Shown in pieces: positions 1-64,000 of a stretch of 64,000 nt of DNA (the stretch's first letter is position 1; each line of letters starts with the position of its first letter). The DNA is taken from the NCBI RefSeq assembly GCF_003390865.1, contig NZ_QMEJ01000001.1, forward strand, positions 1,240,001-1,304,000, given 5' to 3'. The position numbers and the translations under genes were made by a program. The notes beneath the pieces are model-generated. The model was not told the origin of the DNA and made no database searches. It saw only the letters and a list, made by a program, of their open reading frames with translations. The stretch comes from Tropicimonas sp. IMCC34011. GTDB taxonomy: Bacteria > Pseudomonadota > Alphaproteobacteria > Rhodobacterales > Rhodobacteraceae.

Positions 1-690
1 GAAAGTCCCTGGCTCTCCGAGGCGCTCACTTACCTGTGGCGGGCCGCCCGTGTTGCTGTCGAGCAGTCCGGCACCTTTACTCTTCCACCGCTCGTGCTCG
101 CGGGCCCGCCCGGGTGTGGCAAGACCTACATTGCGGAGCGCCTCGGCGCTGTGTCGGGCTGCTCGCCGCTGCGCCTCGATATGAGCAGCAGCACGGCAAG
201 CTTCATCGTGACCGGCAGTGAATACACGTGGGCGAGCGCGAGCGCCGGGCGACCCATCGAGCATATCGCGGAGACAAAGGTCGCAAACCCGATCATCATC
301 CTCGACGAGATCGAGAAGCGCGCCCACGGCTCGAATGGCGGCGATGCTGCCAACGCGCTGTTGCCACTGCTCGAGCGCTCGACCGCGGCTGCGTATCAAT
401 CGCCCTATCTCGAAGCGCCCGTGGATCTCAGCCACGTCTCCTGGGTCCTTTGCGTCAACGATGTCGCGTACCTGCCTCGCCCCCTGAGAGACCGAGTTCG
501 AGTCGTGCAGTGCCCGATGCCGGAAGGCGCGCTTTTGCGTGATCTCGTCGCGCGGATCCTCGGCGATGATGTCGATCCGGCGATCCTCGAGACGGCAACT
601 GAGGCGGTCGCGGGCGGTCGGTCCTTGCGCTGGCTATCGCGGCTAGCCGATCAGCTCCGCGCGATCGCCGAAGCGCCAATCCTGCACTGA
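1..690 (+). CDS. AAA+ ATPase, N-terminus cut by window edge
   Basis: The frame is open from base 1, so the true start lies outside the window; 229 residues are visible. A Walker A motif GPPGCGKT lies near visible residues 35-42, Walker B IIILDEIEK near 98-106, a sensor-1 type Asn in CVND, and an Arg-rich RPLRDRVRVV stretch as candidate arginine finger. This order is that of Lon/ClpX-like AAA+ domains. No protease or DNA-binding domain is visible in the remaining part. It lies 408 bases upstream of a primase/helicase pair on the same strand, so a role in the replication or maintenance of a mobile element is inferred, not shown. An in-frame GTG at 94 lies too close to Walker A to be the real start. 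Confidence 0.75.
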   Translation, partial: ESPWLSEALTYLWRAARVAVEQSGTFTLPPLVLAGPPGCGKTYIAERLGAVSGCSPLRLDMSSSTASFIVTGSEYTWASASAGRPIEHIAETKVANPIIILDEIEKRAHGSNGGDAANALLPLLERSTAAAYQSPYLEAPVDLSHVSWVLCVNDVAYLPRPLRDRVRVVQCPMPEGALLRDLVARILGDDVDPAILETATEAVAGGRSLRWLSRLADQLRAIAEAPILH

Positions 691-1098
691 AAAGGGCTGC
701 CGGGAATACGCAGCGTGCGGGATCTGGTCCCACCGTTCCCGGTGTTCCCGGCGCTTCAGCGCAGCAGCCTCCAAAGACACCACATCTGACAATTTGTGAA
801 AAAGATTAAGAAAAGCAGCCGCATGGACTGCTTTCTTTAGGTTCTGGACCGGGAACGTGGGAACAAATCTTTGGGTTCTGGGCCGTTTTTTTGAGGTTAT
901 CCACATAAAGCCCGCCTGACCCCGGGGCCCAGCACTTGGCGCTTTCGTTCTTTACGACTCTATTAAGAGGACACCGCGCTGAAAGAGCGGCCGGGTCGCT
1001 GACGCCACATCAAACCGACCCGACCAACGCCTTCTTCCAGCAAACTCTCACGCCCGACCGCCGCAGGCAAGCCTGTCGGCGCACAAAGGAGATTTGCC
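691..1098. other. Intergenic region with DnaA box and repeats; possible replication origin
   Basis: This 408-base gap has no convincing gene. It contains a perfect DnaA-box match TTATCCACA at 897-905, two direct GTTCCCGG repeats at 735-742 and 744-751, their inverted counterparts CCGGGAAC and GTGGGAAC at 849-864, and two direct GGTTCTGGnCCG-like repeats near 840 and 874. An A/T-rich stretch (about 790-816) lies between. The arrangement beside primase and helicase-like genes is what a plasmid or element origin would look like. It could instead be an operator region for the primase gene. Confidence 0.4.
897..905 (+). promoter_or_regulatory. DnaA box (TTATCCACA)
   Basis: An exact match to the DnaA-box consensus TTATNCACA, directly after a run of seven T residues and 194 bases upstream of the primase-like gene. 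A single box can occur by chance. The surrounding repeats and the replication genes downstream raise its weight. Confidence 0.45.
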
Positions 1099-1434
1099 AT
1101 GACGCAGTCTTGCGCGTCCACCCTTAGCCGGCCCCGCAGCGGGCCCGACATCTTTGTCGCGGTCAATGCTGCCGCGCTGCCCCGCCTCGAAACCCTCTGC
1201 CGGACCTGGGCGCCGGGCGGCGTGACGCGCGGTGCGGAATACCTTGCGCTCAACCCCACTCGTAACGACCGCTCGATCGGCTCGTTCTGCATCAACATCA
1301 GGACCGGTCGCTGGTCGGATTTTGCGACGGGCGACGCCGGCGGGGACCCGATCTCGCTTTATGCTTATTTGCACGGGCTCAAGCAGATCGACGCGGCGCG
1401 CCGGCTTGCCCTCGAGCTGGGGGTGGCGGCATGA
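1099..1434 (+). CDS. Primase-like small protein of a mobile element
   Basis: 111 residues. The centre (about residues 40-95) reads as an Asn/Pro/Arg-rich segment followed by GRWSDFATGDAGGDPISL and a helical tail. This pattern is typical of the N-terminal primase domain of phage and plasmid replication proteins, where this half normally precedes a Toprim domain. The Cys pairs of a CHC2 zinc finger are not complete. A good ribosome site AAGGAG lies just before the ATG. It ends in a 4-base ATGA overlap with the Toprim/DUF927 gene, so the two are translationally coupled and probably act together as a split primase-helicase. The function is inferred from the family pattern and neighbours. Confidence 0.6.
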   Translation: MTQSCASTLSRPRSGPDIFVAVNAAALPRLETLCRTWAPGGVTRGAEYLALNPTRNDRSIGSFCINIRTGRWSDFATGDAGGDPISLYAYLHGLKQIDAARRLALELGVAA

Positions 1435-4022
1435 TCGATACCATCGTCCGCGCCCCGATCCCCCTCATCTGCGACCTCTCGCCCGACGCGACCCGGGTTG
1501 TGCCGGTGCCGACCGACACTGCGCTGCCTGATCTCTCGCGCGACGCGTCTTGCACTGCCGCTTATTCGTACCGCGACGAAACGGGCGGTATCGTCGGGCT
1601 TGTGGCGCGTTACGAACGGCAGGATCCGAAGACGCCCAGTGGCACGCGCAAGACTTTTCGCCAGGTCACGCTCTGGCGCGACCCTGAGCGCGGGCTTGTC
1701 TTCGCCTGGCGCGGCATGTCCGACAATCGGCCGCTCTATCGCCTTGCTGACCTCCTCGCGCGGCCGGAAGCACCGGTGATCATCAGCGAGGGCGAGAAGT
1801 GCGCCGACGCGGTCGCCGCGGCGTTCCCGCAGAACGTGAGCCTGTCGTGGTCCGGCGGGAGCAATGCTGTCGCGAAGACGGACTGGTCGCCGCTCACGGG
1901 CCGCGATGTGATCCTCATGCCCGACCATGACAATGCCGGCGCGAAGGCCACGGGCGCGATCGAGGAGATCCTCCGCAATACGCGCTGCGCGCGGATCCGC
2001 CGGCTCGATATCGCACGGATCGGTGCAGCTGTCTCCGGCGAGACGCCGCCCGGCTATGACATCGCCGACGCCGTGGCGGACGGGCTCGATGGGGCGGCGC
2101 TGCGCGGGATGATCGAGAAGCAGCCCGACCTCCTGACGGAGGTAGATCTTCTCGCCGAAACGCCGGCCGGCCCGGACGAAGCGACGGGCGACCCGGCCGC
2201 TGGTGCGGCCAACCCGATCGCGACGTATATGCAGGATACTTGGCAGACGCGGCTCTCCCTGCCCGACGGCTTCCGCATCGACGAGACCGGCATCTACAAA
2301 CCCGTTGTCTCCGCCAAGGGCACTTTGAACGAGGTGTTTGTGGGGTCGCCGATGCTCGTCGTCGGCCGCACGCGGACCGGCCGGGCCGGCGCGGGCTGGG
2401 GCTACCTTGTTGTCGTGATGACGCCGGTGGGCGATTGGGAGATGCTGGTCGTGCCCGGACGTCTCCTTGCGGGAGACGGTCGGGAATTCCGCGAGCTCCT
2501 CGCCGAACTGGGCTTCATTTGTCCGCAGGGTCGCGCCGGCCGGCAGGCTCTGGCGGATTATATCGGCCATGCGCAGACCTCAGAGATCGTCGAGGTCGTC
2601 ACTCAGCCCGGCTGGCACGGCGACAGCTATTGCTTCCCGGACAGGGTCATCCAGCCGCCTGGGACGAAGCGGCGCCTGAAACTCGATCTCGGCGAGATGG
2701 ATCACAAGATGCGCAGCCACGGCGATCCCGAGGCCTGGCAGCGCCTCGCGGCCTTGGCGGTCGGCAATTCGCGGCTCGCCTTCGCGATCTCCGTCGCATT
2801 CTCCGGCTATCTCCTCGAACCTCTTGGCGAGGAGAACGCCGTCTTCCACATTTTTGGCCTCTCGTCCCGTGGCAAGACAACCATCATCTTCGTCGCCAGT
2901 AGCGTGGCAGGTGGCGGCGGCCAGAACGGTAACTCGACGACGTGGCGCGCTACCGCGAATGGTCTCGAAGGGATCGCGGCGCTTTACAACGACAACGTGC
3001 TCGTCCTTGACGAGATCAAGCAGGTCGCGCCGGACGAGCTTGGCGACGTGATCTACATGCTCGGCAACGGCAGCGGAAAGGCCCGCGCGGACAAGACCGG
3101 CAAGGCGCGTGCGGCGCTCGGATGGCGCGTCCTCGCGCTCTCGTCGGGCGAGGTCAAGATCGGGCAGCACATGTCCTCCGGCAAGCTCGGAGAGCGCGGA
3201 AGGCTCCTTGGCGGCGTAACCGCCCGCGCCTTTGACGTGCCGATCGAGACCGCGCCCGGATCGGACCGCACCTACGAAGATCTCCATGGGTTCAAGAGTG
3301 AAGCCGCCCTGTCCGATCATCTCGCTCGTGAGGCAGCCCGCTCCTACGGCCATGCCGGCCCGGCATTCGTGGAGGCCCTCGTGGAAGACCGCGATGCGGC
3401 CATCGCGACGGCGAGGCAAACGGTCGACCGGTTTGTCGCGCAGGTCCGCCGCGACGATGACGATGCGCAGGTTGGCCGTGTCGCCCGCAGGTTCGGGGTG
3501 GTCGCTGCGGCCGGAAGCCTCGCGACGGGTTATGGCGTCGTGCCCTGGCAGGGGGACACGGCCTACGAAGCCGCGCTCGCATGTTTCGAGGCGTGGCGGC
3601 GTGAGCGGGGCAGCAACGCATCTGAGGACGAGACCGATGCGATCCGCCTCCTGCAGCGGTACTTCGAGATCCATGGCGGGAGCCGGTTCGAGACGATCAG
3701 CGCATCTCGCGGGAGCACCGAGGCAAGTGAGGACGAGGAGGTCCCCACGCGTCTTGAGGATCGCCCTGTCCACGCGCGCTGCGGCTATCGTGCATTCGTT
3801 CCGGGCCCCGACGGCACCGCACACACGACGTATTACGTCACCCCCGAGGCATGGCGGACGGAGATCTGCAATGGCCGGGATGCCGAATTCGTCGCGAGGG
3901 TCGCCCGCAAGTACGGCGCGTTGATCCCCGGCGAAAACAATCGCCTGCAGAAGAAACAGCGTCTGCCGGACTACCCTGGCGGCACGCGCATCTACGCGAT
4001 CCAGCCCGACAATCTGCCCTGA
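1431..4022 (+). CDS. Toprim plus DUF927 helicase-like replication protein
   Basis: 863 residues. A Toprim-like part comes first: VIISEGEKCADAV near residue 117 supplies the conserved Glu and LMPDHDNAG near 162 the DxD-type acid pair. A DUF927 ATPase part follows, with Walker A FGLSSRGKTT near residue 477 and Walker B VLVLDEIKQ near 523. These domain fusions are known from phage and integrative elements, where they prime and unwind DNA. The start ATG overlaps the stop of the primase-like gene by four bases. Two domains of a replication initiator divided over two coupled genes is a common layout. The protein marks the left part of the window as mobile-element DNA. Confidence 0.75.
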   Translation: MIDTIVRAPIPLICDLSPDATRVVPVPTDTALPDLSRDASCTAAYSYRDETGGIVGLVARYERQDPKTPSGTRKTFRQVTLWRDPERGLVFAWRGMSDNRPLYRLADLLARPEAPVIISEGEKCADAVAAAFPQNVSLSWSGGSNAVAKTDWSPLTGRDVILMPDHDNAGAKATGAIEEILRNTRCARIRRLDIARIGAAVSGETPPGYDIADAVADGLDGAALRGMIEKQPDLLTEVDLLAETPAGPDEATGDPAAGAANPIATYMQDTWQTRLSLPDGFRIDETGIYKPVVSAKGTLNEVFVGSPMLVVGRTRTGRAGAGWGYLVVVMTPVGDWEMLVVPGRLLAGDGREFRELLAELGFICPQGRAGRQALADYIGHAQTSEIVEVVTQPGWHGDSYCFPDRVIQPPGTKRRLKLDLGEMDHKMRSHGDPEAWQRLAALAVGNSRLAFAISVAFSGYLLEPLGEENAVFHIFGLSSRGKTTIIFVASSVAGGGGQNGNSTTWRATANGLEGIAALYNDNVLVLDEIKQVAPDELGDVIYMLGNGSGKARADKTGKARAALGWRVLALSSGEVKIGQHMSSGKLGERGRLLGGVTARAFDVPIETAPGSDRTYEDLHGFKSEAALSDHLAREAARSYGHAGPAFVEALVEDRDAAIATARQTVDRFVAQVRRDDDDAQVGRVARRFGVVAAAGSLATGYGVVPWQGDTAYEAALACFEAWRRERGSNASEDETDAIRLLQRYFEIHGGSRFETISASRGSTEASEDEEVPTRLEDRPVHARCGYRAFVPGPDGTAHTTYYVTPEAWRTEICNGRDAEFVARVARKYGALIPGENNRLQKKQRLPDYPGGTRIYAIQPDNLP

Positions 4023-4099
4023 ACAATCTGGCAGGCCGGATCCCCGGCCTGCCGGCCCACCTGCCGCATTCGCGGCGCTTTCACCTTGAAGGATACCCC

Positions 4100-4615
4100 A
4101 TGTACTACGTCATCGCCGCGCGGGAAGAGTTCCCGGCCAACGCCATCAACAGCATCGACCTGTTCGATTATGCCGCTGTGTCCCGGAGGCCTTTGCTTCT
4201 GGCCCTCGGCGTGCCCCTGCCCGATGGTTGCTACCTCAAGGTCTCGGGGCGCGAGATCGTCGCCATCGGAGCGTTCGCTGATGAGGACGAAGCTTGCCAC
4301 GAGATGGACATGCTGTTCTCGAGCCGCTCCGAGCGGATCGCACCCGAGGATCGCCAGATCCCCTACCATCCGCAGGACGAGATGATCGCTGCACGCCGGG
4401 CCCTTCCGCCGATCAAGCTGAGCGCGGCCCATACCGCCAGTTACGTCAGGAATGCCGCCGAAGGTCTCGACCTCGCGGGGTTGTCCGACGTACAGCTCAC
4501 CCAGATCGAGAACGGTATCCACGCCGAAGCCGAGCATGACGGGTTGGACCTCGACATCAAGGCGTTTACGGAGACGCTCGGAAACCTCCGGCACCAGCAT
4601 ACTTGGAAGGCGTGA
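4100..4615 (+). CDS. Hypothetical protein, element-associated
   Basis: 171 residues, no family recognised. The ATG at 4100 is preceded by AAGGA at 4089-4093 and was preferred over in-frame starts inside the upstream gene. The protein is acidic, has no membrane segment or signal peptide, and contains an acidic DEDEACHEMD stretch near residue 60. It lies 77 bases downstream of the DUF927 gene on the same strand and is followed by a strong GC hairpin, so it is probably the last gene of the replication operon. Confidence 0.6.
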   Translation: MYYVIAAREEFPANAINSIDLFDYAAVSRRPLLLALGVPLPDGCYLKVSGREIVAIGAFADEDEACHEMDMLFSSRSERIAPEDRQIPYHPQDEMIAARRALPPIKLSAAHTASYVRNAAEGLDLAGLSDVQLTQIENGIHAEAEHDGLDLDIKAFTETLGNLRHQHTWKA

Positions 4616-4622
4616 TGGGTCC

Positions 4623-4648
4623 GCCGGTCCGCCCCCGGACGGACCGGC
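4623..4648 (+). terminator. GC-rich hairpin after the replication operon
   Basis: GCCGGTCCG at 4623-4631 and CGGACCGGC at 4640-4648 form a perfect 9-bp stem with an 8-base loop, starting seven bases after the stop codon. No T-run follows, so this is a hairpin-only terminator candidate. Confidence 0.45.
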
Positions 4649-4806
4649 ACATCGATCGAAACCGTCGCAGAGCAATCGCCTCGGATCGGTCGTGCTTTGA
4701 GAGGGTCAGCGCTGCCTCCGGGTGGAAAAGAACGTCTGGCCTCCGGGTAGCTGCGCCAATAGGACCAGCGCGAAGTTCAAACGAAGCACAGTCGGCCCGA
4801 ATTTCC

Positions 4807-5955
4807 ATGACCATGACGTCCAGAGCCCAGACACGCCCACTTCACGTGATGCTAACCGTGAATGCCGCCTGGAACATCTGGAATTTCCGCCAGCCGGTTC
4901 TGAAGGCGCTGCTCTCCCGCGGCTACCGCGTCACCGTTCTGGCGCCGCCCGATGACAGCGTGCCACAGCTCGAGGAGATGGGCTGCCGGGTCCTGCCGCT
5001 GGAGATGTCCGCCAAGGGGCTCAACCCGCTGGAAGGGCTGCGCCTGCGCAGGGCCTTTCTGCGCGCCTTCCGGGAGAAGCGGCCCGACATCGTGTTCAGC
5101 TACACGATCAAGAACAATCTCTTCGGGGCCATGGCGGCCCGGACTTGCGGGGTGCCCTTCCTGCCGAATGTCACCGGGCTCGGCACGGCCTTCCTCTCCG
5201 GCGGAGCGCTGCAGCGGGTGGCAGAAACACTTTATCGCCACGCCTTCCGTCCGTTGCCGAGGGTCTTCTTCCAGAACGAAGATGACAAGGCGCTGTTCCT
5301 GTCGCGCCGGCTGGTACGCGAGGCGCAATGCGAGGTGCTGCCCGGCTCCGGCATCGACCTTGAGCGGTTTGCCGCCGCGCCCTACCCCGAGGGGGAGGAG
5401 ACGCGATTCCTGATGATCGCCCGGCTGCTGCGCGACAAGGGCGTGCGGGAATACGTCGAGGCGGCACGGATACTCAAGGCCGAGGGCGTCACGGCGCGCT
5501 TTCAGATCCTCGGCTCGACTGACTCCGAGAACCGCACAGCCATCTCCCGCGAGGAGCTGGCCGGCTGGGAGGCGGAGGGCGTGATCAATTATCTCGGCAC
5601 CACGCCGGACGTGCGCCCCCACATCTCGGCCTCACATTGCGTCGTCCTGCCCTCCTATCGCGAGGGCGCGCCCCGCACGCTGATCGAAGCGGCAGCGATG
5701 GCGCGGCCCCTGATCGCGACCGATGTGCCCGGCTGCACGGCGGTGGTGGACCACGAGGCGAGCGGCATTCTGTGCGAGGTGCGCAGCGGCTCGAGCCTGG
5801 CCGACGCCTGCCGCCGCTTCCTGTCGCTTGAGGCGGGCGAACGTTGCGAGATGGGACAGGCGGGCCGGGCCAAGATGGCCGCCGAGTACGACGAGGCGCT
5901 GATCGTGCAGGCCTACGGGCGTGCCATGTCGGAGATGCTCGGGCTGGGCATCTGA
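4807..5955 (+). CDS. Glycosyltransferase family 4
   Basis: 382 residues from ATG 4807 (alternatives 4813 and 4849; none has a clear ribosome site). The N-terminal half starts HVMLTVNAAWNIWNFRQP and has the FSYTIKNNLFGAMAA segment seen in GT4 enzymes of O-antigen and capsule loci. The C-terminal half contains VLPSYREGAPRTLIEAAAM, the Glu-bearing donor-site motif of GT4 (residues about 280-300). Role: transfer of a nucleotide-activated sugar to a lipid-linked acceptor on the cytoplasmic face. It is the first gene of the polysaccharide locus and stands 326 bases before the EPS regulator. Donor and acceptor cannot be read from sequence. Confidence 0.85.
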   Translation: MTMTSRAQTRPLHVMLTVNAAWNIWNFRQPVLKALLSRGYRVTVLAPPDDSVPQLEEMGCRVLPLEMSAKGLNPLEGLRLRRAFLRAFREKRPDIVFSYTIKNNLFGAMAARTCGVPFLPNVTGLGTAFLSGGALQRVAETLYRHAFRPLPRVFFQNEDDKALFLSRRLVREAQCEVLPGSGIDLERFAAAPYPEGEETRFLMIARLLRDKGVREYVEAARILKAEGVTARFQILGSTDSENRTAISREELAGWEAEGVINYLGTTPDVRPHISASHCVVLPSYREGAPRTLIEAAAMARPLIATDVPGCTAVVDHEASGILCEVRSGSSLADACRRFLSLEAGERCEMGQAGRAKMAAEYDEALIVQAYGRAMSEMLGLGI

Positions 5956-6281
5956 GCAGCCGGCGTTAACCGTCCCGAGCCGGCCTCGCGCGGGTCGAGC
6001 CTGCCCGGACTTCCAGCACCCCGCAACGGCGCCCGGCGATCCGATGCAAGGGCCGAGCAACGGGCCTGAAGTTAGGCCGTTTCCCATTGCTTCGGCGGTG
6101 CTCTGCAACCAGAACGTCAACCATCGCTGCGCCATCTTGCCAAAAGGCGAGCAAACCCATACCGTTCAAGACTGAACGATATGGCCAAGCCCTGTCTTAC
6201 ATCATCGAACCACCCCGCAGGAGATGGCCCGGCCAGCTCTTGTGCGGTAGCCGTTACCTGCCCTGCCTTCATGACGCATCC
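5956..6281. other. Intergenic region before the EPS regulator
   Basis: About 326 bases with no gene recognised. It holds one clear palindrome (6163-6178) about 100 bases before the regulator start. No convincing -35/-10 pair was found. Confidence 0.4.
6163..6178. promoter_or_regulatory. Palindrome CGTTCA-AGAC-TGAACG, candidate operator
   Basis: CGTTCA at 6163-6168 and TGAACG at 6173-6178 form a perfect 6-bp inverted repeat with a 4-base spacer, a size suited to a dimeric winged-helix regulator. It lies about 104 bases upstream of the MarR-type gene, so autoregulation is a reasonable guess. Confidence 0.35.
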
Positions 6282-6638
6282 ATGACAGACCGCCGTGATG
6301 CCATGCAGGAAGACATGCGGTTCCGCATGCTCAAACTGCTGGACGACAGCCCCGAGATGAGCCAGCGCGACCTTGCTCGAGCGGTCGGCATCAGCCTCGG
6401 CAGCGTGAACTTCCAACTCAAAGCGTTAGTCGACAAAGGCATGATCAAGCTCGGCAACTTCTCGGCCAACCCCGACAAGCGCCGCTACGCCTATATCCTC
6501 ACCCCGCGCGGCATCGCCGCCAAGGCCGCCCTCACCCGGCGGTTCCTCGCGCGGAAACGGGCGGAATATGAGGCGCTGCGCGCTGAGATCGAGGCGCTGC
6601 AAAGCGAGATCGACGGCAAGCCCACCGCATCGGAATGA
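6282..6638 (+). CDS. MarR-family EPS-associated transcriptional regulator
   Basis: 118 residues from ATG 6282; ATG 6303 is also possible. The N-terminal winged helix reads [23 protein letters not shown] with recognition helix around [20 protein letters not shown], followed by a [11 protein letters not shown] wing. The C-terminal part is a coiled-coil segment ([20 protein letters not shown]). This layout matches the MarR-type regulators found beside exopolysaccharide loci in Proteobacteria. It overlaps the next (broken) epimerase frame by ATGA. It probably controls this polysaccharide locus; the palindrome at 6163 is a candidate site. Confidence 0.75.
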
Positions 6639-7027
6639 GCATCCCGACCGACATGGTGCGCGTTCTCATCACAGGCACCGCCGGGTTCATCGGCTTCCAC
6701 CTGGCCAAGCCTCTTCTGGCCGAGGGCTTCCGCATTCAGGGCTACGACGGGATGAACGATTAATAAGATGGCACCTTCAAGCAGCGCCGCCATGCCCTGC
6801 TGCTCCCGAACGAGTACTCCTCGGCCAAGGAGAGAAAGCTGTGAGATAAAGCGGCGCTCCGGAAGACAGCGCAACGCTACTTCGTGGACATGCAGAAACG
6901 CAACGTCTTGGCGACCTGGGCCGATGCAGCGCTGATTCAGGAGCCGACTGGCTACCGGCCGAAGACCGAATTCACGCACGGGATCGCGCCATTCCTGACA
7001 GTGTTCAGAGAATATTACGGAAGATGA
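6635..7027 (+). pseudogene. NAD-dependent UDP-sugar (glucuronate-type) epimerase, middle deleted
   Basis: Two ends of one gene remain. At 6635-6763 a 42-residue N-terminus reads [20 protein letters not shown], the Rossmann GxxGxxG start, then GYDGMND and a stop. At about 6851-7027, in another frame, a C-terminal piece contains ATWADAALIQEPTGYRP and ends [14 protein letters not shown], the usual end of UDP-glucuronate 4-epimerases. Roughly 250 residues carrying the catalytic Tyr-x3-Lys are missing. The ATGA overlap with the regulator shows it was once the second gene of this operon. It sits directly before the UDP-sugar dehydrogenase, the usual partner of such epimerases. Confidence 0.8.
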
Positions 7028-7031
7028 TTTG

Positions 7032-8306
7032 ATGAGTGAGCCAACAAAGAAGATAGCCGTCATCGGCCTCGGTTATGTCGGCCTGCCCCTTGCCGCGGAG
7101 TTCGGCAAGATCCGTCCCACCGTGGGGTTCGACATAAACCGGGCGCGGATCGCCGAGCTGAAGGACGGCCACGACCGCACGCGAGAGACCTCGGCCGAGG
7201 AGCTGGCGTCCGCCACGCAGCTCTCCTTCGCCGCCGACACCTCCGACATCGCCGATTGCACGATCTACATCGTCACCGTCCCGACCCCGATCGACGCGCA
7301 CAAGCGACCCGATCTGACGCCGCTGATCAAGGCTTCGGAGGCCGTCGGCAGCGTTCTGAAGAAGGGCGACATCGTGATCTACGAAAGCACGGTGTACCCC
7401 GGTGCGACCGAGGAGGATTGCGTGCCGGTGCTTGAGCGCGTCTCGGGCCTGACGTTCAACGAGGACTTCTTCTGCGGCTACAGTCCCGAACGGATCAACC
7501 CGGGCGACAAGGAGCACCGGCTGCCGAGCATCAGGAAGGTAACCTCCGGCTCCACTCCCGAAATCGCGGAGACGGTTGACGCGCTCTACGCCGAGATCAT
7601 CACCGCCGGCACCTACAAAGCCGAGAGCATCAAGGTGGCGGAAGCCGCCAAGGTGATCGAGAACACTCAGCGGGACCTGAACATTGCGCTGGTGAACGAA
7701 CTCGCGATCATCTTCAACAAGATGGGGATCGACACGCAGGCGGTGCTCGAGGCGGCGGGGACGAAGTGGAACTTCCTCCCCTTCCGGCCGGGACTCGTCG
7801 GTGGGCACTGCATCGGGGTGGACCCCTACTACCTGACCCACAAGGCCGAGGCCTTGGGCTACCACCCGCAGGTGATCCTGGCCGGGCGGCGGATCAATGA
7901 CGGGATGGGGGCTTACGTCGCCGGGCAGATGATCAAGGCGATGCTGAAGAAACGGATCCAGATCGAAGGCGCTCGGGTGCTGGTGATGGGGCTGGCGTTC
8001 AAGGAAAACTGCCCGGATCTGCGGAACACGCGGGTCGTAGATGTTGTGGCAGAGCTTAGAGACTATGGCGTTGAGGTCGACGTGCATGACCCCTGGATGG
8101 ATCCTGAGGAGGCGCGGCACGAATACGGGCTGGAGTTGATCGAGGAGCCGGCGGCGGGGGCCTATGACGGCGTCGTGCTGGCGGTGGCTCATGACACGTT
8201 CCGGGCCGGCGGCCCGGAGGCCCTCGCCGCCTGGCGCAAGCCGGCGAGCATCCTCTGCGATCTGAAAAGCGCCTTTTCGCCCGATCAAAGCGATCTTAGA
8301 CTATGA
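7032..8306 (+). CDS. UDP-N-acetylhexosamine/UDP-hexose dehydrogenase (TviB/WbpA type)
   Basis: 424 residues from ATG 7032 (a TTG lies just before). The N-terminal NAD-binding fold reads [16 protein letters not shown]. The active-site Cys lies in [12 protein letters not shown] near residue 260. The C-terminal NAD/UDP-binding domain begins around [16 protein letters not shown]. The enzyme oxidises C6 of a UDP-sugar to the uronic acid in two NAD-dependent steps. The sequence is closest in style to TviB/WbpA enzymes that use UDP-HexNAc, though the substrate cannot be fixed from sequence. It overlaps the ABC flippase gene by ATGA. A 5'-truncated relative lies at 28347-29050. Confidence 0.88.
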
Positions 8307-10126
8307 TCGACTTCGGGACATGGAAAAAAGCCTGGGCGTTGCTCGACTCGCGCGAGCGGCGCAATGCGTGGATCGTTCTGGGTATAGTGATCGTCGGGGC
8401 AATGTCTTCTGCTCTGATGGTGGGCTCAGTGCTGCCATTCTTGTCGGTTCTGGCCGACCCGGAGCTCATCAAGACCGTTCCCGCCCTGGCTTGGGCTTAC
8501 GATACGTTCGGCTTCGAAAGTGACTACGGCTTTCTCACCGGGCTGGGTCTGGCCGCGCTCGCGGTGATCGTGCTCACCAGCGCGATGCAGGTGTTCAAGA
8601 CCTGGGCCGTCGCACGTTTTGCCACGATGCGGATGCATTCCATCAGCCACCGGCTGATGAGGGCTTACATGCGGCAACCATACGAGTTCTTTCTCAATCG
8701 GCACACGGGCGAGATGGGCACGCGAATCCTTGCGGAAACCCAACAGCTCGTCATGCAATTTCTCCGCCCCGCCGCGGAGGCGGTAGCTGCGCTGTTGACG
8801 ATCGTTGCCATCGTCAGCCTGCTGCTCTGGATGGAGCCAGTGGTGGCGATGATCGCTTTTGCGCTGCTCGGCGGGAGCTACGGGGGAATCTATGCGCTCA
8901 GCCGAAGAATCTTGAAGAAGCTGGGGGAAGTGCGCGTCGAAACCAACACGGCGCGCTTCCGGATTGCAACTGAGGCTCTCGGCGGCATCAAGGATATCAA
9001 GCTGCTTGGTCGCGAAAGCTCTTACTCCGCGCGTTACGGTCGGCCTTCGCACCGAATGGCGCGAACGATGGCCACGACGCAGGTGATATCTCAGGTTCCA
9101 AAGTTCATGCTTGATGCTGTCGCATTCGGCGGCATCATCTTGCTATGCCTCTTTCTGATGAATGCCGAAGGTCTGGCCTCGGGCACTACTCTAGGCGGCA
9201 TTCTTCCGACCCTGGGGCTGTTTGCCGTGGCCGGGCAGCGGCTGATGCCTGAGTTGTCAAAACTCTATCAATCGCTTGCCCATATACAGGCATCATCGGC
9301 GGCAGTAGATATCATTTATGACGATTTGATTGTGCATGCGGGGTCCGGGAAGCTGCCGGATACCATGCCGCCGGCCCTCGGGCTGACGGAGCAACTGGTG
9401 CTCGAGGATGTTACCTATCACTACCCGAATGCCGCCCATGCCGGCGTGAAAGAGGTGTCGCTCACGATCAACGCGGGCGAGAAAATCGGCATCGTCGGCA
9501 GCACCGGCGCGGGCAAGACAACCCTGGCCGACATCATTCTTGGGCTTCTTGCGCCAAGCACCGGGCGGCTCTTCGCCGACGGTGTGGAGATAACCGTTGC
9601 CAATCTTCGCGCCTGGCAGCAAAGCGTCGGCTATGTCCCACAGGACATATTCCTGACTGCTGCCAGTGTCACAGAGAACATTGCACTTGGCATACCCCTC
9701 CATGAGATCGACCAGCAGGCCATCGAACGTGCTGCGCAGATCGCGCAGATCGACGGGTTCATCCGTAACGAACTGCCAAAGGGGTACGCCACCCAGATCG
9801 GCGAGCGTGGCGTCCGCCTGTCGGGTGGGCAACGCCAGCGGATCGGCGTTGCAAGGGCGCTCTATCACGATGCTGACCTGATTGTCTTTGACGAGGCGAC
9901 CAGCGCGCTCGACAATTTGACCGAGCGCGAAGTTATGGCCGCGATTGAGGCGCTGCCCGATGAAAAAACGGTACTAATGATCGCGCACCGCCTGAGCACG
10001 GTCGAACGCTGTGATCGCATAGTGATGTTGGAAGCTGGGTGCTTAATTGCATACGACACTTGGGACGTCTTGCTGCGAGACAACTCCCACTTCAGGCGCC
10101 TAGCACAAGGTGAACAATGCACTTAG
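8303..10126 (+). CDS. ABC transporter, fused permease-ATPase (PglK-like flippase)
   Basis: 607 residues. An N-terminal exporter-type membrane domain (segments from about residues 20 to 320) is followed by an ATPase domain with Walker [13 protein letters not shown] near residue 398, signature [10 protein letters not shown] near 506, Walker [13 protein letters not shown] near 528 and the switch His in IAHRLST. Fused half-transporters of this type in polysaccharide loci flip lipid-linked oligosaccharides or lipids across the inner membrane. It overlaps the dehydrogenase by ATGA. A second possible flippase (Wzx) at 31995 is frameshifted, which makes this ABC protein the only intact flippase candidate here. 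Confidence 0.88.
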
Positions 10127-10172
10127 ATGACGACCAACATGCAAGAGACCGACCAAGAAACGGAAAAACGAA

Positions 10173-10982
10173 ATGTACAGCTTGGCAAAGCGCGTTAGAA
10201 GAAAGTACCTGCAACACCTCAATGAGGATAAATATGCAGCCTGGATGTCACGAAACAAATCAAAGACAAGTGATCTTTCCATTACGTTTGAGCCGACCAA
10301 AGGCTTTCTTCTAAAAGAAGAGGGAATATCCCTTAGAGTGCCAAGAAGATCCAGGCTTCACTACTATGAAAACGGACTAAAAAATAGACTGCGCTCCTTA
10401 AAAAAGGAATACCTTGGAGAAACTCACATAGAGTTCGCGCCAGACGACATCATCATCGATTGCGGCTCGAACATTGGTGAATTTGTTTGCGCGTTGAATT
10501 TGAATTCTTCACAAAATATATTTGCCTTTGAACCAGACCCAACTGAACACGCGGCGTTGACAGAAAATGTTGGCGACTTCGCAACATCATTAAACATGGC
10601 TTTATGGCACTCGGATGAGAATCTAGAAATTTTTCTCGCCAATGAGACTGGAGACAGCGGGGTCTATAAGACAATAAATAGCGAGGAAACAGCACTGGTA
10701 AAGGCTGTTAGGCTCGATAGTTTCGTCTCCAGCGTGGCGCCAAGCGGCACCATCCGATTATTGAAACTTGAAGCCGAGGGCGCCGAACCAGAAGTTCTTG
10801 AAGGCTCAAATGGCATCATGGACCGCATTCACTTCATCTCTGTTGATGCAGGACCGGAACGGGGCGAGGAAAAAAAGTCGACATTAGTTCCGGTTCTCGA
10901 CATCCTCAGCAACCATGGGTTCAAAATGATAGACTTTAACCCGAACAGAATGACATGCGTTTTCGTCAACACGCGATTCTAA
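10173..10982 (+). CDS. FkbM-family methyltransferase
   Basis: 269 residues. The SAM-binding motif DDIIIDCGSNIGEFV lies near residues 90-104, followed by FAFEPDPTEHAALTENV, the acidic motif II region typical of FkbM. A VRLDSF segment and RLLKLEAEGAEPEVLEG follow in the expected order. FkbM enzymes O-methylate sugars or other small molecules; in this setting a capping or decorating O-methyl group on the polysaccharide is likely. The gene is visibly more A/T-rich than its left neighbours, suggesting separate acquisition. Confidence 0.85.
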   Translation: MYSLAKRVRRKYLQHLNEDKYAAWMSRNKSKTSDLSITFEPTKGFLLKEEGISLRVPRRSRLHYYENGLKNRLRSLKKEYLGETHIEFAPDDIIIDCGSNIGEFVCALNLNSSQNIFAFEPDPTEHAALTENVGDFATSLNMALWHSDENLEIFLANETGDSGVYKTINSEETALVKAVRLDSFVSSVAPSGTIRLLKLEAEGAEPEVLEGSNGIMDRIHFISVDAGPERGEEKKSTLVPVLDILSNHGFKMIDFNPNRMTCVFVNTRF

Positions 10983-11037
10983 CTCCCAAGCCGAAGAAGA
11001 CAGCATTGACAATGCCGAACAAGAGCAGTCAAACTTG

Positions 11038-11877
11038 ATGAAATCCGAAAGAATTGTCTACACCTGCGTTGTTGGTGGATATGATAAACTATTTCGACCT
11101 TTGGCTGCTGATACAGAGACACGCTATATTGCACTAACAGACGATCCGAACTTGCGCGCGCCGGGGTGGGAAGTGCAAGTTATCGATCTTGATTTGGAAC
11201 TGTCAAAATCTATGCAGAACAGGCACTGCAAGTGTTTCCCCTGGAAATACCTGCCGCTGGCCAGAACAAGCATCTACGTCGACGGAAACGTTAGAATTCT
11301 CTCAAACCTCTCAAGGCTGTTTGATTGCGCGGATGATGGATACGATATAGTGCTTTTTAGGCATCCCAAACGCAACTTCGTAGCCGAAGAAGTCGCTGAA
11401 TGTATTGCTAGAAAAAAGGTTCAATCCCGTGAGATAATTGAGACAGAATACTCAAAACTGCTCGAGGATGGATTTGTGGATATAGGTCACCTGACAGAAA
11501 ACGGCGTTATTGTAAGGTCTCACCAAAGTATGGAGCTGCAAAATGCCATGGAGCATTGGTGGCAGTTCATCCAAAAATTTAGCGGGCGGGATCAAATTTC
11601 GCTTCACCACTGCCTGCATAAAGCTTCAGTGCGCAAACTAATTCTGCCTATGAACTTTAGAGAACCGAACCCCTACTTCGATCTCTACCCTCACTTTGGG
11701 GCACTTGCAACATGGGTGGACTCGCTTAATGCTTACAACTCCGCACGGAAATCTGAAGGCCTCGCTTTGAATATAAAGTATCGTGCCATCCGAAGAATAA
11801 CGCGGAGATTTAAAAGTGCTTCATCATTACCAACGCTTCGCGCCATGCGAAATACAGGAAGCCGCAGCAATGAGTAA
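11038..11877 (+). CDS. DUF616-type glycosyltransferase-like protein
   Basis: 279 residues from ATG 11038. The N-terminus reads IVYTCVVGGYDKL, then YIALTDDP, NRHCKCFPWKYLP and SIYVDGNVRI, the run of motifs of the DUF616 (TOD1/MUCI70-like) family, which has a GT-A-like fold with a DxN/DxD-type metal site. Probably a sugar transferase acting on the polysaccharide; donor unknown. Like the FkbM gene before it, it is A/T-rich for this window. The decayed IS5 copy follows directly. Confidence 0.75.
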   Translation: MKSERIVYTCVVGGYDKLFRPLAADTETRYIALTDDPNLRAPGWEVQVIDLDLELSKSMQNRHCKCFPWKYLPLARTSIYVDGNVRILSNLSRLFDCADDGYDIVLFRHPKRNFVAEEVAECIARKKVQSREIIETEYSKLLEDGFVDIGHLTENGVIVRSHQSMELQNAMEHWWQFIQKFSGRDQISLHHCLHKASVRKLILPMNFREPNPYFDLYPHFGALATWVDSLNAYNSARKSEGLALNIKYRAIRRITRRFKSASSLPTLRAMRNTGSRSNE

Positions 11878-11906
11878 GAAACTGAGAACGGCCGTAAACA
11901 CTCAGA

Positions 11907-12952
11907 CTTTGTTGCGCAAATCAGCGTTCGGGCTGAAGGTCCCCTCTCCCGTTGTGCTTCAGGCGATAGCCTCGATCTCGGCTCTGCCGAGGGCGTAGAA
12001 GCGGTTCATGATGGCGATGCGGATCTAAATTTCTGCGGCCTGGCGGTCGGGATCTCATGACATGATCCGCTAACCGAAAAGCTTCAGGCAGTTCATTCGC
12101 GCCACGACCTGACTTCGGACATGGTAGCCCGCCCACATCTTTCAGAGGGCCCTTCCGAGGTGCCGTGCTGCGCGCAGGATCTCGTTTCGCGCAATTGCGG
12201 CGGGACAGTCTTCTTTCCAGGCACGGCCATTCCGGCGAATGGGTATGATGGCATCAGTGCCTCGCTCGATGATGGCAGTGTGGCATCGCCGCGTGTCATA
12301 GGCACCATCCGCGGTGACGGTGGTGATCTATTTACCCTCGGGAATTTGCGGCGGCAGGTCCGGCAACAGAGGGCTGTCCCCCTGAAGGCTCGAGGTGAAC
12401 TCGACTGCGCGTGTGTCGCCGGTCTCTGTGTCCATGGCGATGTGGACCTTGCGCCATTGCCTGCAGCGCGACGACCCATGCTTGCTGGCCAGCCATTCGC
12501 CATTGCCGCGAAACTTGATGCCTGTGCTGTCGACAAGCAGGTTCAAGGGCTTGCCCGAACGGCGATACGGGACCTGCACCCCGATCCGGGCCTGCCGTCT
12601 GCACAGCGTCGAGTAGTCCAGCATCGGCCAGTCGAGCCCAGCCATCCGGATCAGGCTCTCGACCAGCCCAACCGTTTGCCGAAGCGGAAGGCCGAAGAGC
12701 ACTTTCAGCGTAAGGCAGCCCTGGACCGCCGTATCCGAGAACGTCTCGGGCCGTCCCCGCTTGCCCGCCTTTCCGGCGTGCCAGACCGTGTTGGGATCAA
12801 ACCAAACCGGGAGCGAACCCCGCTGGCGCATCGCGGCGTTGTAGTCGGACCAGTTCGTTGTGCGATAGCCGGTGGGAAAGGGCTTCGGCATAGCGCCGAT
12901 CTAACGCACTGGATTCCTCGTGTGAATCCTCATCACCGCTTTGTGCAAAAAG
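11907..12952. mobile_element. Degraded IS5-family insertion sequence
   Basis: The ends are imperfect inverted repeats: left CTTTGTTGCGCAAATCAGCG from about 11907, and right (read inverted from about 12952) CTTTTTGCACAAAGCGG. Between them lies one transposase frame on the minus strand with several stops. End positions are approximate; no clear target duplication was seen. Confidence 0.7.
11959..12891 (-). pseudogene. IS5-family transposase with multiple nonsense codons
   Basis: The frame from ATG 12891 to the final stop at 11959 is 311 codons with no net frameshift, the usual IS5-family length. Recognisable parts are RGSLPVWFDPNTVWHAG, the DDE Asp in NLLVDSTGIK, TVTADGAYDTRRCHTAI, and the end IRIAIMNRFYALGRAEIEAIA. 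At least five internal stops interrupt it, after EGK (12328), after GRAL, after KLFG, after IMS and after AAEI. Several look like C-to-T changes (CGA to TGA, CAG to TAG, TGG to TGA). It cannot be active. Confidence 0.88.
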
Positions 12953-13083
12953 CTCCGTACTACCTTCCGGGATGTGGCAACTATTCTATTAAATATGCCG
13001 TTGAGCAGATTGCCAGTGGCGGATAAGGAGATTTTTGAGGTGACAGGATCGATGATAACGCTCTTAACGCTTGCCGCAAAAAC

Positions 13084-13890
13084 ATGAAGGTCGCGATTTG
13101 CTTCTTTGGCATCACACGTTCACTCGCGCGCACTATAGGGTCGATAGAACAGAACATTCTGGAGCCTGCGCGCGCGGTAGGGGAGGTGCGGACCTTCGCC
13201 CATTTCTTTCGGCAGGTTGAGATAAACAATCCCCGCTCTGGGGAAAAAGGTCAGCTCCCGCAAAATGAACATACCTTACTCGCAGCCGACTCGCTGGAGC
13301 TTGAAGAGCCGGATGTCGTTATCGACCCAGCCCTTTTCTTGCGAATTAAAAAATTTGGAGATGAGTATATAGATGAGTTTCGTTCAATTCGCAACCTTCT
13401 ACATCAACTTTATTCCCTCAAGCAAGTGTCCAGCGCTGCTCTGTCCTGGGGCGCAGATATTTACGTTTTTGCACGACCTGATATTATTTATCATGACAGC
13501 TTTGATCGGGTTCTATATAAAGCTACGAATGCTCCTGACAACACGATTTTTATCCCTAACTGGGCAAATTGGGGCCCTGGATACAATGATCGATTCTGCG
13601 TATGTGTTGGTGAAAGAGCAGTTCGCGCTTATACTGAGCGGATACTACAGGTTGAAAGATTCTGTGCTGATAAGGGAAAATTACATGCGGAGAAGTTAGT
13701 CAAATATGCAGTTGACCGCAGCGGGGCACGGGTAAAGCACTTCACGGTTCGGGGAAGTCGTGTCCGATCCACCGGAGAAGTCGTGAATGAAAATTTTCAA
13801 GACTTCCGATTTGTACGCCTCAAGCAAAAACTCACGGCTCCAAACCGATTTTTGTCGAGATGCTCAAACAGATTTAGAGGAGGGCATTGA
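13084..13890 (+). CDS. Polysaccharide-locus protein of unknown function
   Basis: 268 residues, not assigned with confidence. It starts MKVAICFFGITRSLARTIGS, a style seen in uncharacterised capsule or O-antigen locus proteins thought to act on sugars. Other features are VFARPDIIYHDSF near residue 145 (a DxD-like aspartate arrangement) and NWANWGPGYNDRFCVC. No signal peptide or membrane segment was seen. It sits between the IS5 fossil and two GT4 genes and is A/T-rich. A glycosyltransferase-like role is a guess. Confidence 0.55.
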   Translation: MKVAICFFGITRSLARTIGSIEQNILEPARAVGEVRTFAHFFRQVEINNPRSGEKGQLPQNEHTLLAADSLELEEPDVVIDPALFLRIKKFGDEYIDEFRSIRNLLHQLYSLKQVSSAALSWGADIYVFARPDIIYHDSFDRVLYKATNAPDNTIFIPNWANWGPGYNDRFCVCVGERAVRAYTERILQVERFCADKGKLHAEKLVKYAVDRSGARVKHFTVRGSRVRSTGEVVNENFQDFRFVRLKQKLTAPNRFLSRCSNRFRGGH

Positions 13891-13925
13891 GGTGTTAGTT
13901 TCCATGATGGCAGGGATGCGATAGC

Positions 13926-15014
13926 GTGCATATAGCTTTTCTCCAAGTAGGGCCGGGCATCGGCCCGATAACTAACAATAACTTCCGGTTTTCCCAGGAG
14001 CTTATAAAGCTTGGCCATAAGGTTGACCTCGTCGGCACCAACGTTGCGGCTTCCACCTATGAAAAAGCGCCTGAAACGATCAGGATTATCTCACTGCAAA
14101 GCAACTCGAATCTTGCCACAATCAGGGGGTTGTCGGCATATCTCAAGAAGGAAAATCCGGATTATCTGCTTCCATCTGGCGCGGTGATGCACGTGGTCTC
14201 TGCGATTGCAAAGATGTTATCACGAAGCTCTGTCAAAATTTACACGCGAACACATATCGAAACATCTTTGTATCTAAAAGAACGCGGCTTTCTGAACAGA
14301 CAGCTTCTTCGCTTCTTGCTTTGGGCTTTTAGAAATGTTGCTGATGGTCATATTGCTGCATCTCGTGGAGCTGCTGATGATCTTGCGCGAGTCATTGGTG
14401 TGCCACAAGAGAAAATAGACGTCCTCTACAACCCATCGATTGACGATGACATCATCGCGATGTCACATGAAAATGTTTCGCACCCGTGGATCATGGATCG
14501 GAGCGCCCCTGTAATCGTATGTGTCGCTAGACTGGTAGAACAAAAAGGCATCGATACGCTCGTTTCAGCGATGGCGCTTGTCAATAAAAGACGCAAGGTC
14601 AGACTCATCATTCTAGGCGAGGGAGATTTGCGGGGTAAATTCGAGCGTCAAGCATCAGATCTTAGAGTTGATGATCTAGTTGACTTTCATGGTCATTTAG
14701 ATAACCCCTTTAAATTCATGCGCAAGGCAGACCTTTTTGTTCTTTCCTCGAATTATGAGGGATTTGCAAATGTTGTTGCAGAGGCGCTTGCTTGCGGATG
14801 TCCCGTGGTGAGTACAGATGCCCCGAGTGGACCGCGCGAGATCCTGTCTGATGGGGATTTCGGCACCATCGTCCCGGTCAGGCAGCCAGTCGAACTGAGC
14901 AAGGCGATTTTGGCATCTTTGGAGACGTCCCATGACATGGGCCGATTAACTTCGCGTGGGATGCGGTTTCACGTAAGAAACATTACTGCGGACCTGGTGA
15001 AGCTGCTCAAGTGA
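13926..15014 (+). CDS. Glycosyltransferase family 4
   Basis: 362 residues from GTG 13926, with AGGGA about ten bases upstream. The N-terminus has HIAFLQVGPGIGPITNNNFR, a nucleotide-fold start. The C-terminal domain carries VCVARLVEQKGIDTL, ADLFVLSSNYEGFANVVAEA and CPVVSTDAPSGPREIL, the GT4 donor-binding region with the conserved Glu pair. It transfers a sugar during repeat-unit assembly. It ends in a GTGA overlap with a second GT4 gene that has nearly the same C-terminal motifs, so the two are related tandem genes. It is clearly more A/T-rich than that neighbour. Confidence 0.87.
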   Translation: MHIAFLQVGPGIGPITNNNFRFSQELIKLGHKVDLVGTNVAASTYEKAPETIRIISLQSNSNLATIRGLSAYLKKENPDYLLPSGAVMHVVSAIAKMLSRSSVKIYTRTHIETSLYLKERGFLNRQLLRFLLWAFRNVADGHIAASRGAADDLARVIGVPQEKIDVLYNPSIDDDIIAMSHENVSHPWIMDRSAPVIVCVARLVEQKGIDTLVSAMALVNKRRKVRLIILGEGDLRGKFERQASDLRVDDLVDFHGHLDNPFKFMRKADLFVLSSNYEGFANVVAEALACGCPVVSTDAPSGPREILSDGDFGTIVPVRQPVELSKAILASLETSHDMGRLTSRGMRFHVRNITADLVKLLK

Positions 15015-16123
15015 AAAAGCTGCATCATCCCGCCAAGATTTCCGTCCTCCTCCCCGACCTACGTGGCGGCGGGGCAGAGCGTGTTAACCTTGACCTTGCC
15101 CATGAATTCGTCCGTGCCGGCCACGAAGTGGAGTTTGTTCTTCGCCAAGCACGCGGGGAGCTGCTTAATGAGGCGCGAGCAAATCACTGCATACACGATC
15201 TAAATGTGCCCCGTGTTCGACAGTTACTCCCCAAGCTGGTCTCCTACCTACGCACGCACAAACCAGATGCTCTGCTTGCCGCGATGTGGCCGCTGACCGT
15301 GATTGCCCCCATCGCACAGCGCCTATCTGGGCACCACTGCAAGGTGCTGGTGTCTGAGCACAACATCTTGTCTGCGCAATACCGTAATTGGGGCCGGGGC
15401 CACCGAGCCGCAATGCGGGCGTCAATGGCCGTGGGCTATCGGTTCGCGGACCGCCGCGTGGGCGTCTCCTCGGGCGTAGTCTCCGATATTGCCGCGCTGT
15501 CGGGGCTGAGCCGGGCTGCGTTCGATGTGATTTACAACCCGGTACCACCGCGATCCGAGCCGTCAAGCCTGACAATGCGTAATGCGGAAGCCCTCTGGTC
15601 GTGCGTCAAGGGCGCGCGCATCGTCACCGTGGGCACCATGAAGCCCATGAAGAATCATCCGCTGCTGATGCGCGCCTTCGCGCGGCTCGACCGGCCCGAC
15701 GCGCGGTTGATGTTCGTCGGGGACGGGGCGGCGCGCGACGCGCTCGTGTCGCTCGCCCGGGAGCTGGGCGTCGCCGACCGGGTGATCCTTGCGGGGTTTC
15801 ACCCCGACCCGACTCCGTTTTACAAGACTGCCGATCTGTTCGTTCTGTCCTCCGACTACGAAGGATTCGGCAATGTCATCGTTGAGGCGCTGATTTGCGG
15901 CACCCCTGTCGTTTCGACCGATTGCCCCTCTGGGCCAAGAGAAATCCTTGAAGGAGGCCGCTACGGTCAACTGGTTCCTGTAAATGATGCCGCGTCAATG
16001 GCACTGGCGATATCGGATGCGCTGATCGCACCTGCCAACCGGGATTCGTTGATTCGAAGAGCAGCAGATTTCACACCTGCAATCGCAGCACAACGATATC
16101 TGGAATTATTGGAACTGATATGA
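15011..16123 (+). CDS. Glycosyltransferase family 4
   Basis: 370 residues from GTG 15011, translationally coupled to the previous GT4 gene (GTGA). The N-terminus ISVLLPDLRGGGAERVNLDLA is the common glycine-rich acceptor-domain start. The C-terminal domain has VTVGTMKPMKNHPLLMRAF, ADLFVLSSDYEGFGNVIVEA and TPVVSTDCPSGPREIL. Those blocks match the preceding gene almost word for word, indicating paralogy. Base composition is GC-rich, unlike the preceding gene. Linkage specificity is unknown. Confidence 0.88.
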   Translation: MKKLHHPAKISVLLPDLRGGGAERVNLDLAHEFVRAGHEVEFVLRQARGELLNEARANHCIHDLNVPRVRQLLPKLVSYLRTHKPDALLAAMWPLTVIAPIAQRLSGHHCKVLVSEHNILSAQYRNWGRGHRAAMRASMAVGYRFADRRVGVSSGVVSDIAALSGLSRAAFDVIYNPVPPRSEPSSLTMRNAEALWSCVKGARIVTVGTMKPMKNHPLLMRAFARLDRPDARLMFVGDGAARDALVSLARELGVADRVILAGFHPDPTPFYKTADLFVLSSDYEGFGNVIVEALICGTPVVSTDCPSGPREILEGGRYGQLVPVNDAASMALAISDALIAPANRDSLIRRAADFTPAIAAQRYLELLELI

Positions 16124-16348
16124 TCCGAATATCTATATGCGGCGCTCTCATCCGCAGAGAGCCGATGGCAAAGGTTCTTGCGAAATCCGAGGTAGCATGG
16201 CCCGAAGCGGTCTGTACATTTCTTATACCGGGCTCGCGGCACCGGACCTGACCATGCCCTATGTTCCGGATGCCGGCATCGTCATCGAACTGCAGAACGG
16301 GCAGGATAGACTGCCCCGGGATGTCCGCTCCGAAGGGGAGGCCAGCTA
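16124..16348. other. Gap with a doubtful 50-residue open frame
   Basis: Between the two glycosyltransferase genes, an open frame from ATG 16197 to the stop at 16347-16349 could encode about 50 residues (starting MARSGLYISYTGLAAPD). No family is recognised and no strong ribosome site precedes it. It may be the tail of a lost gene. Its stop overlaps the next start (TAGTGA), which is the only sign of coupling. Confidence 0.25.
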
Positions 16349-17566
16349 GTGAACGATGGGCATGCTTCCTCGGTTTTCGTGAGCAACAACGGCTTGCGGG
16401 ATCACATAGGGCAGGCTCAGGTCCTGCCCTATCTCTCGGGCCTTGCCGCACGCGGGCACAGCATGTCCGTTTTGAGCGTCGAGCAGACCGCCGACCGAGG
16501 CATGGCCGGTTTGGACATCGGCACCCTGAACTGCCACCAGATGCAACGTCGGACCGGCTACGGGCGGCTTGCCGACAGGCTGCTGGTCGCACCGAGACTG
16601 GCCAGGCGGCTTGATGGACTGGTCCGCGAAGTGCGACCCGACATCCTGCACTGCCGCAGCTACATGCCTTTGTCCAGTGCCTTGAATACCGCCGGGAGGC
16701 ATGGGGCGAAACTGATCTTCGACATGCGGGGCTTCTGGATCGATGAACGCATCGAAGGCGGCATGTGGGACCCGAAGGGTCTGACGGGCCGATTGCTGAT
16801 CCGCCACTTCCGCGCCTTGGAGGACCGCGCCTATGCCGAAGCCGCGGCCATCGTCGTTCTGACCCATGACGCGAAAAGAGTGGTGGAGGCACAGCCCGCT
16901 TACCGGGGTGCTCCGATCTCCGTCATTCCCTGCAGTGTCGACCAGGAGCGCTTTGGGGTGCATCCGGCCCTGCGTGCCGCCACACGCACCGAGCTTGGAC
17001 TGTCTACCGACACGCCCGTGATCCTATATCTCGGCTCTGCCAGCCCTCTCTACCGCATGCATCTGCTGTATCGCTTCTTTGATGCGGTCCGGGCTAGATC
17101 CCCCGAAGTCCGGCTGATGCTGGTGGGGAACCACGATGCCCAGGAACATGCCAAGGCGGCGGCAAGGCACGGCGTGACGCTGGCCCCCGGGTCGTTGATC
17201 TGCCGCCGCGTGGCCCATCACGAGGTGCCCGCCATGCTCAACGCCGCCGACCTCGGCATATCCTTCAGGATCCAGTCCCCCTCCAGCCTCGGCGTTTCGG
17301 CCACCAAGGTCGGCGAGTACCTCGCTTGCGGACTGCCCGTGGCGTCCAGCACCGGCATCGGCGATATCCGGAGGATCATCGCCGAAGGCGAGAACGGGAT
17401 GATCCTGGCCGATGACAGCGATGCGGAAATTGACCGGTGCGCGGCACGGTTCCTGTCGGGGTTTTCCCTCGATCGCCCTGGCATCAAGGCCAGGTCCGGC
17501 GATTACTTTTCGATGGACACCGCTGTCGGCACTTACGACATGCTCTATCGGGACCTGGCGCGATGA
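16349..17566 (+). CDS. Glycosyltransferase (GT4-like)
   Basis: 405 residues from GTG 16349, with GGGGAGG about ten bases upstream. The N-terminal part has SNNGLRDHIGQAQVLPYLS and LIFDMRGFWIDERIEGG; the C-terminal part has VILYLGSASPLYRMHLLYRF and VGEYLACGLPVASSTGIGDI, a GT4-type donor domain. It overlaps the HAD gene by ATGA and so begins a coupled run of HAD, UbiA-like, ATP-grasp and deacetylase genes. Its sugar and acceptor are unknown. Confidence 0.8.
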   Translation: MNDGHASSVFVSNNGLRDHIGQAQVLPYLSGLAARGHSMSVLSVEQTADRGMAGLDIGTLNCHQMQRRTGYGRLADRLLVAPRLARRLDGLVREVRPDILHCRSYMPLSSALNTAGRHGAKLIFDMRGFWIDERIEGGMWDPKGLTGRLLIRHFRALEDRAYAEAAAIVVLTHDAKRVVEAQPAYRGAPISVIPCSVDQERFGVHPALRAATRTELGLSTDTPVILYLGSASPLYRMHLLYRFFDAVRARSPEVRLMLVGNHDAQEHAKAAARHGVTLAPGSLICRRVAHHEVPAMLNAADLGISFRIQSPSSLGVSATKVGEYLACGLPVASSTGIGDIRRIIAEGENGMILADDSDAEIDRCAARFLSGFSLDRPGIKARSGDYFSMDTAVGTYDMLYRDLAR

Positions 17567-18219
17567 CACGCATCGTCATCGTCGATGTCTGCGGTACGCT
17601 CTACGACGAAAACACCACCGCCGGATTCGTGCGCTTCGTGGCCGGTGCGGGCCTTCTGCGCCGGCCTCGGCTCTTCCGGCTGCTGGAACGGTTGCGTCGC
17701 GGCCCAGCCCGGAAAGTCGTCACGGCTCTTGGCGGGATGATCGGGCGAGATCTGTTCCGCACGGGCTATATCCGCTGCCTGGCAGGCATCACGCGAAGCG
17801 ACCTCGAAGCCCGGGCCACGGCCTATGCCGAGGCCCTGGATGCCGGCAAGAAGATAGCCGTCGCGCACGAACGGCTCGCGCACTTCGAAGCCGATGGGTG
17901 GCGACCGGTCATGGTCTCCAACAGCCTCGATGTCGTCATCGCCGCGATCGCGGACAGAAAGGGTTGTGACTGGCTGGCCTCCACGCTCGACTGGCGCGGC
18001 GATGTCTGCGCCGGGATTCTGGCCCGTGACCTGAAAGGCCGGAAACTGGCGGCCTTCGAAGAGATTTTCGGTGCCTTGCCGGCCGACCGGTTGTCCGTCA
18101 TGACGGACAACCGGAGCGATGCGGATGTCATGAACGCCGCGAGCGTCGCGGTCCTAGTGGCCAAGGGCCATCCAAAACCATGGATGAGACAGCATGTCGG
18201 CGAACAACTTCGTCACTGA
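17563..18219 (+). CDS. HAD-superfamily hydrolase with altered catalytic motif
   Basis: 218 residues from ATG 17563 (ATGA overlap with the glycosyltransferase). Motif I reads VDVCGTLYDENTT near residues 7-19: the nucleophile Asp8 is present, but the +2 acid of DxDGT is Cys10. Motif II VMVSNSLD, a Lys in DLKGRKLAAFEE and motif IV TDNRSDADVMNAA follow. Without the +2 Asp, ordinary phosphatase chemistry should be weakened. The gene overlaps a UbiA-like membrane protein by 26 bases. Some prenyltransferases of the UbiA type carry a fused or adjacent HAD domain that removes phosphate from their product, and the pair here may be a split version. Confidence 0.8.
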   Translation: MTRIVIVDVCGTLYDENTTAGFVRFVAGAGLLRRPRLFRLLERLRRGPARKVVTALGGMIGRDLFRTGYIRCLAGITRSDLEARATAYAEALDAGKKIAVAHERLAHFEADGWRPVMVSNSLDVVIAAIADRKGCDWLASTLDWRGDVCAGILARDLKGRKLAAFEEIFGALPADRLSVMTDNRSDADVMNAASVAVLVAKGHPKPWMRQHVGEQLRH

Positions 18220-19018
18220 GCGCAATCACGTCATCCTGCTGGTGCCGTTTCTCTATGCGTTCTTCTCGCGGATGCGCAGATTGCGCGCCTTCGGCTTCAA
18301 CGCGGTGACCCTTTGGGGCCCCGGTCTGCTGTTGACGACGCTGTTGCTGGATGACTTTTCGGTAGCCGCCGTCTCCTGCTATTTTGCCGGTTATTTTGTT
18401 TTCATATCCGTCTACGAGCTAGGGTATCTGATGAACGATACTTGGGGATTGCGGCATGATGAGACACCGCGCCGCCGAATCGACGTCGACTACAGCCCGA
18501 CGTTCCTCGTTCTCTTCGTCGCGATCCGCCTTGTCACGGTCCTTTCGCTCGGCTTCTGGGTCAACACCCTGTCTAGCCTTTGGTTCTGGGCGCTTCTGGG
18601 CCTGCTGGTTCTAGCGATCCTGGCGCACAACCTTGTCGTTCGCCAAGAATTTAAGATGGCGACATTTTTCCAGATGTCCCTGATGCGGTTCAGCATTCCC
18701 GTCTTCATCGCGACCGCGATGGAAGAAGGTGCCATCGTAATTCTGATCGGATGCCTGTTCTTCGTGTTCCCGCGGTTCCTGACCTATCTCGATTCGAAGA
18801 ACCGTCTGCGGATCCCCGAGCGGAAGCAACCCGGATTCCTGCTCGTGATCTATGCGGTTTTCGCCCCCGTCGTCCTGTTGATTTCGGTGTCGACAGGCGA
18901 GACCTTGATGCTGTTCGCTTGGGCCTATTTCATGACCTATGCCAGCCTGCTTTTCGCGGGCAGGCATCTGCCCTTCGTCGAGAAGGTCATCGGCAGGAAC
19001 GCGGATGGCGGGGCATAA
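18194..19018 (+). CDS. Polytopic membrane protein, possibly divergent UbiA-type prenyltransferase
   Basis: 274 residues with about seven to eight hydrophobic segments, for example near residues 38-55, 60-80, 105-125, 130-150, 180-200 and 220-255. After the second segment comes YELGYLMNDTWGLRHDETPRRRI. This resembles the UbiA first Asp motif (NDxxDxxxD followed by basic residues), but the central Asp is Gly. UbiA enzymes attach polyprenyl or other groups inside the membrane. The call rests on that motif, the topology and the adjacent HAD gene. It could instead be an unrelated membrane protein of the locus. Confidence 0.5.
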   Translation: MSANNFVTERNHVILLVPFLYAFFSRMRRLRAFGFNAVTLWGPGLLLTTLLLDDFSVAAVSCYFAGYFVFISVYELGYLMNDTWGLRHDETPRRRIDVDYSPTFLVLFVAIRLVTVLSLGFWVNTLSSLWFWALLGLLVLAILAHNLVVRQEFKMATFFQMSLMRFSIPVFIATAMEEGAIVILIGCLFFVFPRFLTYLDSKNRLRIPERKQPGFLLVIYAVFAPVVLLISVSTGETLMLFAWAYFMTYASLLFAGRHLPFVEKVIGRNADGGA

Positions 19019-19096
19019 CACCCGGCGGCTTCGCGGGCACAGCCGCGAAAACCACGGCGGTTGCCGGACGCCGTCGGAGTGTTGAAAAGAGGCGAG

Positions 19097-20296
19097 ATGA
19101 CAACGCGTATTCCCGACGTCATCGTCCTGGGCCTGTCGCCCACCGGCCTTTATGCCGTGCGTGAGGCGGCGCGGGCGGGGTATTCGGTGCTGGGCGTGGG
19201 CGCGCCGGGGGCGCCCGGGCTCTGGTCGCGGTTCCTGAGCGCGCGCGTCTCGGCGCCGACGCCCGCGGCGCGGGTCGAGGCCATCTTGGAGCGGGCGCCG
19301 GCGGGCGGCGGGACAAGGCCCGTGCTTATCGTCACCTCCGACCAGGATCTCGAGGCGGTCGTCGCGCGGGCCGACGACCTGACCGGACGGGTGCAATTGC
19401 AGGGCTCATATACCGACGGCCTCGCCCACCGGATCATGGACAAGGATAGCTTCTACCGGCTTTGCGAGGCCCACGGCGTGGTCTACCCGTTCCTTTTATC
19501 CGCCGATGTGGCTGGGGCGGCGGCGTATCGCGACCGGATCGTCTATCCCGCGATGATCAAGCCCGCTCGCATTCAAGACGCGAAGCACCTCATGGCGGGC
19601 CGTAAGGGATGGATTGTCCGTAGCCCCGCCGAGTTCGACGCTACCCTGCCCAGCCTCCCGCCTGAGGCGGGCACCCTGCTGATGCAGGAGATCGTGCCCG
19701 GCCCGGAAAGCGCCATCACCCTTTGGTGCGGCTATCTCGACGGCGCGGGGCAGGTCCGCCAGCGCTTCACCGCTCGCAAGCTGCGGCAGTATCCGGCCGG
19801 GTTCGGATCGGCTTCGCTGGTGCAGAGCGAACCCTGCCCCGAAACCGCAGAGATCGCGGAGCGGCTGCTGACCGCGCTGGGATACAGGGGCATCGCCGCG
19901 GCCGAATTCAAGCGCCATCCCGAGACCGGGGCGCTGAAGATCATCGAGGTGAACCCGCGTCCGTCGCTGTGGTTCTCGGTCTCGACCCGCGCCGGCGTGC
20001 CGCTGGTCGAGACGGCCATCGCCGAGGCGCACGGGGTCCCCCTGCCGCCCGCCGCCGCGCAGAAGGACGGCGTGCTATGGCGCTACACGGCCAAGGACCT
20101 TGCTGCGCGGCTCTTCTATGCGCGCAACCGGGATTTCGTCCTACCCGTCCCGGACCTCTCGGGCATGCTGCCGGTCACGCGCCATGCCGATGTGACGGGG
20201 GCGCGGGACGATCCCGCGCCGGTCTTCGGCGAACTGGTCGCCTTCGCGGGCAAGCTGGCCGGACGGCTCGGCGCCGGGGGCAAGGGACGGGCATGA
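19097..20296 (+). CDS. ATP-grasp domain protein (carboxylate-amine/thiol ligase fold)
   Basis: 399 residues from ATG 19097, chosen over an in-frame upstream ATG at 19061 because GAGGCGAG-like purines precede it. An N-terminal Rossmann-like part (PDVIVLGLSPTGLYAVREA) precedes the ATP-grasp core: MDKDSFYRLCEAHGVVYPF, YPAMIKPARIQDAKH with the ATP-binding Lys, LLMQEIVPGPES, and AAEFKRHPETGALKIIEVNPRP with the metal-binding Glu and Asn. Such enzymes join a carboxylate to an amine or thiol using ATP. It overlaps the deacetylase gene by ATGA. In this locus it might add an amino acid to a sugar; that is inference only. Confidence 0.8.
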   Translation: MTTRIPDVIVLGLSPTGLYAVREAARAGYSVLGVGAPGAPGLWSRFLSARVSAPTPAARVEAILERAPAGGGTRPVLIVTSDQDLEAVVARADDLTGRVQLQGSYTDGLAHRIMDKDSFYRLCEAHGVVYPFLLSADVAGAAAYRDRIVYPAMIKPARIQDAKHLMAGRKGWIVRSPAEFDATLPSLPPEAGTLLMQEIVPGPESAITLWCGYLDGAGQVRQRFTARKLRQYPAGFGSASLVQSEPCPETAEIAERLLTALGYRGIAAAEFKRHPETGALKIIEVNPRPSLWFSVSTRAGVPLVETAIAEAHGVPLPPAAAQKDGVLWRYTAKDLAARLFYARNRDFVLPVPDLSGMLPVTRHADVTGARDDPAPVFGELVAFAGKLAGRLGAGGKGRA

Positions 20297-21255
20297 CCGG
20301 CAGCTTCGTCATCTCGCTCGATTTCGAGCTCATGTGGGGGGTACGCGACCACCGGACGGTGGCGGAATACGGCGATGCCGTGCTGGGCGGGCGGGAGGCC
20401 ATCCCGTTGATGCTGTCGCGGTTCAAGGAGGCCGGGATCCGGGCGACATGGGCCACGGTGGGCCTGCTCTTCGCAAGAAACCGCACCGGGATGCTCGATC
20501 ATGCGCCCACGCTGCGGCCCGCCTATCGGGATGCCACCCTGTCGCCCTACCCCGCCATCGAGACGGGACTGATCGGCGAGGACGAGCAGGCCGACCCGCT
20601 GCATTTCGGGGCCTCTCTGCTCGACCGGATCGCCAGGACCGAGGGGCAGGAGATCGCGACCCACACCTACAGCCATTACTACTGCCTGGAGCCGGGCGCG
20701 GATGTCGCCTCCTTCGAGGCGGATCTCGCCTCCGCCGTCGCGATCGCCGGCGAGACCGGGCACAGCCAGCAGAGCATTGTCTTCCCGCGCAACCAGACAT
20801 CGGAGGCCTTCGTCGCGGCGAGTGCCGGGCTGGGCGTCACCGCCTATCGCGGCGATGCGACGGGCTGGCTCTACCGGGCCCGGTCGGGCGGCGAGACCAC
20901 CCTGCCCTTCCGGCTGGCGCGCTTCCTCGATGGCGCGCTGCCGATAGGGCCTGCGCAGGTCGTGCATGCCGAACGCCACGGATCAGCATGCAATGTCCCG
21001 GCCTCACGGTTCCTCAGGCCCTGGTCCGCGAAGCTGGCCGCCTACCATGAACTGCATATCCGCCGGATCGAGTCCGAGATGGAATTGGCCGCGCGGCGGG
21101 GCGAGTGTTATCACCTCTGGTGGCACCCGCACAATTTCGGCCGCAACACGGCCCGCAACCTCGCGCAGCTCGACCGGGTGATCGCCTGCTTCAAACGGTG
21201 CCGCGACGATTTCGGGATGGAAAGCCGCACCATGCGCGACCTTGCCCTTTCGTGA
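20293..21255 (+). CDS. Polysaccharide deacetylase family protein
   Basis: 320 residues from ATG 20293, overlapping the ATP-grasp gene. The start VISLDFELMWGVRD carries the catalytic/metal Asp, IRATWATVGLLF follows, and EIATHTYSHYYC gives the HxxxH-type metal ligands near residue 120. SIVFPRNQ is the next conserved block and LWWHPHNFG a later His motif. The family hydrolyses N- or O-acetyl groups from glycans with a divalent metal. No signal peptide is visible, so it may act on cytoplasmic lipid-linked intermediates. It is the fourth gene of the GT/HAD/UbiA-like/ATP-grasp run. Confidence 0.83.
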   Translation: MTGSFVISLDFELMWGVRDHRTVAEYGDAVLGGREAIPLMLSRFKEAGIRATWATVGLLFARNRTGMLDHAPTLRPAYRDATLSPYPAIETGLIGEDEQADPLHFGASLLDRIARTEGQEIATHTYSHYYCLEPGADVASFEADLASAVAIAGETGHSQQSIVFPRNQTSEAFVAASAGLGVTAYRGDATGWLYRARSGGETTLPFRLARFLDGALPIGPAQVVHAERHGSACNVPASRFLRPWSAKLAAYHELHIRRIESEMELAARRGECYHLWWHPHNFGRNTARNLAQLDRVIACFKRCRDDFGMESRTMRDLALS

Positions 21256-21305
21256 CCGCCCGGCGTGACAGCACGACGTAACCGCATACGGGGCCCTGCA
21301 GAACC

Positions 21306-22355
21306 ATGCTCGTCTATCTCGGCATCTACAGCGGACTCGCACTTGCGGCGGTCGGAAACCACTCCCGGCGCAATACGCTTCTCTTCGCGCTCGCCGGGGT
21401 CTTCCTCGTGTGGTTCATGGGGTTCCGCTACGAGACCGGCTGCGATTATTTCGGCTACTTGAACCGCTGGGTCAACTTCTCGCCTCCGGACAGCCTCACA
21501 CGGCTCTTGCACGGCGAGGAGGCGGGATTTGCCTTTCTCATGGGGTCGATCAAGGCGTCGGGCCTGGAATACACTTGGCTGAACGTCGCGGCTTCGGCGA
21601 TCCTGGTGGTCTGCTACATCCGCTTCGCCCGGGCACACCCGTTCGCGCCCCTGATCCTCGCCCTGCTTTTCCCGGTGATCATCGTGCAGCTCGGCATGTC
21701 GGGCATAAGGCAGGCCCTGGCGGGCGGGTTCCTGATGCTGGCCTTCAACGCTTTCGCCCGGCAGGAAAAGCTGTGGACCGCTATCTGGATCCTGGTTGGC
21801 ATGCAGTTCCACGCCAGCGTCGTCATGTTCCTTCCCATTGCCCTGCTGGCCGGACGGCAAGTCAACACGATCAGGCTTGCCGCAAGCCTGGCCATCCTGG
21901 GACCGGTGGCAGGCCTTCTTCTAACGGATCGCTTCGACACCTATGAAAGCCGGTATATCGAGGGGACGGTGACCTCGGGCGGGGCGATCGTCAGATATGC
22001 CCTGATCTTCCTGCCCGTGCCGCTCTTCATTCTCCATCGCCGGAAAATCAAGAGGGGCTTTCCGGATGTCTATCCCCTGCTCAAGCTCGGCACCCTGAGC
22101 ATCCTGGCACTGGCGCCTCTGGTGGTCCTGTCCTCCATCGCGCTGCATCGGCTGAACTACTACGTCATGCCCCTGTCGATCCTCATATTCGTCTATGCCG
22201 GAGCGGTGCTGTCGAAAAAGCCGTCGCATGGTCACTGGCTCGCCATTCTCGCCTATGGCGGATATTCCCTGAGCTGGTTCTTGAGCTCTCACCACGCGCA
22301 GCTTTGCTATGCACCCTACGAGAATACCTGGTTCGTCGAAACCATCGCCTTCTGA
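21306..22355 (+). CDS. EpsG-family membrane protein, probable polysaccharide polymerase
   Basis: 349 residues with about nine to ten hydrophobic segments. FMGFRYETGCDYFGY near residue 40 (the FR..GxDY motif) and QLGMSGIRQALAGGFLMLAF near residue 130 are the EpsG/O-antigen polymerase-like blocks, with an FHASVV segment later. EpsG-type proteins take the Wzy role of joining repeat units at the periplasmic face. It is the last gene before the IS nest and the only polymerase candidate in the window. Confidence 0.82.
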   Translation: MLVYLGIYSGLALAAVGNHSRRNTLLFALAGVFLVWFMGFRYETGCDYFGYLNRWVNFSPPDSLTRLLHGEEAGFAFLMGSIKASGLEYTWLNVAASAILVVCYIRFARAHPFAPLILALLFPVIIVQLGMSGIRQALAGGFLMLAFNAFARQEKLWTAIWILVGMQFHASVVMFLPIALLAGRQVNTIRLAASLAILGPVAGLLLTDRFDTYESRYIEGTVTSGGAIVRYALIFLPVPLFILHRRKIKRGFPDVYPLLKLGTLSILALAPLVVLSSIALHRLNYYVMPLSILIFVYAGAVLSKKPSHGHWLAILAYGGYSLSWFLSSHHAQLCYAPYENTWFVETIAF

Positions 22356-22501
22356 CGGAGGAGCAGGTCATCGTGGCCTGCTGCCGGTGAACGGCACGCC
22401 CTCCTTTCCATACCCCGACGGACCCATCGAAGGGGCGTTGTTGCAGAACTCTGCCCTCTGGCGATTCACAACGTGAATCCAGTCGGTTAGACAGACCGCT
22501 T

Positions 22502-22704
22502 GAGCAAGCCACCCCCGCCGGCTACCTCACGACGAAATCGTCCAGCTACAACGCGGGGCTGCGCAAGCGCGGCTCGATGCTGATTTGGATAGACCGGGAG
22601 ATGGGTTGGCTGGTGCCTCCTGACGGTCGGCCCGGACGCCCGCCCGACTTCTCGGATGCCGCCATCCAGTTCTGTCTGTCGGCCAATATGCTCTTCGAGC
22701 TGGC
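22502..22704 (+). pseudogene. IS5-family transposase, N-terminal fragment
   Basis: The frame reads ATPAGYLTTKSSSYNAGLRK, then IDREMGWLVPPDGRPGRPPDF and SDAAIQFCLSANMLFEL, the N-terminus of the same IS5 transposase type as the copy at 11959. It breaks at about 22704, where the IS3 end begins. Confidence 0.8.
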
Positions 22705-22785
22705 TGCTCTGCCCCCTGAAAACTGGACCGCGCGAAGCTGGAGTTTTCGGCTACGCTTTCCTGGCTGGGAGAGGAGCTGAGACGG

Positions 22786-23052
22786 ATGAAGGCATCGAGG
22801 TTCACGGAGGCGCAGAAAGCGTTCGTGCTGAAGCAGGGCGAGGAAGGCACGCCGGTCGCGGAGGTCTGCCGGAAAGCCGGGATCAGCCAGGCGACCTACT
22901 TCAACTGGAAGAAGAAGTATGGCGGCCTGCTGCCCGACGAGATGCGGCGGCTGAAGGCGCTCGAGGATGAGAACGCGCGGCTGAAGAAGATTGTCGCTGA
23001 CCTGACGCTCGACAGGGAGATGTTGCAGGACGTCATTCGCCGAAAGCTCTGA
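22786..23052 (+). CDS. IS3-family transposase OrfA
   Basis: 88 residues. A helix-turn-helix region (FTEAQKAFVLKQGEEGTPVA, then VCRKAGISQATYFNWKKKYG) is followed by a leucine-zipper-like tail with LKALEDENARLKKIVADLT. This is the DNA-end-binding half of the IS3 transposase. OrfB lies downstream in the -1 frame, so a fusion by programmed frameshifting is expected from family knowledge. Confidence 0.88.
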   Translation: MKASRFTEAQKAFVLKQGEEGTPVAEVCRKAGISQATYFNWKKKYGGLLPDEMRRLKALEDENARLKKIVADLTLDREMLQDVIRRKL

Positions 23053-23063
23053 AGCCTGCTCGG

Positions 23064-23897
23064 GTGCGCGAGCTGGTTCGCGGGATGTGCATCGATTGGG
23101 GCGTATCGATCCGGGGGGCTTGTGGGGCCCTCCGCTTCGAGACCTCGACGTTCCACTACAAGTCCCGGCGCACCGACCAGGCGGCCGTCGAAAGGCGGAT
23201 TAAGGAGATCTCAGAGACGCGGGTGCGCTACGGCTACCGTCGCGTGCATGTCCTGCTGCGACGGGAGGGATGGGTGATCAACATGAAGAAGACCCGCAGG
23301 ATTTACAATGAGTTGGGCCTACAGCTGCGCAACAAGCATCCGAAGCGGCGGGTAAAGGCGAAGCTGCGGGAGGATCGGCAGGAGGCTGCCGGGCCGAACG
23401 ATGTCTGGGCGATGGACTTCGTCCACGATCAGCTCGCCACAGGCAAGAAGCTCCGGATCCTAACCGTCGTCGATACTCATTCCCGGCTGTGTCCAGCAGC
23501 TGATCCCCGGTTCGCCTACCGCGGCGAGGACGTGGTCCAGACACTCGAAAGGGTCTGTGCCAGAATTGGCTATCCGAACACGATCAGGGTCGACAACGGC
23601 AGCGAGTTTATCTCACGAGACCTCGACCTCTGGGCCTATGCCAACGACGTCACGCTGGACTTCTCGCGGCCCGGAAAACCGACCGACAACGGGTTCATCG
23701 AGGCGTTCAATTCGAAGTTCCGAGCGGAATGTCTGAACGCGCACTGGCTCATGAGCCTTGCCGACGCCCGCGAAAAGCTTGAGGATTGGCGTAGGCACTA
23801 CAATGAGGACCGACCCCACAGCGCGATCGGATACAACGTCCCGATCGCACTGCATTATCCCGATTATCCCGGTGACGCAGCCAGCCCGTCATCGTGA
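23064..23897 (+). CDS. IS3-family transposase OrfB (DDE integrase domain)
   Basis: 277 residues. An N-terminal HTH_21-like helical part (KEISETRVRYGYRRVHVLL) precedes the integrase core with catalytic Asp in VWAMDFVHDQL, Asp in IRVDNGSEFIS, and Glu in NGFIEAFNSKFRAECLN, spaced as in rve-type DDE domains. The C-terminus DWRRHYNEDRPHSAIGYN is standard for the IS407-like subgroup. The frame is uninterrupted, so this element may still move. Confidence 0.9.
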   Translation: MRELVRGMCIDWGVSIRGACGALRFETSTFHYKSRRTDQAAVERRIKEISETRVRYGYRRVHVLLRREGWVINMKKTRRIYNELGLQLRNKHPKRRVKAKLREDRQEAAGPNDVWAMDFVHDQLATGKKLRILTVVDTHSRLCPAADPRFAYRGEDVVQTLERVCARIGYPNTIRVDNGSEFISRDLDLWAYANDVTLDFSRPGKPTDNGFIEAFNSKFRAECLNAHWLMSLADAREKLEDWRRHYNEDRPHSAIGYNVPIALHYPDYPGDAASPSS

Positions 23898-23990
23898 GAC
23901 AGCCGGAAAAATCCAGCTTCCGGCGATCCAAGGTTGGGGAGCGGAGCATCAACCCGCGGACTCTCTGAAAAATCGGAGGAGAGTCGGGTC

Positions 23991-24477
23991 TCAGGTTAGC
24001 CGGTCCAGATTGTGGATGCCCTTCGCGACCACGATCCCAAACTCCTAAAGATGCGCGCGGATCGCGTTCACTGTCTGGGTCCTGGCGAACCAGGAAATCC
24101 CGCGCCTTGTGATCCAGGAGCGCCGCTTGCCGTTCGGCCGACTTCACCGGCATGAAGCGCATGGTGGGCCGAGTGACGGCCTTGCAGATCGCCTCCGCGT
24201 CGGACGCGTCCGTCTTCCCCCGCATTACATTCGGCTTTACTTAGGCCGGCGGCATCAGCCGCACCTCGTGGCGGAGTGCGCCGAGATCTCTTGCCCAGTG
24301 GTGCGCGCCCGAGCAGGCTTCTATCCCCACCAGGCACGGCCCGAGACGTTCGAAGAACCCAAGAACCTGCGAGCGCCGCAACTGGCGGCGAACGACGACC
24401 CGCCCCTCCGTGTCGACGCCGTGAACCTGGAATACACTCTTCGTCAGATCGAGGCCGATGATGATAGGCTGGTCCAT
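23991..24477 (-). pseudogene. IS110-family transposase, 5' part only, with stop and frameshift
   Basis: From ATG 24477 the minus strand reads MDQPIIIGLDLTKSVFQVHG, the DEDD-domain start of IS110, then CLVGIEACSGAHHWARDLG. A TAA stop follows LMPPA where Tyr is usual. The frame continues VKPNVMRGKTDASDAEAI and TRPTMRFMPVKSAERQAAL. After DFLVRQ a frameshift leads to TVNAIRAHL, another stop and GIVVAKGIHNLDRLT. The catalytic C-terminal Ser domain is missing. Confidence 0.82.
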
Positions 24478-24570
24478 GGATGGCTCCCCTCGGCGGAATG
24501 CTTCGCAGCTCCCACCCTGGCACATCGCGATGCCGCTGGCGGGGCCATCCACACCATCAATGGCGGCCAA

Positions 24571-24672
24571 AGGCTCGCCCCCGACCGCCAAACCGCCGAG
24601 ATCCACATCCGCGTCGCACTCATCAACCGCTTCAATGCCCTCGACACTGCCGATATCGTTCGCGTTGCATAA
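24571..24672 (+). pseudogene. IS5-family transposase, C-terminal fragment
   Basis: The frame reads PDRQTAEIHIRVALINRF, then NALDTADIVRVA and a stop, 36 bases before the right inverted repeat. It is the other end of the transposase whose N-terminus lies at 22502-22704. Confidence 0.8.
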
Positions 24673-24741
24673 CCTCAGCAGGGTAAAGGGAAGTCATGCC
24701 TCAGGCGTGAGTTCTGCAACAACGCCCTACGAAAGGACACC

Positions 24742-25314
24742 ATGAACGTCTTGGAAACACGATTGGTCGACCTCCACCTCATCGAACCCCGCCGCTTCGG
24801 CGACCATCGGGGCTTCTTCGCCGAGACCTGGAACCGCCGGGCCTTCGAAGCCGAGGGCATCGTAATCGACTGGGTCCAAGACAACCATTCCCTCTCCGCC
24901 ACCCCCGGCACCCTGCGCGGGTTGCACTTCCAGGCGCCGCCCCATGCGCAGGCTAAGCTGGTGCGCTGCGGGCGGGGTCGGCTCTTCGACGTGGTGGTGG
25001 ACCTGCGGGGGGGCTCGCCGACCTACGGGCAGTGGGAAGGCTTCGAGCTCAGCGCCGAGAATGGCCGCCAGCTCCTGATCCCCGCCGGCTTCGCCCATGG
25101 GTTCGTCACCCGGGAAGCGGATACGGAGATCGTCTACAAGTGCTCCGACTATTACGCCCCCGAGACCGAGGGCGCGGTGGCCTGGGATGACCCGGCTATC
25201 GGCATCGACTGGGGCCTCGAAGGCACAGATCCGATCCTGTCGGACAAGGATCGCGCGGCGCCCCGACTGAGCGATATCGAGATGCCCTTCATCTATGAGG
25301 AGGCCACGCCATGA
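24742..25314 (+). CDS. rmlC (rfbC): dTDP-4-dehydrorhamnose 3,5-epimerase
   Basis: 190 residues, normal length. [14 protein letters not shown] near residue 18, [17 protein letters not shown] near residues 55-70 (with the catalytic His) and [10 protein letters not shown] near residue 115 are the RmlC signature blocks; the Tyr-bearing KCSDYYAPE follows. It epimerises C3 and C5 of dTDP-4-keto-6-deoxyglucose in the cytoplasm. It starts 14 bases after the IS5 end, so its original promoter may have been replaced. It is followed by rmlB (ATGA overlap), rmlD and rmlA. Confidence 0.95.
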
Positions 25315-26351
25315 AGATCCTGATCACAGGCGGCGCGGGCTTCATCGGCTCTGCGGTCGTGCGGCAGGCGGTGGCGGCCGGCCACGCCGTGGTGAACCTC
25401 GATGCGCTCACCTACGCGGCCAACCTCGAGAGTCTCGCCTCCGTTGCGGAGAGTCCGTTCTACACGTTCGAGCGGGCCGACATCCGCGACCGTCCAGCGC
25501 TCGACCGGATCTTCGCCGCCCACCGCCCCGATGCCGTCATGCATCTGGCGGCAGAGAGCCACGTCGACCGTTCCATCGACGGCCCCGCGCTCTTCATCGA
25601 GACCAATGTCACTGGCACCTTCAACCTGCTCGAGACCGCGCGCGCCTACTGGCAGGCGGCCGGCAAGACCCAGGGCTTCCGCTTCCACCACATCTCGACC
25701 GACGAGGTCTATGGCAGCCTCGGTCCGACCGGCAAGTTTACCGAAGACACGCCCTACGACCCGCGCTCGCCCTACTCTGCCTCCAAGGCCGCCTCTGACC
25801 ATCTCGTGCGCGCCTGGGGCGAGACCTATGGACTGCCGGTCCTCGTCACCAATTGCTCGAACAATTACGGGCCCTACCACTTTCCCGAGAAGCTGATCCC
25901 CGTGGTGATCCTGCGCGCCCTCGCCGGGGAGCCGATCCCGGTCTACGGCGACGGCAGCAACGTCCGCGATTGGCTCTACGTCGAGGATCATGCCGACGCG
26001 TTGCTGACCGTGCTGCAACGGGGCGCGGTGGGCCGTACCTACAACATCGGCGGCGAGAACGAGGCGCGGAACATCGACCTCGTGCGGATGATCTGCGGCG
26101 AGCTGGACGAGTTGCGCCCCGAGGGCGCGCCCCATGGCCGGCTAATCACCTTTGTCACCGACCGGCCCGGCCACGATCAGCGCTATGCCATCGACCCGAC
26201 CCGCATCCGCGATGAGCTGGGCTGGCGGCCCTCGGTCACGGTCGAGGAAGGGATCGCCCAAACCGTCCGCTGGTATCTGGACAATGAGGCCTGGTGGCGC
26301 CCTCTGCTGGACCGCGAGGGGGTTGGGCAACGGCTGGGCACCAAGGCATGA
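25311..26351 (+). CDS. rmlB (rfbB): dTDP-glucose 4,6-dehydratase
   Basis: 346 residues. The Rossmann start [38 protein letters not shown] and the catalytic [11 protein letters not shown] (Tyr-x3-Lys) with [17 protein letters not shown] are all present. It converts dTDP-glucose to dTDP-4-keto-6-deoxyglucose using bound NAD. This product is the branch point to dTDP-rhamnose (rmlC, rmlD) and to the 3-amino sugar made by the genes at 29050-31111. It overlaps both neighbours by ATGA. Confidence 0.96.
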
Positions 26352-27205
26352 GCGACCTTCTGGTCTTCGGCGCCAACGGGCAGGTTGCCCGCGAACTGGC
26401 CCGCCTCGCCCCCGACGCGCGGTTTCTGGGCCGCACCGCGGCCGACCTGACCGACCCCAAGGCCTGCAGGGGGGCGGTACTGGAGAGCGGCGCCCACCGC
26501 ATCATCAACGCCGCCGCCTACACCGCCGTCGACAAGGCCGAGAGCGAGCCTGAGCTGGCCTATGCCATCAACACCACCGCCCCCGGCGTCATCGCCGAGG
26601 CCGCGCGTGAGATCGGTGCGACCTTCGTTCATGTCTCCACCGATTACGTCTTCGACGGCAGCGGCACTGCCTCGTGGGCGCCTGAGGACACCCCTGCCCC
26701 GCTGGGAACCTACGGGGCCACGAAGCTCGCGGGCGAGCGGGCGGTGACAGCAATTGGCGGACGTCATGCCATCCTGCGCACCTCCTGGGTCTTCTCCGCC
26801 CACGGGCAGAACTTCCTGAAAACCATCTTGCGTTTGTCAGAGACGCGCGATGCGCTGAACATTGTCGACGACCAGATCGGCGGGCCCACCTCGGCCGCCT
26901 CCATCGCCCGTGCCGTCCTGACGGTCTCGGAGCAGCTGCGCGATGGCACCGCCCCCTCCGGCATCTACCACTTCTCCGGCGCGCCGGATGTCAGCTGGGC
27001 CGGCTTCGCCCAGGCGATCTTTGCCGCCGCCGGCCGCAATGTCGACGTCACCCCGATCCCCAGCAGCGATTATCCGACGCCGGCGCCCCGACCGCTGAAT
27101 TCCCGGCTGGATTGCGCGTCGACGGAACAGACCTTCGGAATCCCCCGGCCGGACTGGCGGGACGACCTGAACGACGTATTGGACGAATTGAGAGCAAGAG
27201 ATTGA
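26348..27205 (+). CDS. rmlD (rfbD): dTDP-4-dehydrorhamnose reductase
   Basis: 285 residues from ATG 26348 (ATGA overlap). [13 protein letters not shown] at the start binds the nucleotide; [31 protein letters not shown] and the catalytic YGATKLAGE follow in RmlD order. It reduces the 4-keto group to give dTDP-L-rhamnose. The stop overlaps the TTG start of rmlA. Confidence 0.94.
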
Positions 27206-28083
27206 TACGCAAGGGCATTATCCTCGCCGGAGGCTCCGGCACGCGGCTCTACCCGATCACCATGGGGCTCTCAAAGCAGCTGCTTCCTGTCTACGACAAG
27301 CCGATGATCTACTATCCGCTCTCTGTGCTGATGCTCACCGGCATCCGCGAGATTGCCATCATCACCACCCCGCAGGATCAGGACCAGTTCAAGCGCCTCT
27401 TGGGCGACGGCAGCCAGTGGGGCCTCACATTCACCTACATCGAGCAACCCTCGCCGGACGGGCTGGCACAGGCCTACCTGCTGGCGGAGGACTTTCTCGC
27501 CGGCGCGCCCTCTGCGCTCGTCCTGGGCGACAACATCTTCTTCGGCCACGGCCTGCCTGAGCAACTGGCAGCAGCCAATGCGCGCGAGACAGGCGGGACG
27601 ATCTTCGGCTACCGGGTGACCGACCCGGAGCGCTACGGCGTGGTGGAGTTCGGCCCCGACGGCACCGCCCGCCAGATCGTGGAGAAGCCTGAACGCCCCC
27701 CGTCCCGCCACGCGGTCACCGGCCTCTACTTCCTCGACGGCAGCGCGCCCGAACGAGCAGCGAAGGTGAAGCCCTCGGCCCGCGGCGAATTGGAGATCAC
27801 CGATCTTCTCCAGCAATACCTCGACGAGGGAATGCTGGCTGTCGAGGCGCTCGGCCGTGGCCACGCCTGGCTCGATACCGGCACCCACGGCAGCCTGCTC
27901 GACGCCGCCAACTTCGTGCGCACCCTGACCGAGCGACAAGGCCAGCAGGTCGGCTCCCCGGACGAGATCGCCCATCGGATGGGCTTCATCGACAAGGCGG
28001 CGCTCGGCGAGCGAGCGAAGCTCTTCGGGAAGAATTTCTACGGGCATTACCTGAGTGAGATCGCTTCGGACGAGGATCTGTAG
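27202..28083 (+). CDS. rmlA (rfbA): Glucose-1-phosphate thymidylyltransferase
   Basis: 293 residues from TTG 27202, giving the family's usual length; this start overlaps the rmlD stop (TTGA). KGIILAGGSGTRLYPITMGL is the nucleotidyltransferase signature. KQLLPVYDKPMIYYPLS, LVLGDNIFFGHGL and EKPERPPS follow, and GHAWLDTGTH is the late conserved block. It makes dTDP-glucose from dTTP and glucose-1-phosphate, feeding rmlB. It is the last gene of the rml operon. Confidence 0.94.
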   Translation: MIRKGIILAGGSGTRLYPITMGLSKQLLPVYDKPMIYYPLSVLMLTGIREIAIITTPQDQDQFKRLLGDGSQWGLTFTYIEQPSPDGLAQAYLLAEDFLAGAPSALVLGDNIFFGHGLPEQLAAANARETGGTIFGYRVTDPERYGVVEFGPDGTARQIVEKPERPPSRHAVTGLYFLDGSAPERAAKVKPSARGELEITDLLQQYLDEGMLAVEALGRGHAWLDTGTHGSLLDAANFVRTLTERQGQQVGSPDEIAHRMGFIDKAALGERAKLFGKNFYGHYLSEIASDEDL

Positions 28084-28092
28084 AGGGGCCTT

Positions 28093-28107
28093 GCGGGAAG
28101 GACCCGC
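28093..28107 (+). terminator. Small hairpin after rmlA
   Basis: GCGGG (28093-28097) and CCCGC (28103-28107) pair across a 5-base loop, nine bases after the rmlA stop. The stem is short and no T-run follows, so it is only a weak terminator candidate. Confidence 0.25.
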
Positions 28108-28184
28108 CGTCACCATCATAAAGCCGTGCGAGGCGATTTGACCCGTCTCCCGACAGGCCGAATGGCGTGAAAAGCGGTTTACAG

Positions 28185-28267
28185 GCCTTCGGCTAACCCA
28201 TTGATTTTCCACGACCACCCCACGGCGTGGTTTACAGAAAAAAATCAATGAAAACAGCGCCGAAGGC
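28185..28267. repeat. Three nested inverted repeats in the rmlA downstream gap
   Basis: Three pairs of arms nest around one centre: GCCTTCGGC (28185-28193) with GCCGAAGGC (28259-28267); CATTGATTTT (28199-28208) with AAAATCAATG (28241-28250); and CCACG (28209-28213) with CGTGG (28226-28230). All arms are exact. A TTTACAG segment also occurs twice (about 28178 and 28231). The DNA could fold as a long cruciform or be transcribed as a structured RNA. It may be a transcription end, a regulator site or a small repeat element. Confidence 0.55.
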
Positions 28268-28346
28268 GGCTTGCAAATCCGTGTAGACTTGTTCGATTCA
28301 GGCACTCGCCTCCATTGACCACTATAAGCCCCTTTTGTCCCCCCCC

Positions 28347-29050
28347 ACCGCGGGCACTTACAAAGCCGAGAGCATCAAGGTGGCCGAAGCCGCAAAGGTG
28401 ATCGAGAACACCCAGCGGGACCTAAACATCGCGCTGGTGAACGAACTCGCAATCATCTTCAACAAGATGGGGATCGACACGCAGGCGGTGCTCGAGGCGG
28501 CTGGAACGAAGTGGAACTTCCTGCCCTTCCGTCCGGGGCTGGTCAGCGGGCACTGCATCGGCGTGGATCCATACTACTTGACCCACAAGGCCGAAGCGAT
28601 GGGCTACCACCCGCAGGTGATACTTGCCGGGCGGCGGATAAATGACGGGATGGGGGCTTACGTCGCCGGACAGATGGTCAAGGCGATGCTGAAGAAGCGG
28701 ATTCAGGTGGAAGGCGCTCGAGTGCTCGTGATGGGCCTGGCGTTCAAGGAGAATTGCCCGGACCTAAGGAATACGCGGGTCGTAGATGTTGTGGCGAGCT
28801 TAGAGACTATGGCGTTGAGGTCGACGTGCATGACTCATGGGTGGATCCGAAAGAGGCGCTGCACGAATGCGGCTTGAAGTTGATTGAGGAGCCGGCGGGG
28901 GGAACCTATGGCGGCATCGTGCTGGCGGTGGCTCATGATACGTTCCAGGACGGTGGCCTGGATACCTTCGCTGCTTGGCGCAAGCCGGCGAGCATTCTCT
29001 GCGATCTCAAGGGCGTGCTTCCCTATAACGTCAGTGATCTGAGGCTGTGA
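28347..29050 (+). pseudogene. 5'-truncated, frameshifted second UDP-sugar dehydrogenase
   Basis: From ACCG at 28347 the sequence is collinear with the gene at 7032-8306 from 7602 to its stop, with one missing base near 28796 (GTGGCGAGC where the intact gene has GTGGCAGAGC). The NAD-binding N-terminus, about 190 residues, is absent. The active-site block reads [12 protein letters not shown] instead of [12 protein letters not shown]. Protein identity is very high up to VVDVVA and lower near the C-terminus, so this is a related paralogue rather than a fresh copy. The tail SDLRL and its stop are kept and couple to the acetyltransferase start. Confidence 0.88.
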
Positions 29051-29598
29051 TGACCCGAGACGACGCAACACGCATCGAAGGCCCCAACCTCGCGCTCCGG
29101 CTCATCCAGCCGGATGACGCGGCCTATGTCCACGACCTGCGGATCAACCCGGCTTACAACCAGCACCTGTCGGAGGTGCGCGGGACCGCCGAAGACCAAC
29201 GCGCATGGATCGAAGCCTACAAGGCTCGGGAAGCCGCTGGCGGGGAATTCTACTACATCATCGAACGGCATGACGGCACCCGGTGCGGCACCGTTCGGCT
29301 CTACAACATCGAGGGCGACGGTTTCACTTGGGGAAGCTGGATCCTCGACGAAAACAAACCGCGAAAGGCGGCGTTGGAGAGTGCGGTACTGTCCTTCCGG
29401 ATCGGCTTCGAGCGTCTGGGCCTCAGGTGCGCCTCGATCGACGTAAGGACCGATAACGTTCACGCGGAGGCCTTTTATCGGCGCTTTGGCATGACAGAGA
29501 GTAAACGCGATGCTTGCGACATTTACTTCTCACTCACGTCCGAGATCTTTCGTTCATTGACCGCACAGTATCAGGCATCACTGCTGGAGGCCCTATGA
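29050..29598 (+). CDS. GNAT-family N-acetyltransferase, probable amino-sugar acetylase
   Basis: 182 residues from ATG 29050 (TGATG with the preceding stop). NLALRLIQPDDAAYVHDLRI at the start, GTVRLYNIEGDGFTWGSWIL in the centre and LRCASIDVRTDNVHAEAFYRR near residue 140 are the GNAT acetyl-CoA-binding and end motifs of RimJ/RimL-like sugar acetyltransferases. It precedes a ketoisomerase and an aminotransferase with which it is translationally coupled. The expected role is acetylation of the amino group of dTDP-3-amino-3,6-dideoxyhexose, although the known enzymes for that step are mostly hexapeptide-repeat proteins. Confidence 0.78.
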   Translation: MTRDDATRIEGPNLALRLIQPDDAAYVHDLRINPAYNQHLSEVRGTAEDQRAWIEAYKAREAAGGEFYYIIERHDGTRCGTVRLYNIEGDGFTWGSWILDENKPRKAALESAVLSFRIGFERLGLRCASIDVRTDNVHAEAFYRRFGMTESKRDACDIYFSLTSEIFRSLTAQYQASLLEAL

Positions 29599-30017
29599 TT
29601 GAAAACCCTGGCTATGTAAGAGAATTCGAACTTCCCCAGGTTCATGACCCTCGTGGCGACCTGACCTTTGTCGAAGGCGGGAACCACCTGCCCTTCGACA
29701 TCGCCCGGGTCTATTATCTCTACAACGTTCCCGTCGATGCTGAGCGCGGCGGACATGCGCACAAGGAGCTGGAGCAGGTTGTCTTTGCCCTCTCGGGCAG
29801 CTTCCGCATGAAGGTCGACGACGGACACAAGAAATCCGAATATTGGCTGCGGGACCCTCGAAAGGGCCTTTATATCAGCCGGATGGTATGGCGCGAGATG
29901 GACCGCTTCAGCCAAGGCGCTGTTTGCATGGTCCTCGCGTCACATCGGTACGACGAGAACGACTACTACCGCGACTACGATGACTTCCTTGCCGCGATCA
30001 GAGGCCTTCAAACATGA
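29595..30017 (+). CDS. dTDP-4-keto-6-deoxyglucose 3,4-ketoisomerase (FdtA/QdtA family)
   Basis: 140 residues from ATG 29595 (ATGA overlap). [28 protein letters not shown], and the cupin His block [19 protein letters not shown] are the hallmarks of FdtA/QdtA. The second conserved part is [18 protein letters not shown]. It moves the keto group of dTDP-4-keto-6-deoxyglucose from C4 to C3 so that the following aminotransferase can act. FdtA (Fuc3N route) and QdtA (Qui3N route) give different C4 configuration, and sequence alone does not settle which applies here. Confidence 0.86.
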
Positions 30018-31111
30018 AAATCCCCTTTCTCGATCTCGGCGCCGCCTACCGGGAATTGAAGCCGGAGATAGACGCCGCCGTTCTGCGGGCCCTGGAAAGC
30101 GGCTGGTATATTCTCGGCCCGGAGGTCGAGGCTTTCGAGGCCGAATGGGCAGAATTCTGTGAGGCCGAGCACTCCGTTGGACTGGCGAACGGGCTCGACG
30201 CCCTGACGCTGGCCCTAAGAGCGCTGGAAGTCGGCCCAGGTGACGAGGTAATCGTGCCCTCCAACACTTACATCGCCACTTGGCTGGCCGTCTCCGCCGT
30301 CGGAGCGACGCCCGTCCCGGTGGAGCCGGATCCTGCAACGCACAACATCGACCCCGACCTGATCGAGGCAGCGATCACCGGCCGGACCAAGGCTCTTCTG
30401 CCCGTCCACCTCTATGGCCAGCCAGCGGATCTCGACCCGATCCTCGCCATCGCTCGGCGTCACAACATTGCGGTGGTCGAAGACGCCGCTCAGGCCCACG
30501 CCGCCCGCTACAAGGGACGCCGGATCGGCAGTCATGGCGACGTCGTCTGCTGGAGCTTTTACCCGGGCAAGAACCTCGGTGCCCTCGGGGATGCCGGGGC
30601 GGTTACAACCGATCGCGCGGATCTCGCCGAACGCATTCGCCTGCTGCGCAACTACGGCTCGCGCGAGAAATACGTGAACGAAGTGCAGGGTGCCAACTCG
30701 CGGCTCGACCCGATCCAGGCAGCGGTGCTGCGGGTGAAGCTGGCCCATCTCGAGGAATGGACTGAGAGACGCAGGACGTTGGCTGCGGCATACGAGGAGG
30801 GCCTGAAAGTGAGCAACCTCATCCTGCCTTTGGTTCCCAGCTGGGCGGAGCCGGCGTGGCACCTTTATGTCATTCGCAATCAAAAACGCACCGAATTGCA
30901 AGCGCACCTGGCGGAGAACGGCATCGGTAGCCTCATTCATTATCCCATCCCGCCACACATGCAGGCTGCCTACGAACCGCTGGGTATCGAAGCTGATGCG
31001 CTGCCGCTTGCCCGACGGTTGGCAGATGAGGTTCTGAGTTTGCCCATGGGGCCACACTTGAAGGCATCGAGCGTGGAAGAAGCAACGAAAGCCATGTTGG
31101 CTGCACGATGA
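30014..31111 (+). CDS. DegT/DnrJ/EryC1/StrS aminotransferase (FdtB/QdtB role)
   Basis: 365 residues. [17 protein letters not shown] at the start, the [20 protein letters not shown] loop, [13 protein letters not shown] with the PLP-pyridine Asp, and [17 protein letters not shown] with the Schiff-base Lys near residue 185 identify the family. It puts an amino group from glutamate on the keto-sugar, here most likely at C3 of the product of the ketoisomerase upstream. ATGA overlaps on both sides place it in one operon with the ketoisomerase, the GNAT gene and the sulfotransferase-like gene. Confidence 0.88.
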
Positions 31112-31995
31112 CAGGTCACCTTTACATTCACATCGGCCCACCCAAAACAGCCACTACATCACTGCAGATTGGCCTTGAGCGGACATGCTCACCCAAGATC
31201 ACCTATCTCGGCACTTTTCAACCAAGGGAACGGAACTCAGAGTCTCACGCACGGCTTCTCCACAGCATGGTATCCAAGAACCAAAGCTCACCCGAGGCGG
31301 AGAAAGCGGTCGAAGACATTCGACAACTCACTCAAAACGGTCAAACAGTCTTCATCTCCGAAGAGATGTTCTTGGTTTGGCAAAAGAAAGCGCATTTTTG
31401 GGACAAACTAGATCGGCTGGAACAGCGCCTTAACGACATAGAGCACACGTATGTTGTCACATTGCGCAAGCCCGAGGATGTTTTGCCATCTTATTACCAA
31501 GAATTATACGCTGGCCTCTCTCTCGTCGAAAAGTTGCGACCAAGCTGCTTCTACAGAAACCAGAGGTGTGATTGTTATGATTACAGAAAACTCTTGAATT
31601 GGTCTGAACGCGCCAAGAGCCGAGTTGTGTTCATTCATTTTGACAATCTAACGTCAAGTTCTTTTGACCTTGGCGCCGCACTTGGTGAAGATGGACTAAG
31701 TGGAATCGAAATTTCCATTCCAAACTCCAACCAAGGGAGAACACTACCGAATAAGAATCGTGAACTTCCTGCCGTTACGGTAGCCGACATGGGGAGAATA
31801 GGCCTGGTAAGAAAGCTCGCAGACTTCATCAAAGAAGTTGCCCCCTCTGCCTTTGAAAGAGTTAAGATGTTGTCGAGATCCATGACTTTCCGGAAGGCTG
31901 GGTACAGAAGAGTGAGCCCGCCATCAGAAAGACTGGAGGATCTGAATAGATCTTACGAACACTGCCTGAGGTACCTGCAACATAGAGATGCGTGA
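31108..31995 (+). CDS. Sulfotransferase-like protein
   Basis: 295 residues. The N-terminus [20 protein letters not shown] is the PAPS 5'-phosphosulfate-binding loop of sulfotransferases. [17 protein letters not shown] near residue 125 supplies the Arg/Ser-type 3'-phosphate contact (R-x-P..S). The protein probably sulfates a sugar of the polysaccharide. It is soluble and A/T-rich compared with the rml genes. It overlaps the preceding aminotransferase (ATGA) and the Wzx frame (TGATG). Confidence 0.78.
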
Positions 31996-33496
31996 TGATT
32001 ACTAGTTCATATCGAACCGCTCTGCGGTCGATGTTGATCATCGGATCAGCGCAGGCCGTTAACATTGCAATCTCAATTTTCCGTCAGAAAGCCTTGGCCG
32101 TTTTGCTCGGGCCTACAGGCATTGGCCTTCTGAGTATCTACAACAATCTCATGACCATGACAGCTCAAGGCGCTGGCCTTGGGATGTCTTCCAGCGGCGT
32201 CCGGGAGATCGCCTCAGTCCGCGATGACCCCGAAACGCTCGCAAGGGTCAGGAAGGTCCTTTTGAGCGCGCATTTGGCGCAGGGATGCCTGGCACTGATC
32301 GCTTTATGGCTGCTACGCGAACAAATCGCGATCTGGCTGTTCGGAGATGAAGGGTTCGCACTTCAAGTGGGTTTGGTCGGCTTTGCAGTCGCCATGAGCC
32401 TGCTTGCGTCCGCCCACACTGCCCTATTGCAGGGCCTCCGTCGCATAGGAGATCTCGGGCGCGTCACAGTCATCGGCGCGCTATTTGGGACCGCGGCAGG
32501 TCTCTCGGCGGTCTGGCTGTTCGGCCAAGATGGTCTGATCTGGTTTCTCCTGGTGCAACCACTTTGCAACCTCATCGTCGCGCGTTGGTTCGTTGGGCTT
32601 ATCAGGACCAGCGCCTCGTCACCGCCTGCCCTGCGCGATCTTCCTCGCATCTGTTTGCCGATGTCGAAATTGGGCTTTACCTTCATGGTGGGCGGCCTTG
32701 CAACTGGCATGACCTTGCTGGTCCTACGGAGACATATCTCGACCCAGCTTAGGCTCGAGGCAGCGGGTCACTTCGCTGCCGCATGGGCATCACGATGACC
32801 TATGCCGGCTTTCTACTTGGGGCCATGGCGGCTGACTATTATCCCCGACTGACCGAGGTCATCGCAAACAAATCCGCGGCGGTGTCTTTAATGAATGACC
32901 AAGCCCAGCTTTGTTTCGCCATCGGCGGCCCGGTGTTGCTGATGCTGATCGGCTGGGCACCCTGGGTCATCAGGTTCCTCTATTCCGAGGAATTCACGCC
33001 AGCCGTTGGAATTCTCCAGTGGCAGCCGGTCGGCAGCACATTCAAACTCGCCAGCTGGCCGTTGGGGTTCTCCCTCGCCACTGCTGCAAAGGGGAAGACG
33101 TTCCTCTTTGCTCAAATCAACTTCAACGTGATATTTCTCGCAATGACGCTGCTCGGAATACCCAGTGAAGGCCTTTATCACGGACCGGCCTTTACGGTGG
33201 CCTATTCCATCAACTTCACGCTATTGATGATCATCGTCTCGAGGTCCGTAGGCTACCGGATGGCACCCCTAACCCGGAACCTGCTGGGCTTGCACGCAGC
33301 ACTTTCAGTGGCCTTGTTGTCGCTCGCTATGATATCTGCCCCAGCGGGCCTGACAGCGGCTCCGGTGCTCGCCGTGGGAACGGCGGTGTTTGGCCTGCGC
33401 GCGGTGCTGGCCAAAACCGGGCCAGATGGCAAAGTGGCCGGGCGGCTCACTACCCTATTCGACAGGGCCGGATGGCCCATCAGGACAGCCCCATGA
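31995..33496 (+). pseudogene. Wzx-type O-antigen/EPS flippase, broken by a 1-base deletion
   Basis: The first frame runs from ATG 31995 to a stop at about 32798. The continuation is open from 32783 to 33496 in the next frame. Adding one G in the run at about 32786 (ATGGGCATC) joins them as FAAAWGITMTYAGFLLGAM, exactly what Wzx/WzxE-like proteins show, and gives about 500 residues with some 12 membrane segments. Wzx flips undecaprenyl-linked repeat units. The frameshift may be a real mutation, a phase-variable G-run or a sequencing error. The gene is coupled to the sulfotransferase upstream and the GT2 gene downstream. Confidence 0.82.
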
Positions 33497-34389
33497 CCAA
33501 GACCACCACGAGCGAACGTCCGCTCGTCACCTTCGCCCTCTTTGCCTACAACCAGGAGGATTACATCCGCGAGGCTATCGAAGGAGCCTTCGCGCAGACC
33601 TACGAGCCGCTCGAGATCATTTTGTCGGACGATTGCTCGACGGACCGGACATTCGAGATCATGGAGGAGATGGTGGCACGATACGCGGGCAACCATACCG
33701 TACGCGCTCGGAGAAACGAACGAAATCAGGGGCTTTCAGGTCACATCAATACTGTCGTAGAAATCTGCACAGGGGAGATAATATGCCTGGCTGCTGGCGA
33801 CGATATTTCACTGCCCTTGAGATGCAGCATTGCGGTTGACGTATTCAATAGATTTAAAAACGTTGCCGCGACATACGGCAAAACAATTGGTATTCTAGAC
33901 TCAACAGGAATCTCAAATAAATCATTTAAGCAAATTCCAGACAACGCCATTTCGTTCAATGGCGGCGGCATCGGAAAAGGAGCGGCCTATTCTTATCGAC
34001 GCGACTGTTTTACGACACCACGTCCGATTCCAAGCGCGATTGAAAGTGAAGACCGAATACTTCCTTTCCGAGCCGCCATCGTCGGCAAGGTCATAAGGAC
34101 CTCGGAACCTGTTGTCAGGTATCGCATAGTAGAAAACAGTCTGACCCGCAAACTCAACGACGAACGGCGACTCGCGAAAGAGAACTCCACTCATCTAAGA
34201 GTCCTATTAGATGACCTGAGGGAGATGGAACGGCTTGGTGCCCCAGTCTCTGGACGCGTGGTGACAGCGCTGCACTACAGGATATTTACATCAAAATTTC
34301 GCAGGATGCATCGAACAACACTTAAGGCTCTTTACTTATTGGACGCAGCAGCGTTTCGCATCCTTTGCACCAAGAACAAAACCCCGTAA
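33493..34389 (+). CDS. Glycosyltransferase family 2
   Basis: 298 residues from ATG 33493 (ATGA overlap). VTFALFAYNQEDYIREAIEG, YEPLEIILSDDCSTDRTFEI and NQGLSGHINTVVEICTGEII give the GT2 nucleotide-binding fold, and CLAAGDDISLP is the metal-binding DxD-type motif near residue 98. The C-terminal half is A/T-rich and basic without a clear membrane segment. It is the last gene of the polysaccharide locus on this strand. Confidence 0.85.
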   Translation: MTKTTTSERPLVTFALFAYNQEDYIREAIEGAFAQTYEPLEIILSDDCSTDRTFEIMEEMVARYAGNHTVRARRNERNQGLSGHINTVVEICTGEIICLAAGDDISLPLRCSIAVDVFNRFKNVAATYGKTIGILDSTGISNKSFKQIPDNAISFNGGGIGKGAAYSYRRDCFTTPRPIPSAIESEDRILPFRAAIVGKVIRTSEPVVRYRIVENSLTRKLNDERRLAKENSTHLRVLLDDLREMERLGAPVSGRVVTALHYRIFTSKFRRMHRTTLKALYLLDAAAFRILCTKNKTP

Positions 34390-34618
34390 GAACAACTGCT
34401 TGTCGTGAATATCGATCATCATCCCCGCTTTAGAACGGAGAAGCATTTATTAAACTCGCATCCAGTCGGCACTGTCTCAGGGAAGCAGAACTGAAAAGAT
34501 CGTAGTGATCGACGGCTCAGCCCATGGAGCGGAGGATATTACAGGTGAATGCAAGGGAGAAGCTAATATTTTTGAGCTCCAACAGTTTCTTCCACCTCGA
34601 TGGACTAAAGCGCGCCTC
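34390..34618. other. Convergent gap between EPS locus and TRAP operon
   Basis: About 229 bases, moderately A/T-rich, between converging genes. No gene and no strong hairpin were recognised. Confidence 0.4.
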
Positions 34619-35356
34619 TCAAAGCGCTTTCAGTGCATACTGTGCTGCATGTGCCAGGAGCATGGTGTCTGATTGTTGAATTACAAAATTCACCCGTTTT
34701 AGCCACGCCTCGCTATCTTCACGCGACATGGAGAAGATGCCAGCAGGCTTTTCCGAAGCACGTGCTGCGTCGAGAATACAATCGATCGCGGCATCCAAAG
34801 ACGCCTTCGAATTAGCGGCCTTCAACGAAAGGCCCAGGTCGCCTGGTCCAACAAAGCCCAAGTCCAGGCCCGGGACGGAGAGGATTTCCGCGGCGGCCTC
34901 GACAGCCTCGGGCGTTTCAAGCTGGGCGATGACCACAGTTTCCCGCAGGGCCTTCGCGACCGCGCCGGGGATATCCGCGCCATAGTTGGAGGCCCGTCCG
35001 GGCCCTGCACCGCGGCGACCTTCGGGCGCATGGCGAGCGGCGGACACGCAGCGTTCAGCCTCGGCCCGGGAGGAAACACGCGGCACCAGAACTCCAACGG
35101 CACCGCTGTCCAGCGCGCCCGCGATCTCTGCGCCATCATTCTCAGCCACCCGAACCAAGACCGGAACTGCGTGAAGGGCGGCGGCGCGGATCATGTTCTC
35201 GAGCAATTCGCCCGCGATGAAGCTGTGCTCGCAATCGATGCAGATGAAGTCAGGGCGTGCTTGACAGAGGATCTCCACGGCGACAGGCGACGGAATGGAG
35301 GCGAACACCCCGCGGAGCTGCTCTTGACGGCGAATGCGCGCGCGCAGATCGCTCAT
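34619..35356 (-). CDS. HpcH/HpaI-family aldolase
   Basis: 245 residues. RGVFASIPSPVAVEILCQ and DFICIDCEHSFI with the metal-side Glu/His, the LVRVAENDGAEIAGALDSGA loop, and QLETPEAVEAAAEIL and GPGDLGLSL are the class II HpcH/HpaI blocks. The family cleaves 2-keto-3-deoxy or 4-hydroxy-2-keto acids, releasing pyruvate or a related keto acid. It overlaps the FAD-oxidase gene by four bases and is the last gene of the TRAP operon, so its substrate is probably derived from the imported acid. Confidence 0.87.
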   Translation of the reverse strand: MSDLRARIRRQEQLRGVFASIPSPVAVEILCQARPDFICIDCEHSFIAGELLENMIRAAALHAVPVLVRVAENDGAEIAGALDSGAVGVLVPRVSSRAEAERCVSAARHAPEGRRGAGPGRASNYGADIPGAVAKALRETVVIAQLETPEAVEAAAEILSVPGLDLGFVGPGDLGLSLKAANSKASLDAAIDCILDAARASEKPAGIFSMSREDSEAWLKRVNFVIQQSDTMLLAHAAQYALKAL

Positions 35357-36750
35357 GCCACGACCTCGTGAAAGCTCTTACCGGGGTTCAGGATACCCTT
35401 GGGATCGAGCGCCTGCTTGATCAGATTCATGGTCGCGATCTCTTGCGGTGTTCTGGAATACGACAGGTAGTCACGCTTGATCACGCCAATTCCGTGCTCG
35501 GCCGAGACCGTTCCACCGAGTTCGCTCACGATGCCGTAGACCAGTTCCTTCACCTCCGCCTCGGGCTGGTTCTCCCCGGCTTCGGGGACATTGATCACGA
35601 CATGCAGGTTGCTGTCTCCGATATGGCCATAGGACAGGACACGCGCCGATGAATACATTTCGGCGATCTCCGCCTCGATCTGCGTCACGGCCGTGTGCAT
35701 CCGATGCAACGGCAACCCCACATCGAAGGGGATGATGGGCCCGAGAATTGCCTGATATTCAGACGGGCTTTCGCGAACCGCCCAGAGCGCGGCCTCCTCC
35801 TTCAGTGAATTGGCCAAGACCGCATCTTCGATCAGCCCGTCCTCGAAGGCTTTTTCAAGGACCGTCTCAAGGCCGGTACGCGTCGCGCCCTCGTCGAAGC
35901 CGGACGCCTCGACGATGACATACGCGCCGTGGCGCCCCTCGAGCGGCGATCCCGCGCCGGTCCCCTCCGACATGATATCGAAGAACTGGGGCCACATGAC
36001 TTCGAAGCTGGTCAGCATAGGACCCAATTTGGCCCCGGCCGCCGACAGAAGCGAGATGACCGCCTGTGTATCGGCGCAGCCGCAAAACGCCGTCGCAGTG
36101 AACGGCGGATGCGGATGCAGCCGAAGTACGCAGCGTGTGATGATCCCCAGAAGGCCTTCTGATCCGATGAAGAGCTGTTTCAGGTCGAGCCCTGCGTTGT
36201 TCTTCAGAAGCGTGTTCATGCCGTTGATGACGGTGCCGTCGGCCAGGACGACTTCAAGGCCCAGAACATGATCGCGCGCCATCCCGTAACGGATCACGGT
36301 GTTGCCGCCCGCGTTCGTCGCCAGGACACCGCCCAACTGGCAGGTGCCGCGCGCGCCGATGTCTATGCCGAGCATCAGCCCGTGCTCACGCGCTGCGTTC
36401 TGGGCGGTTTCCAGAACCGCTCCCGCGCCCGCAGTCAGGGTACGGCCCTCGGCATCCACGGACTCGATCCGGTTCATCCTATCCAGGGACAGCGCGATCC
36501 CGCCCTTTTCGGGATGGGCCGCACCGGAGATCCCGGTCAGCCCGCCCTGCGGTACGACCGCGATCCCCGCATCATGGCAAAGGGCGAGGATGCGCGACAC
36601 CTCTTCGGTCGTCCGTGGCCGCGCCAGAGCGAGCGGGCGCACCGGTGGCAGACCCGCCCAGTCGCTGCAGAAATGCTCGGGGATATCGTCCCCGACGAGG
36701 ATGACGCCGGTGTCAAACGCGCTGCAAAGCGCCTGCGTGAAATCGTTCAT
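35353..36750 (-). CDS. FAD-linked D-2-hydroxyacid oxidase/dehydrogenase
   Basis: 465 residues. The PP-loop FAD domain shows RPRTTEEVSRILALCHD, VVPQGGLTGISGAAHPEKGG and DIGARGTCQLGGVLATNAGG. The C-terminal FAD-oxidase domain ends VSAEHGIGVIKRDYLSYSR with the conserved His, then DPKGILNPGKSF. These are the marks of the GlcD/D-lactate/D-2-hydroxyglutarate dehydrogenase family. It oxidises a 2-hydroxy acid to the 2-keto acid, which fits with the aldolase downstream. Exact substrate unknown. Confidence 0.88.
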   Translation of the reverse strand: MNDFTQALCSAFDTGVILVGDDIPEHFCSDWAGLPPVRPLALARPRTTEEVSRILALCHDAGIAVVPQGGLTGISGAAHPEKGGIALSLDRMNRIESVDAEGRTLTAGAGAVLETAQNAAREHGLMLGIDIGARGTCQLGGVLATNAGGNTVIRYGMARDHVLGLEVVLADGTVINGMNTLLKNNAGLDLKQLFIGSEGLLGIITRCVLRLHPHPPFTATAFCGCADTQAVISLLSAAGAKLGPMLTSFEVMWPQFFDIMSEGTGAGSPLEGRHGAYVIVEASGFDEGATRTGLETVLEKAFEDGLIEDAVLANSLKEEAALWAVRESPSEYQAILGPIIPFDVGLPLHRMHTAVTQIEAEIAEMYSSARVLSYGHIGDSNLHVVINVPEAGENQPEAEVKELVYGIVSELGGTVSAEHGIGVIKRDYLSYSRTPQEIATMNLIKQALDPKGILNPGKSFHEVVA

Positions 36751-36778
36751 TCTTCTTCCGTTCGTTTGGCGCAGGTCA

Positions 36779-38092
36779 TCACATCAGCGAGGGCAGCCAT
36801 GTCGCCAGCCCGGGGAAGACCAGCAGAATGGCGATGAGAATGAAGCTGCAGGCGATATAGGGCAGCGCCGCTTTGGCCACTTCGGGCAGGGTCGTGCCGG
36901 GCGGGCTGACCCCATGCATGACGAAGAGCAGCAAACCGAAGGGGGGTGTCGTGAAGCTGGCTTCCAGAAGGAGGAGCATGATGAGACCCCACCAGACCAT
37001 GTCGAAGCCCAGCGTGTTCGCGAGGGGTACGAAGACCGGGAGGGTGACGAGCATCATCGACACCTGATCCATGAACATGCCGAGGACGAGCAGGATCAGC
37101 CCCATGATGAGCAGCATCTGCATACCGCCGAAATCCATCCCCGTGGCCCAGCGAACGAGTCCTGAGGACGCACCGGAGAAGGCCAGAAGCTGCGCGAAGG
37201 TGGACGAGGCGGTGATCAGCAGGAAGGTCATGCCGGTGACGCGAGTGGCCTCGGAGATCGCCTTGATCACGGCATCCATGTCGAGCGCCCGAAAGGCCAG
37301 CGCCAGGAGTGCCACGGCAACGATGCCCATCGCGCCGCTTTCGGTCGGGGTTGCGACGCCTGTCAGGATCGAGCCGATGACGGCAATGATGATCAGAACC
37401 ATCGGCAGGATGTCACGCGTGAATATCCACACGCGCTTGCTGATCGGCAGCGGCGTCACGTCGAAATAAGGTGCGGCGTCGGGGTCGACCTTGGCCTGGC
37501 CGTAGATCAGCCCGGCATACAGCATCGCCAGCACCACCCCCGGAAGAAGCCCCGCAATCAGAAGCGCGCCGATGTCGATGCGCGCGAGAGAGCCGAACAG
37601 CACCGCCAGGGTAGAGGGCGGGATGATCACCGCCAGTCCGCCGGAGCCCAGGATCGGACCGAGGGACATGTGCTTCTTGTAACCACGCTTGGTCATCTCC
37701 GGCACCATCAGCGAGCCGAGCATCCCGGTATTTGCCAGGGACGATCCCGACAGCGCGGCGAAGGCCGTTCCCGAAGTAAGCGTCAGGTATGACAAACGTG
37801 CAGGCAGCCTGCCCAGCAAGGCATCAATGCCGTCGAGCACTCGGCGTGCGAGTCCCGAATGGAAGAACAGCGATCCCATCACGAGGAACAGTGGCACCGG
37901 CGCAAGCGAATAGGTCGATGCCGCGGTCGTCGCGTTTGCGAGCATCTGATCGATGCCGCGGCTCCCGCCCATGAACAGGAAGACACCGGCGATGTTCACC
38001 GCAAAGAAGCCAAGCGCCACGGGCAAACCAATTCCCATCGACAGCAGCAGCCCGCCGATCAGGATGGCGATGGATATGGTCCAGTCATACAT
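36779..38092 (-). CDS. dctM: TRAP transporter large permease (DctM)
   Basis: 437 residues with about 12 hydrophobic segments. GSGGLAVIIPPSTLAVLFG and GVATPTESGAMG are conserved DctM blocks. It is the sodium-coupled translocation subunit working with DctQ and the periplasmic DctP. It stands 11 bases after dctQ in the same operon. Confidence 0.92.
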   Translation of the reverse strand: MYDWTISIAILIGGLLLSMGIGLPVALGFFAVNIAGVFLFMGGSRGIDQMLANATTAASTYSLAPVPLFLVMGSLFFHSGLARRVLDGIDALLGRLPARLSYLTLTSGTAFAALSGSSLANTGMLGSLMVPEMTKRGYKKHMSLGPILGSGGLAVIIPPSTLAVLFGSLARIDIGALLIAGLLPGVVLAMLYAGLIYGQAKVDPDAAPYFDVTPLPISKRVWIFTRDILPMVLIIIAVIGSILTGVATPTESGAMGIVAVALLALAFRALDMDAVIKAISEATRVTGMTFLLITASSTFAQLLAFSGASSGLVRWATGMDFGGMQMLLIMGLILLVLGMFMDQVSMMLVTLPVFVPLANTLGFDMVWWGLIMLLLLEASFTTPPFGLLLFVMHGVSPPGTTLPEVAKAALPYIACSFILIAILLVFPGLATWLPSLM

Positions 38093-38103
38093 TCAGCGTT
38101 CTT

Positions 38104-38616
38104 TCACAGTCCGGCTTTTTCGCTCGGCGGAGCGCCGTAGAAGCTCTGGCCCTGGATCGGAAAGGCCAGGAATTGAAGGGCGCTGAAGAAGAAACCGATG
38201 GGCATCACGCCGTAGAGGAGCCACATCGGCATATCGAAGGCGCGCACGTCATAGAGCTCGCGCGCCATGGCATCGGCGGCGGCAAGCCCGGCGCGGTAGG
38301 CCAGAAAGAAGCACAGCCCGGCCGCGAGGTAGTGCAATGCGGCCTCCCACCAGCGCCGAAGCGTGATGGGCAGGAAGGTCAGCACCACCTCGACGCAGAC
38401 ATGTCCGCGCGTGCGGACGAGCCAGGGCATCGCGAGGAACGTGATGGCAAGCATCGCGTATTCCACCGAATTCACCGCCCATATGATCACCGGCAGCCCG
38501 AGGTTCCGGGAGGCCACGTCGTAGGTGACAGTCAGAGCGATGAAGGCGGTCAGGGCGCAGGCCAGGGCGAACAGCAGCTGACAGAGCCGGTCGAGGGTCC
38601 GTAAGGCTATGGTCAC
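38104..38616 (-). CDS. dctQ: TRAP transporter small permease (DctQ)
   Basis: 170 residues from GTG 38616, with four hydrophobic segments. VTYDVASRNLGLPVIIW near residue 30 and TRGHVCVEVVLTFLP near residue 67 are typical DctQ motifs (the RxxGHxxV pattern). It forms the membrane complex with DctM. It is separated from dctP by 79 bases containing a strong hairpin. Confidence 0.9.
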   Translation of the reverse strand: MTIALRTLDRLCQLLFALACALTAFIALTVTYDVASRNLGLPVIIWAVNSVEYAMLAITFLAMPWLVRTRGHVCVEVVLTFLPITLRRWWEAALHYLAAGLCFFLAYRAGLAAADAMARELYDVRAFDMPMWLLYGVMPIGFFFSALQFLAFPIQGQSFYGAPPSEKAGL

Positions 38617-38670
38617 GCAATATCTCCGGATTGGGAGGCGGCTCTCGGAAGATCAACCGGCAAAGCGGGT

Positions 38671-38692
38671 GTGGCCCCCAGAAGGGGGCCAC
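38671..38692 (-). terminator. Hairpin between dctP and dctQ
   Basis: GTGGCCCCC (38671-38679) and GGGGGCCAC (38684-38692) form a perfect 9-bp stem with a 4-base loop, just after the dctP stop. In transport operons such hairpins often protect the binding-protein mRNA and reduce read-through. That role is inferred. Confidence 0.55.
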
Positions 38693-38695
38693 CGA

Positions 38696-39691
38696 TCACT
38701 CGATTTCTTCGAAGAAGACGTCCTTCAGCGCATCGACATTGGCAGGGTCACGTTCGGCCATTCGCTGCCAGGCGATGTCATAGGCCGTCTTCAGATAGGC
38801 CTCGCGCTGCTCGCCGGTGAGCTCGATGACTTCCATGCCGTTTTCCGCCATGGCCTCGGATTCCGCCGCAGTCTGCTCGATATTCGCCTCATAGGACGAG
38901 GCTTCGTGCTCGATGGCCACGGTCTCGACGATGTCGCGGGCTTCGTCCGACAGGTTGTTCCAGCTGTCGAGGTTCATCGTGACCAGCACGTCGACCTGGA
39001 AGAAACCCGGGTCGATACGATAGTTGAGAAACTTGTCCCAGCCGAAGTCGCGCAGCCCCATGATCGGATAGCCGGTACCGTCAACGACCCCACGCTCGAG
39101 TGACGTGTAGACCTCCGGCGACGCCTGCACGACCAGCGTCGCGCCAAGCTCTTCGAGGAAGGCCCGGTAGAGCGGCGAGGACCGCAAGCGAAGCCCCTCC
39201 AGCGACAGCATTCCATCCTCTGCGATCTCCGGCTTTTCAGTCAGCCAGACGTGGAACCCGGCACCGCCATCCACATGCGCCAGCAGATGCGCATTGGCCT
39301 TCTCATGGAACAGCTCGTTGATCAGTTCGAACCCGCCATCTTCGCGCACCTCCATCGGGGTGCGGTTCGATCCCGCGAACGCCTCTGCTTCGGGGATGAT
39401 TTCGAGGAACCGTCCGCCCGCCAGGAGCACCATGTCGACGACGCCGTTTCGTTGCGCCTCGGCCATACGCTCCTGCGGGATTGTCTCCGGCCCGCCAAGC
39501 ACTTCGATCCTCACGACACCTTCGCCGCGGTCGTTGACCTTGTCGACGAACGTCATGAAGTTCTTCGAGAAGCTGACCTGCGCCGGGGCGAAGTGAATGG
39601 CGCGGATCACCTCTTCGGCCTGCGCCGCGATGCTGCTCGCCGCCAGCGCCGTAGCTGCAAGAGCAACTCTCGATCTCGTAAGAAATGTCAT
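38696..39691 (-). CDS. dctP: TRAP transporter substrate-binding protein (DctP)
   Basis: 331 residues from ATG 39691, with GGAAGG upstream; it overlaps the gntR stop by four bases. A signal peptide TRSRVALAATALAASSIAAQA precedes the mature part. VVDGTGYPIMGLRDFGWDKF near residue 210 and the Arg-containing SPLYRAFLEELGATLV near residue 165 match DctP proteins. It captures an organic acid in the periplasm. The aldolase and hydroxyacid oxidase in the operon suggest a hydroxy or sugar acid. Confidence 0.9.
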   Translation of the reverse strand: MTFLTRSRVALAATALAASSIAAQAEEVIRAIHFAPAQVSFSKNFMTFVDKVNDRGEGVVRIEVLGGPETIPQERMAEAQRNGVVDMVLLAGGRFLEIIPEAEAFAGSNRTPMEVREDGGFELINELFHEKANAHLLAHVDGGAGFHVWLTEKPEIAEDGMLSLEGLRLRSSPLYRAFLEELGATLVVQASPEVYTSLERGVVDGTGYPIMGLRDFGWDKFLNYRIDPGFFQVDVLVTMNLDSWNNLSDEARDIVETVAIEHEASSYEANIEQTAAESEAMAENGMEVIELTGEQREAYLKTAYDIAWQRMAERDPANVDALKDVFFEEIE

Positions 39692-40380
39692 TTTCTGATT
39701 TCCTTCCCTGTGTCGTTTCTGGTTTTCGACCAACCCTCTTTGGAGGCTTCAAAGTACCCCAGGGCCACGGTCACGAATTCGACCATCGCAGAGCGTGCAG
39801 AAGCTTCGTCTCGGGCGTGGATCGTTTCCGTTAGTCGCAGGACACCGTCCCGCGCATCCTCTCGCGCTTCCGGCGAAGACAGGGTCGCGCCGCGCACCAG
39901 GCTGACCTGATCGTTGAATTTCAGGATTGTTTGTTGCAGGCGGCCATTCGCAACCCGCCTGAGCCAGGTCGACCGGAACCGTGTGTTTGCATCGGCGGCC
40001 GACTCCTGGTCTCGCGCCGCTTCGACGAGCTGCGCCGCTTGGCTCGCTTCGGCATCCAGAGTGGCATCGGCGTCGCGGGCCACCTGAGCGAATGCCGATG
40101 GCTCAAGAAGCTGACGGATCTCGAAGATCTGCCGAACATCCGCGATCGAGAATGACGAGACCATGAAACGTCCCGCGCGCGCTTCTTCGAGCAGTCCATC
40201 CGCGGTCAGGCGGAACAGCGCTTCGCGGACCGGCGTACGCGAGACCTTAAGCTCTTGCGCAATGGCGACCTCGGTCATCCGCTCGCCCGAACGATAGATG
40301 TTCTGCCGGAACCGGGTTCGCAGCACATCGTAAACCTGATCCGAGAGGGAAGAGCCGCGGGAAATCTCGATTTCAGCCAT
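39688..40380 (-). CDS. GntR-family regulator with FCD domain
   Basis: 230 residues. The winged helix reads LSDQVYDVLRTRFRQNIY, ERMTEVAIAQELKVSRTPVR and EALFRLTADGLLEE. The FCD ligand-binding domain follows with EIRQLLEPSAFAQVA near residue 88 and the late His of TIHARD. It is the first gene of the TRAP operon and overlaps dctP, so it probably controls its own operon in response to the imported acid or a breakdown product. Confidence 0.88.
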   Translation of the reverse strand: MAEIEISRGSSLSDQVYDVLRTRFRQNIYRSGERMTEVAIAQELKVSRTPVREALFRLTADGLLEEARAGRFMVSSFSIADVRQIFEIRQLLEPSAFAQVARDADATLDAEASQAAQLVEAARDQESAADANTRFRSTWLRRVANGRLQQTILKFNDQVSLVRGATLSSPEAREDARDGVLRLTETIHARDEASARSAMVEFVTVALGYFEASKEGWSKTRNDTGKEIRK

Positions 40381-40396
40381 ATCTGAACATCATCTC

Positions 40397-40441
40397 TGTG
40401 TACCGTACTCAGTATACATTCGCCGAGGCGTCGCGTGTCAA
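40397..40441 (-). promoter_or_regulatory. Promoter and operator of the gntR-TRAP operon
   Basis: Reading the minus strand, TTGACA at 40441-40436 is a full -35 match, with TATACT 19 bases on as a possible -10. An inverted repeat GTATACA / TGTGTAC (40412-40418 and 40397-40403, spacer 8) overlaps the -10 region, in the place and style of a GntR/FCD operator. It lies 17 bases upstream of the gntR start. Confidence 0.5.
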
Positions 40442-40980
40442 CGGGTTTTCCCGATGCAGATGAACAGCCTGAATGAGCCCCGTTTCGCTCGCCCGCTCTC
40501 GACCTCGATGAAGCGCCCGAGCACTCGGCTTCCCTGGCCCCGGCCAAGTCGTTGATGGCTCCCCGCTGTGCCGCCTAGCCCAACCCGGACCTACCCCGCT
40601 GGGCGGTCGAGACCCGCTCGTGGGCGACGCTGGCTGCCTCGGTCATGTCGAAGCGACTTCGGGAGGTCGGCGTGATCCCGAGCTCGGACTTGTCGCGCCC
40701 CATCAAATCGAGCTGCTTGCTGGCGATCCCGAACAAGGGCGACTGCTGCGTGTATCCCGAAGGCGTCTTGATCAGCTTCGGCGTCTCGCGGAGCGTCCGG
40801 GTCGCTTCACGTCATTGGTTGCAGGACTGGCAGTAGCCGCAAAGGCCGCACGGTCGATCGCGCTCAGGATGCCGGCGTCGAAGAGCGGGTACTGGATGGC
40901 GTTGCCGCTTCCAGACCGGCGCAGTTCGCCATCCGATCAAAAACCGGGCGATTTGCGCGTCTTGCGAGCAAATTTATTTT
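40442..40980. other. Divergent gap without a recognised gene
   Basis: About 540 bases between the divergently transcribed TRAP and peptide-ABC operons. One open frame at 40620-40982 has no recognisable family, no ribosome site and a low-complexity Arg/Ser-rich make-up, so it is not called. The last 20 bases are A/T-rich and lead into the TTGATC repeats. It could be the remains of a lost gene. Confidence 0.4.
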
Positions 40981-40995
40981 AAACATGAAGAGACT

Positions 40996-41026
40996 ATTGA
41001 TCGATTTGATCAAATATGTTGGATCA
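40996..41026. promoter_or_regulatory. Cluster of TTGATC repeats upstream of the peptide-ABC operon
   Basis: TTGATC (40996-41001), the palindrome TTTGATCAAA (41004-41013) and TTGGATCAA (41018-41026) follow each other at about 9 to 12-base steps in an A/T-rich stretch 67 bases before the binding-protein start. This looks like an array of regulator half-sites or an A/T-rich promoter. The regulator is not in the window as far as can be told. Confidence 0.4.
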
Positions 41027-41092
41027 ACGCGAACCCGACGGAACAGCCGGGGCGGACAAATCCGCGCGAATGATCTTGCAACGGAGAGGACC

Positions 41093-42610
41093 ATGACCTT
41101 CAGAACCACCCTTGCCGGCGCCAGCCTCGGCCTCCTGGCCGCCCTTCCCGGCGCCGCCCAGCAGTCCGAGAATGCCGTGCGCTTCGCCTACGGCCAGACG
41201 CTGGAAAGCCCCGATCCCTATTTCACCACGCTGCGCCTTGGCGTGATCCTCGGCCGGAACGTGTGGGACACGCTGGTCGTGCGGAACCTCGAGTCCGGCG
41301 AATTCGAGCCGCTGCTCGCCACCGAATGGGAGTGGGTCGACGACACCACGCTCGACCTGACGCTGCGCGAGGGCGTGACCTTCCACGATGGATCGACCTT
41401 TGAGGCCGACGACGTGGTCTACACCCTGAGCTACGCCGCCGATCCCGAGAACCGGATCGTGTCGCAGCAGGTGGCGAACTGGATCGAGAGCGTGGAGAAG
41501 ACCGGAGATTATTCGGTGCGGATCACCACCACCGGGCCGACGCCCTCCGCGCTGGAATTCGTCTCCTCCCAGCTCGCGATCATGCCGAGCGACCATTACA
41601 CGGGCCCCGGCGGCACGACCGACGCGGACCTGCCGATCGGCACCGGACCCTTCCGGTATGCCGAATACTCCGCCGGCGGCGAGATCGTGCTGGAGCGGTT
41701 CGAAGATTACACCGCCACCGACGCCAAATCCGCCGCGTCGCTCGACCGTGTGTCGATCCGCACCATCCCCGACCAGCAGACCCAGATCGCTGAGCTTCTG
41801 TCCGGCGGTCTCGACCTGACCATGGGCCTGCCCAAGGACCAGGCCGACCAGCTCGCACAGATGCCCGGGGTCGAGGTTCAAAGCGGCGAGACGATGCGCA
41901 TCGTCTTTCTGCAGATCAACACGTCCGAGGACACGCCCAACCCCGCGCTGCAGGACGTGCGGGTGCGCCGCGCGCTCAACCACGCCATCGACAGGGACGC
42001 GATCTCCGAGAACCTCGTAGGCGAGGGGTCGAACACCATCGACACCGTCTGCTTCATCGACCAGTTCGGCTGCACCGACGAGGGCGCGACGAGCTATGCC
42101 TTCGATCCGGACAAGGCCCGCGCGCTTCTGGAGGAAGCTGGCTACGGCGACGGTCTGACGGTGGAGCTCTACGCTTACCGCGAGCGTCATATCTCCGAGG
42201 CGGTGATCAACTACCTGTCGGATGTCGGCGTGAGCGTGGAGCTGAACTTCATGCAGCCCGCCGCCATGCGCGACGCGATGCGCGCCCGCGAGGTCGAGCT
42301 GGCTCAGAACGCCTGGGGCTCCTATTCGATCTACGATCTGTCGGCGTCCACGCCGGTCTATTTCGGCGGTCAGCCGGACGACAACGCGCTCGACCCCGAG
42401 CTGATCGAGACGCTTAAGGACGCCGGTGAGACCATGGACACCGAAGAGCGCAAGTCGCTCTACCAGCAGGCGCTGAAGCGGATCGCGGACGAGGCACTGG
42501 CGGTGCCGATGTTCACGCTGCCGGTCTATTATGCCGGCGCCGAGGGTCTGAGCTTCGACACCTACCCCGACGAGATCCTGCGCTTCTGGGAATTTTCCTG
42601 GAGCGAGTGA
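41093..42610 (+). CDS. Peptide ABC transporter substrate-binding protein (SBP family 5)
   Basis: 505 residues from ATG 41093, with GGAGAGGA just upstream. The N-terminus (TTLAGASLGLLAALPGAAQ) is a signal peptide. LATEWEWVDDTTLDLTLREGVTFHDG is the family-5 signature region near residue 80, and VRRALNHAIDRDAI lies near residue 300. It binds di- or oligopeptides or a similar ligand in the periplasm and feeds the permeases downstream. The ligand cannot be told from sequence; the M20 peptidase at the end of the operon favours peptides. Confidence 0.9.
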   Translation: MTFRTTLAGASLGLLAALPGAAQQSENAVRFAYGQTLESPDPYFTTLRLGVILGRNVWDTLVVRNLESGEFEPLLATEWEWVDDTTLDLTLREGVTFHDGSTFEADDVVYTLSYAADPENRIVSQQVANWIESVEKTGDYSVRITTTGPTPSALEFVSSQLAIMPSDHYTGPGGTTDADLPIGTGPFRYAEYSAGGEIVLERFEDYTATDAKSAASLDRVSIRTIPDQQTQIAELLSGGLDLTMGLPKDQADQLAQMPGVEVQSGETMRIVFLQINTSEDTPNPALQDVRVRRALNHAIDRDAISENLVGEGSNTIDTVCFIDQFGCTDEGATSYAFDPDKARALLEEAGYGDGLTVELYAYRERHISEAVINYLSDVGVSVELNFMQPAAMRDAMRAREVELAQNAWGSYSIYDLSASTPVYFGGQPDDNALDPELIETLKDAGETMDTEERKSLYQQALKRIADEALAVPMFTLPVYYAGAEGLSFDTYPDEILRFWEFSWSE

Positions 42611-42616
42611 CGGGCT

Positions 42617-42646
42617 GGCCGGGGCGCGAAGGACCGCGCCCCGGCC
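42617..42646 (+). terminator. Perfect 12-bp hairpin after the binding-protein gene
   Basis: GGCCGGGGCGCG (42617-42628) and CGCGCCCCGGCC (42635-42646) pair exactly across a 6-base loop, six bases after the stop codon. It probably stabilises the binding-protein mRNA and reduces read-through into the permeases. No T-run follows. Confidence 0.6.
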
Positions 42647-42674
42647 GACATTGCGCCGATCGAGGAGCCATCCC

Positions 42675-43592
42675 ATGCCGATCTACCTGGCCAAACGCTT
42701 CGGGCTTGCCGTGCTCGTGGCCTTCTGCGTGTCGATCCTCGCCTTCGCCCTTCTGCGCCTTCAGGGCAATGCCGCCGGCGCGCTGGCCGGCGAAGGGGCA
42801 AGCGCCGAGGACCTCGCCATCATCGTCGAGACCTACGGGCTCGACCGGCCGCTCATCGTGCAGTACGCCTCCTGGCTCGGCGACGTGCTACGCGGCGATT
42901 TCGGCACGTCCTACTTCTTCAAGTCGCCGGTTTCGGATCTGATCTTCGACAAGATCGGCAACACCGTGATCCTCGCGATCATGTCGCTGACCATCGCGCT
43001 GGCGATATCCATCCCGCTCGGCGTTCTGGCCGCTGTCTTCTCGGGAAGCTGGATCGACCGGCTGTGTTCGCTGGTCTCGCTTCTTGGGCAGGCGCTGCCG
43101 TCATTCTTCCTCGCGCTCTGCCTCGTCATGCTCTTCGCGATCAAGTGGCGGATGTTGCCGGCCTCAGGCGCCGATAGCTGGCGACATTTCATCCTGCCGG
43201 CGGCGACGCTGGGCTATTACATCACGCCGCCCTTCATGCGGCTGGTGCGCGCCGGGATGATCGATGCGCTGTCCAACGATTACGTGCGCACAGCGCGGGC
43301 CAAGGGGCTGCCGGCGCATCGTGTGATCCTCAAGCATGCGCTGCGCAACGCGCTGGTGCCGGTGGTCGGGCTCGTGACCGTGCAGCTTGGCCTTCTGATC
43401 GGTGGCTCGGTGGTGATCGAGAGCATCTTCGCGCTCGATGGCCTGGGATACCTCGCCTACCAGGCGATCGGTTACCGCGACTTCCCGGTGCTGCAGGCCG
43501 TCGTCCTGCTGCTGTCGGTCGTCTACGTCGTGCTGACGCTCCTGTCCGACATCGTCAACGCGTGGCTCGACCCACGCCTGCGCGTCAGCTGA
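42675..43592 (+). CDS. Peptide ABC transporter permease (DppB type)
   Basis: 305 residues from ATG 42675, with CGAGGAG nine bases upstream. Six hydrophobic segments. The N-terminal YGLDRPLIVQYASWLGDVLRGDFG block is typical of DppB/OppB. The ATPase-contacting EAA loop reads YVRTARAKGLPAHRVILKHA near residue 205. It pairs with the DppC-type protein that follows 13 bases later. Confidence 0.92.
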   Translation: MPIYLAKRFGLAVLVAFCVSILAFALLRLQGNAAGALAGEGASAEDLAIIVETYGLDRPLIVQYASWLGDVLRGDFGTSYFFKSPVSDLIFDKIGNTVILAIMSLTIALAISIPLGVLAAVFSGSWIDRLCSLVSLLGQALPSFFLALCLVMLFAIKWRMLPASGADSWRHFILPAATLGYYITPPFMRLVRAGMIDALSNDYVRTARAKGLPAHRVILKHALRNALVPVVGLVTVQLGLLIGGSVVIESIFALDGLGYLAYQAIGYRDFPVLQAVVLLLSVVYVVLTLLSDIVNAWLDPRLRVS

Positions 43593-43605
43593 GAAGGGGC
43601 CGATC

Positions 43606-44517
43606 ATGGCAGACCTGAGCAATTCCGCGGACCCCACCGCGACGGCCGAACTGGCCGAGACGCCGCCCGGACGCATGTCGTGGAGCCGGCTCAGCGAGCA
43701 TCCCTCGCTGCTGATCGGCGGCGGCATCGTCATCCTGATGATCCTGATCGCGATCTTCGCGCCGCTGCTGGCGCCCCACGACCCCTACGCGCAGGACATC
43801 ACCAACCGCGCCGTGCCGCCCGTCTGGTTCGAGGCCGGAAGCTGGGAGCATGTTCTCGGCACCGACCAGCTTGGCCGGGACTACCTGTCGCGGCTGATCT
43901 ACGGCGCGCGGGTGTCGCTTCTCATCGGCTTTGCCGCGGTGTCGATCGCGTCGGTCATCGGCACGACGCTGGGGCTTCTCGGCGGCTATTTCGGCGGCCG
44001 GGTGGACATGGTGGTCACCTTCCTGACCACGATCCGCCTGTCTCTGCCGATCATCCTCGTGGCGCTGGCCGTCGTCGCCGTCTTCGGCGGGTCGATCACC
44101 ATCGTCGTGGTCGTGCTGGGCCTTCTGAAGTGGGACCGCTTCGCCGTCGTGGTCCGCGCCACCTCGTCCCAGGTTTCGCGCATGGAATACGTGCAATCGG
44201 CCAAGGCGGCGGGCGCGTCCAACTTCTACATCCTCACGCGGGAAGTGCTGCCGAACCTCACGCCGCAACTCATCGTCATCGCGACGATCGAGATCGCGTC
44301 GGCGATCCTGATGGAAGCGGCGCTGTCGTTCCTCGGCCTCGGGGTGCAGCCGCCGACGCCAAGTTGGGGGCTGATGATCTCGGAGGCGAAGAGCTACATG
44401 TTCTTTTCGTTCTGGTTGATCTCCATTCCCGGTATCGCGCTCGCGACGCTGGTCTTTGCGATCAACCTCGCGGGCGACGGGCTGCGCGATCTGGTATCAC
44501 CGGACGGGAGGGGCTGA
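43606..44517 (+). CDS. Peptide ABC transporter permease (DppC type)
   Basis: 303 residues with six hydrophobic segments. HVLGTDQLGRDYLSRLIYGARVSL near residue 85 is the DppC/OppC signature. The EAA loop is EYVQSAKAAGASNFYILTRE near residue 190, followed by EAALSFLGLGVQPPTPSWG. Its stop overlaps the next start (TGATG). Confidence 0.92.
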   Translation: MADLSNSADPTATAELAETPPGRMSWSRLSEHPSLLIGGGIVILMILIAIFAPLLAPHDPYAQDITNRAVPPVWFEAGSWEHVLGTDQLGRDYLSRLIYGARVSLLIGFAAVSIASVIGTTLGLLGGYFGGRVDMVVTFLTTIRLSLPIILVALAVVAVFGGSITIVVVVLGLLKWDRFAVVVRATSSQVSRMEYVQSAKAAGASNFYILTREVLPNLTPQLIVIATIEIASAILMEAALSFLGLGVQPPTPSWGLMISEAKSYMFFSFWLISIPGIALATLVFAINLAGDGLRDLVSPDGRG

Positions 44518-45503
44518 TGGAACCGCTGTTGCAGGTCCGCGACCTCAAGGTCGATTTCAAGCTGCGGACAAACACGCTTCATGCCGTGCGCGGCATGTCC
44601 TTTGAGGTCCGCGAGGGCGAGACGCTGTGCATCGTGGGAGAGTCAGGCTGCGGCAAGTCGATGACGTCGCTGGCGCTGATGGATCTTCTGCCGCGTGCCG
44701 CGACACGGTCGGTCGGCGCCATGCGTTTCGGCGAGGTCGACCTGACCGACCGCCGCGCGGTACGCCGGGTGCGCGGCAACGAGATGGCGATGATCTTCCA
44801 GGAACCGATGACGGCGCTGAACCCCGCCTTCCCCATCGGCGACCAGATGACCGAGGCCTATATCCACCACACCGGCGCCACCGGCTCCGCGGCCCGCGCG
44901 CGGGCGGTCGAGATGCTGACCGAGGTCGGCATCGCGTCGCCGGAAAAGCGCCTGGGGCAATATCCGCATCAGCTGTCGGGGGGGCTGCGCCAGCGAGTGA
45001 TGATCGCCATGGCGCTGATGACCTCGCCCAAGCTCCTGATCGCGGACGAGCCGACCACGGCGCTCGACGTGACGATCCAGGCGCAGATCCTGCGGCTTCT
45101 GCGCGATCTGCAACATCGGCTCGGCATCGCCATCGTGTTCATCACCCACGATCTTGGCCTCGTGTCCCGGATCGCGGACCGGATCGTGGTCATGTACGCC
45201 GGCGCGCGGGTGGAGGAAGGCTCGGCCGCCGAGATCTTCGGGTCGCCCCGCCACCCCTACACCCAGGCACTGATCGACTGCATCCCGCAGCCGGGCAAGT
45301 CCGAACGCGGCGCGCCGCTCGGCACGATCCCGGGCGTCGTGCCCTCGCTCGTGGGCGATGTCCGGGGCTGCGCCTTTCGCAGCCGCTGTCCCGTGGCGCA
45401 GCCGGTCTGCGCCGATGCGGTGCCGCTGCGCGCCGAGGGCGGCCACCTCTGGGCCTGCATCCACGGCGCAAAGAAGGACGAAACCGAAAGGGCGCCCGCA
45501 TGA
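44517..45503 (+). CDS. Peptide ABC transporter ATP-binding protein (DppD type)
   Basis: 328 residues from ATG 44517. Walker [12 protein letters not shown] near residue 40, signature [12 protein letters not shown] near residue 153, Walker [15 protein letters not shown] and the switch His in FITHDLGLV are in order. The C-terminal oligopeptide-ABC extension with Cys-rich [15 protein letters not shown] is present. It energises import together with the DppF-type protein, with which it overlaps by ATGA. Confidence 0.93.
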
Positions 45504-46492
45504 GCCAGCCACCGATCCTCGAGACCACGGGCCTCCACCGCCGGTTCCGCGTCAGCCAGGGCATGTTCAAGCCCAAGGCGACGCTGAACGCCGTGAACGG
45601 TGTCGATCTGCGCGTGATGCGTGGCGAAACCCTCGGCATCGTCGGCGAAAGCGGCTGCGGCAAGTCCACTCTGGCGCAGATGCTGCTGAACCTTCTGCCG
45701 CCGTCCGAAGGCCATGTCCTCTTCGACGGCCACCCCGCGGCGGACGCGGGCCGCGCCGCCTTTGCCCGCCGCGTGCAGCCGATCTTTCAGGACCCGTTCT
45801 CGTCACTCAATCCGCGCAAGACGATCCTCGACATCGTGTCGATGCCCCTGCGCGTCCACCGCATCGGCACCGCGGCCGAGCAGGAGCGCACCGCCCGCCG
45901 CCTGATGGAGCGGGTCGGCCTGCCCGCGCGCTTTGCCAGCCGCTATCCCAAGGAGCTGTCTGGCGGCCAGCGCCAGCGCGTCGCCATCGCCCGCGCGCTC
46001 GTCATGCAGCCCGAGGTGGTGATCTGCGACGAGCCGACCTCCGCGCTCGACGCCTCGGTGCAGAGCCAGATCCTGAACCTGCTGATGGAGCTCAAGGCGG
46101 ACTTCAACCTCACCTACGTCTTCATCTCCCACAACCTGTCGGTGGTCGAACATATCGCCGACCGGGTGGCGGTGATGTATCTCGGCCGGGTGGTGGAGCT
46201 GACAGGCGTCGACGGCATCTTCGACGCGCCGCAGCACCCTTACACGAAAGCGCTGCTCGAGTCGGTCCTCACCGTCGCACCCGAGGACGGGGTGCCGGAC
46301 CTTGCGCTCGGCGCCGGGTTCCCCGACCCCCTGCATCCCGCGCCGGGCTGCCCGTTCCACCCCCGCTGCCCGCGCGCCTACGGCCCCTGCGACAGCGTCG
46401 TGCCGCGCCCCGTCTCGCCGGTGACCGGCGGGGCCGCGTGCCACCTGACCGATCCCGAACACGCCCCGGACAAGGAGCGAGCGTTTGCCTGA
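45500..46492 (+). CDS. Peptide ABC transporter ATP-binding protein (DppF type)
   Basis: 330 residues from ATG 45500. Walker [13 protein letters not shown], the Q-loop region FQDPFSSLNPRKT, signature [12 protein letters not shown] and Walker B VVICDEPTSALDAS are all intact. The C-terminal GCPFHPRCPRAYGPC repeats the Cys pattern of the family. It forms the ATPase pair with the preceding gene. The next gene starts within its 3' end. Confidence 0.93.
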   Translation: MSQPPILETTGLHRRFRVSQGMFKPKATLNAVNGVDLRVMRGETLGIVGESGCGKSTLAQMLLNLLPPSEGHVLFDGHPAADAGRAAFARRVQPIFQDPFSSLNPRKTILDIVSMPLRVHRIGTAAEQERTARRLMERVGLPARFASRYPKELSGGQRQRVAIARALVMQPEVVICDEPTSALDASVQSQILNLLMELKADFNLTYVFISHNLSVVEHIADRVAVMYLGRVVELTGVDGIFDAPQHPYTKALLESVLTVAPEDGVPDLALGAGFPDPLHPAPGCPFHPRCPRAYGPCDSVVPRPVSPVTGGAACHLTDPEHAPDKERAFA

Positions 46493-47894
46493 CACCACGC
46501 AAGAGCGCACCGCGACCCGCGACGCCGCCATCGCCGCCGCCCGCGAGACGCTGGAGAGCGGCCGCTTCCGGGAGGACCTTGCCCGCCGCGTCGCCATGCC
46601 CACCGTCTCGCGCGAGGAAGAACACTGGCCCGAGCTGGAGCGTTATCTGCGCGAAGAGATGATGCCGCTTTACGAACGGCTCGGCTTCTCCTGCGAGATC
46701 CTGCGTCACGACAAGGCTCCGGGTCCGTTCCTCCTGGCCGAGCGGATCGAGGATCCGGCGCGCCCGTCCGTCCTGATGTACGGCCACGGCGACGTCGTCA
46801 CAGGCATTCCCGAGCAGTGGTCCGAAGGACTGGACCCCTGGGAGATGACCGAGCGGGACGGCCGCTGGTACGGGCGCGGTACCGCCGACAACAAGGGCCA
46901 GCATTCGGTCAACCTCGCCGCGCTCGAAGCGGTTCTGGCGGTGCGCGGCAGGCTCGGCTTCAACCTGAAGTACCTCGTCGAAATGGGGGAGGAATACGGC
47001 TCCCCCGCGCTCGACGCGATCTGCGCGGGCCACAAGGGGCGGCTCGCCGCCGACGTGCTCATCGCCTCGGACGGGCCGCGCATGTCGCTTGAGGATCCGA
47101 CGATCTTCCTCGGCTCGCGGGGCGGTATCAACCTGCATCTCGAAGTGGTCGCGCGCGAGGGCTTTCACCATTCGGGCAACTGGGGCGGTCTTCTCGCCAA
47201 TCCTGGGGTGGAGCTGAGCCACGCCATCGCCGCGTTGATCGGTCCCACCGGAGAATGCCTCGTGCCCGAGCTGACGCCGGGCGAGATCCCGCAGAACGTG
47301 CGCGATGCGCTCAAGGACTGCACCATCACCCCTGCCGAGGGCGATCCGCCGCTCGATCCCTGGTGGGGCGCACCGGGCCTGACGCAGGCCGAACGGGTCT
47401 ACGCTTGGTCGACGCTGGAGGTGATGGAGATCGAGGTCGGCAACCTCGCCAAGCCTCTTTACGCGATCCCGCCCTGGGCGCGGGCGCGGCTGCAACTGCG
47501 CCACCCGGTCGGCGTCGACCAGTCGCAGGTGGAACCGGCGGTCCGCCGCAAGCTCGACGCCGCGGGCTTCGAACGGGTGAAGATCGTGCCGGCGCCCGAC
47601 GCCTCCTTCCCCGCCAGCCGGTCGGACCTGGATGGGCCGTGGGTGCGCTTCGCCGCCGCGTCCCTGGAACGCACGGCGGGCCGGGCGCCGGTGATCCTGC
47701 CGAACCTCGGCGGCTCGCTGCCAAATGCGATCTTCACCAATATACTCGGGCTGCCGACGATCTGGGTGCCGCATTCCTATCCCGGCTGCCGCCAGCACGG
47801 CGCGAACGAACACCTGCCGGTGTCGATCGTGCGCGAAGGGCTGGGCCTGATGGCCGGCCTCTTCTGGGATCTCGGCGAGACCGACGTGCCATGA
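46485..47894 (+). CDS. M20-family metallopeptidase (dipeptidase-like)
   Basis: 469 residues from TTG 46485, with AAGGAG ahead and an 8-base overlap with the ATPase gene; no ATG gives a full N-terminus. The zinc site is visible: the first His in MYGHGDVVTG near residue 100, Asp in GRGTADNKGQ, the Glu pair in EMGEEYGSP, Asp in IASDGPRMS, and the late His in VPHSYPGCRQHGANEHLP. No signal peptide, so it acts in the cytoplasm. Its place at the end of a peptide importer operon suggests that it hydrolyses the imported peptide or acyl-amino acid. Confidence 0.88.
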   Translation: MPDTTQERTATRDAAIAAARETLESGRFREDLARRVAMPTVSREEEHWPELERYLREEMMPLYERLGFSCEILRHDKAPGPFLLAERIEDPARPSVLMYGHGDVVTGIPEQWSEGLDPWEMTERDGRWYGRGTADNKGQHSVNLAALEAVLAVRGRLGFNLKYLVEMGEEYGSPALDAICAGHKGRLAADVLIASDGPRMSLEDPTIFLGSRGGINLHLEVVAREGFHHSGNWGGLLANPGVELSHAIAALIGPTGECLVPELTPGEIPQNVRDALKDCTITPAEGDPPLDPWWGAPGLTQAERVYAWSTLEVMEIEVGNLAKPLYAIPPWARARLQLRHPVGVDQSQVEPAVRRKLDAAGFERVKIVPAPDASFPASRSDLDGPWVRFAAASLERTAGRAPVILPNLGGSLPNAIFTNILGLPTIWVPHSYPGCRQHGANEHLPVSIVREGLGLMAGLFWDLGETDVP

Positions 47895-48300
47895 TCGAAA
47901 CGGGATTCGGGCGACGCCGGCAACGGCGTTGTTGCAGAGCTAACGCCTGAGAGGATCGCGACGGTGCCGCAGGCATTGAAGCGATTCATGAGAGCGATGC
48001 GGATGTGAAGCTGGGCAGTTTCGCGGTGGGGGTCTCTCGACGTCCAGGATGCAGCATCATGCGGCTGCGCACCCTGATGAAGTCAGCCGGCGGTCGGGTC
48101 CCGATCAATGGCGCGCAGTCAGGGCGCTTCGGTCCGAACTGGGTGTCTTGTTCCGCTGTCGTACCGTCCGCGTGCCATCACCTCACGCTGCGCCTTACTA
48201 TCTTTGAGCCTACCAAGGCAGCGCGACTGGTTTCTTCCATCTCATACCGAAGCAGCTCGCTAGCTGGCACCATGAGGGAAGACTCCAAGCCTTCAGCTGT
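47895..48300. other. Gap with IS5 scrap and otherwise no recognised content
   Basis: The left part is an IS5 remnant (listed separately). From about 48011 to 48298 no gene is recognised; an open frame from 48005 has no family resemblance. It looks like insertion scar tissue between two transport operons. Confidence 0.4.
47925..48010 (-). mobile_element. IS5-family scrap: end repeat plus transposase C-terminus
   Basis: GGCGTTGTTGCAGAGC at 47925-47940 matches the end of the IS5 copy at 22433 with one change. Reading inward on the minus strand gives LHIRIALMNRFNA, the C-terminal block of the same transposase. The rest of the element is gone. Confidence 0.7.
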
Positions 48301-48340
48301 TGTGCATTTTTTTGCATTTTAAGGTAAAAATTGCAAATTC
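48301..48340. promoter_or_regulatory. Candidate SorC-type operator upstream of transketolase
   Basis: TGTGCA (48301-48306), then a T-rich stretch, and TTGCAA (48331-48336), 30 bases from start to start. The same two half-sites with the same 30-base spacing recur at 52858, upstream of the sugar-binding protein. The only regulator in this operon, of the SorC type, is the natural candidate to bind both. Confidence 0.5.
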
Positions 48341-48391
48341 GTTCATTACCGGTAAGCCTTCTGAAAAGCGGCCCCGAGAGAGGAGATGGCG

Positions 48392-50377
48392 ATGCGCGAC
48401 GAACTCGAAGTTGGTGTCCGGGACATGGCGAATGCACTACGCATCCTGTCCGCCGATGCAGTGGAGGCAGCACAGTCCGGCCATCCAGGCATGCCGCTAG
48501 GCATGGCGGATATTGCGACCGTCCTCTTCACCGAGGTCCTGAAGTACGACGCCTCCTCGCCCGCCTGGCCCGACCGCGACCGCTTTGTCCTGTCGAACGG
48601 GCACGGATCAATGCTGCAATACAGCCTGCTGCACCTGACCGGCTACGAGGGAATGCCGCTCAAGGATATCCGCGCCTTCCGTCAGCGGGGCTCCGTGGCG
48701 ACAGGACACCCCGAACGCGGCGAGCCGCTTGGGGTCGAGACAACCACTGGCCCGCTTGGACAAGGCGTCGCCAATGCCGTCGGAATGGCCCTGGCCGAGC
48801 GTCTTCTCGAGGCTCGCTGGGGCAAGGACCTCGTTGACCATCGCACCTATGCCTTCTGTGGCGACGGCTGCCTCATGGAAGGTGTCGCCCAGGAAGCCAT
48901 CTCGCTCGCGGGTCACCTGGGGCTCTCGAAGCTGACACTCGTCTTCGACGACAACTCCACCACCATCGATGGCTCCACGGACATCTCGACCAGCGAGCGG
49001 CACCTGGATCGCTTCGCCGCGGCAGGATGGGAGACGATGGAGATCGACGGCCACGACGTGGCAGAGATCAGGTCCGCCTTCGACCGGGCTTTCAAGAGTG
49101 AGCGCCCGGTCTTCATCGCGGCGCGCACGCGCATCGGGTTCGGCGCCCCCACGAAGGAGGGAAGCAACACCGCTCACGGCGCGCCTCTCGGAGCGGAGGA
49201 GCTTGAGGGTCTGCGCAAGGCGCTCGGGTGGACCGCCGCCCCCTTCGAGGTTCCCCCGGAGATCGGCGCGACCTGGCGCGAGGCCGGCGCGCGCGGAACT
49301 GAGCAGCGCCGCGACTGGGAGGTGCGGTTGGGCAATCACGACCGGGGCAAGGAATTCATGGAGGCCGAAACCGGCGTACTGCCCGAGACGCTTCAGGACG
49401 CCATCCGTGACGAGATCTCGAACTTGGTCACCGAGGCCGTCGAAGAACCCACGCGCAAGTCCGGGCGGCGGGCCGCAAGCGCGCTGTTCAAGCTGATGCC
49501 CGATCGCCTGTTCGGCGGCTCCGGCGATCTGACCGGCAGCGTACTGTCGCAAGCCGAGGGCATGACCTCGGTCGCCGAGGCAGGCTTTGCAGGACAGCAC
49601 ATGAGTTACGGGGTGCGCGAGCACGCCATGGCCTCGGCGATGAACGGGATCGCGGCCCATGGCGGACTGGTGCCCTATGGCGCGACCTATCTCACCTTCT
49701 GCGACTACTGCCGCCCCGCCATCCGGCTTGCCGCGATGATGAAACTCCGCCTGATCTATGTTTTCACGCATGACTCCATCGGCGTGGGCGAGGATGGGCC
49801 GACCCACCAGCCGATCGAACAGGTCATGGCTCTGCGCGCGATCCCGGGGCTGAACGTCTATCGCCCTGCGGACGCCGTAGAGACACTGGAATGCTGGCTC
49901 GACGCGATCGAACGGGAGGGCCCCTCGGCCCTGATCCTCTCGCGGCAGAAGACACCGCAGGTCCGGCTCTCGCACCGCCCGGACATGCCGGCGCGCTCCG
50001 GTGCCTACGTCCTGGCCGAGGCCGAAGGCAAGCGGGATGCCACATTGCTGGCGACGGGCACCGAGGTCGCTCTCGCGCTCGAGGCGAGACGCTTGCTGGC
50101 CGACCACGGTCTGAACCTCGCGGTCGTATCCGTGCCCTGCTGGGAGCGCTTCGACGAAAGGCCGGCAGCGGAGCGGCACGAGATACTTGGCTCTGCCCCC
50201 CGCTTTGCGGTCGAGGCCGGCACCCCGCTCGGCTGGTCGGACTACGTGGGCAGCCGCGAGAACGTTTTCGGCCTGGACGATTTCGGACTTTCGGCACCAG
50301 GGCCGGAAGTCTATGAAGCCAAGGGTTTGACGGCGCAAATTATCGCCGCGAAGATCCAGGCGCGACTGAACGCATAG
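48392..50377 (+). CDS. tkt: Transketolase
   Basis: 661 residues. ATG 48392 was chosen over ATG 48386 because the ribosome site AGAGGAG (48379-48385) touches the earlier one and is spaced correctly for the later. AVEAAQSGHPGMPLGMADI, the thiamine-diphosphate motif CGDGCLMEGVAQEA ending in FDDN, GEDGPTHQPIEQ and the YGVREHAMASAMNGIAAHGG active-site block are complete. It moves two-carbon units between sugar phosphates. With xylulokinase next to it, it probably serves to break down xylulose-5-phosphate made from an imported pentose or pentitol. Confidence 0.95.
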   Translation: MRDELEVGVRDMANALRILSADAVEAAQSGHPGMPLGMADIATVLFTEVLKYDASSPAWPDRDRFVLSNGHGSMLQYSLLHLTGYEGMPLKDIRAFRQRGSVATGHPERGEPLGVETTTGPLGQGVANAVGMALAERLLEARWGKDLVDHRTYAFCGDGCLMEGVAQEAISLAGHLGLSKLTLVFDDNSTTIDGSTDISTSERHLDRFAAAGWETMEIDGHDVAEIRSAFDRAFKSERPVFIAARTRIGFGAPTKEGSNTAHGAPLGAEELEGLRKALGWTAAPFEVPPEIGATWREAGARGTEQRRDWEVRLGNHDRGKEFMEAETGVLPETLQDAIRDEISNLVTEAVEEPTRKSGRRAASALFKLMPDRLFGGSGDLTGSVLSQAEGMTSVAEAGFAGQHMSYGVREHAMASAMNGIAAHGGLVPYGATYLTFCDYCRPAIRLAAMMKLRLIYVFTHDSIGVGEDGPTHQPIEQVMALRAIPGLNVYRPADAVETLECWLDAIEREGPSALILSRQKTPQVRLSHRPDMPARSGAYVLAEAEGKRDATLLATGTEVALALEARRLLADHGLNLAVVSVPCWERFDERPAAERHEILGSAPRFAVEAGTPLGWSDYVGSRENVFGLDDFGLSAPGPEVYEAKGLTAQIIAAKIQARLNA

Positions 50378-50392
50378 CCCGGACGTCCGGGC
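50377..50392. repeat. 16-bp perfect palindrome after transketolase
   Basis: GCCCGGACGTCCGGGC, a self-complementary sequence starting at the last base of the transketolase stop codon and 50 bases before xylulokinase. It could form a hairpin in the mRNA or be chance in GC-rich DNA. Confidence 0.35.
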
Positions 50393-50441
50393 AGTCAGGC
50401 CCAAGCCACACCTACGAAAAGCAGAAGCGGGAGTTCGGGCG

Positions 50442-51899
50442 ATGTATCTCGGCGTCGATCTCGGCACCTCCTCGATCAAGGTTGTGCTCTCCAACGAAAC
50501 AGATGGAGAGCATGCAAGCGCCCGGGCGCCGGTCGAGACCTTCTATCCTGCCAAAGGCCGTGTGGAGCAGTCCCCCGACGACTGGATCGCGGCCTTTGAA
50601 TGCGCCATGGCAGCGCTGGCCGAGACGGCGGGCGAGGCCCTAGCCCGTGTCGAGGCGATTGGCTTCTCAGGGCATATGCATACCCTGCTCCTTCTGGGCA
50701 AAGACGGGCGCCCTGTTCGACCGGCAAGCATCTGGAGCGACTTCCGCGCGGTGGAGGAAGCGCAGGAGTTGCGGCGAACCGGACTGGCGGACCGGCTCGG
50801 GGTGAAACCGATGCCCGGCTTCACGGGTCCCAAGTTGCTCTGGACCGCCCGGCACGACCCGAAGGCCCTGGCGGACGCTGCCTGCTTTGCCTTTCCCAAG
50901 GACTACCTGCGCCAGCATCTGACCGGGGAAATAGCGACCGATCCGACCGACGCCGCCGGCAGCTGGCTCTTTGACCAGGCTTCCCGGACCTGGGACAGCG
51001 AGACATTCGAGGCCTGTGCGGCCGCCAGTTTGTCGCGGCCGGCCCTGGTCGGATCGGGAGAGGTCGCGGGCGTGCTTCGCGCCGAGATCGCGCAGCGGTT
51101 CGGGATGCGACCCGGGATCCCTGTCGCCACCGGCGCCGGAGACGTGGCTGCAGGCGCGGCGGGGCTCGGAGTAGTTTCGGAGGGCGAGGGGATGATCTCC
51201 CTGGGCACCTCGGCCCAGGTCTTCGTCGCACGCGGCAGCTATAGGCCGGCGGTCGGGCGGGCCGTGCACTCCCACGCCCATGTGGCCCCTGGCACCTGGT
51301 ACGACATGGCGGCCCTGCTCAACGGCGCCAGCGCCCTCGGAAAGACGGCGGGCTGGCTCGGCTACGACAGCGTGCAATCCCTCATCAGCGCGGTCGAGGC
51401 CCGCCATAGCGGACCCGGCACCCTCTTGGCCCTGCCATATCTGGCGGGCGAGCGTACGCCTCACGACGACCCGGCCGCCCGCGCCGCTTTCGTGGGAATG
51501 TCGGCGACGACCGAGACCTGGGAGCTCGCCCTCTCGATGATGGAAGCCATCGCCTTCTCGCTCGCGGACGGCGCGGACGCTCTGGGCAGCCTGCCGGATT
51601 GCTTTGCGCTGACCGGCGGTGGGTCACGCTCGCCCTTCCTTTGTCAGCTTATCGCCGATGTGCTGGACCGGCCGCTTGTTCGGTCACGCGGGTCCGAGGT
51701 GGGGCCGGCACTGGGCGCCGCCCGGCTGGCGCGCGCGGCCGCCACGCGATCGACGGTTGCAGAGTGCTGCCCCGCACTGCCCGAAGAGGCAGTCTATCTG
51801 CCCGACCCCGCCCGCCATGCCGCCTATGCAGAGCGCCTGGAGGCTTATCGGGCCCTCTATGCCGGGCTCTCGTCCACCTTCCTGACACTCGAAGCCTGA
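50442..51899 (+). CDS. xylB: Xylulokinase (FGGY family)
   Basis: 485 residues. YLGVDLGTSSIKVVL is the phosphate-1 loop, IGFSGHMHTLLLLGK and PASIWSDFRAVEE the XylB-type substrate region, and ATGAGDVAAGAAGLGVV plus FALTGGGSRSPFLCQLIADV the ATP-binding C-terminal blocks. It phosphorylates D-xylulose (or a close ketopentose) to the 5-phosphate, feeding transketolase. No xylose isomerase or pentitol dehydrogenase is in the window. Confidence 0.9.
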   Translation: MYLGVDLGTSSIKVVLSNETDGEHASARAPVETFYPAKGRVEQSPDDWIAAFECAMAALAETAGEALARVEAIGFSGHMHTLLLLGKDGRPVRPASIWSDFRAVEEAQELRRTGLADRLGVKPMPGFTGPKLLWTARHDPKALADAACFAFPKDYLRQHLTGEIATDPTDAAGSWLFDQASRTWDSETFEACAAASLSRPALVGSGEVAGVLRAEIAQRFGMRPGIPVATGAGDVAAGAAGLGVVSEGEGMISLGTSAQVFVARGSYRPAVGRAVHSHAHVAPGTWYDMAALLNGASALGKTAGWLGYDSVQSLISAVEARHSGPGTLLALPYLAGERTPHDDPAARAAFVGMSATTETWELALSMMEAIAFSLADGADALGSLPDCFALTGGGSRSPFLCQLIADVLDRPLVRSRGSEVGPALGAARLARAAATRSTVAECCPALPEEAVYLPDPARHAAYAERLEAYRALYAGLSSTFLTLEA

Positions 51900-51903
51900 C
51901 CCC

Positions 51904-52857
51904 ATGCCAAGACCGAGCCGCGACCTCGCCACGATCATCAAGACCGCTCGGATGCGGTATGAACGCAACCTTTCGCAGGGAGACATCGCCAAGGCTCTTG
52001 GGGTCTCGGCCGCGACGGTAAGCAGGTATCTCGCACAGGCTTTCGAGCGCGGTCTGATCGAGGTTCGGGTGGTCGAAAGCGCCTATCGCGAGTTCCGCAT
52101 CGAGCGAGAGCTCCAGCTGGCGTTCGGGCTTGAGGAGGTGATCGTCGTTCAGACACAGGGGACGGAAGAGGCGACGCTGCGCGTTCTCGGCAGCGCGGCG
52201 GGCCGTGCCATCATCGCCCATATCGGCGAGGGAACGATGGTTGGCGTGTCAAACGGCACAAGCATGGCGGCGGTGACGGCCGAAATGCCTAGGATCGACG
52301 CGCCGTCGACGAACGTGGTCACCTTGATCGGAGGGGTCGGCCAGGCGGAGTCCGAGAGCCACACCACCGAGATCTGCCGCCGCTTCGCCCAGGCGACCGG
52401 CGGTCAGTCCCGTATCCTCCCCCTGCCCGCCCTCCTCGAGTCGAAGGAGATGCTGGACGTCCTGCGGGGAACGGAAGCCTATCGCGTACTCAGCGATCTT
52501 TACGCCCGGCTCGACCTGGCAGTCGTCGGGGTCGGTTCGCTCACTCCCGACTCCTCGACGGTGCGCGACGGCCTCTTCACGGCCGATCAGCTTCGTCAGA
52601 TCGCGGAGCACGGTGGCGTGGGCACAATCTGCGCACGGTTCATCGACGGCAGCGGCGCGCCGGTGAAGGCCTTCGAGGACCGCACGATCTCGATCACGTT
52701 CGAGCAGCTCCTCGCAGTTCCGTCCCGCTTCGGCATTGCGGCGGGTCCCGAAAAGGTGGCGGCCATCCGTGCAGCGCTGTCGGGCGGACTGCTCACCTCG
52801 CTGGCAACCGACACGGAAACCGCAGCGCAGCTCCTGCGCCGGGAGGCCGCCGCTTGA
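51904..52857 (+). CDS. SorC/DeoR-like sugar-binding transcriptional regulator
   Basis: 317 residues. An N-terminal helix-turn-helix (NLSQGDIAKALGVSAATVSR, then YLAQAFERGLIEVRV) is followed by the SorC sugar-phosphate-binding domain with VGVSNGTSMAAV, TLIGGVGQAESESHT and VVGVGSLTPDSST. The family senses phosphorylated sugars. It sits between the kinase and the ABC genes, and the paired sites at 48301 and 52858 are its likely targets. Confidence 0.9.
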   Translation: MPRPSRDLATIIKTARMRYERNLSQGDIAKALGVSAATVSRYLAQAFERGLIEVRVVESAYREFRIERELQLAFGLEEVIVVQTQGTEEATLRVLGSAAGRAIIAHIGEGTMVGVSNGTSMAAVTAEMPRIDAPSTNVVTLIGGVGQAESESHTTEICRRFAQATGGQSRILPLPALLESKEMLDVLRGTEAYRVLSDLYARLDLAVVGVGSLTPDSSTVRDGLFTADQLRQIAEHGGVGTICARFIDGSGAPVKAFEDRTISITFEQLLAVPSRFGIAAGPEKVAAIRAALSGGLLTSLATDTETAAQLLRREAAA

Positions 52858-52897
52858 TGTGCAACTTTTTTCACTAAGTAGAAATTGTTGCAAGTAA
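52858..52897. promoter_or_regulatory. Candidate SorC-type operator upstream of the sugar-binding protein
   Basis: TGTGCA (52858-52863) and TTGCAA (52888-52893) stand 30 bases apart, as at 48301; a T-run follows the first half-site in both. The outer arms TGCAAC/GTTGCA also form an inverted repeat here. The site begins directly after the regulator stop and lies 138 bases before the next gene. Confidence 0.5.
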
Positions 52898-53034
52898 TTC
52901 CGGAAAAACTAGGCTCATCTCATCGGAGGTTCCAGGTGCAGATCCGGCCCAATCCAGGCCAGATCCCCGCCGCCGGCTACCGCCGAGGACGTTACAGGGC
53001 GCATTCCGCGGCCTGCATCGAAGGGAGGATCCAA

Positions 53035-54060
53035 ATGACCAATATGAAACTGTTCGGCTGCGCGACCCTTGCGCTCGGGCTGGCACCGTTTGCGGCGTCG
53101 GCTCAGCAGCAAGACGTCTCCGCCTGTCTCATCACCAAGACCGACACAAACCCGTTCTACGTCGCCATGAAGGAAGGTGCGATGCAGAAGGCCGAGGAGC
53201 TGGGCGTGAAGCTCAACACCTATGCCGGCCGCATCGATGGGGACAGTGAAAGCCAGATCGACGCGATCGAGACCTGCATCGCCAACGAGGTCGACGGCAT
53301 CCTGCTCGTGCCCTCGGATACCCGCGGCATCGTTCCGACCGTAAAGCGCGCCCAGGACGCTGGAATCATCGTCATCGCCCTGGATACGCCACTTGATCCA
53401 CTGGACGCCGCCGACGGCACGTTCGCGACCGACAACTTCGCGGCAGGCCAGGCGATCGGCGAGTGGACCGCGGCTCAGCTTGGCGACGATTTGGAGAATG
53501 CACGGATCGGCCTGCTGAACGGTCTCGTCAGCCAGTCGAGCGTCGGTGTCTTGCGCAATCAGGGCTTCCTCGACGGTCTCGGCATCGAGCTCGCCGACCC
53601 CAATGTCTGGGGCGACGAGGAGGATCCCCGGATCTCCGGCAACGACGTCTCGCAAGGCAGCGAGGAAGGCGGACGCACCGGCATGGAGAACCTTCTCCAG
53701 CAGGACCCGAACATCAATGTCGTCTATGCGATCAACGAGCCCGCCGCGGCCGGCGCCTATGAGGCCCTTCGCGCCCTCGGGCGGCAGGACGACGTGATGG
53801 TTGTCGCGGTGGACGGGGGCTGCCCGGGCATCGAGAACGTCAAGGACGGCGTCATCGACGCGACCGCCCAGCAGTACCCGCTGCGCATGGCGTCCGAGGG
53901 CATCCAGGCGATCGCCGATGCGGTCCGTGACGACGCCCCCATCGAGGCGACCGAGGGCAAGGACTTCTACGACACCGGCGTCAACCTCGTGACGGGCAAT
54001 GAGGCCGACGGCGTCGAGTCGATCACGCCCGAGGAAGCCAGCGAGATCTGCTGGGGCTGA
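53035..54060 (+). CDS. Sugar ABC transporter substrate-binding protein (ribose-type)
   Basis: 341 residues from ATG 53035, with AAGGGAGG upstream. The signal peptide is [59 protein letters not shown] and [20 protein letters not shown] are typical of the periplasmic-binding-protein type 1 (RbsB/XylF/FrcB) group. It binds a monosaccharide or polyol; the kinase and transketolase suggest a pentose or pentitol. Confidence 0.9.
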
Positions 54061-54077
54061 CGTCCAGCCAAAAAACT

Positions 54078-54107
54078 GGCTCCGCCCGGACGCACCCGGG
54101 CGGAGCC
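54078..54107 (+). terminator. Perfect 12-bp hairpin between binding protein and permease
   Basis: GGCTCCGCCCGG (54078-54089) and CCGGGCGGAGCC (54096-54107) pair exactly across a 6-base loop, 18 bases after the binding-protein stop. It is the same arrangement as at 42617 and 38671. Confidence 0.6.
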
Positions 54108-54133
54108 GCGTGGCCAGAGTATCGGGGGGAGAG

Positions 54134-55189
54134 ATGATGGATCAAACGCACCGGGAGGAGACGGAGCCGTCAGAGGACTTCGCGCAGTTCGAGCCGCAGC
54201 GCCGCGGGTGGCTCGGGAAGACGCTCTACTTCATCCATACACACCCCGCCATCATCCCGCTCGCGGTGCTGGCAGCGGCGATTGTTGTCTTCGGCCTCGT
54301 TCTTGGGACGCGCTTCTTTTCTCCCTTCTCACTGACACTGGTGCTTCAGCAGGTCATGATCGTCGGCATCGTGGCGATTGCCCAGACACTGGTGATCCTC
54401 ACCGCAGGGATCGACCTGTCGGTGGGCGCGATCATGGTTTGCTCTTCCGTCGTCATGGGACAATGCACCTTCCGCTACGGACTGCCTCCGGAAATCTCGA
54501 TCGTCATCGGCCTGGCCTTCGGCACGCTCTGCGGGCTGGTTTCGGGCATCCTCGTGGCCATCGTTCGCTTGCCGCCATTCATCGTGACACTGGGGATGTG
54601 GCAAATCGTGCTTGCGGCCAACTTCCTCTATTCGCGGAATGAGACGATCCGCTCCCAGGACATCGCCGACCAAGCACCGATCCTGCAATTCTTCGGCCGC
54701 AACATCGAGGTTGGGGGCGCGGTCTTCACCTACGGCGTCATCGCGATGCTGATCCTCGCGGCAGTCGTGCACTACCTTCTGACTTGCACCGCCTGGGGCC
54801 GGCACGTCTACGCGGTAGGTGACGACCCCAAGGCGGCCGAGCTCGCGGGGGTCCGCTCGCGCAATGTCCTTCTCACGGTGTATGCGGGATCCGGGCTGAT
54901 CTGCGGCTTCGCCGGCTGGACGCTCATCGGCCGGCTGGGGTCGGTCTCGCCGACCGCGGGGCAGCTCACCAACATCGAGACGATCACCGCCGTGGTCATC
55001 GGGGGGACCTCGCTCTTCGGAGGGCGCGGCAGCGTTATCGGCAGCCTCTTCGGAGCGCTGATCGTCGGCACCTTTTCCATGGGCCTTCGCATGGCGGGAA
55101 CCGACCCGCAGTGGACCTACCTGCTGATCGGCGTACTCATCATCGTAGCCGTCGCCTTCGATCACTTCGTTCGGAGGGCCGCGGCATGA
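54134..55189 (+). CDS. Sugar ABC transporter permease (RbsC/FrcC type)
   Basis: 351 residues from ATG 54134 (54137 also possible). About nine to ten hydrophobic segments. VILTAGIDLSVGAIMVCSSVV near residue 95 and VIGGTSLFGGRGSVIGSLFGALIVG near residue 295 are the family's two signature blocks. The cytoplasmic loop GRHVYAVGDDPKAAELAGV contacts the ATPase. Its stop overlaps the ATPase gene. Confidence 0.92.
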   Translation: MMDQTHREETEPSEDFAQFEPQRRGWLGKTLYFIHTHPAIIPLAVLAAAIVVFGLVLGTRFFSPFSLTLVLQQVMIVGIVAIAQTLVILTAGIDLSVGAIMVCSSVVMGQCTFRYGLPPEISIVIGLAFGTLCGLVSGILVAIVRLPPFIVTLGMWQIVLAANFLYSRNETIRSQDIADQAPILQFFGRNIEVGGAVFTYGVIAMLILAAVVHYLLTCTAWGRHVYAVGDDPKAAELAGVRSRNVLLTVYAGSGLICGFAGWTLIGRLGSVSPTAGQLTNIETITAVVIGGTSLFGGRGSVIGSLFGALIVGTFSMGLRMAGTDPQWTYLLIGVLIIVAVAFDHFVRRAAA

Positions 55190-55956
55190 CCAGCGATTTC
55201 CTGATGACTGCCGAGGGCATCACCAAGACTTACGGCCGTGTTGTCGCGATGGACGGCGTCGACTTTGACCTGCGCCGGGGCGAGGTTCTCGCCGTCATCG
55301 GCGACAACGGGGCCGGCAAGTCCACCCTGATCAAGGCGCTCTCCGGGGCGATCGTGCCCGACAGCGGCAGGATTACCCTCGACGGCAAGCCGATCCGCCT
55401 GCCGAACACACAAGCTGCGCGGGCGCTGGGGATCGAGACCGTATATCAGGACCTCGCGCTCTCGCCTTCGCTCTCGATCACGGAAAACATCTTCATGGGA
55501 CGCGAGCTGCGTCGGCGGGGGCCCCTCGGCTCCGTTCTGCGAATGCTCGATCAGGAGCGGATGGACGAAGCCGCCCGCCGGGAGCTCCGCGAGCTCGGCC
55601 TGCTGACCATCCAGGACATTCGCCAGCCCGTCGAGACGCTCTCGGGAGGCCAGCGGCAGGGCGTGGCCGTGGCCAGGGCCGCAGCTTTCGGCTCCAGCGT
55701 CATCATCCTGGACGAACCCACCGCGGCGCTCGGGGTGAAGGAATCCCGTCAGGTCCTGCAGATCATAAAGGACATTCGCGATCGGGGGATCTCGATCATC
55801 CTGATCAGCCACTCGATGCCACATGTGTTCGAGGTCGCAGACAGAATTCACGTTCATCGCCTGGGAAGGCGTCTCTGCGTTCTCGACCCGGGGGACTGCA
55901 CACCCTCGGATGCAGTCGCATACATGACGGGCGCGAAGAGCTGGGAAAACACCTGA
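55186..55956 (+). CDS. Sugar ABC transporter ATP-binding protein, single-domain (FrcA type)
   Basis: 256 residues from ATG 55186. Walker A IGDNGAGKSTLIKAL near residue 40, signature LSGGQRQGVAVARAA and Walker B VIILDEPTAALGVKE are intact; the switch His is in LISHSMPHV. One ATPase domain only, as in FrcA/fructose-type importers, unlike the tandem RbsA. It is the last gene of the pentose operon. Confidence 0.9.
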   Translation: MTSDFLMTAEGITKTYGRVVAMDGVDFDLRRGEVLAVIGDNGAGKSTLIKALSGAIVPDSGRITLDGKPIRLPNTQAARALGIETVYQDLALSPSLSITENIFMGRELRRRGPLGSVLRMLDQERMDEAARRELRELGLLTIQDIRQPVETLSGGQRQGVAVARAAAFGSSVIILDEPTAALGVKESRQVLQIIKDIRDRGISIILISHSMPHVFEVADRIHVHRLGRRLCVLDPGDCTPSDAVAYMTGAKSWENT

Positions 55957-56084
55957 AGCCTTGTCGAAGGGCTTTGTGACGCGAAGCCTGCCTGGGTTTG
56001 CGATCGCAAGTCCAACAAAACGGCCGAACATAACGTCTAGCCAACATCAACCGGTCCTGCGTGGCGCCGACTTTGGCGCATCCC

Positions 56085-56972
56085 TCAGTTCGGGGCGGGT
56101 ATCGCACATACCTCACTTTTTCCGCCGCCGCCCTCCTGGCTCTGCAGCCTTGCGATCGCAACGTGCAGCTGATCCCTCAACCCGCGCATTTGCGTGATTT
56201 CGCGGGCGAGTTGTGCTGGATCGGCGGCACGAGCAAGGATGGTCGCGGCCATCCCTCCCGGCGCTCGCCCCGTCAGGCGGCACGACGCCGTGACGACAAG
56301 ATTCCAGGGCCGTGCGATCCGCCCCCCCAAGGCTTCGATCCGCGTAATGATCTTGCGATCCTCGTGGCAGGGAATGGCGCTGAAGCCACCTGCGGACAGG
56401 TAGGTCCCCGTGCGGAAGGCAAGGCTCGCCCCAGGCGTCTGTCCATGTCGCGGAAGGGGATCGTGAGGGCTGGGCGCTTGCAGGCCGTCGAGCTCGGCCT
56501 GCAGGGCGGCAACCGCGTCTTCCAACATGCCATGATGCTGCACCATGTCGGGCAGTCGCGCGAATTCGGCCGGGTCCGGCACGACCCTGCCGCAAACGAC
56601 GTCCGCCACCTGCAGTCCTTTCCGGACACACTGCGCCCAGCCGGGCATTACGGTACAGTCGGCGTCCGTGGTGGCGAGGATCGAAGCCCTCGGGGCCGCT
56701 TTGAGCGCCACCTCCATTCCCAGCCGACGGGCTTCGCCGACGCCGTTCGGAAGGTTTCCGGCATCCAGCACGGCGACCGGCAGGTCGGTGAAGGCATGTG
56801 CGATCCGGACTGTGTCGTCCGTGCAGCCGTTGGCAATGACGATGACGTCCACATTCGTACCGCGACACAGTGCGGACAGGGCGAACGGCAAGCGCGAGGC
56901 TTCGTTCCGCGCCGGTATGGCCACGATCAGGCCGCTGGCGCCCCAACCGGGCGGCAGGTGCAGCGACGTCAT
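56085..56972 (-). CDS. Glycosyltransferase family 2 of a four-gene cluster
   Basis: 295 residues. GLIVAIPARNEASRLPFALS and VDVIVIANGCTDDTVRIAH form the nucleotide-binding fold, and LATTDADCTVMPGWA has the metal-binding DxD motif near residue 103. GASLAFRTGTYLSAGGF and HEDRKIITRI (the ED acceptor-side motif) follow. It is the last gene of a minus-strand run with an acyl-CoA-dehydrogenase-like protein, a PIG-L deacetylase and a methyltransferase, each overlapping the next. The acceptor is unknown. Confidence 0.85.
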   Translation of the reverse strand: MTSLHLPPGWGASGLIVAIPARNEASRLPFALSALCRGTNVDVIVIANGCTDDTVRIAHAFTDLPVAVLDAGNLPNGVGEARRLGMEVALKAAPRASILATTDADCTVMPGWAQCVRKGLQVADVVCGRVVPDPAEFARLPDMVQHHGMLEDAVAALQAELDGLQAPSPHDPLPRHGQTPGASLAFRTGTYLSAGGFSAIPCHEDRKIITRIEALGGRIARPWNLVVTASCRLTGRAPGGMAATILARAADPAQLAREITQMRGLRDQLHVAIARLQSQEGGGGKSEVCAIPAPN

Positions 56973-57559
56973 GGCGCGCGCCTTTCCAGCGGCCCGAAAA
57001 GGTCGATCCGATGCCGAGGATCGCCGGGTTGCGCCGGGACCATGGGGCGGAGCGTCGCGGCGGCGAAGCGCTGCAAGGCGTCACACCCCTCGAGCGGGTT
57101 TCCGGACGGCCCGAGCCACGTGACAGCAAGCACCTCGGCGCAAGGCCAGCGCCGGTCCAGCTGTTCGGCAAGGAGCGTCAGTCCGGCCGGATCGAGGAAG
57201 TAGAGAATTTCCGAAAGCACGATCAGATCAAACGGGCCCGGCGGCAGATCGCAGGGCAGGAACGCCTCGAGGAAGGTGCCTTCCGGCACGGAGACGCGGG
57301 CGGTCTCCAGCGCGCTCTTCACGGCATCGATCCCGGTATAGGCCGCGCTGCGCTGGATCAGCCTGCGGGCCAGTTCCCCGTTGCCGCAACCGATCTCGAG
57401 GGTATGAGCGTAGCGGGCGAGTGGCAACGCGGCGAGCGTCGCCTCGAACCGCCTCTGTTCATATGTCGACGAGCGGAAGTTCCACGGATCGTCCGATTGG
57501 GCATACAGATTTTCGAGATGCGAAAGAGTGACGGCCATGGCGCTATCCGCTTCGCTCAT
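56969..57559 (-). CDS. NodS-like SAM-dependent methyltransferase
   Basis: 196 residues from ATG 57559, which overlaps the PIG-L stop by 17 bases; an ATG at 57538 is also possible. SDDPWNFRSSTYEQRRFEAT is the NodS-family start, HTLEIGCGNGELARRLI the SAM motif I near residue 60, and DLIVLSEILYFLDPAGL motif IV. NodS N-methylates deacetylated aminosugar oligomers. A methyltransferase of this type after a deacetylase points to N-methylation of a freed amine, an inference from the family. Confidence 0.83.
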   Translation of the reverse strand: MSEADSAMAVTLSHLENLYAQSDDPWNFRSSTYEQRRFEATLAALPLARYAHTLEIGCGNGELARRLIQRSAAYTGIDAVKSALETARVSVPEGTFLEAFLPCDLPPGPFDLIVLSEILYFLDPAGLTLLAEQLDRRWPCAEVLAVTWLGPSGNPLEGCDALQRFAAATLRPMVPAQPGDPRHRIDLFGPLERRAP

Positions 57560-58220
57560 CGTAGATTTCGGGACCCTGGGCGAACATCTCGGCAAAGCCG
57601 GCAGGCATCGTGAAACCGTCCGGATCATCGAAGATCACGTGGCCCTGCTGGCTGGCATGGGCTGCGATTGCGCGTGACTTCAAGGCCGCGTCCACTGGGT
57701 AGGTGATGCGCCGGGTGCCAGGAACCCTGGGGGCCTGTCCGCGCCCGAGCCAGCGCGACCAGATCGGATAATACAGCAGATGCAGCTGCGGATGTCGTGC
57801 GCGAAGGATCTCGGCGATGGCGGCCGTCGTGACATGGTCGCAATGGGGATCAAGGGGCGATGGGGCAATGAGAATGCGGCAGCCAAGCCCTTGGATCAGG
57901 GCTTCAAATGCCCGGATGACAATGTCCCGGGGCACGTCGTGCAGGGCCGCATCGGGATAGCGCAGGCAGGTCAGATCCGTCCTCGGATCGCCACCAAGGA
58001 TCGATACGGCGTCGGCCAGCTCGCGGGCGCGGAGTTCGGTGAGATCAAGCGCGCTCCTCGGATGCGAGGCCGCCCCGTCGGTCAGGCAGACCACGTGGGC
58101 GGGTTTTCCGCTCTGCCAGCGATCGGCCAGCAGCGCACCGCATCCCAACACCTCGTCGTCCGCGTGGGGGGCGAGGATCAAGCACGGCGTGTCACCCGAC
58201 AGATCGACCGCGTCATCCAT
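57543..58220 (-). CDS. PIG-L/LmbE-family deacetylase
   Basis: 225 residues from ATG 58220, overlapping the upstream gene's stop by eight bases. PCLILAPHADDEVLGCGALL carries the zinc-binding His-x-Asp-Asp, and PSPLDPHCDHVTTAAI the second His pair. The family removes N-acetyl groups from GlcNAc-containing lipids or thiol precursors. It lies between an acyl-CoA-dehydrogenase-like gene and a NodS-like methyltransferase. Confidence 0.87.
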   Translation of the reverse strand: MDDAVDLSGDTPCLILAPHADDEVLGCGALLADRWQSGKPAHVVCLTDGAASHPRSALDLTELRARELADAVSILGGDPRTDLTCLRYPDAALHDVPRDIVIRAFEALIQGLGCRILIAPSPLDPHCDHVTTAAIAEILRARHPQLHLLYYPIWSRWLGRGQAPRVPGTRRITYPVDAALKSRAIAAHASQQGHVIFDDPDGFTMPAGFAEMFAQGPEIYDERSG

Positions 58221-59238
58221 GCCAGACGTCCGACAGCGGTCCCTTCCGCGCAAGGAGGATCCGTCCGGAACGTTGCTCCATCGCGTCTCGAGCGACCTGA
58301 CGACAATAGGTCGCCAGATCGCGCGCGATCCGCCCCGTGTCCGAACCGCGCGCGAAATGCGCGAGCCCGACGCTCCTTTCCACCGCGGCAATGGTGTCCT
58401 GCGCAAGCTCTTCGGTCAGCAATCGGGCCTGGATCGACAAGGCCACCGCACGCTCCGGGTCATTGCTGCCCGACGGCCCCTGAGCAACTTGCGCAGCTTT
58501 TTCGATCAATCCGAACGCGGCCAGCGACCTCCCCAGAAGTGGGGTCAGCCGGGAGATCTGAGCCTCTGTCTCCAGCCGGTTCAAAGCGGAGAGGTAATCC
58601 CGCGCGGCGCCGATCAGACCGAACGTGCCCCCCAGCTGAAGCGCGGCGATGCGCCAGACACCGCCCACGAAGCTCGGCTCGATGTGATAAGCGCCCGCCT
58701 CGCCGATCCATGTTGGCGCCAGACCTGCTAGATCGACGTCGCCCGACACCGTCGCTCGCATGCCGAGCATGTCCCAGGTTTCGGGATGATGCCGGGCAGG
58801 ATCGGTCACGTCGACCAGTGCCAGGCGGCATGCGCCATCGTGGAGTACCGTCACCAGCGCGTCCGTGACGATCCCGAGGCCCGACGCATATCGCTTGCGT
58901 CCTGACAGAACGGCATCGCTCAGGGTCACCGGAGGATCGCCGTCCGCCCCCCATACACCGAGGATCGCCCCCGCCGGTGCGGAGCCGGGGGCATGACGCT
59001 CGACCAGCTGACGGGCGTTCACATGACCTTCGCACAAACGCGCAAGCGGTAGATTGGCTTCGGCAAGGGCAACGAGGGAACGGGCAAGATCGACGGGGTG
59101 GTCGTCATCCAGCATGCCGCTGTTCAGCACCGCCCGCATCGTGCCGTCCAGCGATGCTCCGGCATCTTCGGCCGGGGCCGCGTCGCGACAAGTCGCCAGG
59201 ATTGATGTTCTGAAATGCAAGGAAGGCCGGTTGCGCAC
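58213..59238 (-). CDS. Acyl-CoA-dehydrogenase-like protein
   Basis: 341 residues from GTG 59238, a little shorter than ordinary acyl-CoA dehydrogenases (about 380). The centre DAVLSGRKRYASGLGIVTDAL, then MLGMRATVSGDVDLAGL, is the beta-domain of the family. The helical C-terminal domain with LGGTFGLIGAARDYLSAL follows, but the usual catalytic Glu context is not recognisable. It may act on a carrier- or CoA-bound intermediate. It is the first gene of the four-gene run. Confidence 0.75.
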   Translation of the reverse strand: MRNRPSLHFRTSILATCRDAAPAEDAGASLDGTMRAVLNSGMLDDDHPVDLARSLVALAEANLPLARLCEGHVNARQLVERHAPGSAPAGAILGVWGADGDPPVTLSDAVLSGRKRYASGLGIVTDALVTVLHDGACRLALVDVTDPARHHPETWDMLGMRATVSGDVDLAGLAPTWIGEAGAYHIEPSFVGGVWRIAALQLGGTFGLIGAARDYLSALNRLETEAQISRLTPLLGRSLAAFGLIEKAAQVAQGPSGSNDPERAVALSIQARLLTEELAQDTIAAVERSVGLAHFARGSDTGRIARDLATYCRQVARDAMEQRSGRILLARKGPLSDVWHG

Positions 59239-59640
59239 CGTCTGATCCAGTCGCGATTAGCGGAGCACTACGACCTGCCCGAAGGTTGCAACGTTCCTTG
59301 GCCTACTTGCGTTCCGAGAGCGAGACGTTCGGCACGCCTCCATCCGAGGGGGGGGCATTAAGAGGCGCAGATCAACCTCAAAGCACATATCTTATCAGCA
59401 GTATAAATGCTTTAGGCTGATGGCGGAGGAGGTGTCCGTCACAGCGCCATGCGACTGACGTATAAAACATTGGTTTTAATACATTTTTAATGGAGAAACG
59501 TCAGCAAAGTGTTATGCAAGTTGTTTTGCAATACACCGTTGCCCTCGGGCGACCGTCGTCGGCATCAAGGGCGGCGAACGTATCGGTCATTCGGCGCCTC
59601 GACCCTCGGGCTGCTGATCGTTTGACGGTGCTGGCGCAGA
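59239..59640. other. Divergent gap upstream of the four-gene cluster
   Basis: About 400 bases without a recognised gene. The part from 59385 to 59515 is A/T-rich and probably holds promoters for one or both sides. No clear -35/-10 pair or operator was settled. Confidence 0.35.
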
Positions 59641-60012
59641 CCAGCATCCTCGAGCCCCCACGCCGAGGCGGTGAACATCGCGCAGTTCCTCATCAGCGCG
59701 AACATCGGCGGCGTCGGCACCATACCGCGGGAATTGCTCCGCGACGTCCTGTCGGGCATCTTCTAGGTATTGATTCTCGCTTGCCTCGCCGCCTCCATGA
59801 TCGAGGTCGTTATGCAGGCGGGCTTCACCGACCCCGTGGAGGGTTTTGTTGCCCTAGTGCGGGGCGGCCATTCCGAGATGACGGTGCTTGCGATCATCGC
59901 CGGCGCCGACCTCGGCTGTATCGTGGCGCACCATCTGCTGCGCCTGCTGATCGTGATCGCAGGCGCGCCGCTAGTCGCGCGCCTGCTCGGCGTGAAAAAA
60001 CTGGAGACCTGA
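59641..60012 (+). pseudogene. AbrB-type (putative ammonia monooxygenase) membrane protein remnant
   Basis: In one frame the sequence reads AEAVNIAQFLISANIGGVG and TIPRELLRDVLSGIF, a TAG stop at 59764, then VLILACLAASMIEVV, GFTDPVEGFVALVRGGHSEM and VLAIIAGADLGCIVAHHLL to the end at 60012. The GG-x-SEM and VAHH-x-LR blocks are those of the AbrB/PF05145 membrane family. The N-terminal two thirds are missing and a stop interrupts the rest. Confidence 0.6.
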
Positions 60013-60014
60013 TC

Positions 60015-60989
60015 ATGCGAGTCCATATCCTCGACGACTGGTTCGATACGCTGCGCGGCCTGCCCAGCTACGAAAAGATGGCCGGGCACGACGTGACCGT
60101 CTGGACCGACCGCGCCGGCTCCGAGGACGAGCTGGTTGAGCGGGTCGCGGACGCCGAGGTCTTGGTGCTGATGCGCGAACGCACGAAGGTAACGGACAGC
60201 CTGGTGGCGCGCCTGCCGAACCTGAAGCTCGTCAGCCAGCGCAGCGTCTGGCCGCATGTTGACGTGGAGGCCCTGACCCGGCGCGGCATCGTGCTCAGCT
60301 CCAACCTGCACAGCGACAGCCACTGCGCGGCGGCGGCGGAACTGACCTTCGCGCTGCTGCTGAACGCCGCGCGGCAGCTTCCGGCCCAGACCGCGGCGGC
60401 GCGCGAAGGCCGCTGGCAGATCGGCGTCGGCAAGACCCTGTCGGGCCGCACGCTCGGGATCTACGGCTACGGGCGGATCGGCCGGGCGGTTGCGGGCTAC
60501 GCTCGCGCCTTCGGCATGAACGTGGTCTGGTGGAGCTCGGAGGCGGGCCGCGAACGCGCCCGCGCCGACGGCGAACCGGTGGCCAAAAACCGCGAGGCGT
60601 TCTTTTCCGGGTGCGATGCGATCTCTCTGCACCTGAGGCTGAAGCCGGGCACGCAGAGCGTCGTCACGAAGGACGACCTGATGCAGATGAAGCCCGACGC
60701 GATCATCGTGAACACCTCACGCGACGGGCTGTTCGCACCGGGTGCGCTGAAGGAGGCGCTGGACGCGGGGCGGCCGGGCTGCGCGGCCCTGGATGTCTTT
60801 GACGAAGAGCCGGTGACGGATCCGAACCACCCGCTCCTGGGGCACCCGCGCGTCATCCCCACGCCGCACATCGGCTACGTTACCGAGGAAGAACTCGATG
60901 TGCATTACCACGACATCTACGACCAGGTGAACGCCTTCGCCGAGGGAGCGCCGATCAACGTCGCCAATCCCGAGGTCCTCGGGCGCTGA
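60015..60989 (+). CDS. D-2-hydroxyacid dehydrogenase (NAD-dependent)
   Basis: 324 residues from ATG 60015, three bases after the AbrB remnant stop. The NAD-binding fold is LGIYGYGRIGRAVAGYARAF near residue 145. The catalytic Arg is in NTSRDGLFAPGAL, the Glu in VFDEEPVTDPNHPL and the His in PTPHIGYVTEEEL, all three in place. It interconverts a 2-keto acid and a D-2-hydroxy acid. It converges with a catabolic minus-strand set and may belong to the same pathway. Confidence 0.9.
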   Translation: MRVHILDDWFDTLRGLPSYEKMAGHDVTVWTDRAGSEDELVERVADAEVLVLMRERTKVTDSLVARLPNLKLVSQRSVWPHVDVEALTRRGIVLSSNLHSDSHCAAAAELTFALLLNAARQLPAQTAAAREGRWQIGVGKTLSGRTLGIYGYGRIGRAVAGYARAFGMNVVWWSSEAGRERARADGEPVAKNREAFFSGCDAISLHLRLKPGTQSVVTKDDLMQMKPDAIIVNTSRDGLFAPGALKEALDAGRPGCAALDVFDEEPVTDPNHPLLGHPRVIPTPHIGYVTEEELDVHYHDIYDQVNAFAEGAPINVANPEVLGR

Positions 60990-61058
60990 GACGCGCCCGG
61001 GTGCGCCGGCGCAGCACAGGTCGCCCCGGCGCCCGTAAGCTTCGGGACGGGCCTGGGG

Positions 61059-61829
61059 TCAGCGGAAGCCGCCTCCGCCGCTGACGTAGACCGGGTCCGC
61101 GGTCATGAACTGGCAAGCGTCCGAACACAGGAAGAGCACCAGCTCGCCAAGCTCGTCGGCCTCGGCGTTGCGCTTCATGGGGATCGCCTCGGTCAGCGCG
61201 CGCGACATCTCCTCGCTCGTGCCCGAGGACGCCTGGAACTGCGTGTTCACCGCCGCGGGAGCGATCGGGATGCAGCGGATGTTGCGGTCCGCGAATTCCC
61301 GCGCGACTCCCAGCGACATGGTGACCACCGCCCCCTTCGCCGCGGCGTAGTGCACAGAGGTCCCCGGTCCGCCGCGCTTGTGCGCCATGCTCGCGACGTT
61401 GATGATGGTGCCGCCCCCGGCCGCGATCATGTGCGGCAGCACCTCCTGCATCCCGTAAAACGTGCCGCGTACGTTCAGGTCGAACGAGGCGTCATAGAGC
61501 GCGTCGTCTACCTCGAGAAAGCCGCAGCGCTTGAGCGCGGAGCCGGCGGAGTTGAACAGGAAGTCGATGCGCCCGAAACGCTCCATGCCTGCGTCGACGA
61601 AGGTGCGAACGTCGGCGCGCTTCATCACATCGCACCGCGTCGTGACGGCTGCGCCTCCCTCGGCCTCGACCATCTCGACGGTCTTGGCGAGCCCCGCCTC
61701 GTCGATGTCGCCGCAGATCACGTTGGAGCCCTCGCGCGCGAAAATCACCGCTGCAGCGCGCCCGAGCCCGCTCGCCGCGCCGGTGATCGCGATGGTCTTG
61801 CCTTTGAAGTAGTCGGGTGTCCGTGCCAT
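61059..61829 (-). CDS. Short-chain dehydrogenase/reductase
   Basis: 256 residues from ATG 61829. TIAITGAASGLGRAAAVIFA is the TGxxxGxG cofactor loop. FNSAGSALKR corresponds to the NNAG block, NVASMAHKRGG contains the catalytic Ser, and VHYAAAKGAVV the Tyr-x3-Lys. Asp after the second strand (CGDIDEAGLA) favours NAD(H). It stands 23 bases after the flavoprotein gene in a minus-strand run. Substrate unknown. Confidence 0.88.
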   Translation of the reverse strand: MARTPDYFKGKTIAITGAASGLGRAAAVIFAREGSNVICGDIDEAGLAKTVEMVEAEGGAAVTTRCDVMKRADVRTFVDAGMERFGRIDFLFNSAGSALKRCGFLEVDDALYDASFDLNVRGTFYGMQEVLPHMIAAGGGTIINVASMAHKRGGPGTSVHYAAAKGAVVTMSLGVAREFADRNIRCIPIAPAAVNTQFQASSGTSEEMSRALTEAIPMKRNAEADELGELVLFLCSDACQFMTADPVYVSGGGGFR

Positions 61830-61852
61830 GTCTTTCCTCGTTTCCGCGCCGC

Positions 61853-63328
61853 TCAGGAGGCCGCGCGCTGGGTGTCGTTGCGATGCGTGACCGCGTCCTT
61901 GCCGGCGATGCGGCCGAAGACGGCGCCACGCAGAACCGAGGTCGCGCCGGTGTAGCGGCCGTAGTAGAGGCCCATGGTCTCGCCCGCCGCATAGAGTCCC
62001 CCGATAGCCCGCCCGTCGTGGTCGACCACCCGCGCGGCGGTGTCGCAGCGCAGCCCGCCGAAGGTGAAGCAGTTGGCGGAACTGATCGGCCAGGCGCGGA
62101 ACGGACCGCGCGCGATGGGCCGCGCCCAATTGGACTTGGGCGGGTCGAGGCCCTCGGTCGCCAGACCGTCCAGTTCCAGCGGGCTGAAGTCGCCGTCGCC
62201 GCAAGCCGCGTTGAAGCTCTCGACCGTGTCCGCCAGCGCCGCCGCCGGCACGCCGATCTGCGCGGCCAGCGCGTCGAGTGTCGCCGCTTCGAAGGGCTTT
62301 TCCGACGACCGGACGGTGCGCTGCCAGTTCGGCACGTCGTCGAGCCCGGCATCTGTCACAACGTAGGCGACACCGCCGGGCAGACGGTTGATGATACGGG
62401 CGATGTTCTCGTAGATCGCGTCCACCGCGTCCGAAGCCTCGTCCACGAACCGCTTGCCGGACTGGTTGACGAGGATCCCGTAGGGGAAGTTGAAGACGAT
62501 AGCTTCGGATTCGCCCGAGCGCGGGTCGATCGGCTCGGCGTGGTACTCGCTGAAGTCGCCGCAGGGCGCCGCGCCTGCGTCGAGCGCCATCTGAACGCCC
62601 TCGCCGCGGTTGTAGTAGCCGCCGCGTGCCACGGGCCGGATGTACCGCGCGGCAGGGCCGTAGTAGCGCGCCTGCATCTCGGAGTTTCCCTCGAACCCGC
62701 CGCAGGCCAGAACCACGCAACCGTTGAAATGGATCGGTCCCTGCGACGCGGACAGCGCCCGGAGGCCGGTGATCTGCCCGGTGTCGGGATCGGTCACGAG
62801 CCCGCGCGCGGTCGTCTCGTAGTAGAACGTGACACCGAGTTCCTCGGCCGCCGCCGCCAGCGCGTCAATCAGCGCTTGGCCGCCGCCGACGGGGCTGATC
62901 CGCGTGGTCGATTGCGTGATCAGGTAGCTCGGCATCTCCGAGAAGGTGACGCCGTAGCTCTTGAGCCACGACAGTGTCGGCCCCGCTTCGGCCGCGAGCG
63001 TGCCGATGATTTCGGGGTCCGTGAACGACAGCGCCTTGAGAATTCCGGGCCAGTCCTCGTGCGGGCGCATCGTGTCCTGAATGAGCCCGGGATCGAGGTG
63101 GAAGCCGGAATTGGCCATGAAATGCTCTTCGAAGTCGTCGGACACCTCGTCCTCGGACTTCATGCGCATGAAGGCTTCGGTCCAGCGGGTGTTGCCACCG
63201 CGCTCGTCCGGCGTGGCGCGTTCCAGCACCGCGACGCGCGCGCCGGTCTCGGCCGCAGACACGGCCGCCGAGAGACCGGCGATACCGCAGCCCGCGACGA
63301 TCAGGTCGTAGCTTTCCACAGTCATCAT
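61853..63328 (-). CDS. FAD-dependent oxidoreductase (fumarate reductase/ketosteroid-dehydrogenase family)
   Basis: 491 residues from ATG 63328 (63325 also possible; GGAGGGG precedes both), overlapping the SnoaL-like gene stop. DLIVAGCGIAGLSAAVSAA is the FAD dinucleotide-binding motif, PVGGGQALIDALAAAA and VVLACGGFEGNSEM further conserved blocks, and AIGGLYAAGETMG the C-terminal FAD contact. The family reduces or desaturates enoate or steroid-like substrates. With the SDR, NTF2-like protein and aldehyde dehydrogenase it suggests breakdown of a cyclic or unsaturated compound. Confidence 0.85.
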   Translation of the reverse strand: MMTVESYDLIVAGCGIAGLSAAVSAAETGARVAVLERATPDERGGNTRWTEAFMRMKSEDEVSDDFEEHFMANSGFHLDPGLIQDTMRPHEDWPGILKALSFTDPEIIGTLAAEAGPTLSWLKSYGVTFSEMPSYLITQSTTRISPVGGGQALIDALAAAAEELGVTFYYETTARGLVTDPDTGQITGLRALSASQGPIHFNGCVVLACGGFEGNSEMQARYYGPAARYIRPVARGGYYNRGEGVQMALDAGAAPCGDFSEYHAEPIDPRSGESEAIVFNFPYGILVNQSGKRFVDEASDAVDAIYENIARIINRLPGGVAYVVTDAGLDDVPNWQRTVRSSEKPFEAATLDALAAQIGVPAAALADTVESFNAACGDGDFSPLELDGLATEGLDPPKSNWARPIARGPFRAWPISSANCFTFGGLRCDTAARVVDHDGRAIGGLYAAGETMGLYYGRYTGATSVLRGAVFGRIAGKDAVTHRNDTQRAAS

Positions 63329-63795
63329 CCCCTCCCTTCCCCGGAGACCCAACTCGTGAAGCCGAGCTGCGTCGGTGCCGGGGTCTGATCCGCATCCGAC
63401 CGGCGCTGCGCGAGCACCCAGCGGCCCTCCTCCTGCACCAGCCGGTCGGTGTAGACGCTTTGCAGAAGCGCCTGCGGCGCTTCGCCTTCCTTCACCCCGA
63501 AGAGCAGGATGTAGACGGAGCCCGCGACGCTGCCGTCGTCCTGCTGTTCGAGCAGGACCTGGTTATTCCAGTGCCGTGTCTGCACGCCGAGGTCGATCCA
63601 GCGCGCATAGTGATCCACGGCGAAGTCCGAGAGTTCGGTACGGCCGTTGCATTCGCCGAAGGTCGACGACAGGTAGCGGCCCTTTTCGGCGTAGCAGTTT
63701 GCCCAGCCCGCCCCGTCGCCACTGTCGATGGCGCGCGCGTAGCGGGCGTAGAGTTGATGGATCTCGATGTAGTCCTGAACCGACGGCGTGATCAT
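63325..63795 (-). CDS. SnoaL/NTF2-like protein
   Basis: 156 residues. QDYIEIHQLYARYARAIDSG, then WANCYAEKGRYLS, VDHYARWIDLGVQTRHWNNQ and VYTDRLVQEEGRWVLAQRR give the cone-shaped NTF2 fold common to small hydratases, isomerases and ring-hydroxylating beta-like subunits. Its role in this catabolic set could be a dehydratase or isomerase step. It overlaps the flavoprotein start by four bases. Confidence 0.82.
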   Translation of the reverse strand: MITPSVQDYIEIHQLYARYARAIDSGDGAGWANCYAEKGRYLSSTFGECNGRTELSDFAVDHYARWIDLGVQTRHWNNQVLLEQQDDGSVAGSVYILLFGVKEGEAPQALLQSVYTDRLVQEEGRWVLAQRRSDADQTPAPTQLGFTSWVSGEGRG

Positions 63796-63868
63796 GACGC
63801 AAAGTCCTTCCGGAATGGCTCCGGGCGGCGCCTCCCGCGCCGCCCGGTCTCGGTGTATCGACTGACGA

Positions 63869-64000
63869 TCAGACCTTGATCGCGAAGGGGTCGCGCTCTT
63901 CGTCCGAGTAGTCGATCATCACGTTCTTCGTGTGCAGGAACTCCTCGAGCGCCACGACGCCCCGCTCCTTGCCATAGCCCGAGTCGCGGTAGCCGCCGAA
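63869..64000 (-). CDS. Aldehyde dehydrogenase, C-terminal end (cut by window edge)
   Basis: Only the last 43 residues are present: FGGYRDSGYGKERGVVALEE, then FLHTKNVMIDY and a short tail. The GGYxxSGxGxExG block is the C-terminal signature of NAD(P)-dependent aldehyde dehydrogenases. It lies 73 bases upstream of the SnoaL-like gene on the same strand and probably heads that operon. Confidence 0.75.
   Translation of the reverse strand, partial: FGGYRDSGYGKERGVVALEEFLHTKNVMIDYSDEERDPFAIKV

Follow-up and report, generated by a model that had tools for sequence, protein, structure and literature searches.

What might be made by four overlapping genes in which a flavoprotein, a zinc amidohydrolase, a methyltransferase and a glycosyltransferase are encoded one after another? 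Such a set lies in the stretch of DNA analyzed here, a 64 000-nucleotide window of the genome of Tropicimonas sp. IMCC34011, and our analysis suggests that it belongs to a conserved cassette, present in several phyla, that probably builds an N-methylated amino-sugar compound used for stress survival. The overlapping four-gene cluster of the preliminary description is real: ORF calls place all four genes on the minus strand, within positions 59238 to 56085 of the window. In gene order they are a gene for an acyl-CoA dehydrogenase-like flavoprotein (58213–59238; GTG start, 341 amino acids), a PIG-L zinc amidohydrolase gene (57543–58220; 225 amino acids), a NodS-like SAM-dependent methyltransferase (MT) gene (56969–57559; 196 amino acids) and a GT2 (GT-A) glycosyltransferase gene (56085–56972; 295 amino acids), with overlaps of 8 (flavoprotein/PIG-L), 17 (PIG-L/MT) and 4 (MT/GT2) nucleotides. 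An exact match to a putative EcfG-type promoter, GGAAC-N17-CGTT, occupies 59290–59315 on the same strand, its end 51 bases before the GTG start.

The same families co-occur in distant genomes; the cluster therefore exceeds chance, and chance adjacency was rejected. Rare linkage elsewhere had been named in advance as the observation that would speak against a common pathway, and a check of co-occurrence did not find it: of 86 loci picked by their flavoprotein, in a search that kept the best 80 of 397 stretches, 80 have all four families within 6 kb. At 32 loci of a phylum sample, one from each non-host genome matching the flavoprotein except G499 (32 of 33), the MT is near in 31, PIG-L in 28 (it was not found near the flavoprotein in the other four) and all four genes in 24. 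Across 398 genomes, host included, the MT is present in 33 of 34 genomes with the flavoprotein versus 12 of 364 without it (Fisher 5e-37). Between the four proteins, distance matrices show correlations of r 0.77–0.89 (98 loci), in part reflecting shared species history. Furthermore, PIG-L and the MT are fused into one ORF at three loci (L091, L093 and L166). Linkage, co-occurrence and fusions all support the view that the four genes form one unit. Exceptions exist: the flavoprotein stands alone at L022 and L049, and our counts retain the loci in which it is alone or PIG-L is missing (L022, L049, L098, L106, L151, L159, L169 and L170). In Deinococcus radiodurans a helicase gene sits between the MT and the rest of the cassette, the stretch searched yielded no GT2, and the N-terminal 400 or so residues of the fusion in this species have no Pfam and no PDB sequence match. 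A symbiosis-specific role was rejected, since Deinococcus and Sulfitobacter carry the cassette too, and not a Bradyrhizobium plasmid alone.

The identities first proposed for the last three genes have held, each protein scoring above its Pfam cut-off. The PIG-L protein matches PF02585 (84.7 bits; cut-off 28.2), and its metal motifs, P18-H19-x-D21-D22-E23 and D124-x-H126-x-D128-H129, are intact and invariant in 38 aligned sequences. Diacetylchitobiose deacetylases are among its nearest PDB profile matches, and a comparison with PHROGs gave one unnamed family and nothing else; it is a probable amino-sugar de-N-acetylase. The MT matches the NodS family PF05401 (46.2 bits; cut-off 24), although its score against the NodS equivalog NF041650 of NCBIfam, 45.9 bits, is below the cut-off of 300; its leading PDB profile matches are 4isc (5e-35) and then NodS itself, 3ofj (7e-21), and it is a probable amine N-methyltransferase. 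The GT2 protein matches PF00535 (Glycos_transf_2; 45.1 bits, cut-off 23.3), and its residues D103, D105, E204, D205 and R206 are invariant in 36 aligned sequences. Its model (mean pLDDT 93.9) is matched by many GT-A enzymes, and as these use dissimilar donors the comparison does not point to any one sugar. The alignments used here and below comprised 70 of the best 80 loci plus the window (A2) and 38, 38 and 36 sequences (A3, A4 and A5).

The first gene had been taken for an atypical acyl-CoA dehydrogenase, which is correct for the fold but probably not for the enzyme. The window flavoprotein has no match in Pfam at E 0.001; its AlphaFold model (mean pLDDT 95.6) has the acyl-CoA dehydrogenase fold, with a Z of 32.9 to human SCAD over 324 aligned residues (rmsd 3.0). 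The position of the catalytic Glu, defined by alignment to the YEGT Glu of the canonical enzyme with one gap placed close by, is occupied by Gln in 126 of 127 loci and by His in the remaining one, and the window protein has no Glu at the adjoining positions either. On this ground ordinary acyl-CoA dehydrogenase chemistry was rejected. The five best PDB profile matches are to TdsC, DszC and MsuC, and DnmZ, an amino-sugar nitrososynthase, ranks 11th of 41; the region matched is mostly the first half of the protein for monooxygenases and the second half for dehydrogenases. The functionally characterized proteins that head the profile matches are flavin monooxygenases, and because of these and of the conserved Gln the suggestion that this protein adjusts an acyl group is unsupported. 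Among 71 flavoproteins the commonest NCBIfam matches (E 0.01) are SfnB (51) and DszC (40), the window protein itself scoring 15.5 bits against SfnB, for which the cut-off is 430.9. Residues peculiar to the family are E70, H72, W96, K115, R313 and Q314. Foldseek and VIA ranks and the fold comparison did not separate monooxygenases from dehydrogenases. Taken together, the flavoprotein is probably a monooxygenase or oxidase and not an acyl-CoA dehydrogenase.

A link to stress, which is new relative to the preliminary description, comes from promoters and neighboring genes. Upstream of cassette copies, 13 of the 15 exact EcfG motifs fall at two of the 19 spacings examined (spacers 16–17), versus 2 at the remaining 17 (p 1.7e-11, with relatedness left out of account). 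The scan covered 450 bases per locus, 200 of them inside the longest ORF, the first gene of each operon being taken by a rough rule; two of the 13 matches (L029 and L044) lie in this inner, ORF-overlapping part. The close relative L025 has kept both boxes of the window promoter. Genome-wide, exact motifs in the host number 48 versus 32 to 53 for controls, so that the window site taken by itself lacks significance, and the host's own nepR-ecfG loci carry one-mismatch sites and no exact one. The PhyR-NepR-EcfG genes are present in the host genome; motif and regulators thus occur together, and EcfG-dependent transcription of the cassette is putative.

Stress-gene markers accompany 71 of 127 cassette loci versus 2 of 40 control stretches, the markers having been chosen after the neighborhoods were seen, the 127 loci including near-identical ones, and the controls being hand-picked positions, all in genomes of the 398-genome sample. 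Among 100 loci of an alphaproteobacterial list (which includes L062, titled Granulosicoccus), catalase lies near 30 and Mn-catalase near 9. No stress marker adjoins the window copy. At L152 the neighbors match alpha-amylase, CBM48 and GH77 in Pfam, and we presume, as a guess, that they are GlgX, TreY and TreZ. Passages of PMC7083833 give catalase and ku-ligD as members of the general stress regulon, and PMC6599016 names glycosyltransferases and a probable methyltransferase among EcfG-dependent genes; the terms 'glycosyl', 'acyl-CoA', 'deacetylase' and 'LmbE' do not occur in the main texts of PMC7083833 and PMC3892343, and the cassette was not found there as a regulon member. Promoter motif and neighbors point to stress protection as a putative function, and the signaling role once envisaged finds no support.

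We consider it quite possible, if short of probable, that this cassette, induced in the general stress response, makes a small N-methylated, oxidized amino-sugar glycoside. The GT2 would place an N-acetylated amino sugar (GlcNAc being a guess) on a cytosolic acceptor, the PIG-L hydrolase would take off the acetyl group, and the NodS-like enzyme would N-methylate the freed amine; the flavoprotein, lacking the dehydrogenase base, would then oxidize the methylated compound, with N-oxygenation or hydroxylation by monooxygenase action as the likeliest reaction. The substrates, the order of steps, the type of oxidation and a protective role of the product are what we infer; computation shows the overlaps, the conservation of the genes as a unit, the intact deacetylase metal motifs, the missing dehydrogenase Glu, EcfG-like promoters ahead of numerous copies and the stress-gene neighborhoods. 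In Rhizobium sp. IRBG74, according to passages of PMC5080398, deacetylation likewise comes first and is followed by N-methylation by NodS. The earlier logic of glycosylation, deacetylation and methylation fits the linkage of the genes, the PIG-L-MT fusions and a three-domain GT2-NodS-NodB protein encoded outside the cassette, at L178.

This L178 protein stands amid three other GT2 genes, which agrees also with a different reading, namely that the cassette modifies a stress-induced surface glycan (an exopolysaccharide, glycolipid or LPS sugar), to which the GT2 would add one residue that is later de-N-acetylated, N-methylated and oxidized. Further glycosyltransferase genes, of membrane-type GT2 (a call made by eye), GT2 and GT4, lie directly upstream in 32, 33 and 35 of 86 loci, or about a third, and there the product may therefore be a larger glycan. 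However, in the annotated neighborhoods of the window, Sulfitobacter sp. D7, Roseivivax, Deinococcus sp. NW-56 and Komagataeibacter (plasmid gene tables being incomplete) there are four genes only and no additional adjoining glycosyltransferase, and polymerase or flippase names are absent from the annotated neighborhoods inspected, in an unsystematic reading, though MFS transporter genes lie near the cassette at L020 and L109. We regard a surface glycan as rather unlikely.

An antioxidant or cofactor of low molecular weight, resembling bacillithiol or mycothiol in the logic of its synthesis but with an oxidized N-methyl-amine replacing cysteine, would accord with the catalases nearby and with the pairing of a glycosyltransferase and PIG-L, which is common to bacillithiol; its redox role is putative, and the four genes include no thiol-forming enzyme. 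We think it improbable. A known thiol pathway was rejected: PIG-L scores 40.0 bits against BshB1 (NCBIfam), far below the cut-off of 182.5, and no cysteine ligase is among the four. A true acyl-CoA or acyl-carrier dehydrogenase, leading to an acylated signaling glycolipid or thiol, seems quite improbable as well. It would suit the fold, the top Foldseek match of the model, ColB1 (which dehydrogenates cysteine bound to a carrier), and the 18 of 71 relatives that match acyl-CoA dehydrogenase models in Pfam (PF00441; E 0.01). Against it stand the replaced Glu, the lack of conservation, among the aligned members, in the presumed FAD-binding stretches and at the presumed isovaleryl-type position, and the absence of acyltransferase and carrier protein, in addition to the ligase, from the Pfam and NCBIfam matches of the four genes.

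Returning to the oxidized glycoside, its wider role would be that of an unrecognized stress metabolite and general protectant shared by Pseudomonadota, Deinococcota, Cyanobacteriota and Actinomycetota, which would use it alongside genes for catalase, trehalose and DNA repair, the flavoenzyme forming a new subfamily of oxygenases that have the acyl-CoA dehydrogenase fold, bear EGH and RQ signatures and act on amino sugars; taken as a whole, this is possible but doubtful. A literature search, with subscription papers and preprints outside its scope, returned no report of the four-gene set, or of the set with EcfG, among the matches listed. If our reading is true, radiation- and desiccation-tolerant Deinococcus, Methylobacterium, sphingomonads and marine Roseobacters have one stress compound in common, encoded by four small genes that could be deleted or moved as a set, and hundreds of proteins that carry an acyl-CoA dehydrogenase annotation would belong to a distinct flavoenzyme family.

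Among known systems, the Nod-factor genes NodC-NodB-NodS resemble the cassette in combining a GT2, a sugar de-N-acetylase and a NodS-type N-methyltransferase. However, the cassette has PIG-L in the place of NodB and an added flavoprotein, its setting resembles general stress and not symbiosis, and NodA, NodB and NodC are absent from the Pfam and NCBIfam matches of its four proteins. Bacillithiol (BshA/BshB) and mycothiol (MshA/MshB) are small amino-sugar glycosides also made by a glycosyltransferase and a PIG-L deacetylase; the cassette differs in having a GT2 instead of a GT4, no cysteine ligase, and an additional MT and flavoprotein. The flavoprotein shares with the Group D flavin monooxygenases (DszC/TdsC, SfnB and MsuC) and with the nitrososynthase DnmZ an acyl-CoA dehydrogenase fold without the dehydrogenase Glu, but is set apart by its own signature residues and its low SfnB score; the catalytic residues His92 and Tyr96 of DszC are not conserved in the PDB-profile alignment. 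Finally, the cassette resembles the PhyR-NepR-EcfG regulon in the EcfG-type motif upstream of many of its copies and in its regulon-type neighbors.

The four-gene cassette, which encodes an acyl-CoA-dehydrogenase-like flavoprotein (58213-59238, 341 residues), a PIG-L protein, a NodS-like methyltransferase and a GT2 glycosyltransferase, lies at 59238-56085 on the minus strand of the window, with gene overlaps of 8, 17 and 4 nt. The PIG-L, NodS and GT2 genes each score above the Pfam cut-off, and the flavoprotein sequence alone matches no Pfam model. The cassette is flanked by a sugar-type ABC transporter operon, the ATPase gene of which ends at 55956, and by a divergent 2-hydroxyacid dehydrogenase gene. 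The transporter genes (51904-55956: sugar-binding transcriptional regulator, periplasmic binding protein, permease and ATPase) converge on the cassette.

Scanning the genomes of 84,980 species yielded 397 stretches with a flavoprotein relative, and among the best 80 of these the closest to the host (assembly of 3.8 Mb in 12 contigs) is that of Salipiger sp. IMCC34102, with a 95% identical flavoprotein. The grouping of the four genes as a unit, proposed in the preliminary description, is upheld: all four families lie within 6 kb in 80 of 86 loci (these best 80, the window and five annotated plasmid loci), a set that was picked via the flavoprotein and is skewed toward close relatives, and in which the GT2 profile also picks up other GT2 genes. 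The order flavoprotein-PIG-L-methyltransferase is nearly constant, and the GT2 gene varies in place: behind the methyltransferase, ahead of the flavoprotein or on the opposite strand. A sample with less bias, spanning the phylum (398 genomes, counting the host), contained 34 genomes with the flavoprotein and 45 with the methyltransferase; the latter is present in 33 of the 34 flavoprotein genomes versus 12 of the 364 others (Fisher 5e-37). These 12 mostly have low scores, several being domains of very long ORFs; one, G518, scores high. The surroundings in 32 flavoprotein genomes of this sample contain the methyltransferase in 31, PIG-L in 28 and all four genes in 24. Pairwise distances of the four proteins are correlated (r 0.77-0.89 over 98 loci, versus at most 0.20 in permutations). 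Because only 14 of 198 same-family genomes (host included) carry the flavoprotein, its distribution in the family is patchy. Deinococcus, Nostoc, Embleya, Cupriavidus, Pandoraea, Bradyrhizobium, Novosphingobium and Komagataeibacter carry cassette genes too; in D. radiodurans these do not form an intact unit, and Gloeothece yielded just a distant relative of the flavoprotein. At one Cupriavidus locus (L107:4934-5656) a PIG-L gene is on the opposite strand and separated from the rest by a catalase gene, and the methyltransferase and GT2 genes remain with the flavoprotein. Loci L152, L153, L156 and L157 have a second PIG-L-type gene directly behind GT2 or the methyltransferase, adjoined by a glucan/trehalose-type gene locus.

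The predicted flavoprotein model (confidence 95.6) has the full acyl-CoA dehydrogenase fold. Present evidence speaks against the acyl-group adjustment first assigned to this protein: the canonical catalytic glutamate aligns with a glutamine kept in 126 of 127 loci, and the best profile matches are monooxygenases. TdsC, DszC and MsuC fill ranks 1-5 of the PDB profile search, and the nitrososynthase DnmZ is 11th of 41; the monooxygenase matches lie mostly in the N-terminal half of the flavoprotein and the dehydrogenase matches in the C-terminal half. The most frequent NCBIfam matches among 71 members are SfnB (51) and DszC (40). R313 is conserved at 126 of the 127 loci; E70 and H72 are present at 124, the other three having gaps. 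On this basis the protein is probably a flavin monooxygenase or oxidase. The substrates of DnmZ are amino sugars, and the likeness to it offers a lead toward N-oxygenation. In D. radiodurans (L021:8546-10885) the flavoprotein is fused to an N-terminal region of roughly 400 residues, glycosidase-barrel-like by eye, which has no match in Pfam or PDB sequences.

In the general stress response, EcfG promoters have the form GGAAC-N16-CGTT according to PMC7083833 and PMC3892343, and GGAAC-N17-20-GTT according to PMC6599016. Ahead of the first gene of the operon, the 86 loci have 15 exact GGAAC-N-CGTT matches with spacers between 8 and 26: 13 with a spacer of 16 or 17 and two with any of the 17 other lengths (p 1.7e-11, with relatedness ignored); when one mismatch is allowed, 59 of 163 matches have a 16- or 17-base spacer. 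The site at 59315-59290 (minus strand) of the window matches exactly and is a putative EcfG-type promoter. Taken alone this site is weak, because the host has 48 exact sites genome-wide versus 32 to 53 for control patterns, and the window three versus one expected. The host encodes PhyR, NepR and EcfG, with one-mismatch sites close to those genes. It has two nepR-ecfG loci (G000:C4:663237-663332 and 927160-927261; L114 and L115), with phyR divergent at one.

Of the 100 loci on the alphaproteobacterial list, 58 carry stress markers (catalases, DUF892, trehalose and glucan enzymes, Ku, LigD, DUF421 and MgtC) within the retrieved stretch, versus 1 of 20 control stretches; for the other loci the figures are 13 of 27 versus 1 of 20. 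The markers were picked after the neighborhoods had been read, which inflates the size of the excess. Catalase is the most frequent marker on the alphaproteobacterial list (30 of 100); among the 27 other loci the most frequent are a GlgX/TreY-type locus (six), catalase (three) and OtsA (three). No stress marker adjoins the window cassette.

We consider this a real, conserved and probably stress-linked amino-sugar cassette; the signaling role once suggested is not borne out on present evidence. No paper on the gene set was found in open-access full text (subscription journals lie outside that coverage). The proposed sugar logic itself gains support from the linkage of the genes and from gene fusions. 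Since the PIG-L metal residues are invariant, and diacetylchitobiose deacetylases are among its closest solved relatives in profile comparison, GlcNAc would be the best guess for the substrate. PIG-L and the methyltransferase form a single ORF in L091, L093 (Aureimonas) and L166. Without a flavoprotein, L178:4379-7384 encodes one 1001-residue protein comprising, by Pfam, GT2, NodS and a NodB-type polysaccharide deacetylase, and three further GT2 genes adjoin it; L179:4528-7707 and L180:4947-8003 likewise encode proteins of about 1000 residues with a NodS-like domain. The fusions in L091, L093, L166 and L178 therefore tie NodS-type methyltransferases to sugar deacetylases of two unrelated kinds. 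The L178 protein is possibly a Nod-like tailoring machine in a single polypeptide; in Rhizobium sp. IRBG74, according to an excerpt from PMC5080398, deacetylation precedes N-methylation by NodS.
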